Origin: Archaeoglobaceae archaeon
GTDB lineage: Archaea; Halobacteriota; Archaeoglobi; Archaeoglobales; Archaeoglobaceae
Direction of reading: 5' to 3'
Assembly: GCA_027064525.1 (NCBI GenBank)
Contig: JAMOPJ010000021.1
Span: forward strand, 1 to 47,646
DNA: 47,646 nucleotides
Both the position numbers and the translations under genes were made by a program. The notes beneath the pieces are model-generated. The model did not search any database, was not told the origin of the DNA, and saw only the letters and a list, made by a program, of their open reading frames with translations. Positions within the stretch are counted from its first letter, which is position 1. The number at the start of each line of letters is the position of its first letter. This document shows positions 1-47,646 of this stretch, piece after piece.

Positions 1-76
1 GTCTCTTCTCTCCTGATTTTGTGAAATAATGTCCCATCTTAACCACTTCCATCGACTTGCAATGTGGACATATCAT
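1..76 (-). CDS. Partial transposase-like zinc-ribbon protein (N-terminus only)
   Basis: Reading leftward from an ATG at 76, the frame stays open to the window edge and gives about 25 residues beginning MICPHCKSMEVVKMG. A CPxC knuckle followed by a short basic stretch (residues 17-25) resembles the N-terminal zinc ribbon of IS1-type and related transposases, whose second CxxC pair would lie beyond the edge. An AT-rich TATA-like stretch lies just upstream on the minus strand. Only the first quarter or less of the gene is present, so a non-transposase zinc-ribbon protein is possible. The broken gene at 1188-1782 fits a mobile-element neighbourhood. Confidence 0.45.
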   Translation of the reverse strand, partial: MICPHCKSMEVVKMGHYFTKSGEKR

Positions 77-139
77 CTCCCATTTATATCCCTAAGTGAA
101 TATAAACATTACTGTAGCATTACCTCTTTATTCTTCTCA

Positions 140-1207
140 TTAATATTCCCGTTCGATATCGCTCAACACGCGTCGGATGGCCAAAAGATCGAGTCTCGAT
201 TGGGGCTTTATAGAACCGTCGATGGGGTTCATGAACAGTATGTTGTTTTCGATCAGATAACGCTTGGTCACTTCGTCCACATCCTCAGCCCTCGCAACCT
301 CCGCATCCTTGAACATCCTGAGAGCATCGATCACGTTCTCATATCTGACCTCATACTCTTTTCCGAACACGACTATGCTGTCGCCGAGCTCCCTGAGCCT
401 CTTCAGCATGCCTCTTATCTCGCTCGCTCTGATCCTCAGCATTCTCTCGCAGAATCCTCTCAAATCGTCCCGATTTTCCAATGCCCTTATAAGATACATC
501 GGCTTACCACCGAAGTGATTCCATACGAGTTCGATCTCCTCCTCTTCGAAGTCGTGGCTTTTGAGGAATTTTACGGTGGTATCGTAATCGAAATCGTCCA
601 CCAACATGTAATCGCATCTCCCTTGCAACATCGCCTCCTCGTAAACGCTCTCCACGAACAGGGAATCGGAGGTTATGCAGAAGACGTGGCATAGATGCAA
701 CTCTTTCGTCAGATGGACGAGCAGGTTGAACAGCTTGTATATGAGCTTTCCATCGATCTCTATGTCCTTTATGACCTGTAGTTCGTCCAAGATCAATATC
801 GGTCTTTTATGCTTCGCCACGTTCGTGAAGAAGTCGACCAAGAACTCGAATACGTCTTCCGTTCTTCTCTTCACCAAAACTACGTCTATGAGATTTTCTG
901 GGATGGGTATTCCTCTCATCGACAAGAACTTCGCTGAAGACTTGGCTATGCCCTTTATTATCTCTTCGAGCCCTCTATCTTCGAACTTGAACAGTATCCT
1001 CGTGAAGTCCTCGTAATCCCTTATGAACTTCCCCCTGAGGTTCACGTAAAACACCGCGAAATCTTCGGGCAACCTCCGCATAAACTCTTGCATCAAAGCG
1101 GTCTTTCCCGAATTTATAGGGCCGAAGACGAAGTAAATGGTATTGGGCTCGAACTCCGCTATTCTCATCAGTCTTTTTAGCTCTTTTTCACGGTTGTGAA
1201 ACTCCAT
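140..1207 (-). CDS. Archaeal ATPase (STAND/AAA-type P-loop ATPase)
   Basis: This is a P-loop ATPase of the archaeal ATPase family, which is expanded in thermophilic archaea; its substrate is unknown. The N-terminus has the typical HNREKEL box, Walker A is FGPINSGKT near residue 30, Walker B is ILILDEL near residue 140, and the C-terminal third looks like a winged helix. About 355 residues is normal for the family. An ATG at 1207 with GGTGA five bases upstream fits the family start better than an in-frame GTG at 1216. The gene overlaps the end of the frameshifted HD-domain gene by about 20 bases, so the two were probably co-transcribed. Family confident, role unknown. Confidence 0.8.
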   Translation of the reverse strand: MEFHNREKELKRLMRIAEFEPNTIYFVFGPINSGKTALMQEFMRRLPEDFAVFYVNLRGKFIRDYEDFTRILFKFEDRGLEEIIKGIAKSSAKFLSMRGIPIPENLIDVVLVKRRTEDVFEFLVDFFTNVAKHKRPILILDELQVIKDIEIDGKLIYKLFNLLVHLTKELHLCHVFCITSDSLFVESVYEEAMLQGRCDYMLVDDFDYDTTVKFLKSHDFEEEEIELVWNHFGGKPMYLIRALENRDDLRGFCERMLRIRASEIRGMLKRLRELGDSIVVFGKEYEVRYENVIDALRMFKDAEVARAEDVDEVTKRYLIENNILFMNPIDGSIKPQSRLDLLAIRRVLSDIEREY

Positions 1208-1782
1208 CTGGCTCACCCATATTCTCCCTTATCTTCTCTCTCAACTCCTTCAGCTCCGGATTCTCCATGTTTTCAAGCTCTCTAAGCCTTTTCCACAGCT
1301 CTTTCCTGTTGCCCTCTCCTCTCTTCAGCTTTTTGAGCATATCTTCATATTCCTCCGACATCTCCTTTAGAATTTCCCTAGCCTCTCGGTTCAGTTCTAA
1401 AAGCCTTCTATCTTTCTCATCTTTACCCTTTATATTGACCTTTAGAGACATTCCAATATCGTGCAATAGAGCACCCAAGATCAGCAGAACTATTTCTTCA
1501 GCCGTAAGATAGCATTCGCTATCCAATCTTAACTTATTATCTTCATCCCATTCTGCAATCTTGAGCCTATCCTTTCCGATGACTAGCTCCTCTAGAGCTT
1601 TTATCACTCTTTCACAATGCCTTTATACCGTGATCCGTATAATCCCAAAATAAATCTTCTATAGCTTCAATAGACTTCTCAAATTCTTCATAGACAGAGC
1701 AAATAAGCTCGACATACTTACCATCTAAATCCTTAAGCTTCTTAAACAACAATGAATTACCAAATATCTCTGATGTGGGCAT
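1188..1782 (-). pseudogene. HD-domain protein gene, frameshifted
   Basis: An ATG at 1782 opens a 56-codon frame whose product ends WDYTDHGIKAL and stops at 1612-1614. Removing one C of the CC at 1620-1621 (plus strand) joins it to the downstream frame as GIKHCERVIKALEEL, and the joined frame runs to 1188. The restored protein has the first HD-type His signature (TDHGIKH) and the second one (LLHDIGMSL), as in HD-CE-type HD domains, followed by a charged, probably coiled-coil tail (residues about 110-195). Known HD-CE proteins are usually much longer, so the gene may also be truncated. It overlaps the ATPase start. Either a real inactivating +1 insertion or a sequencing error explains the break. 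Confidence 0.7.
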
Positions 1783-1821
1783 CTAAAAGTAAATTGATCG
1801 AAATAATAAAAAACTTTTACT

Positions 1822-2769
1822 TTAGTTCTTCCCGGCAGAAGATAGTTTCTCATGCAACAGCGATACGAAATCTTTCGCCGAGCTAACGCACTCCAACTCC
1901 TCTTTCATCACGAATACGACTGAGTTTACATCTGCCTTGACCTTTCTTTCGACTATGTAAGCAGCCTTAGTCGATAGAACCTCTGAAATCCTCCCCAAAA
2001 TCGAAGCCCTCTTGTCTATCTCCCTAACTTGCTTAACACCGGTTAGAATCTTTTCATCGTCAGCCTTCGAAACGACATCGAACGGGGCGTGCTTGATAGG
2101 ATAGACCTTAACACCGATCACTCTAAGTTGTTCTATTATCTCCGCCTCCTCCCCGCTGAAGCTCGGCTCTTTCTCCTCTATGTCCTCATCCTTTACGAAG
2201 TTCAATATGTCTATGGCTTTGATCACATAAGTTCCTAAGACCTCCTCGATCTTCAGAGCGGTCTCAACAGTAGTGTCGATTCCTTCCTCGTATTTCTTGA
2301 CGGTTCTCCTCGAAACTCCCAAGAGCTTTGCCATCTCCCCCAAAGATATGCCAAGCTTTTCTCTCATCTCTTTGATCTTCTCGTTGTCCAACTTTACATA
2401 ATAACCGCCCGGAGCGGAGTAAACCATCGGTGCTATACCCTCAACAACGAAATCGTAGAACGTAGCTGTATTTATAACCGGCAATCCGTGTCTGTTGTAA
2501 ACCACCCCTCTCTCAAGGTAATCGAACTTGAACTTCTCACCTACTACGATCGGGCTCGCTTTGAGCAACTTTGCAACTATCTTCATCTCCTCAGCCATTT
2601 CGGGCTTTAGAGAATCGATATTGTAGAGCACCTTGAGCAGAAGGACGGTATCGCCTTTTCTTGCAACTATATCAAAGCATCTGGGCTTAGTCTCAACTAA
2701 GTCCGTAACGACGAATCCAGCCTTCTTCAATATCTTGACGACCGCATCTACTATTGCAAGCTGTTGCAT
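1822..2769 (-). CDS. COG1395-type HTH transcriptional regulator
   Basis: This 315-residue protein matches the widespread archaeal family of predicted regulators with an N-terminal restriction-endonuclease-like domain (residues about 1-120, with a FDIVARKGDTVLLLK strand pattern) followed by a Cro/C1-type helix-turn-helix (about 133-160: LGISLGEMAKLLGVSRRTV). The C-terminal third (about 200-315) is an alpha/beta domain of unknown role. The targets are unknown. The gene stands alone and diverges from the permease gene at 2870; both starts have a TATA-like box about 28-30 bp upstream in the 100-bp gap. Length is typical of the family. Confidence 0.85.
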   Translation of the reverse strand: MQQLAIVDAVVKILKKAGFVVTDLVETKPRCFDIVARKGDTVLLLKVLYNIDSLKPEMAEEMKIVAKLLKASPIVVGEKFKFDYLERGVVYNRHGLPVINTATFYDFVVEGIAPMVYSAPGGYYVKLDNEKIKEMREKLGISLGEMAKLLGVSRRTVKKYEEGIDTTVETALKIEEVLGTYVIKAIDILNFVKDEDIEEKEPSFSGEEAEIIEQLRVIGVKVYPIKHAPFDVVSKADDEKILTGVKQVREIDKRASILGRISEVLSTKAAYIVERKVKADVNSVVFVMKEELECVSSAKDFVSLLHEKLSSAGKN

Positions 2770-2869
2770 CCCATATCGAGTGGGAAGAAATACTATATAA
2801 CCTCTTCGAAGATATACACAGCAGGCTATATACGGTTAAATTTATATTTTTGATTTTGTTCCTAAACTT

Positions 2870-4057
2870 ATGCTTAATGCCATACTTTTGGGATTACTCT
2901 TAGGCATTGTGAGCGGCTTGACGCCGGGGCTTCATGTTAACACCTTCTCAGCCTTTATACTCTCATACTCTGCAGTTTTATCGAGATATTTCAGCCCTGA
3001 AGAGCTCGCCGTCGTGATATTCACCAATGCAGTAGTTCACACGTTCTTGGACATACTGCCTTCGATGTTCTTAGGAGTTCCGGATGAAGATACGGCTATA
3101 GCAGTTCTTCCAACTCATGAACTTGTCTTGGATGGAAAAGGCGTCGTTGCCGCATCGGTCTCTGCTTATTCGAGTCTTCTGTCGTTCTTGGTCTCTTTGC
3201 CAATATTTCTGATCTTTCTAATTGTTCTTCCAAATCTGAAATATGGACTGTCAACGGTAACTCCATTCTTGCTCGTGGCGGTTTCGATAGCCATGGTAGC
3301 CAGCGAAAAGGGAGAAGTTTTCGAAGGATCACTCTCAGCTTGGCGGAAACGAGCTCTTGCTGCGCTCATTTTCCTGCTTTCCGGATTTTTGGGATTATAC
3401 ACCTTTGGCAAGGATGATATGATATTGCTACCCCTTCTCACTGGACTGTTTTCATCTCCGACTCTCATGATATCTGCCTTCAACAGATCGAACGTTCCAA
3501 CGCAGGAGATCTCGCTTGAAATTCCAAAGGGGAAGGATGTTCTCTCTGGAAGCTTGGCAGGTGCGATGGTTTCTTTGTTTCCGGGGATAAGCTCTGGAAT
3601 AGCCACGGTTATGGCTTCGAACCATTTAAAGGATAGAAAGAGGATAGTTTCCGCTATAAGCTCTGCAAACACTGCAAACGCACTTTTATGCTTTGCAGTT
3701 CTCTTTTCTGTTCATAGGGTTAGGAGTGGTGCGGTTGAGGCGTTCTTGAAGTTAGGAGCGAGCATCGATCTGCCTATATTCCTCTTGGTAGGGCTCATTT
3801 CCGCTTTTGCCGGAACCATTCTAACGATCACCTTCGGGATTTTGGCTGGCAGAATGGTTTCGAAGATCGATCAGCTCAAGCTATCGGTGTTCATCTTCGC
3901 GATGCTAATTGTGTTCATATATTTTCTAACTGGTGCGTTCGGATTGCTCATATTCTCTCTCGCAACGGTCGTAGGGTTGCTGGCTGTTATCTTTAGGATT
4001 AGGAGAATAAACTGTATGAGTTGTTTGATACTGCCTACGATCCTGCTTTATTTGTGA
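2870..4057 (+). CDS. TctA-family (DUF112) membrane permease
   Basis: A 395-residue integral membrane protein with about ten to twelve hydrophobic segments. It begins with the glycine-rich GLLLGIVSGLTPGLHVNT motif typical of the archaeal COG1784 branch of the tripartite tricarboxylate transporter large subunit, and a second copy of this motif type occurs in the middle (SLFPGISSGIATVMAS), reflecting an internal duplication. No periplasmic binding protein or TctB-like small subunit is adjacent, so transport partner and substrate are unknown. The ATG lies about 28 bp after a TATA-like AAATTTATATTT, which suggests a leaderless mRNA. It converges on thi4. Confidence 0.8.
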   Translation: MLNAILLGLLLGIVSGLTPGLHVNTFSAFILSYSAVLSRYFSPEELAVVIFTNAVVHTFLDILPSMFLGVPDEDTAIAVLPTHELVLDGKGVVAASVSAYSSLLSFLVSLPIFLIFLIVLPNLKYGLSTVTPFLLVAVSIAMVASEKGEVFEGSLSAWRKRALAALIFLLSGFLGLYTFGKDDMILLPLLTGLFSSPTLMISAFNRSNVPTQEISLEIPKGKDVLSGSLAGAMVSLFPGISSGIATVMASNHLKDRKRIVSAISSANTANALLCFAVLFSVHRVRSGAVEAFLKLGASIDLPIFLLVGLISAFAGTILTITFGILAGRMVSKIDQLKLSVFIFAMLIVFIYFLTGAFGLLIFSLATVVGLLAVIFRIRRINCMSCLILPTILLYL

Positions 4058-4090
4058 TTTCAAAACTAAAAATAGCTCGGAAAAAATCAC
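4054..4090. terminator. Shared stem-loop between convergent genes
   Basis: GTGATTT at 4054-4060 pairs with AAATCAC at 4084-4090, enclosing an A-rich loop and followed by a T-run on the plus strand. It spans the stop codons of both the permease gene and thi4, so it could end transcription from both sides. Archaeal termination relies mainly on T-runs, so the role of the stem is an inference. Confidence 0.35.
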
Positions 4091-4842
4091 TTTAATTTTT
4101 CAGCAATAAGCTCTGCAACTTTTCTTCCGCTCAAAAGCATTCCGCCGAATATCGGACCCATCCTCGGCAAGCCGTAAACAGCAGCGACCGCCATTCCAGC
4201 GACAAACAGCCCGGGAAAGACTTCGGACGTATTCTCAACGACGCCTCTCTCTCCAGCTTCTGCGTGCATGTATTTTTCTCCCCTAAGCTCGAGCTCTCCC
4301 GTCTTCTTCGCGACGAGTCTGCAGACTATCGCATCATGTCCGGTTGCGTCGACAACCGCTTTAGCTGAGAGCGTCATCGGATCCACATGAAGTCCACTGA
4401 GCTCAACTGCAGACCAGTTTATGACCAATCCGGCAACTCTGCCATCCTTTATCATAACATCTTCGACGCTTGTCAGATTGAACACCCTGACTCCAGCTTT
4501 AACGGCCTTGTATATCAAAGATCCAGCCAACTCTATCGCATCGACGACATAGTGGTTATCATCGAATTTCTCGTATGAGATACCGAATTCATCCAAAATT
4601 TCCAATGCCGGAGTCTGAACGACGACTTTGTTGAACATCATTCCCCCGCCCCAGATTCCACCTCCCAAGCTCAACTTCTTCTCGAAAACTGAGACTTTAA
4701 AACCAGCTTTGGCGAGATAGTAGGAGGCAGTTAATCCTGAAGGGCCTGCTCCAACGATAGCAACATCGCATTCGATTCCATCTAAAAACTTCTCAATAAA
4801 GGAGCTCGTTATCGCTTTGGTTATCGTAATCTCATCGATCAT
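4087..4842 (-). CDS. thi4: Thiamine thiazole synthase (sulfide-dependent Thi4)
   Basis: This enzyme makes the adenylated thiazole precursor of thiamine from NAD and glycine, using iron. The dinucleotide-binding motif GAGPSGL is at 31-37, followed by the Thi4 signature [12 protein letters not shown] (60-71), and the C-terminus has [17 protein letters not shown]. At the position of the sacrificial cysteine of yeast Thi4 the sequence is SGLHVDP (His152). Archaeal enzymes with His here are known to take sulfur from sulfide and to turn over many times rather than once, which suits a sulfidogenic organism. At 251 residues it is of normal archaeal length. It lies 36 bp downstream of the DUF655 gene and may share its transcript. 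Confidence 0.92.
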
Positions 4843-4877
4843 GATTCATGCTGATGGATTTGGAGATAAAAACGTTT

Positions 4878-5459
4878 CTAAAGGGTAAAGAGCTTATACT
4901 TTGTGTTCGGATTCTGAAGCTCGTAGATTATCCTATTCACTATATACTTCTCAGGATGCTGTAAGCCCTTAACTCTCCTCGCTATGTCCTCGAAGCTCTT
5001 GAACGGCTCCTTTTTCCTTTCCTCGATTATAGCCCACATGGTCTTCTTGCCGATACCCGGTAAAAGTTCGAGCTGGTGCAAACGAGTCGTGATGGATTCG
5101 GCCTTATTAAAAAATTCTACAAACCTCTCTTCCTGTTGCTTAACTATGTGCTCCAAAACGTAAGGAAGTTCTGACTTCGCCGCTGGAGTGAGTTGATCGT
5201 ATCTCAACCTCCTCTTTATCTTATTGACAACGTCCCTTTCCCCTTTCCCAATGTAGAGGCGATCCATAACCAAGGGTTGCTGCCCCTTTTTGATGCTGAC
5301 CTCAAGCAGAGTAAAATACTTCTCTCCAACGACCTGAGCTAAAGGCTCACGTTTGTGAATAGGCCTTTTATCATCGGGATGACCGTAAGGAAGGAAATCC
5401 AAAACATAGGCATAATCCTCAAGCTTTTCCTTATCTACCTCCTTCTTACGCCTAATCAT
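4878..5459 (-). CDS. DUF655 predicted RNA-binding protein (OB fold plus helix-hairpin-helix)
   Basis: An archaeal protein of the DUF655/COG1491 family: an N-terminal beta-rich part with LDFLPYGHPDDKRPIHKREP and a C-terminal helix-hairpin-helix (LELLPGIGKKTMWAIIEERK). The conserved cluster rpl21e-rpo4-DUF655, often followed by rsmA, points to a role in translation or ribosome biogenesis. The ATG at 5459 is preferred because GGTGGTGA lies directly upstream; an in-frame TTG at 5474 would sit upstream of that site. Here thi4 follows instead of rsmA. Family confident, function not established. Confidence 0.85.
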   Translation of the reverse strand: MIRRKKEVDKEKLEDYAYVLDFLPYGHPDDKRPIHKREPLAQVVGEKYFTLLEVSIKKGQQPLVMDRLYIGKGERDVVNKIKRRLRYDQLTPAAKSELPYVLEHIVKQQEERFVEFFNKAESITTRLHQLELLPGIGKKTMWAIIEERKKEPFKSFEDIARRVKGLQHPEKYIVNRIIYELQNPNTKYKLFTL

Positions 5460-5504
5460 TTCACCACCGAACAAAAATAGGTCAAAAACTATTTAATTCT
5501 TTCT

Positions 5505-5855
5505 TCAAATTCTGTATTTGTCGATGATATCCAAAATCTCCTGAATCTGCTCGGGAGTTAGCGTAAACCTCTCCTTCGCGTAGATTATCCTAACTTCATC
5601 TGGAATCCTCGGCATTATGTCAACAAGCTTAACCGCTATATCCTTTCTCGGAACCTGAGGGAGCTTCATCAACTCTTCAACCAGCTCCTTAGCTTTATCT
5701 GCTGGAAGCTTCGCGAAGGTTCTGAGGTGCTTGAGGGCTCTTCGAGTTTCGAACAAAAGCTCTGCCCTCTCCTGCCTCTCCTTGGCGATCTTCTCCATGA
5801 TCTCTTTAGCTTCTGCGATCGTTATGAAGTCGAACTCCTTAACCTCCTTGAACAT
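5505..5855 (-). CDS. rpo4: DNA-directed RNA polymerase subunit Rpo4 (RpoF)
   Basis: Rpo4 forms the stalk of archaeal RNA polymerase together with Rpo7 and is the counterpart of eukaryotic Rpb4. The 116-residue sequence has the small N-terminal segment followed by an HRDC-like helical domain (RIIYAKERFTLTPEQIQEIL near the end). The order rpl21e-rpo4-DUF655 is typical of Euryarchaeota. Only two bases separate it from rpl21e, so it is surely co-transcribed and probably translationally coupled. Nothing unusual is seen. Confidence 0.93.
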   Translation of the reverse strand: MFKEVKEFDFITIAEAKEIMEKIAKERQERAELLFETRRALKHLRTFAKLPADKAKELVEELMKLPQVPRKDIAVKLVDIMPRIPDEVRIIYAKERFTLTPEQIQEILDIIDKYRI

Positions 5856-5857
5856 CT

Positions 5858-6151
5858 TTAACCTCCCTGCGGTTTGAGGTGCTCCGGCCTAACGATCAGA
5901 ATCTTGAACTTCCCACCATCTCTGATTCTGACCAAGTAGGCTCTGCCCCTCTGTCCTATCACGACTCCAGTCCTCCCCTGAAATCTCGGATGCGGCATTC
6001 CTTTGTGAACTGAAGGATCGATGTCGATGTGAACTGTCTGCCCAACTTCGAACGTCTGCAAAGCTCTCCTGATCTTGATGCCTTTCTCTCTGATCTTCTT
6101 TCTAAGCTTTCTCCCCGACTTGAACCTGAAACCGTGAGATTTCCATCCCAT
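5858..6151 (-). CDS. rpl21e: 50S ribosomal protein L21e
   Basis: A 97-residue basic ribosomal protein with the family start (GWKSHGFRFKSGRKLRKK) and the SH3-like core (FEVGQTVHIDIDPSVHKGMPHPRFQG cut across residues 34-59, then GRTGVVIGQRGRAYLV). Length is normal. It is the first gene of the rpl21e-rpo4-DUF655 unit. A TATA-like CTTAAATATC lies about 32 bp upstream of the ATG, with an inverted repeat between the two. Confidence 0.95.
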   Translation of the reverse strand: MGWKSHGFRFKSGRKLRKKIREKGIKIRRALQTFEVGQTVHIDIDPSVHKGMPHPRFQGRTGVVIGQRGRAYLVRIRDGGKFKILIVRPEHLKPQGG

Positions 6152-6155
6152 CGCT

Positions 6156-6174
6156 GATCCCCTAAAACGGGATC
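6156..6174 (-). promoter_or_regulatory. Inverted repeat GATCCC-N7-GGGATC before rpl21e
   Basis: The arms GATCCC (6156-6161) and GGGATC (6169-6174) are perfect inverted repeats ending four bases before the rpl21e ATG and lying between it and the TATA-like box near 6183. It could be a DNA operator over the transcription start or a hairpin in a very short leader. Ribosomal protein leaders are often self-regulated, but that is inference here. Confidence 0.4.
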
Positions 6175-6193
6175 GCTCGAAGATATTTAAGAT

Positions 6194-6589
6194 TTACCTA
6201 AGCAAAACGAAGAAGTAATAGTAGATCGCTTTGATCGTGTAGTAGAGCATCACCACTGCCAGCACCACCGTTACGACCGAACGGTGGAAGATGTGGATGA
6301 CCAGAAGTATGTATGCCGAAAGAAGTCCGAAGAAGACGGAAGAGAACATCGCGATCTTTCCAAAAAATATCCTTCCATACAGATCGCTCATCTCACTCTG
6401 CAGACCCAAATATGCCTCTTTGTCTCCTACTGCAATAGCTATCATTGCAATCTCGTTCATCTCAACGAGCTTCATCTCCTCCTGCATCAATTCCTCCATC
6501 TGACTCTTGAACAGCTTGGGAGTTATCCGATCGGACAAACGCTCTGCAATTACTACGGCTAAGACCGTTGATAATACCAGCTCGATCAT
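6194..6589 (-). CDS. Small membrane protein of unknown function
   Basis: A 131-residue protein with an N-terminal hydrophobic segment (1-17), a cytosol-like amphipathic middle rich in Glu and Met (29-70) and two or three C-terminal hydrophobic segments (78-130, including YYTIKAIYYYFFVLL). The arrangement of one helix, a soluble helical middle and further helices vaguely resembles DUF106/EMC3-type insertase relatives, but I see no decisive motif. It starts 6 bp after the stop of the TauE-like exporter, so it is almost certainly the last gene of the DUF169-TauE operon and may act with that exporter. Confidence 0.65.
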   Translation of the reverse strand: MIELVLSTVLAVVIAERLSDRITPKLFKSQMEELMQEEMKLVEMNEIAMIAIAVGDKEAYLGLQSEMSDLYGRIFFGKIAMFSSVFFGLLSAYILLVIHIFHRSVVTVVLAVVMLYYTIKAIYYYFFVLLR

Positions 6590-6595
6590 AAAAAA

Positions 6596-7612
6596 TTAGG
6601 GAGGAAGCTTTATTCCGAAGAATCCACTCATAACGTATCTCGTTCCAACGTAGAGAGCGAGGAATCCGAACAGTGCATACATGTAATCCATAGGGATGAA
6701 CTTCTGAGTTCTTGGGCCAATGTATGATCCTATCGCTATACCGATCCAACCGATAAGTATCGGAACCAGTGGGAACTCGACACCTCTCGCAAGCCATCCG
6801 ATTATCGTCGATGTCTGGGTGAAGAACACAGCAAGCGTCGATGCTCCGGGGATTATGTAGAACGGAAGTCCCAAGCTCGTCAGGAATGGAACGAAGAGGA
6901 ATCCGCCGCCTATTCCTATCACTGCGGAGAAGAATCCTATGAGGAATCCGACTCCGAAGGGCAAGTAATTTCCGAACTTGAAGTGCTCGCCGTAGAACTC
7001 GAACTCCGTGTATGCTCCTACTTTTAGGTTTTTGATACCCTCAAGCTCATGCAGTCTTCCCTGCTCTTTGAGCTCCTTTACCTTCTGCATGAACCTCTTT
7101 GCAGCCTCTCTTCCCTTGGCTTTTGAAGCCTTAGCTCTTGGAGTAAGCTGATAGAACATGTATCCCGCTATTAGATATGTTGCAAGTCCGAATATACCCT
7201 TGTAAACGGAAATTCCAAGCTTTCCACCTGTAAGCCAAACTCCAGCCTGGGCTCCAACTACCGCACCTATGCCTAGGAACAATCCAGCTGGCCAAACCAA
7301 CCTCTTCTGAGTATACCAGTTTATAGTGCTCGAAACCGCGTTGAACCATGTAAGTCCCGAGTTACCCAATCTGATGCTGTCCGTCAGATATTTACCCGCA
7401 TCTGTGTATGCACCTTTTTGAATCTTAATCCCCTTCAGCTTCGAAGCCCACTGTCCCAATCCGAATATTGATATGTGTCCCAAACCAGCCATGATTCCTC
7501 CAAAAGCTCCGATAGTTGAGAAGATCCAACCTACCCAGATACACCAGAGCAGGTAGCCTATTGCGTTTATCGTAATCTTATGTCCCGCAATCTCAGCCCA
7601 GACTACTTCCAT
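6596..7612 (-). CDS. TauE/SafE-family anion exporter
   Basis: A 338-residue membrane permease with the two repeated TauE halves: STIGAFGGIMAGLGHISI near the start and AVIGIGGGFLFVPFLTSLGL after residue 230, each followed by hydrophobic helices. A hydrophilic loop with many Lys and Glu residues (about 160-205) separates the halves. Family members export sulfite, sulfoacetate or other sulfur or organic anions; in a likely sulfate reducer, sulfite or a related sulfur species is an attractive but unproven substrate. A strong GAGGTGAT ribosome site precedes the ATG, 10 bp after the DUF169 stop. Confidence 0.82.
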   Translation of the reverse strand: MEVVWAEIAGHKITINAIGYLLWCIWVGWIFSTIGAFGGIMAGLGHISIFGLGQWASKLKGIKIQKGAYTDAGKYLTDSIRLGNSGLTWFNAVSSTINWYTQKRLVWPAGLFLGIGAVVGAQAGVWLTGGKLGISVYKGIFGLATYLIAGYMFYQLTPRAKASKAKGREAAKRFMQKVKELKEQGRLHELEGIKNLKVGAYTEFEFYGEHFKFGNYLPFGVGFLIGFFSAVIGIGGGFLFVPFLTSLGLPFYIIPGASTLAVFFTQTSTIIGWLARGVEFPLVPILIGWIGIAIGSYIGPRTQKFIPMDYMYALFGFLALYVGTRYVMSGFFGIKLPP

Positions 7613-7621
7613 AATATCACC

Positions 7622-8500
7622 TCAGCATTTTGGCTCCCTAAAGATCAAGAAGTTGCACAGCTTGCAGATGTCAAAGCCTGGATAAGTCTCTCCAGTTCTT
7701 GGGAAGGAAGCTCCGCCGTATTTTGCAGTTCTCTCAAGCAAACGTCTGATCATTGCTTCGAAGTGCTCCCATGGTATGTAGACGTTGATCTCCCCCTGCT
7801 CCGTTTTGCCAGATGTGTAGCTTCCACTGCACATCGGAACGATGTTTATAGTCTTGTTGAGATACGTCCAAGCACAACCGCCACAAACTGCCGAGTTCAT
7901 CATGAAGTTCGGCCTTATCGGGTGGACATCCATCGCAGAAGCGTAGTCGTTGTAGATGTGGTAGCTCTGCAGAACGTCACAGATTATGTGGATGACATCT
8001 GGCTCGAACGTAGCCTTATGCAGAGGAGCTGTAGCGAAAGCGAGCAAACCTTCTGGCAATCTCGGTTTAGTCTTGATAAACTTCTCAGCCTGCTTTTCAT
8101 CTCTTGTATACTTCAGATGGCTCTTTATCTCGTTCCCGTCGAACTTCTTCCATCCGAATATGTATCTGGCATTGCTGCAGCCCAGGTCTCTCTTGTAACC
8201 AAGCAGAACTTCACCTCTCTGCCTTGAGCAAGCTGAGAAGTGACAGAAAGTGTATGGTAGTCTTCCCATCTTGTAGCGTGTGCTTCTCTTGAATTCTTCC
8301 AATTCGCCCTCGTCGTAGAAGAACTTCACTGCAACTGGGTAGTATTTCAGCCTCAGCAGATTCCTCAGTATGAAGACCATGTCTGCCTTTGTCAGTTCCT
8401 TCGAGAGCATAGTCTCTGCAAATGTCTTGTCATCTAAGACGAGTTCGCTGTTGATCACCACACTTTCGACAGCCATGATCGAACTGTGCAACCCATCCAT
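7622..8500 (-). CDS. DUF169 cysteine-rich protein
   Basis: A DUF169-family protein of about 292 residues; the biochemical function of this family is not established. Many cysteines are arranged in pairs that could bind metal or an Fe-S cluster: FCHFSAC, LGCSN, VCGGC, MCSGS, DICKLC and a C-terminal PKC. The core motif YYPVAVKFF is characteristic of the family. It is the first gene of a three-gene operon with a TauE-like exporter and a small membrane protein, which suggests a role in sulfur or C1 chemistry at the membrane. The first ATG is at 8500, but an ATG at 8476 lies about 29 bp from the TATA-like AATATTAAAT and may be the true leaderless start. Confidence 0.75.
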   Translation of the reverse strand: MDGLHSSIMAVESVVINSELVLDDKTFAETMLSKELTKADMVFILRNLLRLKYYPVAVKFFYDEGELEEFKRSTRYKMGRLPYTFCHFSACSRQRGEVLLGYKRDLGCSNARYIFGWKKFDGNEIKSHLKYTRDEKQAEKFIKTKPRLPEGLLAFATAPLHKATFEPDVIHIICDVLQSYHIYNDYASAMDVHPIRPNFMMNSAVCGGCAWTYLNKTINIVPMCSGSYTSGKTEQGEINVYIPWEHFEAMIRRLLERTAKYGGASFPRTGETYPGFDICKLCNFLIFREPKC

Positions 8501-8761
8501 ATTTAATATTTTCTAATTTTTATTAAAGTATTTCAAAATATTTAAAATTTCTAACAATTTAAAATTCCGTGGATATTTCATTTCTAAAAATTATAAATTT
8601 TAAAAATAAAATACTGTTTTGCTTAAATCGAACAGTAATGTCTGGTTGTAATCTTCTAATTGCCCTTAGCAGATCAAAGATTTCTGGATGTTTTTATTCA
8701 AAAGTATCATCAATCTTTAAACTATTTTAAAAAATAATTGATTCAAAAGTTTTCGAAATCA
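8501..8761. other. AT-rich intergenic region upstream of the DUF169 operon
   Basis: About 260 bp, strongly AT-rich, between the end of the LysR-type gene and the DUF169 operon, both on the minus strand. It contains the TATA-like box for DUF169 near 8505. A short minus-strand stretch around 8620-8700 reads as protein-like (HPEIFDLLRAIRRLQPD) but has no start codon in a suitable place and is interrupted by stops; it may be a decayed gene fragment. I see no RNA gene. Confidence 0.5.
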
Positions 8762-9700
8762 TCAAACCAAACCCTTACAAATCTCACCAACGTCATTAAA
8801 GAACTTCTTGCAATTCTTTATAATGAAATCCGCGTATTCTCTTAGTTTATCGCTTTCCATTGCGAGTTTGTTAGCTATGAAGAAAACCTTTCGTTCTCCT
8901 TTGAAATCAGCTATCTTTCTCACTTTTATCAATCCAACCTCGCATGCTTTGCAGACAGCAATAAAAGACGTTATAGCAACTCCAAGTCCATTGCTCACTG
9001 CGTTTATTTTTGAAAAGAAATCGTTTACAACATAAGCTATGTTCAGATCCTCTGGATTCACTCCAGACTCCCTCAGAGCTTTCATAGTGCTCGTAGTAAT
9101 TCCGTAGTTTTCGTTCAGTATGATTATATTTTCTCTGAGAACGTCCTCCAGAGTCACGATGCTTTTCCTTGCCAGTGGATGGTTTATCGGGACTATGAGA
9201 ACGAGCAAGTCACTTCCCAATTCTGTGACGAACAGGTTGTTGCTCTTGAGTATGTCTTCGTTCACATCGCCGACTATTGCGAAATCAACTTTTCCGTCTA
9301 TTATGTCTTTGATGCACTCGTGGGCACCCTTCAGCTCCACCTTCACCTCAAGATCCGGATACTTCGCCTTCAAAAGCGTCTTTATGCTGAAGACGACATC
9401 GATACCGACCATTCCAGAAGCAAGGGAGATCTCTCTGTTTCTTATGTTCAAAAGCAACCTCTTTGTTTCTTCAATGCTACCGAGTATGTATTCGATGTTC
9501 TTGAGGACTATTTTTCCCTCTTCAGTGAGTTCGATGCCGTTGATGTTCCTCTTGAATAGCTTAGCTCCATAGAAGTCCTCGAGAGATTTTACCTGAAAGC
9601 TCACCGTGCTGACGGAAGTCCCCAAAGCTTTTGCCGCCTTCTTTAGACTTCCCCTCTTCACGACCTCTGTGAAGGTTCTCATGAAGTCTATCCGAACCAC
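8762..9700 (-). CDS. LysR-family transcriptional regulator
   Basis: A 312-residue LysR-type regulator: winged helix-turn-helix at 5-62 (SLKKAAKALGTSVSTVSFQV, then LFKRNINGIELTEEGK) and a two-lobed periplasmic-binding-protein-like effector domain from about 90 to 300. LysR regulators are common in bacteria and much less so in archaea, so bacterial ancestry is likely. The GTG at 9700 keeps the whole winged helix; an ATG at 9682 would cut into its first helix. It diverges from the fqo operon, and LysR proteins commonly control a divergent neighbour, so fqo is the first target to consider. The ligand is unknown. Confidence 0.88.
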   Translation of the reverse strand: MVRIDFMRTFTEVVKRGSLKKAAKALGTSVSTVSFQVKSLEDFYGAKLFKRNINGIELTEEGKIVLKNIEYILGSIEETKRLLLNIRNREISLASGMVGIDVVFSIKTLLKAKYPDLEVKVELKGAHECIKDIIDGKVDFAIVGDVNEDILKSNNLFVTELGSDLLVLIVPINHPLARKSIVTLEDVLRENIIILNENYGITTSTMKALRESGVNPEDLNIAYVVNDFFSKINAVSNGLGVAITSFIAVCKACEVGLIKVRKIADFKGERKVFFIANKLAMESDKLREYADFIIKNCKKFFNDVGEICKGLV

Positions 9701-9781
9701 GGCGAAACTTTGAGAATTTTAGTCTTTTAAATTTTTTGATATATATTTCAAATAATTCGTAATTTCAAAAAATTTAGACGG

Positions 9782-9809
9782 TTGTGAATCTCGAAAATAA
9801 CCCTCACAA
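9782..9809. promoter_or_regulatory. Candidate regulator site TTGTGA-N16-TCACAA upstream of fqo
   Basis: Perfect 6-bp inverted arms, TTGTGA at 9782-9787 and TCACAA at 9804-9809, lie in the 157-bp gap between the LysR-type gene and fqoJ, about 20 bp upstream of the probable fqo TATA box (GATTTATTAATT near 9830). Position and dyad symmetry suit an activator or dual-acting LysR site. No binding data exist here, and AT-rich DNA produces such dyads by chance. Confidence 0.4.
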
Positions 9810-9857
9810 ACAATAAAAATAGTAAGATTTATTAATTGAAAATTCTAAAGGCGAGAT

Positions 9858-10331
9858 ATGGATACTACGAGCCTGATTTTATTAGCTTTGGGATCTGTAA
9901 CCGTATTGTCATCTTTAGGCGTTCTGCTTTCGAGAGACAACTTCTACTCGGCATTATACATGGCTTTGACCATGATATTCATCGCTACGACATTTGCAGT
10001 ATTCAACATCCAATCGGCATTCATACTGATCGCATTCATATTCATAGGTGCCATCGGTATCATTACTGTTGCTTTGGCAGCTGTGTTTAGATACGTGCCG
10101 AGACGGATTCCTGTGGATCGGCTTTGGATAATTCCAACGATTTTGACGATCGCTGTTCTCGCATACACCCTCTACAAGTATGCGACGTTCAATCTTTCCA
10201 CGGCTTCTGTCGACATATCCGCGTTTCAATCGCAATACGCGCTCGCTGTGGTGTTTTTGATCTGTTTGATGGTTTTGCTTATGATATCAATAGTAAAGAT
10301 AGTTAGGAGGGAAGAGTTGTGTTTGAAGTAG
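9858..10331 (+). CDS. fqoJ: F420H2:quinone oxidoreductase subunit J (NuoJ-like)
   Basis: Membrane subunit J of the complex-I-like F420H2 dehydrogenase, which passes electrons from reduced F420 to membrane quinone and pumps protons. The 157-residue protein has about five hydrophobic segments and the conserved early sequence SRDNFYSALYMALTMIFIATTF, here residues 24-45, equivalent to the NuoJ helix lining the proton path. It opens the operon; a TATA-like box lies about 28 bp upstream of the ATG. The product overlaps fqoK by 13 bp. The gene letter follows from order and size. Confidence 0.88.
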   Translation: MDTTSLILLALGSVTVLSSLGVLLSRDNFYSALYMALTMIFIATTFAVFNIQSAFILIAFIFIGAIGIITVALAAVFRYVPRRIPVDRLWIIPTILTIAVLAYTLYKYATFNLSTASVDISAFQSQYALAVVFLICLMVLLMISIVKIVRREELCLK

Positions 10332-10630
10332 CTATAATCCTGATTACAGCTGTAGTGGTATTACTAATAGCATATCTTACAGCGATCTCAAGCAAAGATC
10401 TGATCAGGCTACTGATCTCACTGGAGATGATGTTCGGAGCAGTCTTTTTAGCTTTAATTCCAGTATTCTCGATTCCGGAGATGACAAACACGGCATTTGG
10501 TGTTCTCGTCATAACGATATTTACGAGTAGTAGCGAGCTTCTAGTTCTGATAGCTTCGATAGTGCTCCTCAACAGAATGACGAGGGATATATCGACGGAT
10601 GTTGTTTCTTCGGGAGGTGATCCGCTGTGA
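10319..10630 (+). CDS. fqoK: F420H2:quinone oxidoreductase subunit K (NuoK-like)
   Basis: A 103-residue subunit with three membrane helices. The two buried glutamates needed for proton transfer in NuoK are present: LISLEMMFGAVF (second helix) and SSSELLVLIASI (third helix). It starts with GTG at 10319, with AGGAGG eight bases upstream, inside the end of fqoJ. It overlaps fqoM by 4 bp, so translation is probably coupled. Confidence 0.92.
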   Translation: MFEVAIILITAVVVLLIAYLTAISSKDLIRLLISLEMMFGAVFLALIPVFSIPEMTNTAFGVLVITIFTSSSELLVLIASIVLLNRMTRDISTDVVSSGGDPL

Positions 10631-12072
10631 ATGCTGTGATCTATGCTATATTGATACCTTTAATAATAACATTTATAGCGCCGTTCTTCAGGCCGAGAGC
10701 GGCAACTGTAGTTTCATTCGTAGCGTTCATAATTCCGTTCTTCGTAACTCTCTGGGCTTTACTTACTGACCAGAGTTTCGAGCTTCCACTGATGAATCTT
10801 GGCAAGCCGATAGGCGAGTTCTACCTGTTTGCCGATTCTATAACGAACGCTTTTGGAGCCACGATTTGCCTTATTTCTGCGATGGTTGCCCTCTATTCTC
10901 TACCATACATGAAGCACAGATTTGAGGAGATGAGGGATGAGATCGACGACATAACAAGAGAGTTCAGAAAATACTTCTTCCTATACAACCTCTACGCCGT
11001 TTCAATGCTCTGGCTCGTCTACTGCGGAAATCTGATATTGCTTTACATATTCCTCGAGATCTCGTTGCTTGCATCTTTCCTGCTCATCTACAAATACGGT
11101 TACGGAAACAGGCAGTGGGTTGCACTGCTATATTTCGTTTGGACACACATAGCTGGAGTTCTAACGCTGATTGGGTTCCTCATGGTAGCATTCGAGAACT
11201 CCACGCTTGCTTTGAAGAGCATAACGACTGTGAGCTTCCTTGCATGGCTGTTGATATTCTTGGGAATGGTCGTAAAGCTTCCGGGCTTAGGACCGCACAT
11301 ATGGCTTCCATGGGCTCATGCAGAAGCTCCAACACCAGTTAGCGCCTTACTGAGTCCGTTAACGGTCGGTTTGGCGGGATATGTTTTGCTTAGAGTTTAT
11401 ATGGCTAGTCCTTGGTTCATCGATGAATATAGAGATATAATAATTGCATATGGAATTTTAACGAGCATATATGCAGGATTTTCAGTTTTCAAGCAAACGG
11501 ACTACAAGAGGTTGCTCGCTTACTCCACAGTTTCACAGATGGGTTACATGCTCATAGCACTCTGCTTGGGTAGCTATGGTCTCTTGGGACTTGTGATCCA
11601 ATACATATCTCACGCTTTCGGTAAATCGATCTTGTTCATGACAGCTGGCGGAATAATTGCTCTCTATCACGGCTTGAGAGACGTAAACAAGATGGGTGGA
11701 TTGCACGAATACATTCCAACGATTTCAAACGCTGCGCTAATAGGTTTCATGAACTTGAGTGGAATCTTGGCAATCGGAATGTTTGGCGAGTTCTTCATAC
11801 TCAAGGGAATCGTCGACGTTTACGGGCTCGATCTCAAGCTGATACTTGCAGTAGTCTTCGTGTTCATAATCTCAGGATGGTACAGCTTCTACACGCTGAG
11901 GAAGATATTCTACGGAACTCCTAAGGGAATGGAAAGACCAAAAATCAGCAGGTTCTTGGACACACCGCTGTATGTGATTGGAGTGATCTCGATCGTGTTC
12001 ATATTCCCCCCGCTTGCGACGTTATTCCTCAAGAGCCTTAAGCTCTGTATATTGGGAGGTGTCTGCCCATGA
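10627..12072 (+). CDS. fqoM: F420H2:quinone oxidoreductase subunit M (antiporter-like)
   Basis: An antiporter-like proton-pumping subunit of 481 residues with about fourteen membrane helices. Key residues are visible: the helix-5 glutamate in IFLEISLLASF, the helix-7 lysine in MVVKLPGLGPHIWLPWAHAE and the following APTPVSALLSPL. It starts with GTG at 10627 after GGAGGTGAT and overlaps K and L by 4 bp each. The gene order K-M-L rather than the bacterial K-L-M matches the order known for Archaeoglobus fqo. Length is normal. Confidence 0.92.
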   Translation: MNAVIYAILIPLIITFIAPFFRPRAATVVSFVAFIIPFFVTLWALLTDQSFELPLMNLGKPIGEFYLFADSITNAFGATICLISAMVALYSLPYMKHRFEEMRDEIDDITREFRKYFFLYNLYAVSMLWLVYCGNLILLYIFLEISLLASFLLIYKYGYGNRQWVALLYFVWTHIAGVLTLIGFLMVAFENSTLALKSITTVSFLAWLLIFLGMVVKLPGLGPHIWLPWAHAEAPTPVSALLSPLTVGLAGYVLLRVYMASPWFIDEYRDIIIAYGILTSIYAGFSVFKQTDYKRLLAYSTVSQMGYMLIALCLGSYGLLGLVIQYISHAFGKSILFMTAGGIIALYHGLRDVNKMGGLHEYIPTISNAALIGFMNLSGILAIGMFGEFFILKGIVDVYGLDLKLILAVVFVFIISGWYSFYTLRKIFYGTPKGMERPKISRFLDTPLYVIGVISIVFIFPPLATLFLKSLKLCILGGVCP

Positions 12073-13979
12073 TCGATGTCGCAACTTTACTGTTCCTCCT
12101 ATTTGCAACTCCAGTGGCATGTAGCCTTCCGATAGCATTTGCGTGGGTCTATAAGCCGGGAGCTGGATGGGCTCGTAAGCTACCGATACTCTCAGTATTC
12201 GGCTTATTCGTATCACTCTGCATAGCACTCTACATCCTATTCTACTTCCCGGAGGGTAAGTTTGTTTATCCATGGCTTCCGGACTATAACATAAACTTCG
12301 TGTTCATATTTGACTACCTCAGCAAATACATGGGAGCTCTGACGGCTTTGATCGCTTTCCTAATTGGAGTTTACGGCTTGGAATACATGAAGCACGACTA
12401 CCGTTTGGGATGGTATTGGTTCTTCTTCAACATGTTCACGGCATCGATGCTCCTTGTGGTTTACAGCGACAACCTGATGCTACTTTTGATAGGCTGGGAA
12501 GGTTTGGGTTTGGCTTCTTGGGGACTCATAGGCCACTGGTTCAGGGATGACGACGAATTAGCCTATGTTGGAATAATCGGAAGGAAAGTCGGGCCTCTCA
12601 ACATGTTCTGGTCTCCAAGCTTCGGTGGTTGGAGAGCAATCTCGACGATAAGATTCGGAGACATGCCGATGTTCTTTGCAATTGCAGCGATCTACGCTCT
12701 GACTGGAAACCTCAACATATCTGAGATCGACTGGGCGCATCTCTTCCATCACATCGGAACGGTTGGAACTATAATCCTGATAATCGCATTCCTCATGGGT
12801 CCGTTTACGAAGTCCGCTCAACTCCCGTTCAGCGAGTGGCTTATGACCGCTATGACAGGTCCTACCACAGTCAGTGCCTTGCTTCACTCAGCTACGATGG
12901 TTGCTGCTGGAACTTACCTATTCATGAGGCTGAGCTGGTATGTAGAGCCTTGGAAGTTGCATCACGCGCACGGAGTTGAAACGATCTATCTGTTCGTGCT
13001 GTTCCTTGGACTGACCTCCGCACTCTACGGAGCTTCCGTCGCTTTAGGTTGCAGGGAGAGGAAGGTTCTGCTTGCAGCATCAACGATGTCGAGTCTTGGT
13101 TTGATGTTCGCATGTGCGGCAGCATCTTTCTGGCTTGGAAAGATAGCGATTTACGTTGCGTTCTGGTATTTGATTACCCACGCGTTCGCAAAGGCTACGC
13201 TCTTCCTCGTAGCCGGACATCTCATCCACGCAACCCACGACAGGTTCTGCTGTGGTAACCTTGAGCTTGCGAAGAAGATGAAGGTTGCATTCGCCGCAAC
13301 GATCTTCGCAACGATATGCTTGTCGGGAATTCCGCCCTTCACGGCCTACTGGGTCAAGTCCGCAATGGATGAGGTGATGCACCATCTGATGCATGAGGTC
13401 GGTGGAGCTCCGCTGTATATGCTCATAGCTGTGTCTGTGATCTATTCAGCGTTCTTGGCTAAGTTCCTCAGCCTAAACTTCATAAAGGGTGACAAGCCCA
13501 AGCATCTACATTTGCATGGAGAAGTTCTGATGCCAATTGCCTACGCGATCATGGTTTCGATGCTTGCCGTGTTGCTATACGCTATACTCGGACATGTGGA
13601 GCCAATCGCAAGCGAGTTCGTGGAGAAAGGTTTCGAGAAGTCATCACTTGCTGTTGGTTTAGCGGTGCTGATATCCTACGCTATCGCATTGGTCGTTCCA
13701 AGACTAGAATCGCCCATCGGTAGGTTCTTGGGCGATAGGATGTATATGTCCGCTCTGAACGATTACATCATTCCCAAGATCGGCTGGGCGATCGCTAGGG
13801 TTGTCGATTGGGGCAACAGACTGATTGACTTCTTCTGCCATCAGGCCATTCCGGAGCTCATCGCAACGTATTCACTTGGAATTCGAGCCATTCAGTCCGG
13901 ATACCTCAAGAGGTATGTTAAGATCGCTTTGGGATTTGTTATGGTCGCCTTGATAGTTGCATCGCTGGTAAGGTGGTGA
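12069..13979 (+). CDS. fqoL: F420H2:quinone oxidoreductase subunit L (antiporter-like, with lateral helix)
   Basis: The largest pump subunit at 636 residues. Conserved features include the helix-5 glutamate (LIGWEGLGLASWGLIG), the helix-7 lysine (MGPFTKSAQLPFSEWL) and the helix-8 histidine motif (SALLHSATMVAAGTYLFMRL). The C-terminal extension after about residue 500 has the features of the lateral helix and final anchor helix seen in NuoL. An insertion at about 170-215 (GRKVGPLNMFWSPSFGGWR) precedes the next conserved helix. It overlaps fqoM by 4 bp. Confidence 0.92.
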   Translation: MIDVATLLFLLFATPVACSLPIAFAWVYKPGAGWARKLPILSVFGLFVSLCIALYILFYFPEGKFVYPWLPDYNINFVFIFDYLSKYMGALTALIAFLIGVYGLEYMKHDYRLGWYWFFFNMFTASMLLVVYSDNLMLLLIGWEGLGLASWGLIGHWFRDDDELAYVGIIGRKVGPLNMFWSPSFGGWRAISTIRFGDMPMFFAIAAIYALTGNLNISEIDWAHLFHHIGTVGTIILIIAFLMGPFTKSAQLPFSEWLMTAMTGPTTVSALLHSATMVAAGTYLFMRLSWYVEPWKLHHAHGVETIYLFVLFLGLTSALYGASVALGCRERKVLLAASTMSSLGLMFACAAASFWLGKIAIYVAFWYLITHAFAKATLFLVAGHLIHATHDRFCCGNLELAKKMKVAFAATIFATICLSGIPPFTAYWVKSAMDEVMHHLMHEVGGAPLYMLIAVSVIYSAFLAKFLSLNFIKGDKPKHLHLHGEVLMPIAYAIMVSMLAVLLYAILGHVEPIASEFVEKGFEKSSLAVGLAVLISYAIALVVPRLESPIGRFLGDRMYMSALNDYIIPKIGWAIARVVDWGNRLIDFFCHQAIPELIATYSLGIRAIQSGYLKRYVKIALGFVMVALIVASLVRW

Positions 13980-13983
13980 AAGC

Positions 13984-15204
13984 ATGATCGAGCTTATAGT
14001 TGCCTCCTTAATTTTAATCGCCTTAGGATCCGCACTGTCGTTCAAGAGTCCGAGGAGCGTATTTGTTATCAGTCTGATAGCTCTACTGATAATGCTTCTA
14101 CTGCCAGAATACAGAAGTTACGTGGTGTTGGTGGTTGCGATTGGGGTCTTGAATCTGCTTTCGATGACTCTGATGAGAAACCAGATCAAGGGTGTAGACT
14201 ACGCTCTGACAGCTTTGATTGCAATAGCAACAGTTTACGTCGTTTTTACCAACGATTTGGCCATGATCTTGCTGATGTTCGTGATAACGTCGATTCCTAC
14301 ATACGTCCTGATAATGACGAGCGAAGGTAAGGCTAATGTGGAAGTTGCAATAAAATACATAACTTTCATGGTTCTCGCAACGGTTCTTTTCTTGGCTGGA
14401 GCGATGTTGCTCGTGTATGCTAACAGTGTAAATGCAAGCTACCTCTACGTTTTGGGCTTCGTGATGCTGATAATAGGCTTGGGGATGGAAGTCGGCTGTG
14501 CTCCGATGCACGAGTGGGTTCCAGATGTCTTCGATACCGCCGATCCGATTCCGGTTTCGATCGTTGCATCCATAGCCAAGATAGTTCCGTTTGTAGCCGC
14601 ATACAAGATACTCGTCATGACCGCAAACCCGCTCACGGCGAAGATTGTTCTCTTCGTCGCATTCGTTGCAGCGGTATCGATGTTCATGGGAAACATCGGT
14701 GCTCTCACTTCAACGAATCCAGCGAGGATCTTAGCCTACTCCACAGTTGCCAATATGGGATACATCCTCGCAACGCTCGTAGCTCTGATAAACCTGGACT
14801 GGATCTACTTGGCTTTCGCTGGAGCTTTACTTCAGCTGATGGCCAACGCTTTCGGAAAGGTCGGATTCTTCGTATCGATAAAGGAGAATGGAGCATCAAC
14901 GTATCTGATGTATGCTTTGGCCTTCTCGTTCATAGGGATGCCACCGCTCATCGGATTCTGGGGTAAGCTGTTCATACTGCTCTCTTTGGTTAAGGTTGGC
15001 TACATCTGGCTGGCCTTGATACTCGTCATAAACTCGGCCATGTCAGTTCCTTACTACATAAGACTCGCGAGAATCTTAGCAAAACCAACAATTCCAAGCT
15101 TCGTCAACGCTATAGTGTTGGTTGCCGTCGCTCTGACTTTCATAACCGTGATCCCGCCGAATTGGTTTATCGATCTTGCTAAGGCTATAATAGGAGGTGT
15201 TTGA
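13984..15204 (+). CDS. fqoN: F420H2:quinone oxidoreductase subunit N (antiporter-like, altered channel residues)
   Basis: A 406-residue NuoN-like subunit, about 80 residues shorter than E. coli NuoN. The core motifs are recognisable: GCAPMHEWVPDVFDTADPIP and IGMPPLIGFWGKLF with its lysine, plus Lys199 in SIAKIV. By eye, the helix-7 lysine of NuoN (FK before the PFH motif) is Glu169 here (LGMEVGCAP), and the helix-5 glutamate aligns with ITSIPTYVL, where no acidic residue is seen. If that alignment holds, this subunit may pump differently or not at all. It sits between L and A in the operon; an ATG starts it 4 bp after L. Confidence 0.88.
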   Translation: MIELIVASLILIALGSALSFKSPRSVFVISLIALLIMLLLPEYRSYVVLVVAIGVLNLLSMTLMRNQIKGVDYALTALIAIATVYVVFTNDLAMILLMFVITSIPTYVLIMTSEGKANVEVAIKYITFMVLATVLFLAGAMLLVYANSVNASYLYVLGFVMLIIGLGMEVGCAPMHEWVPDVFDTADPIPVSIVASIAKIVPFVAAYKILVMTANPLTAKIVLFVAFVAAVSMFMGNIGALTSTNPARILAYSTVANMGYILATLVALINLDWIYLAFAGALLQLMANAFGKVGFFVSIKENGASTYLMYALAFSFIGMPPLIGFWGKLFILLSLVKVGYIWLALILVINSAMSVPYYIRLARILAKPTIPSFVNAIVLVAVALTFITVIPPNWFIDLAKAIIGGV

Positions 15205-15205
15205 A

Positions 15206-15571
15206 GTGAGCCTGATCGAGAATGCGATTGCCGTTGCTTTGTTGATAATCGTGTGTTTGGCGATAGATGGTATAATGGTCTTCCTCATCAAGCTCATCCC
15301 GATGAAGAAACCGACGCCGGTAAAGCTTGAGAGGTATGAATCTGGACACATACCGACAATACCGCCGAAATACACCTTGCCAATGCAATACTTCGGCTAC
15401 GTCTTCATGTTCATGGCCTGCGAGCCGATCCTTGTCCTACTGCTGTTGTTCGTTGCCAATCCGAACGTTTTCACGATCCTGTTGACAGTTTTGGCCTTCA
15501 TCCTGCTAACGCCGGCCATTTACATCTCGTATAAGTATTCCCTTGATATAGCCTATAAGGCGAGGTGGTAG
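15206..15571 (+). CDS. fqoA: F420H2:quinone oxidoreductase subunit A (NuoA-like)
   Basis: A membrane subunit of about 121 residues with three helices. The loop YESGHIPTIPPKY corresponds to the NuoA loop near the quinone site, and the second helix has FMFMACEPILVLLLLF in place of the usual FDVE motif, keeping its acidic residue. The GTG at 15206 is chosen because AGGAGGTG lies about 5 bases upstream; an in-frame GTG at 15197 would overlap that site. Confidence 0.88.
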   Translation: MSLIENAIAVALLIIVCLAIDGIMVFLIKLIPMKKPTPVKLERYESGHIPTIPPKYTLPMQYFGYVFMFMACEPILVLLLLFVANPNVFTILLTVLAFILLTPAIYISYKYSLDIAYKARW

Positions 15572-15573
15572 TG

Positions 15574-16656
15574 ATGAGTAGTGAGGATATCAGATTTCTG
15601 CATTCTGGTCCCCTTGCACCGATAAAGAAGTGGGGGACTAAGTGGAGTCTGTGGCCCGTTCACTTAGTTACCGCATGCTGCGGAGTCGAATTGGCTCATG
15701 CTTACGCGTGTGGATACGATGCTGAAAGAATCGGTTCGCTGAACTACGGTATCTGCAGGCATACGAACGTCATAATCGTTGAAGGAGCAATAACGAGGAA
15801 AATGGCTAAGGTTTTAAGAATTACATGGGAGCAGATGCCAAATCCGAAGTTCGTGATCGTGATGGGTGCTTGTGGACTTAAGGGAGGACTCTTCTGGAAC
15901 AGCTACCACATGGTGAAACCTTCGGAAGTTGTGCCAGTAGATTTCTTCGTTCCCGGTTGCCCGCCAACGCCTGAGGCTTTGATTAGGGCTATAGTCCAGC
16001 TTCAGGACAAGATAATGAGCGGTGAAGCGAAGACATCTGCAGAATTTAAGGAGGTAGATTTGGGGAAGCTCTTGGGTGTCGCTAAGGAGGTCAAGCCAAA
16101 GAAGCCACCGAAGTCTCCGAAGAAGGTGGATCCAAAGCCTGAAATTGTGATAGACAAAGCGAAGGAAGTCGAATGGGAGCTTGGGCAGAAGTTGGTTGAA
16201 GATTTTCAGAAGAAGCTTGCCGGAATCGCCGAATCGATAACGATAACAGATGTCAATAGGATATGTGTTAAGGTTGGGAGAGACAACGTTCTTTCGGCTA
16301 TAAGCAAGCTCGCCGACAAATTCGACCACGTGAAGTCCGTGAACGTGATAGATGTTCCTCACGAGAACAAGTTCATAGTCGAGTTTTGGCTCGGCTGTTA
16401 CTCGAACAAGGAGCTCATGCCTGTTTTGGTGAACGTAGCAACTGAAGTGCCGAGAGACGATCCCAAGGTTCCAAGCGTTGCGGGAATATTTCCTTCAGCT
16501 GACTACATGGAGAGGGAGATGCACGAGCTGTTTGGCGTTTGGTTTGAAGGAAATCCGTGGATGGGTAGGAACTTCCTACTCGATCCAGATACGCCGAAAT
16601 ATCCGCTCAGGAAGGATTTCAAGCTTGAAGAGGACAAGTTCGTTGTGGAGGGTTGA
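15574..16656 (+). CDS. fqoBC: F420H2:quinone oxidoreductase fused subunit B/C (NuoB-NuoC)
   Basis: A fusion of the [4Fe-4S] N2-type subunit B (residues about 1-160) with subunit C (about 195-360). The B half carries the cysteines for the terminal cluster: the vicinal pair in TACCGVE near 35, GACG near 100 and PGCPP near 129. A lysine- and proline-rich linker (about 165-190, with KPKKPPKSPKK) separates it from the C half, whose signature ADYMEREMHELFGVWFEGNP is intact. As I recall, the same fusion exists in Archaeoglobus fulgidus. The ATG at 15574 follows GAGGTGGT and lies 2 bp after the A stop; upstream in-frame GTGs overlap A. Confidence 0.93.
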   Translation: MSSEDIRFLHSGPLAPIKKWGTKWSLWPVHLVTACCGVELAHAYACGYDAERIGSLNYGICRHTNVIIVEGAITRKMAKVLRITWEQMPNPKFVIVMGACGLKGGLFWNSYHMVKPSEVVPVDFFVPGCPPTPEALIRAIVQLQDKIMSGEAKTSAEFKEVDLGKLLGVAKEVKPKKPPKSPKKVDPKPEIVIDKAKEVEWELGQKLVEDFQKKLAGIAESITITDVNRICVKVGRDNVLSAISKLADKFDHVKSVNVIDVPHENKFIVEFWLGCYSNKELMPVLVNVATEVPRDDPKVPSVAGIFPSADYMEREMHELFGVWFEGNPWMGRNFLLDPDTPKYPLRKDFKLEEDKFVVEG

Positions 16657-16658
16657 TT

Positions 16659-17918
16659 ATGGAAGAGAAGGAATATGCGTTGGATGTTCCGGTTCAGCCA
16701 CCTCAGGAGTATAAGTCCTTATTCTTACCCATTCCGCCTGAATTCGTTGAAGAAGCATACAGGAAGGATGAATTCGTGATACTTGTCGGTCCTCAGCATC
16801 CCGGCAGTGGTCACATGCGATTGATAGTCAGAGTTAAAGGAGACATAATGACAGAAGTTATTCCGGATCCGGGCTACGTCCACAGAGCAATTGAAAAACT
16901 TGCGGAAACGAAGCTCTTTATTCAGAACATTCCACTCGTTGAAAGACCGGCGATAATGGATTGTGCAAACATGTGCTTGGGATACGTTAGGGCGATAGAG
17001 AAAGCGATGGACTTGGAGGTTCCGCCACGGGCTAAGTATATCAGAACAATATTAGCTGAGTTATGCAGAATTGGAACACATTTATACGATGCCGGAATTT
17101 TGGCTGTTTTCATCGGACACACGACCGGATTCATGTGGCCCTTTGGCTTGAGAGAGTATATATGCGAAGCTCTTTGCAGAATAACGGGTGCAAGAGTCAC
17201 AGCTTCGTTCATAATCCCCGGTGGAGTGAGGAGAGATGTCGATGAGAAGACACTGAGGTTTGTCGAGGCGGTAACATACACGCTTGAGGAAAAGCTTAGG
17301 AAGTTCGAGAAGATATTTGTAAAGAATCCCGCCGTCATCATGAGGCTTAAGGACGTTGGAGTTTTGGACAAGAAGGAGGCTATAAAATTTGGCATAGTTG
17401 GCCCATTCCTGAGAGCTTCTGGCGTTGAATACGATGTCAGGAAGGTCGAGCCCTACGAAGCTTACGATGAGATAGATTTTGACATTCCAGTTTCCGACGA
17501 GGGAGATTCTTACTCAAGATTTCTGGTCAGAGTCAACGAGGTTCAGCAGAGTCTGAACATAATCAGGAGGGCGATAAAGAACATTCCAGAGGGGCCAGTG
17601 GTGAGTGAAGGACTCATAGGGAAGCTCAAGGATAAGGAGAAGGTTGGAAAAGACGTTAGAGGTTACTTCTTTAGGCTCTTCGGAAGGATGACGGTGCCAG
17701 CTGGAGAATACACCACTTTAACTGAAGCTGCAAGGGGAACATTGCTATACACATTAGTCAGCGATGGAAAATCCACCGTTCCATACAGACTCAGAGTTGT
17801 TACACCGGGATGGGCATACCTTAAAGGATTCATGGAGGCTTGCAAGGGAGAAAGGTTGGCTGATCTGCAAGGTATATACGGTAGCTTCGGTTACTTCCCG
17901 CCGGAAGCTGACAGATGA
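16659..17918 (+). CDS. fqoD: F420H2:quinone oxidoreductase subunit D (NuoD-like)
   Basis: The 49-kDa-type subunit that forms the quinone pocket with B. The N-terminal loop reads GPQHPGSGHMRL, where His and its neighbours line the quinone head-group site, and the middle has ELCRIGTHLYDAG and HTTGFMWPFGLREYICE as in the family. It ends YGSFGYFPPEADR, matching the usual xxxDR end. The ATG at 16659 is six bases after GGAGGG, which lies in the fqoBC stop region. This is the last gene of the operon here; H, I and F do not follow. Confidence 0.92.
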   Translation: MEEKEYALDVPVQPPQEYKSLFLPIPPEFVEEAYRKDEFVILVGPQHPGSGHMRLIVRVKGDIMTEVIPDPGYVHRAIEKLAETKLFIQNIPLVERPAIMDCANMCLGYVRAIEKAMDLEVPPRAKYIRTILAELCRIGTHLYDAGILAVFIGHTTGFMWPFGLREYICEALCRITGARVTASFIIPGGVRRDVDEKTLRFVEAVTYTLEEKLRKFEKIFVKNPAVIMRLKDVGVLDKKEAIKFGIVGPFLRASGVEYDVRKVEPYEAYDEIDFDIPVSDEGDSYSRFLVRVNEVQQSLNIIRRAIKNIPEGPVVSEGLIGKLKDKEKVGKDVRGYFFRLFGRMTVPAGEYTTLTEAARGTLLYTLVSDGKSTVPYRLRVVTPGWAYLKGFMEACKGERLADLQGIYGSFGYFPPEADR

Positions 17919-17929
17919 AATAAAGTTCT

Positions 17930-17952
17930 GTTTTTTTAATTTTTCATTTTTT
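17930..17952 (+). terminator. T-rich terminator after the fqo operon
   Basis: A run of seven T followed by two further T clusters begins 12 bp after the fqoD stop. T-runs are the core archaeal termination signal. Placement at the end of an eight-gene operon supports it; no strong hairpin precedes it. Confidence 0.5.
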
Positions 17953-18129
17953 GAGCTCGAGATCGGAAGTCGAATGCACGTATGACCTAGTTTTTAGCTT
18001 CCTATCTGCGACCAAGTAAAAGCTAACGAACTTGTCATCAACCTTTGTCTTGCACAGTCTGATAATTCTTTGATTTGGTGGCTTTACCCTCTCAGCTTGA
18101 ATTTCAAAACTTCGAGCAACCTCCAGCAC
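17944..18129 (-). CDS. Possible small protein downstream of the kinase gene
   Basis: A 61-codon frame that overlaps the last 46 bp of the phosphoribulokinase-like gene in another frame. The part outside the overlap reads in a protein-like way (VDDKFVSFYLVADRKLKTRS). I recognise no family. It could be a real short gene, or a former C-terminal extension of the kinase now out of frame, though the kinase already has its usual length. Treat as tentative. Confidence 0.25.
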   Translation of the reverse strand: MLEVARSFEIQAERVKPPNQRIIRLCKTKVDDKFVSFYLVADRKLKTRSYVHSTSDLELKK

Positions 18130-19055
18130 ACCAACAGCTTTGCAACTTCGATAGCGTTGACGTAACCCTTTGAAATCTCATAGATCTCCTCTGAACCAGC
18201 CTCTTTTTTCAATACATCCAGCAACGAGCTGAAAAGTTCGACGTTCATGAATCCGTCGATATCTATAAAGCTTGCCGGCTTGGAATAGTAGTAATCGGAA
18301 AAGAATCCGATTGCGAAATCCCTCTCGCTTGCCCTAACAAGAGCTGAGAGATCTATGTTTAGCCTTATAGGCTCTGCTGGGATGCTATCATCCTTTCTTA
18401 TTATGAGTCTAACTCTGTAAACATCCCTTAAGTTTTCCTCCTCGAAAAGGTAGGTTATCCTCTCCACGTTTCCCATCGATGTTGGATATATTTTTATGAT
18501 AACGTCCGCATATATCTTCTGAAAGTCTATGTATCTCTTGTAGTCAGGCTCCCTTTGAATAATCTCTTCTATTACCTTCCTCTTGTCGTATCCTCTCTCC
18601 TCAACATCTCTCTTAATTTTCCATCTCCTCTTGATGTATCTCGCCGGATCTACGAATATCTTGAAGTCAAGATAGTTCCTTATTCCGTCGTATAGCGTAT
18701 GGAGGCCTTCAACGATGATCAATGGAGTGGGCTCGAAATCTTCCCAAGGGCCGAACGTTCCAGTCTTGTGATCGTATGTCGGCTTTTTTATCTTCTCACC
18801 TCTCTTGAGCATGAATAGATGGGTCTCAACGAGCTTCAGGTTATTCGCATCGGGATGGAGTGGAGTTATGCCGAGTTTCCATCTCATGGCTCGATCGTAA
18901 ACGTGATAATCGTCAAGAGTGATCGTGCTGACGATATCTTCGCCTAAAAGCTTTCTTATCGCGTTAGCAAAGGTGGTTTTACCAGAACCGCTGTCTCCGG
19001 CAATTCCGACTATAAAAATCTTCCCAGAGCTCTTGAGCTTTTCTCTCAAGTTCAT
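18084..19055 (-). CDS. prk: Archaeal phosphoribulokinase-like kinase
   Basis: A P-loop kinase of the phosphoribulokinase/uridine kinase superfamily, about 323 residues. Walker A is GDSGSGKT (about 20-27). The segment DDYHVYDR, then GITPLHPDANNL and KPTYDHKTGTFGPWE, follows the phosphoribulokinase pattern rather than that of uridine kinase, and IVEGLHTLYD is the Walker-B-like motif. Archaeal versions make ribulose 1,5-bisphosphate for RuBisCO in the reductive hexulose-phosphate pathway of some methanogens. No RuBisCO gene is in this window. The ATG at 19055 is preferred to a TTG at 19064. It diverges from the aromatic fusion gene. A kinase for another sugar or nucleoside remains possible. Confidence 0.75.
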   Translation of the reverse strand: MNLREKLKSSGKIFIVGIAGDSGSGKTTFANAIRKLLGEDIVSTITLDDYHVYDRAMRWKLGITPLHPDANNLKLVETHLFMLKRGEKIKKPTYDHKTGTFGPWEDFEPTPLIIVEGLHTLYDGIRNYLDFKIFVDPARYIKRRWKIKRDVEERGYDKRKVIEEIIQREPDYKRYIDFQKIYADVIIKIYPTSMGNVERITYLFEEENLRDVYRVRLIIRKDDSIPAEPIRLNIDLSALVRASERDFAIGFFSDYYYSKPASFIDIDGFMNVELFSSLLDVLKKEAGSEEIYEISKGYVNAIEVAKLLVCWRLLEVLKFKLRG

Positions 19056-19099
19056 TTGAGACAAAAATTATATAGGTCTTTTTAGCGTTTGCGGTAGGG

Positions 19100-20968
19100 A
19101 TGAAAATCCTCATATACGGCGTGGGTGGGATGGGAGGATTTTTCAAGGACTTCTTCTTTTCGAGAGGATACGATGTAGCCGGATACGATGTCCTTGAGAA
19201 TAGGAGAGATGTAGAACTCGATCAGATTGAGGATTACGATGTCATATTCGTTTGCGTTCCTATGGATGTTGTAAAAGACGCTCTTGAGAACATAAAACGT
19301 CATGCTAATCCGAACGCGTTACTCGTTGACATATCCTCAATAAAATCCCACATACTACCGCTCTTCGACGAATCGGGATTCGACTACCTCAGCATACATC
19401 CGATGTTCGGGCCGAAGAGTGAGATCGGCCTATCGAACATTATTGTTGTGGTAGAATCCGGAAGAGAGGAGGAAAAGGTTATTTTGGATGAGTTCAGGAA
19501 GGCTGGAGCTGTTATAAGCTATCTGCCCAGAGAGAAGCACGACGAGAAGATGGCAGAGATTCAGGGGATCAGCCATTTCGCTTTGCTCGCCATGGCCAAC
19601 TTCTTGGCAGACAGAATAGGTGGGGAGGAGTTGGTTTACGCTTCACCGATCTTCTGCGTTCTTTATAAGTTAGCCTCTCGAATCCTAAGTCAGGATTGGA
19701 GGATGTATTTCCACATCCAGAAGAACGCTGAAAAGCTTAGAGATGCGTTCGTTGAAAGTATAGTTGCTTTAAACGAGAAGTTGAAGGATGAAAAAGAGTT
19801 TTATAGACTATTCAGGGCTTTGAAAACTAAGTATAGGGATTACGAAGACAGCACGCTTATCTTGGATGCATACAAGGCCACCATAAACGTCGAAGATCTT
19901 GATCTGCTTAGAGGATACATTAGAGCCGTGGATTCGCTAATTTTGAGGTTGATCGAACGAAGGGTTAACGCAGGGAGAAAGATAGCGATTCACAAGAGGG
20001 TTAGGAACGAACCGATAGAACTAACGGATGTTGAGGAGTTCAAGATAAGGGATCTTTTAGTTCAGACCGATCTGAATCCACTCTATGTTCAAAACGCCTT
20101 TGAAGCGATAATCAACCTGACAAAGGAGGAGGAATATAAGGTCTTGGGGATCTGCAAGAAGTTAGCAGTCCTTGGCCCGATGGGGAGCTTCAGCGAGGAA
20201 GTCGCTTTGAGGCTCGTCGGCTCTCGATTACCTTTGGTTTACTGCTCGACGACGGATGAGATCATAAAGTTGGTTGACGAAGGAAAAGTTGACTACGGTT
20301 TGGTTCCAATAGAGAACTCCGTAAACGGAACGGTTTTGCCCGTTCTGGATGCTCTGCTCAGCCATGACGTGGAAGTTTTTGGCGAGACCAAGCTTGAGGT
20401 TATACACTGCTTGGTTGCGAAGAGAAAGATTCCTCTGAGAGAGATCAGAACTATCTACTCACATCCTCAAGCCATAGCGCAATGTATGGGATTCATAAAC
20501 AACTACCTTCCCCAAGCTGAGGTGAGATATACGTCGAGCACATCCGATGCGATAGAGCTTTTGGATGATTACTCTGCTGCGATAGTTTCGGAAAACGCTG
20601 CAAGGCTTCACAAGCTTTTTATCCTTAGGAAGGGAATTCAGGATATCGGAAGGAATGTCACGAGGTTCTACCTCATAAGGAGAAGAGGAACTGGGAAGAG
20701 AAGGGGCTCGATAACATCGCTCTTCTTCGGCGTTGAAGATAGACCGGGAGCACTTAAGGATGTTCTTGAGGTCTTCTACAAAAAGGGTATAAATCTAAGA
20801 AAGCTTGAATCCCGCCCCGCAAGAACAGGGCTCGGAGATTACATATTTTTCGTGGAGGTTGAAAAGGATCTGAACGAGGACGAGCTAATCGAGCTCAGGG
20901 AGGTTACAACGTTCTACAAGATCGTCGGAGTCTTCGATGAGGTTGATAGGCTTGATGTGTGGTCTTAA
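19100..20968 (+). CDS. Prephenate dehydrogenase-chorismate mutase-prephenate dehydratase fusion
   Basis: A 622-residue fusion covering both terminal branches of Phe and Tyr synthesis from chorismate. Order: NAD-binding TyrA domain (1-255, GVGGMGG at 7-13, then DISSIKSHILPLF and SIHPMFGPK); AroQ-type chorismate mutase helix domain (about 262-350, LRGYIRAVDSLILRLIERR); PheA dehydratase (about 354-530, LGPMGSFSEE, VPIENSVNGT, NVTRF); and an ACT regulatory domain (about 537-620, DRPGALKDVLEVFYKKGINL, SRPARTG). As I recall, A. fulgidus has the same architecture. The ACT domain suggests phenylalanine feedback. GGTAGGG lies just before the ATG and a TATA-like box about 29 bp upstream. Confidence 0.93.
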   Translation: MKILIYGVGGMGGFFKDFFFSRGYDVAGYDVLENRRDVELDQIEDYDVIFVCVPMDVVKDALENIKRHANPNALLVDISSIKSHILPLFDESGFDYLSIHPMFGPKSEIGLSNIIVVVESGREEEKVILDEFRKAGAVISYLPREKHDEKMAEIQGISHFALLAMANFLADRIGGEELVYASPIFCVLYKLASRILSQDWRMYFHIQKNAEKLRDAFVESIVALNEKLKDEKEFYRLFRALKTKYRDYEDSTLILDAYKATINVEDLDLLRGYIRAVDSLILRLIERRVNAGRKIAIHKRVRNEPIELTDVEEFKIRDLLVQTDLNPLYVQNAFEAIINLTKEEEYKVLGICKKLAVLGPMGSFSEEVALRLVGSRLPLVYCSTTDEIIKLVDEGKVDYGLVPIENSVNGTVLPVLDALLSHDVEVFGETKLEVIHCLVAKRKIPLREIRTIYSHPQAIAQCMGFINNYLPQAEVRYTSSTSDAIELLDDYSAAIVSENAARLHKLFILRKGIQDIGRNVTRFYLIRRRGTGKRRGSITSLFFGVEDRPGALKDVLEVFYKKGINLRKLESRPARTGLGDYIFFVEVEKDLNEDELIELREVTTFYKIVGVFDEVDRLDVWS

Positions 20969-21029
20969 AGATCATGATAAATCGATATGAAGAAAAAGCT
21001 TAAATTTGGGAAGTCGAGGTCTGAAAGAT

Positions 21030-21284
21030 ATGGTGGTGAAGCTCATAAGATGTCCATACTGCGGAGAGGAAATAGAGCTCAGCGATTTATATGAAGGCAT
21101 GGAAGTTCAGTGTAAGCTCTGTGGGGCGGTCATGATATATCAAAACGGCAAGTTCCTCCACTTGGATACTAACGAAGAATACGAGCTTGAAGAACTTGAG
21201 GAGGACATCGAAGAGGAAGAGGAGGAGTTTGAAGAATTTGAAGAGGAGGAAGAGGACTTTTACTTCGAAGAGGACGAATATTAA
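21030..21284 (+). CDS. Small zinc-ribbon protein with acidic tail
   Basis: An 84-residue protein: a zinc ribbon with CPYCGEEIEL near the start and CKLCGAVM about 20 residues later, then a tail of some 40 residues made almost only of Glu, Asp, Phe and Tyr. The ribbon resembles the small archaeal Lpg/LysW-like or Sjogren-type ribbons, and acidic C-terminal tails are known in carrier and RNA-polymerase-binding proteins; I do not recognise the exact family. The ATG at 21030 lies about 27 bp from the TATA-like GCTTAAATTT and would be leaderless; an in-frame TTG at 21006 lies inside the promoter. Confidence 0.7.
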   Translation: MVVKLIRCPYCGEEIELSDLYEGMEVQCKLCGAVMIYQNGKFLHLDTNEEYELEELEEDIEEEEEEFEEFEEEEEDFYFEEDEY

Positions 21285-21360
21285 TATAAAAACTATTTTG
21301 TATTTAAAAAATTATTTTTGTTACTAAATTTTTATATTGTAGTAAAAATTATTAAATCTT

Positions 21361-21378
21361 GAGACCATTCGTAGTCTC
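21361..21378 (+). promoter_or_regulatory. Inverted repeat GAGAC-N8-GTCTC before glyA
   Basis: A perfect 5-bp dyad that ends directly before the glyA ATG at 21379 and starts just after the TATA-like TTATTAAATC. If the mRNA is leaderless the dyad covers the promoter between TATA and start, a natural repressor position. It could also be chance in AT-rich DNA. Confidence 0.35.
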
Positions 21379-22608
21379 ATGCTCGATGAAGTGTTTGGTG
21401 CCATTTGGGATCATCACAGATTCATCGAAAGTTCCATTCCTCTCATAGCGAGCGAGAACATCACGAGTAGAGCTGTTAGGCTCTGCTACATGAGTGATTT
21501 AGGGCATAGATATGCGATCGGAGATGTCGGCGACAGGATGTATTGCGGTTGCGAGTATATAGATAGGCTTGAGAACATGGCCATAAAACTCACAAAAGAG
21601 ATTTTCAAAGCCGAACACGTTAACGTTCGTCCAATTTCTGGAACTATAGCGAATATAGCAGTTTACTTCGCCCTAACGAATTGTGGAGACAAAATATTCG
21701 CTCTGCGGGAAAATTGCGGAGGTCACACATCTCACGATTTTACAGCCAAAATTAGGGATTTGGAGGTCTGTTATCTTCCGTTCGATTCAAAAACGTTCAA
21801 CATCAATGTTGATGCTGCAAGAAGGAAGATTGTAAAAGAGAGGCCGAGACTCATAATCTTGGGGGCGAGTCTGTTTTTGTTTCCGCATCCTGTTAGGGAG
21901 ATAGCGGAGATAGCTCAAGAGGTAGGGGCGAAGGTAGTTTACGATGCCAGTCACGTTTTAGGCTTAATAGCTGGAAAGCAGTTTCAGGATCCGATTAGAG
22001 AGGGAGCCGATGTAGTCACAGCATCAACCCACAAAACTTTTCCAGGCCCTCAAAGAGCCGTTATCATGTGCAAAAAGGAGCTTGCAGATTCAATAGATCG
22101 GGCAGTGATGCCCGGAGTGGTTAGCAACCACCACATCCACAGCTTGGCTGGTTACGTTGTCGCATGTTTGGAGATGATGGAGTTTGGAGAGGCATATGCG
22201 AAGCAGATAGTTAAGAACGCTAAGAGGTTGGCCGAAAGGTTGTTTGAGCTAGGATTCGATGTTCTTTGCCCGGATTTAGGATTTACAGAGTCGCATCAAG
22301 TAGCTGTCGATGTTTCCAAATTGGGCGGTGGAGATAAGGTTGCGAAGATACTTGAAAAGGCTGGAATACTTACGAACAAAACGCTTCTACCTTGGGACAC
22401 CGACAAACCTTCAGGGATAAGGATCGGAGTTCAGGAGGTTACAAGGCTCGGAATGAAGGAGGATGAGATGGATATTATTGCTGAATTAATATCTAGAGCC
22501 ATTAAGGAGCCTAAAAAAGTTAGGAAGGAAGTATCAGAGTTTAAGAGGAAATTCAGAACTGTAAAATTTGCCTTTGAGGAGAGTCCGGCCTATGAGGTGA
22601 TCGTTTGA
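21379..22608 (+). CDS. glyA: Serine hydroxymethyltransferase
   Basis: A PLP enzyme moving the C1 unit between serine and a folate-type carrier, in these archaea tetrahydromethanopterin. Recognisable are IPLIASENITS near the start, the PLP-site region VVYDASHVLGL and the Schiff-base lysine in STHKTFPGPQ (about Lys219). At 409 residues it is close to family length. It is a divergent archaeal form. The next gene, a MetE-like protein, starts within its stop codon (TGATG), which points to joint supply and use of C1 units for methionine. Confidence 0.88.
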   Translation: MLDEVFGAIWDHHRFIESSIPLIASENITSRAVRLCYMSDLGHRYAIGDVGDRMYCGCEYIDRLENMAIKLTKEIFKAEHVNVRPISGTIANIAVYFALTNCGDKIFALRENCGGHTSHDFTAKIRDLEVCYLPFDSKTFNINVDAARRKIVKERPRLIILGASLFLFPHPVREIAEIAQEVGAKVVYDASHVLGLIAGKQFQDPIREGADVVTASTHKTFPGPQRAVIMCKKELADSIDRAVMPGVVSNHHIHSLAGYVVACLEMMEFGEAYAKQIVKNAKRLAERLFELGFDVLCPDLGFTESHQVAVDVSKLGGGDKVAKILEKAGILTNKTLLPWDTDKPSGIRIGVQEVTRLGMKEDEMDIIAELISRAIKEPKKVRKEVSEFKRKFRTVKFAFEESPAYEVIV

Positions 22609-23534
22609 TGATAGCAACTGTGGTTGGAAGCTACCCCCGTCCGAAGTGGTTTAGAGAATACCTTAAGCGTATCGAAGGTTTGCAGAAGGATTTAGATGCC
22701 GAAGTCGATGTAGAGATTCTGAAAAAGGCTATCTCTGAGGTTATAGAAAAGCAGAGAGAGGCTGGGATAGACCTCATGACGGATGGACAGCTTATATGGC
22801 ACGATTTCTTAGCAACCCTTGCAACGAGGATCGATGGCTTTGTTATGGACGGATTGGTCAGATACTTCGACAACAACCTGTATTACAGAAAACCGATCGT
22901 AAAGGATAGGTTGAGAAGAAAGGGGGATATTCTATGGGACTTTAAGCTCGCTCTTGAGATTGAAAGGAATGTCAAGCCTGTTCTTTCGTGTTTCACACTT
23001 GCAAAGCTATCCAAAAACGAATACTATTCGAATTTCGAAGAGCTTCTTTGGGATTTGGGAGAGATCGTGAAGGAAGAGATAAGAAATCTTAACGTTGAAT
23101 TCATCCAGTTCGATGAGCCGGCTTTACTATTTGCGAGCAAGGGTGAAATAGAAATCGCAAGGGATGTTTTTAAAGAGATTTGCAAGGTTAATGCGAGGAC
23201 AATTTTGATGACTTATTTCAGATCTGCCGAAAACATATTTCCCGAAGTCTTAGATTTCGGTTTTGATATCATAGGCCTCGATTTTGTCGAGGGATTTGAA
23301 GCAAACTTAAAGCTCGCAAAAGAGTATGGCTTGGAAATGATAAACGTTGGAATAGTGGATGCGAGAAATACGAGGATGGAAGATCTAAACGATCTGAAAG
23401 CTAAGCTCGAAAAGATCTTAGAGTTCGCCAAAGAGGTTTACATATCTCCGAACGCTGGTTTGGAGTTTCTGCCGGAGGTTAAGGCTTTTGAGAAGATGAA
23501 GTTAGTTTCAAAGCTTAAGGAGGCGTTTGAATGA
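22608..23534 (+). CDS. MetE-like protein lacking zinc ligands
   Basis: About 308 residues, similar throughout to the C-terminal catalytic barrel of cobalamin-independent methionine synthase (start TVVGSYPRPKWF, then FIQFDEPALLF). The zinc and homocysteine site appears lost: where the paralogue has MHICYGDY this protein has MTYFRSAEN, and the C-terminal DPDCGL becomes SPNAGL. It is therefore probably not a stand-alone methionine synthase. It may be the methyl-donor or structural partner of the downstream paralogue, much as the N-terminal barrel of full-length MetE lacks the metal site. The ATG at 22608 overlaps the glyA stop; the end overlaps the next gene by 4 bp. Confidence 0.82.
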   Translation: MIATVVGSYPRPKWFREYLKRIEGLQKDLDAEVDVEILKKAISEVIEKQREAGIDLMTDGQLIWHDFLATLATRIDGFVMDGLVRYFDNNLYYRKPIVKDRLRRKGDILWDFKLALEIERNVKPVLSCFTLAKLSKNEYYSNFEELLWDLGEIVKEEIRNLNVEFIQFDEPALLFASKGEIEIARDVFKEICKVNARTILMTYFRSAENIFPEVLDFGFDIIGLDFVEGFEANLKLAKEYGLEMINVGIVDARNTRMEDLNDLKAKLEKILEFAKEVYISPNAGLEFLPEVKAFEKMKLVSKLKEAFE

Positions 23535-24493
23535 AGACTACGGTTGTTGGAAGTTATCCAAAGCCGAAGTGGTTGCTGAGAATGATAAAGCTATACAACG
23601 AGGGAAAGATCGACGATAAGGTTATGAACGAAGCTTACGATGATGCTGTTAGAGCGGTTGTCAAAGATCATGAAGTTGCTGGAATTGACATAATCTGGGA
23701 TGGGGAGATGAGAAGGGATGAGATGACATCATACTTTGCGAGGAAGATTGACGGTTTCGTTATCTATGGCGAGGTCAGAGTTTGGGGAAACAACTACTAT
23801 CCTAAGCCAGCAATAGTTGATGAGCTAAGGTACAGAGAGCCCTTAACCGTTCACGAGTTCGAGTTCTTAAGGAGTATCACAGATAGGGAGATCAAAGTTC
23901 CGATCACAGGAGCTTACACGATTGTGGACTGGAGCTTCAATGAGTTCTACAAGACTAAAGAGGAGGCAGTCTACGCCTTGGCTGAGGTCATAAATCAAGA
24001 GCTGAGAAACTTGGTTAAAGCCGGTGCAAGCTATATCCAGCTCGATGAACCAGCAATCTCAACTCATCCAGAGGAGCTTGAGATAGCCAGAAATGCTGTT
24101 GAGATCATGACAAGGGGTGTAAACGCTTACATCGGAATGCACATATGCTATGGAGATTATTCGGGGATCTTCCCCGATATCCTCGACTTCAAAGTCGATC
24201 AGCTTGACTTCGAATTTGCGAACAGAAACTTCGAAGATCTTAAGCTTTTGAAGGAATACGATTTCGATAAGGATCTCGGCTTCGGATGCATTGACGTTCA
24301 TACAAAAAGAGTGGAAAGTGTTGAAGAGGTCAGGAGGGCAATAGAGATGGCTTTGGAAGTCGTTGATCCTAAGAGGTTATACATCGATCCTGATTGCGGG
24401 TTGAAGCTTTTACCGAGAGATGTTGCGTTTAAAAAGCTTGAGGTTATGGTTAAGGCTAAGAATGCGGTTGAACGCGAGTTTGGATTAACTTAG
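23531..24493 (+). CDS. Core methionine synthase (MetE-like, zinc site intact)
   Basis: A single-barrel MetE-type enzyme of 320 residues that transfers a methyl group to homocysteine. Such core forms in archaea lack the N-terminal MetE half and take the methyl group from a corrinoid or another protein rather than from polyglutamyl folate. The metal ligands are visible: His and Cys in MHICYGDY, Glu in DFEFAN and Cys in DPDCGLKLLP; the substrate motif QLDEPAIS is intact. It overlaps the metal-less paralogue by 4 bp, so the two products are likely made together and may form a complex. Confidence 0.87.
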   Translation: MKTTVVGSYPKPKWLLRMIKLYNEGKIDDKVMNEAYDDAVRAVVKDHEVAGIDIIWDGEMRRDEMTSYFARKIDGFVIYGEVRVWGNNYYPKPAIVDELRYREPLTVHEFEFLRSITDREIKVPITGAYTIVDWSFNEFYKTKEEAVYALAEVINQELRNLVKAGASYIQLDEPAISTHPEELEIARNAVEIMTRGVNAYIGMHICYGDYSGIFPDILDFKVDQLDFEFANRNFEDLKLLKEYDFDKDLGFGCIDVHTKRVESVEEVRRAIEMALEVVDPKRLYIDPDCGLKLLPRDVAFKKLEVMVKAKNAVEREFGLT

Positions 24494-24528
24494 CAACTGT
24501 TTTAAATCCATAAACGGAGGATGTATAG

Positions 24529-25764
24529 ATGAAGAAGGTTCTGCTCATCGTTATAGACGGCGTTTCTGATAGGGGTTCGAAAACTCCTTTAGGCTGTGCT
24601 AATAAACCAAATTTGAATAAAATCGCTGAGATGGGAATAAATGGAATCATGGATCCCATTGCTCCGGGAATAAGACCGGGAAGCGATACTGGGCATCTCG
24701 CACTGCTCGGCTACGATCCCTACAAGTATTACACTGGAAGAGGTCCGATAGAAGCAGCTGGAGCAGGAATAGAGGTTAAGCCGGGAGATATAGCATTCAG
24801 AGTAAACTTCGGAACAGTTGAAGGGAAAGGATCTGTTTTTGATAAGGTCGTCGTTGATAGGAGAGCTGGAAGGATTAGCGAGACAGACGAGCTGGTTAAG
24901 GCTATAAATGAAGGAATAAATCTGAGTGAGTTTGGGGTTGAGTTCATCTTCAGAAGAGGTAGCGGACACAGAGGAGCTTTGGTTTTGAGAGGAGAAGGTC
25001 TTTCGGATAAGATCACCGATACAGATCCCAAGAAGATCGGCGAGAAAGTAAAAAGGTGCAAACCACTTGTAGATGATGAGAATGCAAAGAGAACGGCTGA
25101 GATAGTGAATTACTTCATGGAAAAGGCTCATGAGATTTTGGATAGACATCCCCTGAACGAGGAGAGAGCTAAGAAAGGCTTACTTAAGGCTAACGTTCTA
25201 TTGCTTAGGGGAGTTGGGGTTGTTCCTCACATACCTCCGTTTGAAGAAAAGTATGGGATGAAACTTGCTGTAATTGCTGGAACAACGCTCATCAAGGGGA
25301 TAGGCAAGATTTTAAAAGGCGATGTAATCGAAGTTGAAGGTGCCACTGGCAACAAATTTACAAACATAAAGGGTAAGGTTGAAGCTACTTTAAAAGCTCT
25401 GGAAACTCATGACTTCGTTCTGCTGCACTTTAAAGCCACCGACGAGCTTGGACATGATGGAGACTTTGAAGGAAAGAAAGAATTTATAGAAAAACTTGAT
25501 AAACATTTGGAACCACTATTGAATTTAGATTTCTCCAACGTATGCTTGATCCTAACAGCGGATCACTCAACTCCGGTTACTGCAAAAGAGCATACGGGAG
25601 ATCCTGTGCCTATAGCGATAGTGCACGAGGGTGTAAGAGTGGATGACGTGAAGGAATTCTCCGAACTCTCTGCCTACAAGGGAGGGCTGTGCAGGATAAG
25701 AGGTCTGGATCTGATGAATATCGTAATGGATTTAATTGATAAGGCAGAGAAGTTTGGGGCATAG
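24529..25764 (+). CDS. apgM: 2,3-bisphosphoglycerate-independent phosphoglycerate mutase, archaeal type
   Basis: Interconverts 3- and 2-phosphoglycerate in glycolysis and gluconeogenesis. This is an alkaline-phosphatase-superfamily enzyme: metal-binding VIDGVSDRG at 8-16, GSDTGHLALLGYDP at about 50-64 with the phosphoryl-accepting region, and ADHSTPVTAKEHTGDPVP near 345-362. Length (411) is typical. A GGAGG ribosome site precedes the ATG. The following bactofilin-like gene begins 2 bp after its stop, so they share a transcript. Confidence 0.93.
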   Translation: MKKVLLIVIDGVSDRGSKTPLGCANKPNLNKIAEMGINGIMDPIAPGIRPGSDTGHLALLGYDPYKYYTGRGPIEAAGAGIEVKPGDIAFRVNFGTVEGKGSVFDKVVVDRRAGRISETDELVKAINEGINLSEFGVEFIFRRGSGHRGALVLRGEGLSDKITDTDPKKIGEKVKRCKPLVDDENAKRTAEIVNYFMEKAHEILDRHPLNEERAKKGLLKANVLLLRGVGVVPHIPPFEEKYGMKLAVIAGTTLIKGIGKILKGDVIEVEGATGNKFTNIKGKVEATLKALETHDFVLLHFKATDELGHDGDFEGKKEFIEKLDKHLEPLLNLDFSNVCLILTADHSTPVTAKEHTGDPVPIAIVHEGVRVDDVKEFSELSAYKGGLCRIRGLDLMNIVMDLIDKAEKFGA

Positions 25765-25766
25765 CC

Positions 25767-26627
25767 ATGCTTGAGAGGTTGGTCATACCTCCGAACACCA
25801 AGTTTGAGGAGAGGAATCTGGTAATTGAAGGAGATGCGTTGATAGGCGCCAATAGCGAGATAGGCTACGGGATAATAGCGAGGAAAGTCATAGTCGGAGA
25901 GAAGACGACTATAAACGGCGATGTTTTTGGGAGGGAGGAGGTTAGGCTTGGGGCATGGTGCAGCGTGAAGGGAAATGTGATAAGCAAGGGTGATGCTTAT
26001 ATAGGAGAATTCGCTTCGATAGAGGGAAGGCTGACGGTCTTCGGCGATTTGGAGATCGGTAGAAACGTCAGAATAAAGAAAGGGTTTGAGGCGAAGGGGC
26101 TCATAACGATTCAGGATCCGATGCCAGTAATAATGTTCATATTCCTCTACCTGCTCGAACTTCTCAGGCTCGGAAGACTCGAGGAGGCGGAGAAGTTATT
26201 CGAAGCTGAGGAGTTCGTTTCTCCACTCGAAGTTCCGGAGAATTCTGTGATGAACATCGATGTAATAAAAACGGACAGGGATGTCGTGATAACCCAAAGC
26301 AGAGTTTTGGGAAACATAAAGGCGAGGAACGCCAGAGTTGAGCGAGGAGAGCTCTACGGAAGCTTGAAGGGGAACATCTTGATCATCGATTCGAGCAGAG
26401 TTCATGGGACTGTAAAGGGGAGGGAGGTTTATCTCGTAAACGGTAGCGTCGTTCTCGGACACATAAAGGCGGATAAGGTCTTCATGGAGGAGAGGTGTGT
26501 CGTGGAAGGATCGATAATCGGCAGGAGTGGAGTTTGGATCAAACCGAGCGTTGAAGTCCCAGAGTTTGAGGAAGAGATCGAAGAAGAGGTCGAGAAATCT
26601 GAAGAGATAGGGGAGGTTTTGAGGTAG
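25767..26627 (+). CDS. Bactofilin-like/hexapeptide-type beta-solenoid protein
   Basis: A 286-residue protein built of short beta repeats in two blocks. Residues 1-115 and 155-265 show the spaced I/V-x-G-x-V/I pattern of bactofilins and left-handed or similar solenoids (LEIGRNVRIKKGFEAKG; VVLGHIKADKVFMEE). A hydrophobic helical segment of about 30 residues lies between them (PMPVIMFIFLYLLELLRL), and an acidic tail ends the protein. Bactofilins polymerise into cytoskeletal filaments, often membrane-bound, so a membrane-linked scaffold is plausible; an acyltransferase seems unlikely because no catalytic His motif is evident. It is co-transcribed with apgM. Confidence 0.65.
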   Translation: MLERLVIPPNTKFEERNLVIEGDALIGANSEIGYGIIARKVIVGEKTTINGDVFGREEVRLGAWCSVKGNVISKGDAYIGEFASIEGRLTVFGDLEIGRNVRIKKGFEAKGLITIQDPMPVIMFIFLYLLELLRLGRLEEAEKLFEAEEFVSPLEVPENSVMNIDVIKTDRDVVITQSRVLGNIKARNARVERGELYGSLKGNILIIDSSRVHGTVKGREVYLVNGSVVLGHIKADKVFMEERCVVEGSIIGRSGVWIKPSVEVPEFEEEIEEEVEKSEEIGEVLR

Positions 26628-26636
26628 CACGGGCAA

Positions 26637-28262
26637 TCAAATTGTGAAGAAATCCTTAACTTTATCGAAATTATCTCCCAAAACTTTACTGAGATCTTCC
26701 AAGCTTCTGTATGGACGATTTGCCACTATCTTTCCAGCCGTAACTTTGCCTATGCCGGGTATCGCTTCGAGCTGGTATAGCTTTGCCGTATTCGGATTTA
26801 AGATCGGAACCGCCGTTATGGATCTCCTTCCGTAGTCCACGACTCTCGCATCTAAAAAAGTGTTTCTCTCGAACTCTCCAACGACTCCAACGAGCAGAGG
26901 ATATGTGGCGAGTTGTCTTGCAAACGTTATTTTGCCCTTTCTTACCTCACACCTCAGATCCGTCAGCTTCCTTCCTACGGGAACGATTCTCTTCAGCATG
27001 ACATTGTCAACGTTCTTCCTAACATTCTCCTTGAAAATTCTGAAGAATCGTTTGTGTTTGTTCACGTTTTTGTATCCTATTTTCTCCATCGGCGTTCCCC
27101 TGAAAACCTTAACTTGTCTTATGTTTATCCTCCGAACGAGCAAATTCCGTTCGAGCAAATTCTCCAAAAACTCATAGTTCTTCTCAAAAGTCTCCTTCGT
27201 CTCTCCAATCAGTCCAATTACGAAGTTTATCCCCGGCAAGAAGTATGGAAGTCCGCTGTAGCCCACGGATCTCCCATAGCGGTTTATGAGCTCTATCGCG
27301 AACAATACCTCATCGGGCGTTGCACAAAGGCTGTTCATCCTAACAACTTTCTCGTCAGCGCTCTCCAATCCCATTGCACCTATGTTTCCGGGTGTTTGAT
27401 ACGTTACGATCGTTTTAATTATCTCCTTCGATTCTTCTGGATGCTCCGCTATCGTCTTAGGATTTACGTTATCCAAGTGTAGTGTTCTTATGCGGGGGCA
27501 TCTCCGCCATATCTCTCTGTGGAAGTTCTTCATGAACTCTGGATTCGGTCTTGGAACATCATAGCTGAAGTCGGCCATGTATGTGAAGAAGTCTGTTTGA
27601 TTTCCCAGTCTGAAATATCTGACTCCTTGCTCGTAGAGGGCTTGGATTTCATCGAGCACGGCTTTTGGCTCTCTCATCGAAGGTTCGCCGTGAATTCTCT
27701 CTATGCAGAACGAGCATCTCCGCCAATAACATCCTCTATAAGTCTCTATTTCGCAGATCAAGTATGGAAAATCGGAGTGTTGCCTAACGACTTCCGCTCC
27801 CAAGATTGCGAAGCGATTCACGAAATTTCTACCCTTCTCTTTTAGCCTATCAAGCCTGTCCTTCCTTCCTGTAAATTCGCAGAGGAATTTGAAGAGTTCC
27901 CTTTCGAACGGGAAGTCGATTGCATTTATCATTTCTTTCTCCTTCTCTTCGAGCTCTAAGGTTATAGGGCCAACTACGACCTTTCGATAAGGCAAGCTCT
28001 TGAGCTCTTCCAATGAGAGAGGAACTCCTCCCAAATACTTCCCCGGAACGGCGATGCCAGCGATGACTATCACGAGATCGAAGCTCTCAAGTTCTTGCTG
28101 AATGTTCGGATTTCCCCTGAACTCATCGATCGTGACGTATTTCGCCTTCACGCCCAAATCCTTCAGCATTCCGTAAACGTAACGCGGATACGGAGCTATG
28201 TAGGGGGGAACCCCCAAGCAAGATGGTTCGTCGACGTAGCCGTCGAGGATACAGACTTTCAT
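26637..28262 (-). CDS. COG1031-type radical SAM protein with C-terminal helix-hairpin-helix
   Basis: A 541-residue archaeal radical SAM protein of unknown substrate. An N-terminal cobalamin-binding-like region (1-150) precedes the cluster motif near 174-182, which reads GCYWRRCSFC, that is Cx4Cx2C rather than the usual Cx3Cx2C. Downstream motifs such as LGLI and GLPYFLPGINFVIGLIGE fit the SAM barrel. The last 45 residues form a helix-hairpin-helix (LEAIPGIGKVTAGKIVANRP), suggesting nucleic acid binding and RNA modification as one possible role. The gene converges on the bactofilin-like gene and stands apart from other genes. Confidence 0.82.
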   Translation of the reverse strand: MKVCILDGYVDEPSCLGVPPYIAPYPRYVYGMLKDLGVKAKYVTIDEFRGNPNIQQELESFDLVIVIAGIAVPGKYLGGVPLSLEELKSLPYRKVVVGPITLELEEKEKEMINAIDFPFERELFKFLCEFTGRKDRLDRLKEKGRNFVNRFAILGAEVVRQHSDFPYLICEIETYRGCYWRRCSFCIERIHGEPSMREPKAVLDEIQALYEQGVRYFRLGNQTDFFTYMADFSYDVPRPNPEFMKNFHREIWRRCPRIRTLHLDNVNPKTIAEHPEESKEIIKTIVTYQTPGNIGAMGLESADEKVVRMNSLCATPDEVLFAIELINRYGRSVGYSGLPYFLPGINFVIGLIGETKETFEKNYEFLENLLERNLLVRRINIRQVKVFRGTPMEKIGYKNVNKHKRFFRIFKENVRKNVDNVMLKRIVPVGRKLTDLRCEVRKGKITFARQLATYPLLVGVVGEFERNTFLDARVVDYGRRSITAVPILNPNTAKLYQLEAIPGIGKVTAGKIVANRPYRSLEDLSKVLGDNFDKVKDFFTI

Positions 28263-28286
28263 CTCTCAAGACTTTCACGTTTTTGT

Positions 28287-30578
28287 CTAAATCTGTAACC
28301 GTCTATAGCTTATCACCTTGACGTAGTCGTTGAGGAGGAACCAAGCCAAGCAGTAAAGCCAAACCAAAACCGCCCACTTAAATCCTATCGGAGCCATGAA
28401 GATTCCGAAGATCGCTAAGATCGTTGCGATCACTTTCGTGGCTATAGCACTCCAGAACAGTAGTTTTCCCGGTCTTACGCTCCAGAAGAAACCTTTCGTC
28501 CTCGTTACGAATATCGTCAAATGGCCGGCTACTGCAAGCTTCAAGAACATCAAAGTCTTAAGAGTTTCGTGAGCCAGACCGATCTTTACGGCTAAGAAGT
28601 AAAGGATGAAGCTCGATATTACTCCCGCAATGCCGAGGATCGTGGATATGAGGAGTAACGACTCTAAATTCCACTTCTCTGGTTTTTTGGAGTAAACGAC
28701 GTTGTCGAAAGCTATGGACAGTATGGGGATGTCGTTGAGCAGTGCGAGCAGTATGATCATAGTCGCGGTGACGGGATAAAAGTTGAAGACTATTATCGAT
28801 AGAGCTATGAAGAAGAGAACCCTTATCGTCTCTGCTATTCTGTAGATCGCGTAGCTCTGCATCCTCTGAAATATCCTCCTGCTCTCCTCTATAGCATCGA
28901 CGATGACCGAAATCCCCGGCTTCGTCAGGACGATGTCCGCTGATGATTTCGCCGCATCGGTCGCATTATGCACGGCAATTCCAACGTCTGCTTTCTTCAA
29001 CGCTGGAGCGTCGTTAACACCATCACCGGTCATGGCAACTATGTGCCCATGCTTCTGGAGAGCATCGACTATAGTATATTTGTGCTCTGGAAAAACCTCT
29101 GCGAATCCGTTTGCCTCCTCAACTATTCTTGCAAGTTCTGGATACTTGTGCTTCATCAGATCTTTGGCGACGATTATGTGAGCTCCAAGTCCGAGCATTT
29201 TCGCGATCTCCTTCGCTATTGCAAGATTGTCGCCGGTAACCATCTTTACTTCAACACCCATCTCTTTGGCTTTTCTTATGGTCTCCGCAGAGTCCTTCCT
29301 TGGAGGATCGAAGAGCGGGATTATTCCTACGACCTTCCAACCATCGCCGAAATCAACTGCAACGGCGATAGCTCTGTAACCTCTCTTGGCCAGATCTTCT
29401 ACGAACTTCGAGAGATCGAATTTAGACATCTCTGAAATAACCTGCGGTGCTCCCTTGGCAACCCTTAAAATCTTGCGGTTCATCTCAGCAACGACTTCTA
29501 CCCTCTTTTTAACCGGATCCCAAGGGTCGAACTTTATAATCTTACATTCGGGCTTTTTTGCTCGGCTGAGAATCGCGTCGTCTATCGGATTTCCTCCTTC
29601 TGAAGCCAACGCCGCAAATGCGAAGACTTCCTCTTCGCTGAAGCCAAATGTGATTGGCTTTCCGGCCTTTAGCCTGTTCTCAGTCAAAGTGCCTGTCTTA
29701 TCTGAGCATAGAACGTCAACTCCGGCCATCTCCTCTATAGCGACGAGCCTTCTGACTATCGCCTCTTTCCTTGCGAGGTTCAGAGCTCCGACTGCCATGG
29801 TTATGGACATCACAGCCGGCAACGCAGCTGGAATCGCGGCAACCATCAGAACGAGCGAAAATCTAAGGATTTCGATCAGACTCTCTTTCCTTTGAATAGC
29901 AATGAGGACGACGAGGAATATGACTGCGGTTGCAAGAATTATTAGGTAGTCACCGATTTTGATCACGACTTTCTGGAATCTACTTCTAACCTCTATATCT
30001 TCAACTAATTTGGCTGTCTTTCCGAAGAACGTTTTATCGCCTGTCGCTTTAACGATGCCAATCACGTCTCCTCTCTTACATATCGATCCGGAGTATATCG
30101 TGTCTCCTCTTCCCTTATCCACGGGTAGGGATTCTCCAGTCAAAGCGGATTCGTCGAACTCTCCTTCTCCTTCGATTATCTCGATGTCCGCCGGAACTAT
30201 ATCTCCTATCCTAACTCTGACCACATCACCCGGAACCAATAGCCTTGCCGGAATCTCCTTCCAAACTCCATCTCTGAGAACTGTAGCCTTCAATGCTAAA
30301 CGTTTCTTCAACGCCTCTATAGCACTTTCAGCTCGATGTTCCTGCCAGAATCCAACGACACCGTTCACGATTAAGAGGACGAGAATTATGTAGAAGTCAG
30401 ACCAGTGATGAACCAAAGCGGAGAGAATTAATGCGATCTCGATCATCCAAGGGATCGGTCCCCAAAAGTATGAGAGGAATTTAAGAATGGGATGGATTTT
30501 CTTTTCCGGTATCTCGTTGAACCCGAACTGCTCAAGTCTACGTTTAGCTTCTATCTCGCTCAAACCACTTATCTCCAT
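28287..30578 (-). CDS. P-type plasma-membrane proton ATPase (P3A)
   Basis: A pump of about 763 residues resembling plant and fungal H+-ATPases and a methanogen homologue. Features in order: cation-transporter N-domain, actuator motif LTGESLPVDKG, phosphorylation site DKTGTLTENRL near residue 292, hinge TGDGVNDAPALKKADVGIAV and, in helix 6, LLNDIPILSIAFDNV with the Asp that carries the proton in P3A pumps. No heavy-metal-binding N-terminus is present. The ATG at 30578 (six codons inside the first in-frame ATG at 30596) lies 26 bp from the palindromic TTTAAA box shared with the divergent deacetylase gene. Confidence 0.87.
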   Translation of the reverse strand: MEISGLSEIEAKRRLEQFGFNEIPEKKIHPILKFLSYFWGPIPWMIEIALILSALVHHWSDFYIILVLLIVNGVVGFWQEHRAESAIEALKKRLALKATVLRDGVWKEIPARLLVPGDVVRVRIGDIVPADIEIIEGEGEFDESALTGESLPVDKGRGDTIYSGSICKRGDVIGIVKATGDKTFFGKTAKLVEDIEVRSRFQKVVIKIGDYLIILATAVIFLVVLIAIQRKESLIEILRFSLVLMVAAIPAALPAVMSITMAVGALNLARKEAIVRRLVAIEEMAGVDVLCSDKTGTLTENRLKAGKPITFGFSEEEVFAFAALASEGGNPIDDAILSRAKKPECKIIKFDPWDPVKKRVEVVAEMNRKILRVAKGAPQVISEMSKFDLSKFVEDLAKRGYRAIAVAVDFGDGWKVVGIIPLFDPPRKDSAETIRKAKEMGVEVKMVTGDNLAIAKEIAKMLGLGAHIIVAKDLMKHKYPELARIVEEANGFAEVFPEHKYTIVDALQKHGHIVAMTGDGVNDAPALKKADVGIAVHNATDAAKSSADIVLTKPGISVIVDAIEESRRIFQRMQSYAIYRIAETIRVLFFIALSIIVFNFYPVTATMIILLALLNDIPILSIAFDNVVYSKKPEKWNLESLLLISTILGIAGVISSFILYFLAVKIGLAHETLKTLMFLKLAVAGHLTIFVTRTKGFFWSVRPGKLLFWSAIATKVIATILAIFGIFMAPIGFKWAVLVWLYCLAWFLLNDYVKVISYRRLQI

Positions 30579-30600
30579 TTTAAAGAGTTTGTCCATAACC

Positions 30601-30609
30601 TTTTAAATA
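30601..30609. promoter_or_regulatory. Palindromic TATA box serving both divergent genes
   Basis: TTTTAAATA is centred on the self-complementary TTTAAA at 30602-30607. The ATG of the deacetylase-like gene (30629) lies about 25 bp to the right and the ATG of the proton ATPase (30578) about 26 bp to the left. Both distances match the archaeal TATA-to-start spacing of leaderless mRNAs, so one box may drive both directions. The TFB-recognition sequence that would set direction is not distinct on either side. Confidence 0.5.
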
Positions 30610-30628
30610 CGTTGTGAGACCTCCTCTC

Positions 30629-31711
30629 ATGGTTACGGGAATAGTCTATCATCCTAAATATCTCGAACACGAACAAACTCCGACTCATCCCGAAAGGAGA
30701 GAAAGGTTGGCCTATACAATGGATCAATTGATGGAGGAGGGTATATTCGACAACCCCAACATCAAGCTTATCGAGCCAGAACCTGCGAGCTTGGATGACG
30801 TTTTGGCGGTTCACACGAAGGATTATATAGAATATCTACAACGATACAGCAAGATAGGGGGAGTTATAGACTGGGACACGAACATACCTATTGGAGTCTT
30901 CGAGAGAGCGCTGCTTGCAGCCGGTGGAGCCATAAAGGCCGCTAAATCTGTTATCGAAAGAGAGGTTAGCAACGCCTTTGCGATGGTTCGCCCTCCGGGG
31001 CATCATGCGAAGCCATACATCGGTGCCGGTTTTTGCTACCTAAACAACATGGCGATAATGGTGAAATGGCTACTAAAGCGAGGATTCAAGAGGATTTTGA
31101 TCTTGGACTGGGATGCTCATCACGGAGATGGAACTCAGGAGATATTCTACGATGATGACAGGGTTCTCTTCATATCCTTGCACCAGATGCCGCTATATCC
31201 CGGAACCGGATACCCAGATGAAGTTGGGGAGGGAAGGGGAGAGGGATACACGATAAACGTTCCACTTCCCCCGGGAACGGGTGATGAGGAGTATCTGATG
31301 GTATTCGATGAGATTATAGAGCCTGTAGCGAGAGAGTTTCAGCCCGATTTTATGGCGATCTCAGCCGGACAGGATAACCACTTCACCGATCCTATCACGG
31401 GCTTGGCTTTAACAGCGAGAGGCTATGCGGAGATGATGAAAAGGGCAGTTGAGCTTTCGAAAGAGCTTTGCGAGGGAAGGCTCGTTGCCGTTTTGGAGGG
31501 AGGCTACAGTGTCGAAGCTGCGTTGCCATACACTAACCTCGGCATAATAGCTGCCATGGCCGGCTTGGATCTGAGCTACATAAGAGAACCGAAGACATAC
31601 TTAGCCGAACTCAGGTGGAGAAGGATGAACGTTCGAGATAAGGTTATAAAAAATATAGAGATGGTCAAAAGAATTCACTCCAAGTATTGGGATTGTTTCA
31701 GAAATATCTGA
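30629..31711 (+). CDS. Histone-deacetylase-family amidohydrolase (AcuC/HDAC-like)
   Basis: A zinc hydrolase of the arginase/deacetylase fold, about 360 residues. The catalytic features are present: tandem histidines in RPPGHHAKP, zinc ligands Asp and His in LDWDAHHGDGTQ, Asp in SAGQDNHFTDP and the tyrosine-bearing GGY motif in VLEGGYSVEA. Substrates could be acetylated proteins such as Alba or archaeal histones, acetylpolyamines or acetyl-CoA synthetase; sequence alone does not decide. The ATG at 30629 is favoured over a GTG at 30614 by TATA spacing. The last codons form one arm of an inverted repeat that extends downstream. Confidence 0.87.
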   Translation: MVTGIVYHPKYLEHEQTPTHPERRERLAYTMDQLMEEGIFDNPNIKLIEPEPASLDDVLAVHTKDYIEYLQRYSKIGGVIDWDTNIPIGVFERALLAAGGAIKAAKSVIEREVSNAFAMVRPPGHHAKPYIGAGFCYLNNMAIMVKWLLKRGFKRILILDWDAHHGDGTQEIFYDDDRVLFISLHQMPLYPGTGYPDEVGEGRGEGYTINVPLPPGTGDEEYLMVFDEIIEPVAREFQPDFMAISAGQDNHFTDPITGLALTARGYAEMMKRAVELSKELCEGRLVAVLEGGYSVEAALPYTNLGIIAAMAGLDLSYIREPKTYLAELRWRRMNVRDKVIKNIEMVKRIHSKYWDCFRNI

Positions 31712-31768
31712 CATTCTCCCCGCACTAAAGTGTGAGTGGGGAGGCTAGCAGTCCTCTGAAACAATCCC
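31689..31768. repeat. Nested inverted repeats after the deacetylase gene, possible IS200/IS605-type end
   Basis: The outer arms GGGATTGTTTCAGA (31689-31702, inside the deacetylase 3' end) and TCTGAAACAATCCC (31755-31768) are perfect 14-bp inverse copies. Inside lies a second hairpin with CTCCCC (31716-31721) and GGGGAG (31738-31743), around the short core CACTAAAGTG. The inner hairpin resembles subterminal hairpins of IS200/IS605 elements; no transposase or TnpB gene is nearby. A transcript terminator or a structured small RNA is an alternative. From 31769 to 31936 the DNA is AT-rich with no feature I can name. Confidence 0.4.
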
Positions 31769-31936
31769 CGCTCCGAAAAACGAAGCATTCTTAGCGAAAT
31801 TTTGTAAAATTTGACAATATCAAATGGTTACAGGGTATTTTCCATATAAATTATAATTTGATTTCTAATATTAAAAATATTTTTGATCATTGTATAATCA
31901 GAAAAGAGATATTATTGTTCAGCTCGGGAATTTATA

Positions 31937-32217
31937 ATGAGTAGATTTCTAATTTTGGTTGTGATTCTTCTGGTTGGATGCGTATCAACGCTAAATGAGA
32001 AGCAGATTTTGGAATTAGCTGAAGAAAATTTGAAGGATCGAAAGACGATAGAACGGCAACTCTCGTAGCTCACAGGGACGGATGGGAGATCCTTCAAGTT
32101 GTATATTTTGATCTAGATAGTAGAAATCTGACCGTTCACGATATCCGCTGGGAGAAGCTTAGGAACTACAGCATTCCGCCAAGCGTTAATAAGGTGTCAG
32201 CGAGAACTTTAACGTAG
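31937..32217 (+). pseudogene. Lipoprotein gene, frameshifted
   Basis: The ATG at 31937 starts MSRFLILVVILLVGCVST, a signal peptide with lipobox LVGC, which predicts a lipid-anchored surface protein. The frame stops after 43 codons at CTCTCGTAG. In another frame the DNA continues with DDRTATLVAHRDGWEILQV and further coding-like sequence, ending at TAG 32215-32217. The total of 281 bp is one base short of whole codons, so a single deletion near 32038-32048 explains the break. I do not recognise the family. Real decay or sequencing error; the neighbourhood favours decay. Confidence 0.55.
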
Positions 32218-32260
32218 ATCATGTCGATGTGCTTATTGATGATGTTAGTGGTGATGTTGG

Positions 32261-32320
32261 GTGGTGATATAGCACTGTTGATGAAATTATTTAAATCATA
32301 CACAATGTGAAGTCACGACC
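32261..32320 (+). repeat. 60-bp dispersed repeat, copy A
   Basis: Begins GTGGTGATATAGCACTGTTG, contains TTATTTAAATCATACACAAT and ends GTGAAGTCACGACC. Over the last 33 bp it matches copy C (46048-46107, minus) at about 30 positions and copy B (45891-45951) at about 27. Each copy has a TATTTAAAT core and an imperfect palindrome near GTGRMGTCAC. It directly precedes a gene with a missing N-terminus, so insertion may have cut that gene. Confidence 0.65.
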
Positions 32321-32347
32321 AGATGTTGTAGGAATGCAAGTATCTTT

Positions 32348-32770
32348 TTGATACATGGTAACAGAATTCTGCACTATTCTATTAGGCCGAAAATTGAGCA
32401 TCCTCCGCTCATATGCACGCCGATACCTCCTGAAGGTTATATCAGAGTGTTTGTGATGACGTTCAACGAGAGAAATGCAAGCAAACTTTACGAGCTGTTT
32501 TCAGAAAAGGTTAGGAGAAATCATACGCTGAACGAGCTTAAGCATGCTTTGGAATTTGCAGATAAGCGTGGAATTAAAATAAATGTCTCGAAAATTCAAG
32601 GAACTACAGCGTATCTTATTATAGCGTTTGACAACAAAACGATAACCAAAACTTTGACCATTCCAGTCGTTTACAGGAGCAAAGTAGTCAGAGAGGACTC
32701 TGTGGTTATGATGCGATACATTGGCTATATCGATGATTGGATTGTTGATAGAATTATATCCTTAACATAA
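32348..32770 (+). pseudogene. Probable N-terminally truncated gene of unknown function
   Basis: The frame codes about 140 residues with protein-like content (FNERNASKLYELFSEKVRRN; LKHALEFADKRGIKINVSKI; TKTLTIPVVYRSKVV), but no convincing start: only a TTG at 32348 precedes the conserved part, and no ribosome site or TATA spacing supports it. The sequence looks like the C-terminal domain of a larger secreted or lipoprotein. Copy A of the 60-bp repeat ends 28 bp upstream, and the frame is closed by a stop inside the repeat. It could still be an intact short gene. Confidence 0.45.
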
Positions 32771-32835
32771 TTCAAATTTTTAGTATAAATATTTATAGAG
32801 GTTAAATTTATCAAGTATTAGATCAAATGTAAGTT

Positions 32836-33459
32836 ATGATATTCAAAGACAGAACACATGCTGGGAAAATCTTAGCCGAGCAAATTCCATTTAAATTCGA
32901 CGTAGTTGCCGTAATTCCGAGAGGCGGTGTTTTGGTCGGCGTTGAAATCGCGAAAAAGCATAAGAAACCAGTTTACGTTGTTGGAGTTAGGAAGATACCG
33001 ATCCCTTGGGAGCCCGAAGCCGGGTTTGGAGCAGTAGCGGAGGATGGTTCAATATACCTCAATGAGGAGATGCTTCCTCATTTGAATCTGCCGGAGGACA
33101 TGATAGCCGAGCTTGCTGAGAAGGTGAGAAAGGAGGTCGAAAGGAGGGTCAGATTTTACAGGATCAAAGAAATTGATCTAAATGGGAAAGATGTTCTGCT
33201 CGTCGATGACGGCTTTGCCACCGGTTATACAGCAATCGCTGGAATCATGATGCTCAGAAAGAAATGTGCAAAAAGAGTTTATGCCGTAGCACCATGCGCG
33301 CCACTTGATACCGTTCTTCTGCTGAGGAAGTATGCCGACGATGTTTTCGTCTTAAACATTCAAAAGTTTGGAGCTTTTGCAGTTGCAAGTTACTATCAGG
33401 ATTTTAGAGATCTAAGCGATGAGGAGGTCTTAAAGGCTTTGAAAGAGGTGGATCCCTAA
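32836..33459 (+). CDS. Phosphoribosyltransferase-family protein
   Basis: A type I phosphoribosyltransferase fold of 207 residues. The PRPP loop is LLVDDGFATGYTAIAGI, and the N-terminal substrate loop is VIPRGGVLVGVEIA. The helical insert in the middle (LPEDMIAELAEKVRKEVERR) matches the group of PRTase-like proteins often found beside hydrolases in bacteria and archaea, whose substrate is not established. A TATA-like AGTATAAATATTTATAG precedes it. It stands alone between decayed genes but is itself intact. Confidence 0.8.
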   Translation: MIFKDRTHAGKILAEQIPFKFDVVAVIPRGGVLVGVEIAKKHKKPVYVVGVRKIPIPWEPEAGFGAVAEDGSIYLNEEMLPHLNLPEDMIAELAEKVRKEVERRVRFYRIKEIDLNGKDVLLVDDGFATGYTAIAGIMMLRKKCAKRVYAVAPCAPLDTVLLLRKYADDVFVLNIQKFGAFAVASYYQDFRDLSDEEVLKALKEVDP

Positions 33460-33500
33460 ACAGCGGAATAAATAAATACGGTAACACAAATCTGTTTTGG

Positions 33501-34813
33501 ATGTTGAAAGAGATCGCTAAGGATATTAAAAGTCTAATCGATCCGGTAATTTGGATTACGGAAGGAAGATTTACGAGCAATGAGTTAAGACTATTTGATG
33601 ATGCGAGGCAACTCTATGAACTTCAGTTAGCCAAGTTGGAGTTTCTGAGATTCGGTGACGATCTAAAGAAATTCGTAAGAAGAACAGCCTATTTCGAGGA
33701 GATCCTCGGAAAGAAGAGCTGGCACTACTTCATAAGTGAAGTTAAGGGGAAGGGACAGATCGGACATACGAACCAATACATGACGCACTGGTTTTATCCC
33801 TACAAGGGAAAGTTTCACGGGCAGATGATCAAGGCTTTAATAAACTTCGTTGAGGCTAAAGAAGGTGATCTGATTCTGGATCCTTATTTGGGTTCTGGCA
33901 CGACTTTGATAGAGTCTTCCCTCTTAGGTATCGACGGCTATGGTGTCGAGATAAACCCTGCCTTAGCCATAGTCTCCCAGATCAAGTTGGACTCGTTAAA
34001 GATAAATTACGAAGAGATTTCAACCGAAATCGATTTCTCAAAAGTTTATAAGGTCTTCGAATACTTCTCAAGTCTCAAGATTCCAAAGAACTCGATTAAG
34101 CCAACTATTGAGGATTGCCTGACCGCTAAGGAGCTCTTGGAGATACTTTGGGAGAGATTCTTTCCATCCTCCTTCCTTCACGACCTACCCTTTGAATGGA
34201 GAAACTTTCTTCTCCTAATCTATCTTCACGCCCTCTCGGATTACACTTACCTTTCCGGAACGAAGAAGGGGAAATCGCTCCAACAGTTCTTTTTCGACAA
34301 CTTTAAGGAATACATGAAAACGATCGAAGGCTGTTGGAACATCATGAATCGGCTAGGAATCGAATTGGGCGATTACGAGATCCTTATAGGATCCGCTCTG
34401 GATGTAAAACTTAGAGAGAGAGCGTTAAGGGAATAGTTACATCCCCACCTTACAGCATAGCCCTCGACTACATAAAGAACGACGAGCATCTTCTTAACTA
34501 CTTGGGCGTCGACATCGGGGAGCTGAGAAACCACATGATCGGGTTGAAGGGAAGGGGTAAGGATAGGCTTGTGCTTTACGAGAGAGACCTCAAGAAGAGC
34601 ATAGAGGAGATGTTCAGAGTTCTCGATCCGAACGGTTGGGCGATAATAGTTTTGGGAGATATAAGCATAGACGGTAGTAGGACAAAATTCAACCGTAAGA
34701 TAATCGAATGGAGCAAGGACATCGGCTTTGAAGACGCTTGGCAGTTGGAGAGGACTATATTAGGAGGATTTGCGAAGTTGAGGTTCGAATACCTGATATT
34801 CCTTAAGAAGTGA
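33501..34813 (+). pseudogene. DNA amino-methyltransferase of a restriction-modification system, frameshifted
   Basis: The first frame (311 codons from ATG 33501) has SAM-binding motif I LDPYLGSGTT and stops at 34434-34436. The frame then continues in another register with catalytic motif IV TSPPY (34439-34453) and the C-terminus FEYLIFLKK at 34813. The frameshift lies in the tract AG x5 at 34413-34422: removing one AG joins LRE to SVKGIVTSPPY. Total length is two bases over whole codons, consistent with that. TSPPY marks N4-cytosine or N6-adenine methylation, with motif I before motif IV. Without a frame change the protein lacks its catalytic site. The partner endonuclease follows 4 bp later. 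Confidence 0.82.
34413..34422 (+). repeat. Dinucleotide tract (AG)5 at the methyltransferase frameshift
   Basis: Five AG units lie exactly where the reading frame breaks. Four units (or seven) would restore the full-length methyltransferase. Such tracts can slip in replication or transcription, but five units are short compared with classical phase-variable tracts. Confidence 0.6.
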
Positions 34814-34817
34814 GACG

Positions 34818-35608
34818 ATGGATAGGAGAACGAGAAAAAGGATATGGGACTACCTTGAAGGATTCATGCAAGGCTTAGTGAACAAATACGATCCAGACAT
34901 AGTTAAGAACGAGGTCTTGAAAAAAGAGATCTTCAGCGAGAAGAAGGGAGAATACAAGCCGTTTCACATGGCTCTGATTCCGGAGGAGTTTCTAAGAATT
35001 CAATCTTTCTTCAGATCCTTTTCCACATCTCTTGGGCAAGGCGTCTTCGAATACATAGCGAAGATAATTGCCGAAGACAGCGGTCTGTGGGGTGATGTTA
35101 AGAGAAACGCAAGGTTTGTTGCTACGGCATCTCCAAACGTTCAATCATTCGTTGACGATTACCTTGAAAGGTTAGAGCGGAAGATAGTCAAGCCGAGCAC
35201 GAATGTAGAGATCCCGAAGCCAGAAAACGAGGCCAAGAAGGAGATCGTCGTCGATCTCTATCTTAGGAGGGATGGTAAAGATTACTTTTTGGAGATAAAA
35301 TCACCGAAACCGAATAAGGATCAAACTCGTAGAACTAAGGAGAAGTTTCTGTATCTTAGGGCTAGTCCTTGGTTCAACGCTATCACGTTCTACGCTTTTC
35401 CTTACAATCCGTTCGGTGAAAGTAAGGAGAACTACAGGTGGAGCTTTACGAAGATGTTCTTCAGCATGGATGAGCTTTTAATTGGACAAGAATTCTGGGA
35501 TTTTTTGGGTGGGAAGGCACATACTTGGAATTGCTCGGACTGTTCAGGGAATTCGGTAAAAAGAGAGGTAGAGAGATAGTTAGAAAAATATTCAGATCTT
35601 ACCCTTGA
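34818..35608 (+). pseudogene. TdeIII-family type II restriction endonuclease, frameshifted near the end
   Basis: The protein resembles TdeIII-type restriction enzymes. The nuclease core has the Asp in VVDLYLRRDG and the ExK pair in YFLEIKSPKPNKDQ (PD-(D/E)xK pattern) at about 150-180. After FWDFLGGK the current frame gives an abnormal Cys-rich tail and stops at 35579. One added G in GGAAGGCAC (35512-35520) would restore GTYLELLGLFREFGKK and an end at 35608 overlapping the stop of rpl10e on the other strand. The catalytic residues lie before the break, so some activity cannot be excluded, but about 30 C-terminal residues are lost. Partner of the frameshifted methyltransferase. Confidence 0.78.
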
Positions 35609-36116
35609 GTAACTCCGCACCCTGCTCGACGATGATCTTCGTAGGAGTCGGCAACTTTTGGCTTGCTCTCTTCAAAGCTTCCTTTGCGAAGTCGAAGTGC
35701 TCAGGCTTAACCCAAAGGCTTAGAATCTTCGTTCCCGGTAAGACTCTCGCAGCCCTTCCAACTGGCTTACCAAAAGCCCGTCTCATACCCTGCGAGATTC
35801 TGTCAGCTCCAGCTCCGACGGCCATCTTATGCTCTCTTAGCACGTGGTGTGGGTATATCCTGATCTTAAGCTTGAAGTTGCTTGTACCGATCATCTTCGA
35901 CATGTATTTACCGGCCGCAAGCCTCGCAGCTTCGAGCGCCACATCTCTGATCTGGACCGCCTCCTCCGCAACCAGAGTGACCATGACAGGAAAGCTTGCA
36001 GACCTGTTACCCATCTCGAACTGCCTTATCCTGATTCCGGGAACACCGTCGATGTATTCTACCCTCGTGTAGGGTCTTTCCAGTCTTCTCCACATTCTCG
36101 CCGGCTTTCTCGCCAT
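35592..36116 (-). CDS. rpl10e: 50S ribosomal protein L10e (L16 family)
   Basis: A ribosomal protein of about 174 residues, the archaeal/eukaryotic counterpart of bacterial L16. It has the family start ARKPARMWRRLERPYTR, the core IYPHHVLREHKMAVGAGADR and GMRRAFGKPVGRAARV. The ATG at 36116 follows a GGAGTGGT sequence; an in-frame GTG at 36125 would overlap it. It follows ilvN by about 30 bp on the same strand, so it may be carried on the ilvBN transcript as well as its own. Its stop region overlaps the extended end of the restriction gene. Confidence 0.95.
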   Translation of the reverse strand: MARKPARMWRRLERPYTRVEYIDGVPGIRIRQFEMGNRSASFPVMVTLVAEEAVQIRDVALEAARLAAGKYMSKMIGTSNFKLKIRIYPHHVLREHKMAVGAGADRISQGMRRAFGKPVGRAARVLPGTKILSLWVKPEHFDFAKEALKRASQKLPTPTKIIVEQGAELLKGKI

Positions 36117-36147
36117 AGCTACCACTCCCCTTAGTGGATATTTAAGC

Positions 36148-36642
36148 TTAACCGACCGTCTTGGGACCTCTTGCCATCGAGATTTTGCCGGTTCGAGCCA
36201 TTTCCTTTATTCCATATTGTCTCATTAAATCTACGAACGCGTTTATCTTCTCCTCATCACCGGTGATTTCGATTATGAAGCTGTCCCTCGCGACATCAAC
36301 TATGCGAGCTCTGAAGATGTTTGCAATCTCTATTATCTCACTCCTCTTTGCAGGGGTCGCGTGAACCTTTATGAGTGCGAGTTCTCTCTCAACGCTGTTC
36401 TCGCTAAGATCGCTGACCTTTATAACCTCGATGAGCTTGTTCAGCTGCTTCATGACCTGCTCAAGGGTTCTGTCGTTACCTCTGACGACTATGGTCATCC
36501 TCGAGATATCCTCCCTTTCAGTCGTCCCGACGGCTAAGCTTTCTATGTTGAAACCCCTCCTTCTGAACAGAGAAGAGACCCTTGCCAAAACTCCGGGCTT
36601 GTTCTCAACCAAAACCGCAATCGTGCATCTCTTCTCACTCAC
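36148..36642 (-). CDS. ilvN: Acetolactate synthase small (regulatory) subunit
   Basis: A regulatory subunit of about 164 residues with an N-terminal ACT domain (about 5-80: [20 protein letters not shown], then the valine-binding region) and the typical second domain ([21 protein letters not shown]). It binds valine and activates the large subunit. The GTG at 36642 is chosen because GGAGGT lies about 8 bases upstream; a TTG at 36648 is too close. It overlaps the ilvB stop by about 8 bp, so synthesis of the two subunits is coupled. Confidence 0.93.
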
Positions 36643-38299
36643 CGTCAAGCACCTCCCTCAACGATCTGCCCGGAGGGACGAACGGAAAGACGTTCTCCTC
36701 AACCTCAACGTGGAAATCTATGACTACTGGCTTATCGATTTCGAAAGCCTCTTTAAGAGCATCTTCAACTTCTGAAGGCTTTTCGACCGTTATTCCGTGA
36801 GCCCCGAAGCCTTCAGCGATCTTTTCGAAGCTTAGCTCTGGATATCTCAGCCTCGTTGCGGAGTATCTCTTCTTATAGAACAGCTGTTGCCATTGCCTAA
36901 CCATACCTAAGTAGGCGTTGTTCAGGACGCACACCTTAACTGGTATATTGTAATCGACGCAAGTTGCGAGTTCCTGAATGTTCATCAGAAAACTACCATC
37001 TCCGGCTATATCCACAACAGTCTTATCGGGAAATGCAACCTGAGCGCCCATCGCAGCTGGAAAACCGAAACCCATTGTTCCGAGCCCACCGGAAGTTATG
37101 AACTGGCGAGGATACTTCACCTTGAAGTATTGAGCCGCCCACATCTGGTTTTGTCCAACTTCTGTTGTAACGATTGCATCCGGAGCCAATTCGTATATTT
37201 TCTCTATCACGAACTGAGGCTTTATGACGTTTTCATCTTGTTTATACTTCAGCGGGTATTTCTTCTTCAACTCTTTGACCCTGTCCATCCACTCCTTCCT
37301 CTGCTTCGTCTTAATCATCTTGATCATCTCTTGCAGTATCAGCTTAGCATCTCCGACTATCGGCACGTCAACTCTGACATTCTTCCCGATCTCAGCCGGA
37401 TCGATGTCTATGTGGATTATCTTCGCATTCGGAGCGAATTCTGAGAACTTTCCAACCGTTCTATCGCTGAAACGACATCCAATCGCTATTATCAGATCAG
37501 CCTCCATGACAGCGTAGTTTCCGTATTTCGTTCCGTGCATACCTATGAATCCCAAGCAGAGTGGATGTTCCTCTGGAATCGCTCCCTTGCCCATGAGAGT
37601 TGTGACCACGAACGCTGGAATAGTCTCCGCAAGCTTGAGCACCTCCTCGTGTGCATTGGAGAGCCTAACACCACCCCCAGCTAAAATTATCGGTCTCTCC
37701 GACTTCATTATCAGATCCACCGCTTTTTTGATCTGTTTCGGATGTCCTTTGATCTTGGGCTTGTAACCGATCAGATCTACCTTCTCTGGATAGTCGAAAT
37801 CGATATCAGCCATGGTTACATCTCTTGGTAGATCTATCAAAACTGGGCCCGGTCTGCCAGTAGATGCTATGTAAAACGCCTCTTTGATTATCCTGAGTAG
37901 CTGTTTCTCGTCGGTCACGAGGTAGTTGTGTTTTGTTATGGGCATCGTTATTCCCGTTGTATCCGCCTCCTGAAAAGCGTCATTTCCTATCATGGGCCTT
38001 GGAACTTGCCCGGTCATCACAACCAAAGGCGAAGAATCCATGTAGGCCGTAGCTATGCCTGTCACTGTGTTAGTTGCTCCCGGGCCAGAAGTTGCGAACG
38101 CAACACCAACCCTGCCAGTAGCTCTCGCGTAGCCATCTGCTGCGTGCACAGCAGCCTGTTCATGCCTCGTCAGTATGTGGACTATTTCAGAATCGTATAA
38201 GGCATCATAGACCTCCAAAATCGCCCCGCCGGGAATTCCAAATATGTGCTCGACACCTTCCATCTCCAGAGCCTTGACGATCGCATCTGCAGCACGCAT
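36635..38299 (-). CDS. ilvB: Acetolactate synthase large (catalytic) subunit
   Basis: A ThDP-dependent enzyme of 554 residues that condenses pyruvate to acetolactate, or pyruvate with 2-ketobutyrate, in Val, Leu and Ile synthesis. The activating glutamate is in [16 protein letters not shown], the ThDP motif is [13 protein letters not shown] through VLNN, and the FAD-binding middle domain has GIMGMHG-like [14 protein letters not shown]. No neighbouring ilvC or leuA is present. The 5' side has a TATA-like TTTAAATTAT and an inverted repeat. Confidence 0.95.
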
Positions 38300-38317
38300 A
38301 GAACCACCCCAAGAAAC

Positions 38318-38333
38318 CCCGCAAAAAAGCGGG
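38318..38333 (-). promoter_or_regulatory. Inverted repeat CCCGC-N6-GCGGG in the ilvB promoter
   Basis: CCCGC (38318-38322) and GCGGG (38329-38333) enclose six A residues on the plus strand. The dyad lies between the ilvB TATA-like box (about 38334-38343) and the ATG at 38299, which a GGGGTGG sequence precedes. This suits a repressor site or a leader hairpin. From 38344 to 38565 I see only AT-rich promoter-like DNA for the neighbouring amt pseudogene. Confidence 0.4.
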
Positions 38334-38565
38334 ATAATTTAAGCTACCAATACTACCAAAAGCAATACGGGGAGAATAATGGTCGGAGTTGAAATTTTTT
38401 GCATTAGTTTGCAGTGATGTTGCAAATTTTAAATATTTTTCGATGATAGTTCAGCTTTCGAACTCTAACGAAATTTTCAGTCAGATCGTCTAAACTATGA
38501 AAAATTATGAATCTTTAGGACATTTTGTTAAAAATTTTTAAAAAATCATAGATTCGTCTGAGGTT

Positions 38566-39583
<1,018 letters not shown>

Positions 39584-39634
39584 CGCTAATTTTAATTCTA
39601 TTATTTAAAATATTTTAATTTTAAAATATAGGTG

Positions 39635-40936
39635 TTAAATCTTTCTTCTGTCAATAACTCTCTTTGCTTTTCCTTCGAACCTCTGCAGAGTGCCAGGATT
39701 CACGACTTCAACCTTAGCTCGGATTCCAAGCACGGACTTTAACTGTTCCTCTATCTTCTTCTCAAGCTCAAGGATGTCCGTAGTCCTGTCGATCTTAGCC
39801 TTGTCGCTCAGCTCAACCTGAACTGTCATCTCATCCAATCCATCTTCTCTTCTGTCAAGTATGATCATGTAGTGCTCTCCGACTTCTGGAATCTGCATGA
39901 GGACATGCTCTATCTGGCTTGGAAAGACGTTAACACCTCTGACTATGATCATGTCGTCCGCTCTGCCCAGAATCCTCATTATGCGTGGATGAGTTCTTCC
40001 ACATGCGCACTTTTCGGTTTCCATTATCGTTATGTCTCCAGTCCTCCACCTTATGAGCGGTAATGCTTCCTTACTCAGCGTGGTTACTACGAGTTCACCT
40101 TTCTCGCCCTCGCCAAGTTGTTCGCCCGTTTCAGGGTCGATTATTTCGATCAAGAAGTGATCAGCCCAGATGTGCAATCCGTGTCTCTCCACACACTCTG
40201 TAAACAGTGGCCCGCTTAGCTCTGAAGTTCCGTAGACATCGTAAGCTGTAATACCGGTCTTTTTCTCTATCCTCTTCCTCGTTTCCTCACTCCAAGGCTC
40301 CGCGCCGAATATTCCCATTCTGAGCTTAGTATCGTTTGCTATATCAACACCCATCTTTGTAGCGTATTCCGTCAGGTATAGCATGTATGAGGGCGTGCAG
40401 CAGATCACAGTAGACTTCAGATCCTTCATGAGTTCGATTTGCCTCTGAGTGTTTCCGGCTGAAATCGGAATAACTGTAGCACCGAGCCTCTCTACGGCAT
40501 AGTGGAATCCTAAACCGCCGGTAAAGAGTCCGTAACCGTATGCTATCTGAACTATGTCGTTGTTCGTGACTCCACAAGCTGTAAGACTTCTGCACATGCA
40601 TTCAACCCAAACGTCTATGTCGTTCGCCGTATATCCTACAACTGTAGGTTTCCCAGTCGTTCCGCTCGAAGCGTGGAATCTGACGATCTGAGAAAGGGGA
40701 ACAGCAAACATTCCGAACGGGTAGTTGTCCCTCAAATCTTGCTTACACGTGAAGGGTAACTTCGAAAGATCGTTCAAACCCTTTATGTCCCAAGGATGCA
40801 GATCAATCTCCTTAAACTTTCTCCTGTAAAACGGAGAATATTCGTATGCGTAGTAAACCAAAGCTCTTAGCTTTCTTTCCTGTAGCTCTTGCAGATCTTT
40901 TTGTGGCATTCTTTCGATGCTTGGATTCCAGAACAT
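39635..40936 (-). CDS. paaK: Phenylacetate-CoA ligase family protein
   Basis: An AMP-forming acyl-CoA ligase of about 433 residues. The family start MFWNPSIERMP, YYAYEYSPFYRRKFKEI, the AMP motif FHASSGTTGKPTV and DVYGTSELSGPLF fit the phenylacetate-CoA ligase group, with C-terminal hinge IMRILGRADDMIIVRGVNVFPSQ cut here as residues about 325-347. These enzymes activate arylacetates formed from aromatic amino acids. The ATG at 40936 is preferred to a GTG at 40948. It lies 36 bp downstream of the gene at 40973, possibly one transcript. Confidence 0.87.
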   Translation of the reverse strand: MFWNPSIERMPQKDLQELQERKLRALVYYAYEYSPFYRRKFKEIDLHPWDIKGLNDLSKLPFTCKQDLRDNYPFGMFAVPLSQIVRFHASSGTTGKPTVVGYTANDIDVWVECMCRSLTACGVTNNDIVQIAYGYGLFTGGLGFHYAVERLGATVIPISAGNTQRQIELMKDLKSTVICCTPSYMLYLTEYATKMGVDIANDTKLRMGIFGAEPWSEETRKRIEKKTGITAYDVYGTSELSGPLFTECVERHGLHIWADHFLIEIIDPETGEQLGEGEKGELVVTTLSKEALPLIRWRTGDITIMETEKCACGRTHPRIMRILGRADDMIIVRGVNVFPSQIEHVLMQIPEVGEHYMIILDRREDGLDEMTVQVELSDKAKIDRTTDILELEKKIEEQLKSVLGIRAKVEVVNPGTLQRFEGKAKRVIDRRKI

Positions 40937-40972
40937 TCCAACCACCAACGTGGTTGTTAAGGTCTATGTTAA

Positions 40973-42202
40973 TTATTTTTCCTTTTCCTCCTCCTCAAGC
41001 TTCTTGATCTCGTTGACGAGCATCGGAAGAACAACTCCCGGATCGCTTACGATTCCTAAAGCGTGGGTTGTTCCTCTGTCGAGCAATCTCGTTACCACGT
41101 AAGGATTCATATCGACTATAACCGTCTTAACAGTAGAGGGAAGCATGTTACCTGTGGCGATGCCGTGAAGCATCGATGCCCATATTATGCACATTCCGTT
41201 TCCGCTCGCATCTGCTTGCCATATGTATTTTCTCATCTCATCTTGCGCTTGCATAACGTCGGTGATTGTATCTGGCAGTGGCCCATCATCTCTAATAGAA
41301 CCAGCTATTACGAAAGGAACGTTGTTCTTGACGCACTCATAAAGCACACCGGACTTCAGAATACCCTTCTCTACAGCTTTCTTTATGCTACCAGCCTTCC
41401 ACATCTCGTTTATCGCAACCAAGTGGTTTCTGTATCCACCCTTATAGACTTTTCCGGTGTTTTTATCCATGCCTAAAGTTGTGCCAAAGAGTTGCTTTTC
41501 GATGTCCATCACAGCGAATCCGTTTCCGGTAAACAGAGCTTGGCAGTATCCCATCCTGATCAATTCCGCTAAAGCCGCATCCGCACCGGTGTGGGCAACA
41601 GCCGTTCCAACAACGTGGATTATGAACCCGTTCTCGTCCTTAACTCTCTTCATTTCCTTCGCAAGCCTCTTTATGAGAGAGTTTACTGGCTTCTCCGCGC
41701 TCACATCGGAGGTCATGAAGCCGAAGATGTCCGTTGGCTCTCTTGGACGTTGGGGGACTTCGACCCTTATTCCATCATGCCCGATTACTACAAGATCTCC
41801 CTTCTTAACCAAACCCTGCCTCTTGCAAACCGGCTCTCCGTTTTCTATGACTATAACGCAGTCCATCTCAATGTTCTTAACCTTCTTCCACTCCCCGTTG
41901 ATGTAAACGTAAGTCGGATGGTGCGTCGTTGCATAGAATCCATCCGGCAGAACCTTATCCGCAGGAGCAGGAGCAACCTTAACCTCTTTCTTTGGCAGAA
42001 TGACTCCCAACTTTTCAAGCTCTTCGAAAAGCTTCTCATCGCCTTCGACGATCATCTTGCAGTAGCTCTCATCCACCTTTGTTTTACCGACTCTGAGCTC
42101 TAAAATCTCGAAATCTCCACCCATCTCTATGATCGTGTCCAGAACCTTTGGCAGGATCATCGAATCTATGATGTGACCTTTGAGTTCGACAACCTCTCTC
42201 AT
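40973..42202 (-). CDS. Archaeal ornithine cyclodeaminase-type (LOR/SDH, TIGR00300) protein
   Basis: A 409-residue protein of the TIGR00300 family: N-terminal LOR/SDH domain (about 1-110, ELKGHIIDSMILPKVLD, then TTHHPTYVYINGEW) and C-terminal Rossmann-like domain with VVGTAVAHTGADAAL and FVIAGSIRDDGPLPDT. Archaeal members have been shown to convert ornithine to proline, and related cyanobacterial proteins combine this with arginine breakdown. The C-terminal part is intact and length is typical. The ATG lies about 27 bp from the TATA-like CTTATAAAAA and diverges from the GTPase-module operon. Confidence 0.85.
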   Translation of the reverse strand: MREVVELKGHIIDSMILPKVLDTIIEMGGDFEILELRVGKTKVDESYCKMIVEGDEKLFEELEKLGVILPKKEVKVAPAPADKVLPDGFYATTHHPTYVYINGEWKKVKNIEMDCVIVIENGEPVCKRQGLVKKGDLVVIGHDGIRVEVPQRPREPTDIFGFMTSDVSAEKPVNSLIKRLAKEMKRVKDENGFIIHVVGTAVAHTGADAALAELIRMGYCQALFTGNGFAVMDIEKQLFGTTLGMDKNTGKVYKGGYRNHLVAINEMWKAGSIKKAVEKGILKSGVLYECVKNNVPFVIAGSIRDDGPLPDTITDVMQAQDEMRKYIWQADASGNGMCIIWASMLHGIATGNMLPSTVKTVIVDMNPYVVTRLLDRGTTHALGIVSDPGVVLPMLVNEIKKLEEEEKEK

Positions 42203-42280
42203 AGCCTATGACATTTGGCATGATTTTTATAAGACTTTGCCTCACAGTTATATTTATATATAAGGTTCAGGGACGGGAAG

Positions 42281-42290
42281 ATTTATATAT
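42281..42290 (+). promoter_or_regulatory. TATA box of the ATPase-GTPase-Roadblock-V4R operon
   Basis: ATTTATATAT is centred about 28 bp upstream of the ATG at 42314, the usual archaeal spacing for a leaderless transcript. A second TATA-like stretch, TATATTTATATATAAG, lies 30 bp further upstream and may be an alternative promoter or the start region of the divergent gene. Confidence 0.55.
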
Positions 42291-42313
42291 TGCCTGAGAT
42301 AGTGATTATCATA

Positions 42314-42961
42314 ATGAGAATTGACATCCTAGACATCGATATAGACAGTAACAACATCATGGTGATCGGCCCACCTTTGGTAGGAAAGTCGATATTCGTT
42401 AGAAACATCGTCCTCGAAAAGGTTAGCGGCGGATCCGGAGGAATATACATCACAACAAAAGATACGGCCGAAACAATCTTGGACTGGTTTCAAAAGTTCA
42501 ATCTGAACGAGATCAAGATCATAGATTGTGTTTCGAGGACGATCTTCTCAGATGCCCCAGACACGGACGACATAAAGAGGGTATCTATTATGGATCTGAC
42601 CGGAATTTCAGTTCGAATAAACATGTTTCTTGAGAGGTTTTGGAAGTCTGGGAAGAGAGACGTCGTGATAGCTTTCGATTCAGTCTCAACAGTTCTGATG
42701 TATCTAAATCCTCAGACGGTGTTCAGGTTTTTGCATGTCTTAACGAACAGGATTAAGAGCTTCGGAGCTTTTGCGTTTTACACCGTCGATGAGAACATGC
42801 ACGATGAAAGGACTATTGCGATGCTCAAACAGCTTTTCAACGGGGTTATCGAGCTTAAAGATGAGGGAAATCGGAGAATATTCAGATACGTTAGTCCTTC
42901 CATAAGAACCGAGTGGAAGGAGTTTAACATAGTCAACGATAAGTTGGAGGTGTTGTCATGA
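42314..42961 (+). CDS. KaiC/RecA-like ATPase, first gene of the GTPase-module operon
   Basis: A single-domain RecA/KaiC-type ATPase of about 215 residues. Walker A GPPLVGKS lies at 19-26, followed by VYITTKD-like GIYITTKDTAETILDWF, and Walker B RDVVIAFDSVS at about 115-124. Single KaiC-like domains in archaea serve as signal-transducing ATPases, often beside chemosensory or motility genes. The next gene begins inside its stop codon (4-bp overlap). A TATA box 28 bp before the ATG at 42314 excludes a TTG at 42290. The operon partners (Ras-like GTPase, Roadblock, V4R) indicate a switch module; the output is unknown. Confidence 0.85.
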   Translation: MRIDILDIDIDSNNIMVIGPPLVGKSIFVRNIVLEKVSGGSGGIYITTKDTAETILDWFQKFNLNEIKIIDCVSRTIFSDAPDTDDIKRVSIMDLTGISVRINMFLERFWKSGKRDVVIAFDSVSTVLMYLNPQTVFRFLHVLTNRIKSFGAFAFYTVDENMHDERTIAMLKQLFNGVIELKDEGNRRIFRYVSPSIRTEWKEFNIVNDKLEVLS

Positions 42962-44124
42962 AGATAGGCATCCCCGTGCTGGATGACCTGCTTAAGGAGA
43001 TTCCCCGTGGCAAGACTCTAACCTACTATATCGATCCAGAGGTGGAGGGAGATGTATTCGGCATGCAGACCCTCTACAGAAACCTCGAGGAAGGTTACAG
43101 ATGCGTTTACGTCACATCGACGATGAGTCCGATGAGCCTGAGGAACAGATTCAAGGAGTTCGGATGGTTCGTAGATGATTTTGAGAAATTCTCCATAGTT
43201 GATGCTTATTCCTCCTATGTTGGAGCCACTTCAGATGAGAAATACGTGGTTAAGGATCCGACGAATTTAGATGAATTTGATGAGGTGATAAGAAAGGCGA
43301 TAGACGAAAACGATCTCATCGTATTCGGATCTCTTTCGACGATAATCGACATATGCGGAGAGGAGACTTTGACTTATTTTGAGAAGTGGAAAAAATACGC
43401 TGAGAATTCTGTAATCGTTTCGAATTTTACGGCTTGGCCTTATCCTGAAGAGATCTTGAACAAGGTTAAGGATATGTCCAATGCGGTAGTTAAGATTGGA
43501 GGAATTCATCACCGCGTTATTTTGGGGCACTACTATGGAATTCTGAAGGTGGACTGGACTCAGGTTAAAGGAAGAGCAGTCTTATTCAAGGTTGTAAAGC
43601 CCGGTGGTGTTAAGGCATACATACCGAAGATACTCGTAACCGGTCCGTTTAACGCAGGAAAATCGACGTTCGTCCACGCGATCTCTAATAAGGCAATTTC
43701 GGTTGATAGATTGGGAACTACGGTAGCTTTGGATCACGGAAAGGTGGAATACAAGGGATTCACGATAGATGTCTTCGGAACACCCGGCCAAGAAAGATTC
43801 GATCCTATTTTGAGGGTTTTGGGAAGCGAAGCTTTGGGAGTCATACTCGTCATCGATTCGACGAAGCCGGAGACTTTCCCAAGAGCTAAGCAGTTGCTTG
43901 AGAAGACCACTCAATTTGGCCTGCCTTATGTTATTGCCGCAAACAAACAAGACCTACCGAATGCTTTGAAGCCAGAGGAGATAAGAAAGCTCATGCATTT
44001 GCCAGAAGATGTCCCGATCATTCCGACTGTAGCCACAAAAAAGATAGGAGTTTATGAGGTTTTGGATGCTTTGATAAAGTTGCTGATAGGTGAGGGTTAT
44101 GGCAAGTCTGAGGGAGCAACTTGA
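42958..44124 (+). CDS. RecA-like domain fused to a Ras-like small GTPase
   Basis: A 388-residue fusion. Residues 1-215 resemble the KaiC-like ATPase, but where Walker A should be there is YYIDPEVEGDVFGM, so the domain probably cannot bind ATP in the usual way. Residues 222-380 are a Ras/MglA/Rup-type GTPase: G1 GPFNAGKST (229-237), a possible switch-I Thr in LGTTVALD, G3 VFGTPGQERF (about 271-280; Asp of the usual DTPGQ replaced by Gly, as in the COG2229-type GTPases), G4 NKQD (about 329-332) and G5-like VATK. It sits between the first ATPase and the Roadblock gene, overlapping both. It likely links nucleotide state of the GTPase to the ATPase partner. Confidence 0.88.
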   Translation: MKIGIPVLDDLLKEIPRGKTLTYYIDPEVEGDVFGMQTLYRNLEEGYRCVYVTSTMSPMSLRNRFKEFGWFVDDFEKFSIVDAYSSYVGATSDEKYVVKDPTNLDEFDEVIRKAIDENDLIVFGSLSTIIDICGEETLTYFEKWKKYAENSVIVSNFTAWPYPEEILNKVKDMSNAVVKIGGIHHRVILGHYYGILKVDWTQVKGRAVLFKVVKPGGVKAYIPKILVTGPFNAGKSTFVHAISNKAISVDRLGTTVALDHGKVEYKGFTIDVFGTPGQERFDPILRVLGSEALGVILVIDSTKPETFPRAKQLLEKTTQFGLPYVIAANKQDLPNALKPEEIRKLMHLPEDVPIIPTVATKKIGVYEVLDALIKLLIGEGYGKSEGAT

Positions 44125-44467
44125 AAAGATTTTGAAAGATTTGAAGGCAGTTGGGGACATAGAAGCTTCTGCTATAGTATCGAGAGACGGGTTGCTCATA
44201 GCTGCAGATATCTCCCACAATGTAAATGCTGAAGCTTTCGCTGCGATGACAGCAACTATGCTCGGTGCTGCGGAGACGGCAACATCGGAATTGGGTAAGG
44301 GCATCCCGGATAGAGTTATAGTTGAGGGGAAGGAGGGTAAGATCATCGCCACCGGAGCTGGTCCAAAGGCTCTGCTCGTCGTTATGACCTCTCCAAGAGC
44401 AAACTTGGGTTTGGTCCTGCTCGAAATGGGTAGGGCGAGTGAAAAGATTAAGGAGCTGTTGGGGTGA
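44099..44467 (+). CDS. Roadblock/LC7 domain protein (MglB-like)
   Basis: A single Roadblock/LC7 domain of about 122 residues: an N-terminal helix (LREQLEKILKDLKAV), IEASAIVSRDGLLIAADI and VGxxD-like strands ending LLVVMTSPRANLGLVLLEM. In bacteria, Roadblock proteins such as MglB dimerise and act on Ras-like GTPases of the MglA group. The gene overlaps the GTPase gene by 26 bp, and a GGTGAG ribosome site precedes the ATG at 44099. It is the natural GTPase regulator or platform in this operon, though GAP activity is inferred only. Confidence 0.9.
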   Translation: MASLREQLEKILKDLKAVGDIEASAIVSRDGLLIAADISHNVNAEAFAAMTATMLGAAETATSELGKGIPDRVIVEGKEGKIIATGAGPKALLVVMTSPRANLGLVLLEMGRASEKIKELLG

Positions 44468-45060
44468 TGATCGTGGATCCGTTCGAGTTCCTCGTAACTG
44501 AAGATCTGACCAAGAAGAGTAGAGAAGAGCTTGAGAGCATGTTCTTAGAGCGGGAGGATGGTAGAATACTGTTTTTGGGTAGAATTCCTGTTGCTTCTCT
44601 CTACGCTACGTTCTTGGCTGGGATCTATGCAGAATTGACGAAGATAGTAGGTAAAGCTGCAAAGGGGTTGATATTGACGGCTTCAAGAAACGGGGGCTAT
44701 AGGGCTGGGAGCGCGATAAGGAGACGGTATCAGAAGAAATTTGGAGATTTGACGAGGGACAAGGCTTTCCAGATCGCAAAGAACATGATAACAGTATGGG
44801 ACAAGTGCTTCGGCTGGGGCAAGTTCGAGTTCGAATTGTGTAGCGATAAGATAGTCGTCAAGGTAACGGGCTCCTTCGAGGCTGTGGGATACACGAAATT
44901 GAAGAAGGGCAAGTCTGATACTCCGATATGCTGGATGTTGTTGGGCTACGTCTGGGGGCTTCTTGAGGGGTTGTTGGACTGCAGATTAAATGGAGAGGAG
45001 AAAAAATGCTTGGCAAGAGGTGACGAGTTCTGCCTCTTTGAATACGGTATCGGCGATTAG
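44467..45060 (+). CDS. V4R domain protein (Bet3-related ligand-binding fold)
   Basis: A V4R (4-vinyl-reductase-like) protein of about 198 residues. The helical N-terminal part holds PVASLYATFLAGIYAELTKI, and the C-terminus has LLEGLLDCRLNGEEKKCLAR then GDEFCLFEY, the paired cysteines typical of V4R. V4R domains bind small hydrophobic molecules or serve as sensors, and the eukaryotic TRAPP subunit Bet3 is a relative. The ATG at 44467 overlaps the Roadblock stop by one base. In this operon it may be the sensor or scaffold for the GTPase. It converges with the next gene by 4 bp. Confidence 0.87.
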   Translation: MIVDPFEFLVTEDLTKKSREELESMFLEREDGRILFLGRIPVASLYATFLAGIYAELTKIVGKAAKGLILTASRNGGYRAGSAIRRRYQKKFGDLTRDKAFQIAKNMITVWDKCFGWGKFEFELCSDKIVVKVTGSFEAVGYTKLKKGKSDTPICWMLLGYVWGLLEGLLDCRLNGEEKKCLARGDEFCLFEYGIGD

Positions 45061-45677
45061 ATCTTCAGAAGATCCAACGCCAAAACCTTGTTGTCTTCAA
45101 ACTCTATTGCAAAGTTATCCCAGAATACGCATGTTCCCAACACTATCAGCTCTCCACCCATGTCGAGCTTGACACCGAATGCTGGATTTTCCAATCCGGT
45201 GGGATGGCACTTAGCAGTCTCGAAGGAAGAGATTACTATGCCATCCTTAGCCGTAACTGAGGCCGAGCAGGGCATAACCACTGTGTGATCTTTATACTTT
45301 CCTTTTGGGAAGAGTATGTCGTCGTAGTTGTTTTCGGGATCCATTATGACATCGTTGTTTATCCTCACCGGCACATTCATCTTGGCGAGCACCTTGTTTA
45401 TCCTCTCTGCAACGCCATCCATGTTGCTATAGTATGCCGCGAAGATTATCTTCTTCCCAGCTTTAAGCCATCTCTTGATCCTCGCAACTTCCTGACTTCT
45501 AAAGTCCTTTTCTGGGTAATTGAATACTATGACGTCGTATTCTCCAAGCTTACTGAAGTTCTTGATCTCGTAAATTTCAATATCTTCCTTCTCAGCAAAC
45601 TTTCTAAGCTTGGAGAAGTAATAGTAATCTTCAATCGTAAATTCGCCATGACTGGCATCCCAGCCGACAACGCTCAT
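45057..45677 (-). CDS. DUF4350/GATase-like domain protein
   Basis: About 206 residues with an alternating beta-alpha pattern like the glutamine-amidotransferase-like or DUF4350 fold: VVGWDASHGEFTIEDYYYFS, then GEYDVIVFNYPEKDF and KRWLKAGKKIIFAAYYS, and an end region GELIVLGTCVFWDNFAIE. No catalytic triad typical of true amidotransferases is visible. The ATG at 45677 lies about 28 bp from an AAATTTTATTTTA box; an upstream extension would run into the tRNA gene. Partner or substrate unknown. Confidence 0.65.
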   Translation of the reverse strand: MSVVGWDASHGEFTIEDYYYFSKLRKFAEKEDIEIYEIKNFSKLGEYDVIVFNYPEKDFRSQEVARIKRWLKAGKKIIFAAYYSNMDGVAERINKVLAKMNVPVRINNDVIMDPENNYDDILFPKGKYKDHTVVMPCSASVTAKDGIVISSFETAKCHPTGLENPAFGVKLDMGGELIVLGTCVFWDNFAIEFEDNKVLALDLLKI

Positions 45678-45723
45678 GCCAGCATTTAATTGGGTCGTAA
45701 AATAAAATTTACCATGCGAAATG

Positions 45724-45731
45724 TTTTTAAG
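45724..45731 (+). promoter_or_regulatory. Box A of the tRNA-Gly promoter
   Basis: TTTTTAAG ends about 24 bp before the first tRNA base (45755), the usual place of a TATA-like box A for archaeal stable RNA genes. It also faces the gene at 45677 on the other strand. Confidence 0.5.
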
Positions 45732-45754
45732 CATCGGAAAGATTATATCAATGA

Positions 45755-45827
45755 GCGCGGGTAGTCTAGCCCGGTAGGACAACGCCCTTCCGAGGCGTTG
45801 GCCCGGGTTCAAATCCCGGCCCGCGCA
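45755..45827 (+). tRNA. tRNA-Gly (anticodon UCC)
   Basis: A complete cloverleaf of 73 nt with discriminator A: acceptor stem GCGCGGG pairs with CCCGCGC, anticodon stem ACGCC/GGCGT holds loop CTTCCGA with anticodon TCC at 45789-45791, and T arm CCGGG-TTCAAAT-CCCGG is perfect. Box A lies upstream and T-runs follow. No intron and no encoded CCA are seen. Confidence 0.96.
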
Positions 45828-45890
45828 CTTTTCCTTTTTGTGTTTGGGCCTACTTATGCAGGATTTTTAAAAAAGATACTGACTAATTCT

Positions 45891-45951
45891 GGTAGCGATG
45901 CAACATTGTTTGTGAGGTATTTAAATTATCCACAACGTGGCGTCACGATCC
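45891..45951 (+). repeat. 60-bp dispersed repeat, copy B
   Basis: Contains GGTATTTAAATTATCCACAA and ends GTGGCGTCACGATCC; about 27 of the last 33 bases match copy A. It points toward copy C, which is inverted about 96 bp to the right. The whole stretch 45828-46128 has no gene. Confidence 0.6.
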
Positions 45952-46047
45952 AATTTCTGGAATCTAAATTCCAAAATTCATTTACGAGATACTGTCCATG
46001 AGCTATTTTCGTCTCTTACCTCAACCTCTAAGATTTAAGATATTGAG

Positions 46048-46107
46048 GGTTGTGACTCCACATTGTGTGTGATTTAAATATTCCATCAACAGTATTGCAA
46101 CACCACC
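46048..46107 (-). repeat. 60-bp dispersed repeat, copy C (inverted)
   Basis: On the minus strand it reads GGTGGTGTTGCAATACTGTT, then ATATTTAAATCACACACAAT and GTGGAGTCACAACC. It matches copy A at about 30 of the last 33 bases and over much of the left part. With copy B it forms an imperfect inverted pair enclosing about 96 bp (45952-46047) in which I see no gene. Confidence 0.65.
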
Positions 46108-46128
46108 ATATTAGAAAATTTATAAAAA

Positions 46129-47478
46129 TTAATTTAACTTCAAACACAAAAAATCGACTAAAAACCTTCTGAATTCCTTGCCTTCGATCTTCAAAACGCT
46201 TTTGCCCACTAAAATTTCAAAATGCTTCTTCAGCATTTCTCCTACGTTCTTTCCCATTGATCTCCATTCCCTTCTTATCAGATCGGCTATAGCATCTTCA
46301 ACCTTCCAATTCTTTCTCTCAACATAAACCCAGAACTTCCCACCCTCTATGAATGGCCTATATTTCCTTTCCTTCCTGAGGAATCTCTCAACGTGCTCTT
46401 CCTCTTCAAAAGGTGGTCCCTCGTGCCTCCTGATTCTTGCGAGTTCTTTGACTTGAGTCTCAAATATCAAGACGCATCTGCTCTCATCTGCGAAGAATCT
46501 GGAGCGAAGAGGTAGGAAGTTTTCACGCCTAAGAAAATCCTCGATTCTCCTGCAGGCTTTCTCAAGCTGGGGATAGAGATTGTCCTCAACTATGTCCGGT
46601 TTCTCGAAGACCACAGCACACAGCCCTGTCCCTCTCTGCTCAATCTCATTAGCGATGATCTCATCGCTTGGAATTTCCACTTCTTTCTCGATAAAGTAAT
46701 CCTTAGCCGGATTTCTCAGAAATTCCCTGCAGAGCTGGACGAATCTTGCCAAGTTGTCTAAGCTGAGGTTTGCAGCGACATTCCTCTTTGGATCTACCGG
46801 ATCGACTACGAAGAATCCCATACCCTTCTTCTTGTAAATCTTACCAGCTGGAACGTCTATCACGGTATTCCTCGTCCAAGCGGTTGCGTTTTTGATAACA
46901 TCCAAGAACGAGCCGTAGAAAACCACCAAAAGCTCGCACAAATACCCTGAGAATCCTCTAACCTTATACTCCGCTCCATATATCCCAGCAACCTTCAGAA
47001 ACTTTTTCAGCAATCTGACGTCATTCTCCTTTCCCTTAATCCTGTCCTTAAGCCAATCATGGTGGAAAGGAGTTCTGTCCACGGCGGACTTTATCTTCCC
47101 AGCAGATTTTAGCTTATAGCAGGGAACGACATCGACCTCAACACCTTTAACGATCCCGTGAACATAAGGATGCGCCGCATATCTCAATTCGTATTCATCT
47201 ACAACAGCTTTCCCAATTTCGAGCCCAATTCGTTCGAGATCATCCTTTGGTGTATCTTCTGGAAATAGGATGAATACATCTATCTCCAAATTCCCCTTAA
47301 GCCAAGTATTCCTCGCGTAGCTTCCCAAAAATCGATACTCAAGCTGTGGGTAATTCTTAAGCACATCATCAAGTCTTTTTCTCAGCTCCTCTTCGGCATC
47401 CTTTGCTTTCTTGACTTCCTCCTCACTCGGAACTACGAGTGGCAGGACTTCGTTTAGAATCCTCTGGATCTCTTCCAT
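46129..47478 (-). CDS. cca: CCA-adding enzyme (archaeal class I tRNA nucleotidyltransferase)
   Basis: Adds CCA to tRNA 3' ends without a nucleic acid template. The 449-residue sequence has the class I nucleotidyltransferase motif LGSYARNTWLKGNLEIDVF (about 50-68) and the third acidic residue in VEVDVVPCYKL. The middle has the archaeal helical domain with FLKVAGIYGAEYKVRGFSGY; the end has the C-terminal domain. Length is normal. The nearby tRNA has no encoded CCA, so this enzyme is needed for it. An AT-rich TATA-like stretch precedes the ATG. Confidence 0.94.
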   Translation of the reverse strand: MEEIQRILNEVLPLVVPSEEEVKKAKDAEEELRKRLDDVLKNYPQLEYRFLGSYARNTWLKGNLEIDVFILFPEDTPKDDLERIGLEIGKAVVDEYELRYAAHPYVHGIVKGVEVDVVPCYKLKSAGKIKSAVDRTPFHHDWLKDRIKGKENDVRLLKKFLKVAGIYGAEYKVRGFSGYLCELLVVFYGSFLDVIKNATAWTRNTVIDVPAGKIYKKKGMGFFVVDPVDPKRNVAANLSLDNLARFVQLCREFLRNPAKDYFIEKEVEIPSDEIIANEIEQRGTGLCAVVFEKPDIVEDNLYPQLEKACRRIEDFLRRENFLPLRSRFFADESRCVLIFETQVKELARIRRHEGPPFEEEEHVERFLRKERKYRPFIEGGKFWVYVERKNWKVEDAIADLIRREWRSMGKNVGEMLKKHFEILVGKSVLKIEGKEFRRFLVDFLCLKLN

Positions 47479-47519
47479 CGTATTTCGAGAATTCGCCGTC
47501 GATTTAAATAATTTAAAAA

Positions 47520-47646
47520 TTAGTGTCCAGTTACGTGCATGAAGAGGGGTCTGACTATTGCTATTATGAACTCAACTACGAGTATAGCCAGCAGGATTTT
47601 ATACTTTGAGTCGGCCTTGAAGATAGCTGCGATTATCGCTGCAAGT
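47520..47646 (-). CDS. C-terminal end of a membrane protein (partial)
   Basis: On the minus strand the frame is open from the right edge to a TAA at 47520-47522. It ends with two hydrophobic stretches, LAAIIAAIF and ILLAILVVEFIIAIVRPLF, then MHVTGH, so it is probably an integral membrane protein. It lies 41 bp upstream of cca on the same strand and may be co-transcribed. Too little is present to name it. Confidence 0.5.
   Translation of the reverse strand, partial: LAAIIAAIFKADSKYKILLAILVVEFIIAIVRPLFMHVTGH

Follow-up and report, generated by a model that had tools for sequence, protein, structure and literature searches.

Two kinds of prokaryotic system pair a small GTPase with a Roadblock protein. 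In MglA/MglB (Myxococcus, Thermus; archaeal Group 4 MglA, PMC4316618) the gene for a Ras-like GTPase adjoins a Roadblock gene, and the actinobacterial conservons (CvnABCD) are operons made up of a sensor, a Roadblock protein (CvnB) and a small GTPase (CvnD). MglB contacts MglA through its helix 2 (PMC6876712), and in the survey of Wuichet & Sogaard-Andersen the Group 4 MglA genes were without conserved neighbours (PMC4316618). MglA groups 2–5 are defined by a G3 motif GTPGQ, a G2 Thr replacing the Arg finger and, for groups 4 and 5, a G4 motif [NT]KxD. Archaeal KaiC and iKaiC proteins have been proposed to be signalling hubs (Makarova 2017, in the account given of it in PMC5847659). The V4R fold is found in the sensor domains of MopR, PoxR and DmpR and in MsvR, and its superfamily also includes the TRAPP subunit Bet3/TRAPPC3 and the Asgard TRAPPC3, which binds zinc. 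To our knowledge, almost no systems have been assigned to the small GTPases of archaea other than the Asgard group.

The operon examined here lies in a 47,646 nt contig of an Archaeoglobaceae archaeon (the whole of which is referred to as the window), and we lean towards reading it as an MglA/MglB-like GTPase module on a KaiC-type scaffold, to which a V4R sensor with a zinc site was added in Archaeoglobaceae. As in MglA/MglB, the GTPase and Roadblock genes adjoin and the GTPGQ, NKxD, G2 Thr and Roadblock Asp-Gly features are present, but the GTPase shares its polypeptide with a pseudo-RecA/KaiC domain and has a KaiC-like gene as its partner. The operon resembles the conservons in combining a sensor, a Roadblock protein and a small GTPase, though the scaffold is KaiC-like and the sensor a V4R protein, and neither a CvnA histidine kinase nor CvnC was present among the operon genes or the neighbours scanned. 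With the KaiC/iKaiC hubs, as far as the cited account describes them, it shares KaiC-like and ATPase-dead KaiC-like domains associated with signalling partners; here, however, the dead KaiC domain bears a GTPase and is tied to a Roadblock protein.

Organization of the operon

Four ORFs on the forward strand (42281–45060) encode, in order, a KaiC-like protein, a RecA-GTPase fusion, a Roadblock protein and a V4R protein, and both the ORFs and the Pfam/NCBIfam domains agree with the original prediction of four co-directional genes in this place and order. Overlaps of 1–26 bp had been given; the 26 bp overlap of genes 2 and 3 stands, while genes 1 and 2 overlap by 4 bp. The overlap of genes 3 and 4 depends on where gene 4 begins: from GTG 44464 it is 4 bp, and from GTG 44473, the equivalent of the position at which its relatives begin, there is none. 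For gene 1 the most likely start is ATG 42314 rather than an upstream TTG. A TATA-like box, TTTATATA (42282–42289, forward strand), read in the sequence, lies about 28 nt before this ATG, and this spacing suggests that the operon transcript is leaderless. A search of the window's genome found a single V4R match and a single Roadblock match, both in this operon.

The small GTPase and the RecA-type domains

Gene 2 (42958–44124, forward strand; 388 aa) joins a pseudo-RecA/KaiC domain (residues 1–215) to a small GTPase (residues 222–378). In Pfam/NCBIfam searches the N-terminal part matches KaiC (2.3e-13, residues 2–218) and the C-terminal part Arf (1e-16) and small_GTP (8.1e-18, residues 221–374), and a Foldseek search using the AF2 model (pLDDT 86) matched these parts to the KaiC-like protein PH0284 (3e-16) and to Arf (6e-12). 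Arf is also nearest to the GTPase in a profile search of solved structures, in which MglA ranks lower. The motif alignment identified G1 as GPFNAGKS (43642–43665), G3 as GTPGQERF (43777–43800), the signature of MglA groups 2–5, and G4 as NKQD (43942–43953), all on the forward strand. Among 23 homologues, the G1 motif GxxxxGK[ST] is invariant or nearly so, and G2 TT, G3 GTPGQ and G4 NKQD are each found in all 23. These motifs fit the MglA groups 2–5 pattern and not the DxxGQ of the eukaryotic Ras superfamily.

The RecA-type domain of the same protein is without a Walker A motif. VEGDVFGMQ stands where GxxxxGK[ST] would be, within a degenerate P-loop PEVEGDVFGMQ (43036–43068, forward strand) identified in the alignment of homologues; EGDVFGMQ is invariant in 23/23 and the P-loop Lys and Ser are replaced by G31 and D32. 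Because the lysine is lost, this domain is classed by sequence as a pseudo-ATPase. The gene 1 product (42314–42961, forward strand; 215 aa; DUF7504 3.5e-22 and KaiC 3.3e-10 in Pfam/NCBIfam) is homologous to it (hhalign E 2.7e-16) and in this species retains an intact Walker A motif, GPPLVGKS (residues 19–26; 42368–42391, forward strand). In 26 homologues the Walker A Lys is present in 22 and the Walker B Asp in 16, and the Ser/Thr position is occupied by Ser in eight, Glu in eight and Asp in four, with Ala and Asn also occurring. In the Methanomicrobiales-like variant (loci L052 and L053) the Walker A Lys is lost too and the GTPase is intact. As the Mg-binding Ser/Thr is not conserved, it is doubtful that gene 1 encodes a working ATPase. 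The GTPase is the one strictly conserved catalytic unit of the module. Of the RecA-like domain and Ras-like GTPase originally predicted for gene 2, the fusion and the GTPase hold, the RecA-like domain being by its sequence no ATPase, and the ATPase said to have been added to the switch is doubtful, with one RecA-type domain dead and the other lacking a conserved Mg-binding residue.

The Roadblock protein and the conserved core

Gene 3 (44099–44467, forward strand; 122 aa; Robl_LC7 3.5e-17, Pfam/NCBIfam) carries an MglB-type Asp30-Gly31 pair, conserved in 22 (D30) and 23 (G31) of 23 homologues. Helix 2, assigned by comparison with MglB (PMC6876712), is FAAMTATMLGAAETA (44225–44299, forward strand) and is among the best conserved stretches, its entropy being the second lowest of 98 windows, and the lowest window starts one residue later. 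At one locus (L051, in genome G019) a single open frame of 568 aa forms a natural RecA-GTPase-Roadblock fusion, in which the GTPase Gln is lost (GTPGH) together with the Roadblock Asp. Both the motifs and this fusion lend weight to the prediction that the Roadblock protein partners the GTPase, probably as a pair of the MglA/MglB kind.

The order of the core genes is kept in 18 of 22 GTDB loci, with two rearranged and two cut by contig ends, and the Roadblock gene adjoins that of the GTPase in the same 18 of 22, which bears out the expectation of a conserved operon. The conserved unit is, however, three genes (genes 1–3) and not four; it was found in Methanocellales, ANME-2, Alkanophagales, Hydrothermarchaeota and others. 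Since these genes recur across the archaeal phylum, we consider this to be a real signalling module. As a phylum-wide unit it supplies specific candidate partners for a euryarchaeal GTPase group and, beside MglA and the conservons, a further route to a prokaryotic GTPase switch. In the Methanomicrobiales-like variant there is no Roadblock gene next to the module and no obvious replacement, the best of the other Roadblock proteins in these genomes scoring 54–83 bits versus 124–189 for most true orthologues. Roadblock genes of the Archaeoglobaceae genera g9 and g3 were rejected as orthologues as they have a different neighbour gene.

The V4R protein

The V4R gene (44464–45060, forward strand; 198 aa from the first GTG) accompanies the module in each of the 15 Archaeoglobaceae genomes where the module occurs, though the outer neighbours vary, and is absent from beside the module in ANME-2, Methanocellales and Alkanophagales. 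One distant lineage (L022) also has V4R proteins behind the same Roadblock protein, but these are dissimilar (22–30 % identity). Hence, conservation of the four-gene order outside close relatives, a check set beforehand, was found in part, extending from Archaeoglobaceae to a single distant lineage with other V4Rs. A single ancestral V4R lost elsewhere is disfavoured by this low identity and by the separate grouping of the L022-lineage proteins, in a tree with unresolved deep branches.

The gene 4 product matches V4R (6.6e-11, Pfam/NCBIfam), and its best PDB match is MopR (3.8e-6). In Foldseek MopR is again best (6e-8), with TRAPPC3 structures second (1.4e-6). Comparison with MopR, DmpR and MsvR predicts a zinc site formed by Cys156, Glu179, Cys182 and Cys190 (44929–45033, forward strand), which have the Cys-Glu-Cys-Cys spacing of MopR, PoxR and MsvR and align with MopR C155/E178/C181/C189; in the alignment of homologues C156, C182 and C190 are invariant and E179 is >90 % conserved. 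The MsvR-type cysteines could equally hold a simple structural zinc. By sequence, fold and zinc ligands the protein is closest to the MopR/PoxR/MsvR sensors, with TRAPP/Bet3 second, and so is more like the phenol and redox sensors of bacteria than like a trafficking subunit of eukaryotes. It differs from these sensors in standing alone, with neither AAA+ nor HTH domain (no DNA-binding domain was found using Pfam/NCBIfam), and the MopR phenol-anchoring His/Trp pair is not evident in the PoxR/MopR alignments. The suggestion that a ligand bound by V4R provides the input is strengthened to the extent that the MopR likeness and zinc ligands are features that would suit a ligand or redox sensor.

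Proposed mechanism and alternatives

In the mechanism we propose, the gene 1 product and its paralogue, the pseudo-RecA domain of gene 2, would form a hetero-oligomeric platform on which the GTPase, going by its motifs, would cycle between GTP and GDP. A Roadblock dimer would grip the switch regions of the GTPase via helix 2, acting as a GAP or a platform, as homology, conservation and the one fusion suggest. A V4R dimer with a zinc-braced cavity may respond either to a ligand, hydrophobic or tetrapyrrole, or to the redox state of its own cysteines, and this would alter the state of the Roadblock protein or GTPase.

The roles could be reversed, with the RecA-fold proteins acting, the GTPase as an assembly or regulatory domain, and an appendage, the chromosome or a metabolic process under control; such outputs have been proposed for KaiC homologues of archaea generally. 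Both RecA-fold parts are KaiC-like and archaeal KaiC-like and inactivated KaiC proteins are proposed hubs, but the substitutions at the gene 1 Ser/Thr position, the missing P-loop of gene 2 and the loss of the gene 1 Lys in loci L052 and L053 where the GTPase is intact, set against the invariant GTPase motifs, make this unlikely. That the three-gene core is the machine and V4R a co-transcribed transcriptional or metabolic redox sensor without contact with it appears distinctly unlikely. Though the module occurs elsewhere without V4R, and in the sister genera g7 and g8 V4R directly precedes siroheme genes that it could serve, it has stayed with the module in every Archaeoglobaceae genome despite changing outer neighbours, a second lineage placed V4Rs of its own behind the same Roadblock protein, and this V4R has no detected DNA-binding domain.

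The original prediction was of a TRAPP/Rab-like switch. On that view the Roadblock and V4R proteins would together make up a Bet3/longin-like platform, and this would open the GTPase so that its nucleotide could be exchanged. V4R and Bet3 do share a superfamily fold, including two GxxxG glycine pairs (G78/G82, both invariant, and G161/G165, invariant and >90 % conserved, respectively), TRAPPC3 structures rank second in the fold comparison, and the MglA–MglB complex has itself been described as organised like Ypt1-TRAPP (PMC6876712). However, V4R is a lineage-specific partner outside the conserved core and nearest to MopR/PoxR, with their zinc ligands, whereas mouse Bet3 has replaced that zinc site; the longin pair, which makes up most of the TRAPP catalytic site, is missing, the operon proteins showing a Roadblock domain but no longin domain in Pfam/NCBIfam searches; and the GTPase is of the GTPGQ type. 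A TRAPP-like exchange factor is therefore highly improbable, and support for the likeness goes no further than fold ancestry. On our preferred reading of a GTPase module with an added sensor, this V4R is a Bet3 relative beside a GTPase–Roadblock pair, with sensor rather than tether features, and it bears on the availability of such parts prior to TRAPP.

Genomic context

In the Archaeoglobaceae sister genera g7 and g8 the operon continues into genes for precorrin-2 dehydrogenase and siroheme decarboxylase; the CysG-N gene directly follows V4R in 9/9 genomes, with AhbA/B next in the five examined. The operon of a further sister genus, g12, carries a protoglobin, and in two g7 genomes cytochrome bd genes lie upstream. 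As siroheme/heme genes or protoglobin occur in these operons, the physiological axis may be heme, oxygen or redox. The window's own genome has its siroheme genes elsewhere (contig C32), and so the heme link may reflect a single ancestral rearrangement in g7/g8. Only tentatively can it be suggested that the zinc-site V4R, with protoglobin in one genus, reads the state of tetrapyrrole, oxygen or redox and thereby determines whether the GTPase mounted on the dead KaiC domain is in its GTP state, and that this in turn adjusts siroheme/heme and oxygen-related functions.

One further contig (G292:C99) has a GTPase gene and a V4R gene at a distance of 1.7 kb from each other, but was discounted because it probably has no relation to the module or is contaminating sequence. 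The neighbours of the module in ANME-2 are the housekeeping genes for TruD, YhbY and S19e, which are uninformative.

Operon layout and distribution

The operon lies in a 1.89 Mb genome of Archaeoglobaceae type, where its four + strand genes lie between a divergently oriented gene for ornithine cyclodeaminase and a convergent one without known function. The four-gene arrangement originally observed stands, and profile searches confirmed the naming of each gene: gene 1 (42314–42961, + strand) encodes a KaiC/ArlH-like protein, gene 2 (42958–44124, +) a KaiC-like N-terminal domain joined to a small GTPase, gene 3 (44099–44467, +) a Roadblock protein and gene 4 (44464–45060, +) a V4R protein. A TATA-like box approximately 28 nt upstream of ATG 42314 and Shine-Dalgarno-like stretches preceding genes 2–4 were read from the sequence and are compatible with a single transcript. 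The convergent gene (45057–45812, - strand), the end of which meets the V4R stop, has weak matches to ABC_transp_aux/DUF4350/IFT52-GIFT.

Of 22 loci in GTDB contigs, 18 keep gene 1, gene 2 and Roadblock in this order and two are cut. In the remaining two, from Alkanophagales, Roadblock lies upstream and gene 1 has decayed. Across the phylum, 51 of 295 genomes match at 1e-30, including a more distant Methanomicrobiales-like variant (order name inferred) without Roadblock. In this variant (loci L052 and L053), gene 1 lacks the P-loop Lys, the gene 2 GTPase is intact, and the module adjoins a gene reading as diphthine synthase (dphB). A different two-gene unit, made up of Roadblock and a 250–290 aa protein of unknown kind, is found in Archaeoglobaceae without the gene 1–3 module (loci L083, L086 and L096).

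V4R follows the module in all 15 Archaeoglobaceae genomes that carry it, directly in 14 (genomes G000, G081, G112, G122, G273, G075, G224, G296, G069, G141, G174, G219, G278 and G298) and after one intervening gene in G244. Behind the module, a distant lineage (loci L022 and L034) carries V4Rs of its own, only 22–30 % identical, together with a second Roadblock. In the gene 2 tree, the Archaeoglobaceae group together (100/99) and separately from L022, with the deep order not resolved. Hence, V4R has the appearance of a sensor that was added to the module, perhaps on more than one occasion. In L022 (9561–11865), the module is followed by three V4R and two Roadblock genes; the two Roadblocks are near-copies, which suggests a recent local duplication.

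The KaiC-like, GTPase and Roadblock proteins

Gene 1 has an intact Walker A in the window's species, but among 26 homologues eight have Ser, eight Glu and four Asp at the Mg-binding position, and 16 keep the Walker B Asp. Since these positions vary, the module would not have conserved ATP hydrolysis, but it probably has conserved GTP hydrolysis.

The gene 2 N-terminal domain has VEGDVFGMQ in place of a P-loop, with EGDVFGMQ invariant in all 23 aligned homologues and only traces of the motif in more distant members. It matches gene 1 (hhalign, E 2.7e-16) with G31 and D32 placed at the Walker A Lys and Ser and is thus, judged from sequence, a pseudo-ATPase paralogous to gene 1. In the same alignment, the GTPase motifs (G1 GxxxxGK[ST], G2 TT, G3 GTPGQ and G4 NKQD) are invariant or nearly so, the pattern described for MglA groups 2–5. 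The AlphaFold2 model is confident (pLDDT 86.4, pTM 0.80), and Foldseek matched its N-terminal part to KaiC-like PH0284 and its C-terminal part to Arf.

Gene 3 carries the Asp-Gly pair (D30 in 22/23, G31 in 23/23) reported for regulators of MglA groups 2–5. Helix 2, which in MglB touches MglA switch 1 and 2 from both monomers (PMC6876712), is among its best conserved stretches. Against solved structures, other Roadblock/LC7 proteins scored best, then CvnB5 and MglB. At L051 (G019:C1:91629–95801, - strand), the pseudo-RecA, GTPase and Roadblock domains are fused as a single 568 aa open frame, a Rosetta-stone link between the GTPase and Roadblock domains. This fusion has lost the catalytic Gln (now GTPGH) and the Roadblock Asp together, and the adjacent gene 1 has a degenerate Walker A (GCK).

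V4R and the proposed switch

The best solved relative of gene 4 is MopR (E 3.8e-6). In 15 homologues Cys156, Cys182 and Cys190 are invariant and Glu179 is present in >90 %, at the spacing of MopR C155/E178/C181/C189 (residues taken from the alignment). DmpR C151/E172/C177/C185 has a closely similar spacing (PMC7264223), and the three Cys are spaced identically to MsvR C206/C232/C240 (PMC3729527). The phenol-anchoring His/Trp were not evident in gene 4. The AlphaFold2 model (pLDDT 81) matched MopR (6e-8), PoxR and TRAPPC3 (1.4e-6), in that order, and gene 4 has both glycine pairs common to V4R and Bet3 (PMC2253512).

The original prediction was of a TRAPP/Rab-like switch with an added ATPase and V4R as ligand input. 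Its MglA/MglB-like part is supported. The TRAPP/Rab label is not, because V4R lies outside the core and nearer bacterial sensors, a longin pair is absent and the G3 motif is not Rab-like; what likeness there is to TRAPP lies in superfamily folds, and MglA-MglB itself has been noted as resembling TRAPP (PMC6876712). The analysis directly shows the make-up and order of the operon, its kept and lost motifs, the natural fusion and the fold assignments. In the mechanism proposed beyond these, gene 1 and the pseudo-RecA domain would form a scaffold, the GTPase would cycle under Roadblock control, and V4R may act as a sensor on the GTPase-Roadblock pair.

Each of these elements has precedents: MglA paired with Roadblock, KaiC-like hubs that include inactivated domains, and sensors of the V4R type. 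Within the literature searched, neither the gene 2 fusion nor the operon came up, and an earlier mention, for instance in work on archaeal KaiC hubs, may exist; the main survey describes euryarchaeal GTPases without conserved neighbours (PMC4316618).

Genomic context

In all nine genomes of two sister genera (g7 and g8), a precorrin-2 dehydrogenase gene (cysG_Nterm) comes directly after V4R on the same strand. In five genomes examined closely (loci L119–L123), approximately 35–47 bp separate it from V4R, and the next gene encodes a fused AhbA-AhbB siroheme decarboxylase; the window's genus has its siroheme pair at another location. In G244, which represents one Archaeoglobaceae genus, Roadblock and V4R are separated by a gene (L124, G244:C79, 5093–5653, - strand) for a protoglobin (PF11563, 4.8e-10), a possible gas-sensing input. 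A globin-Roadblock fusion is known from a bacterium (PMC4476040). Cytochrome bd oxidase genes lie upstream of the module in two g7 genomes, and TatC is found in the g8 context. Together, these neighbours and the bacterial fusion hint that the input or output of the module could be heme, oxygen or redox, and the siroheme link may reflect one ancestral event.
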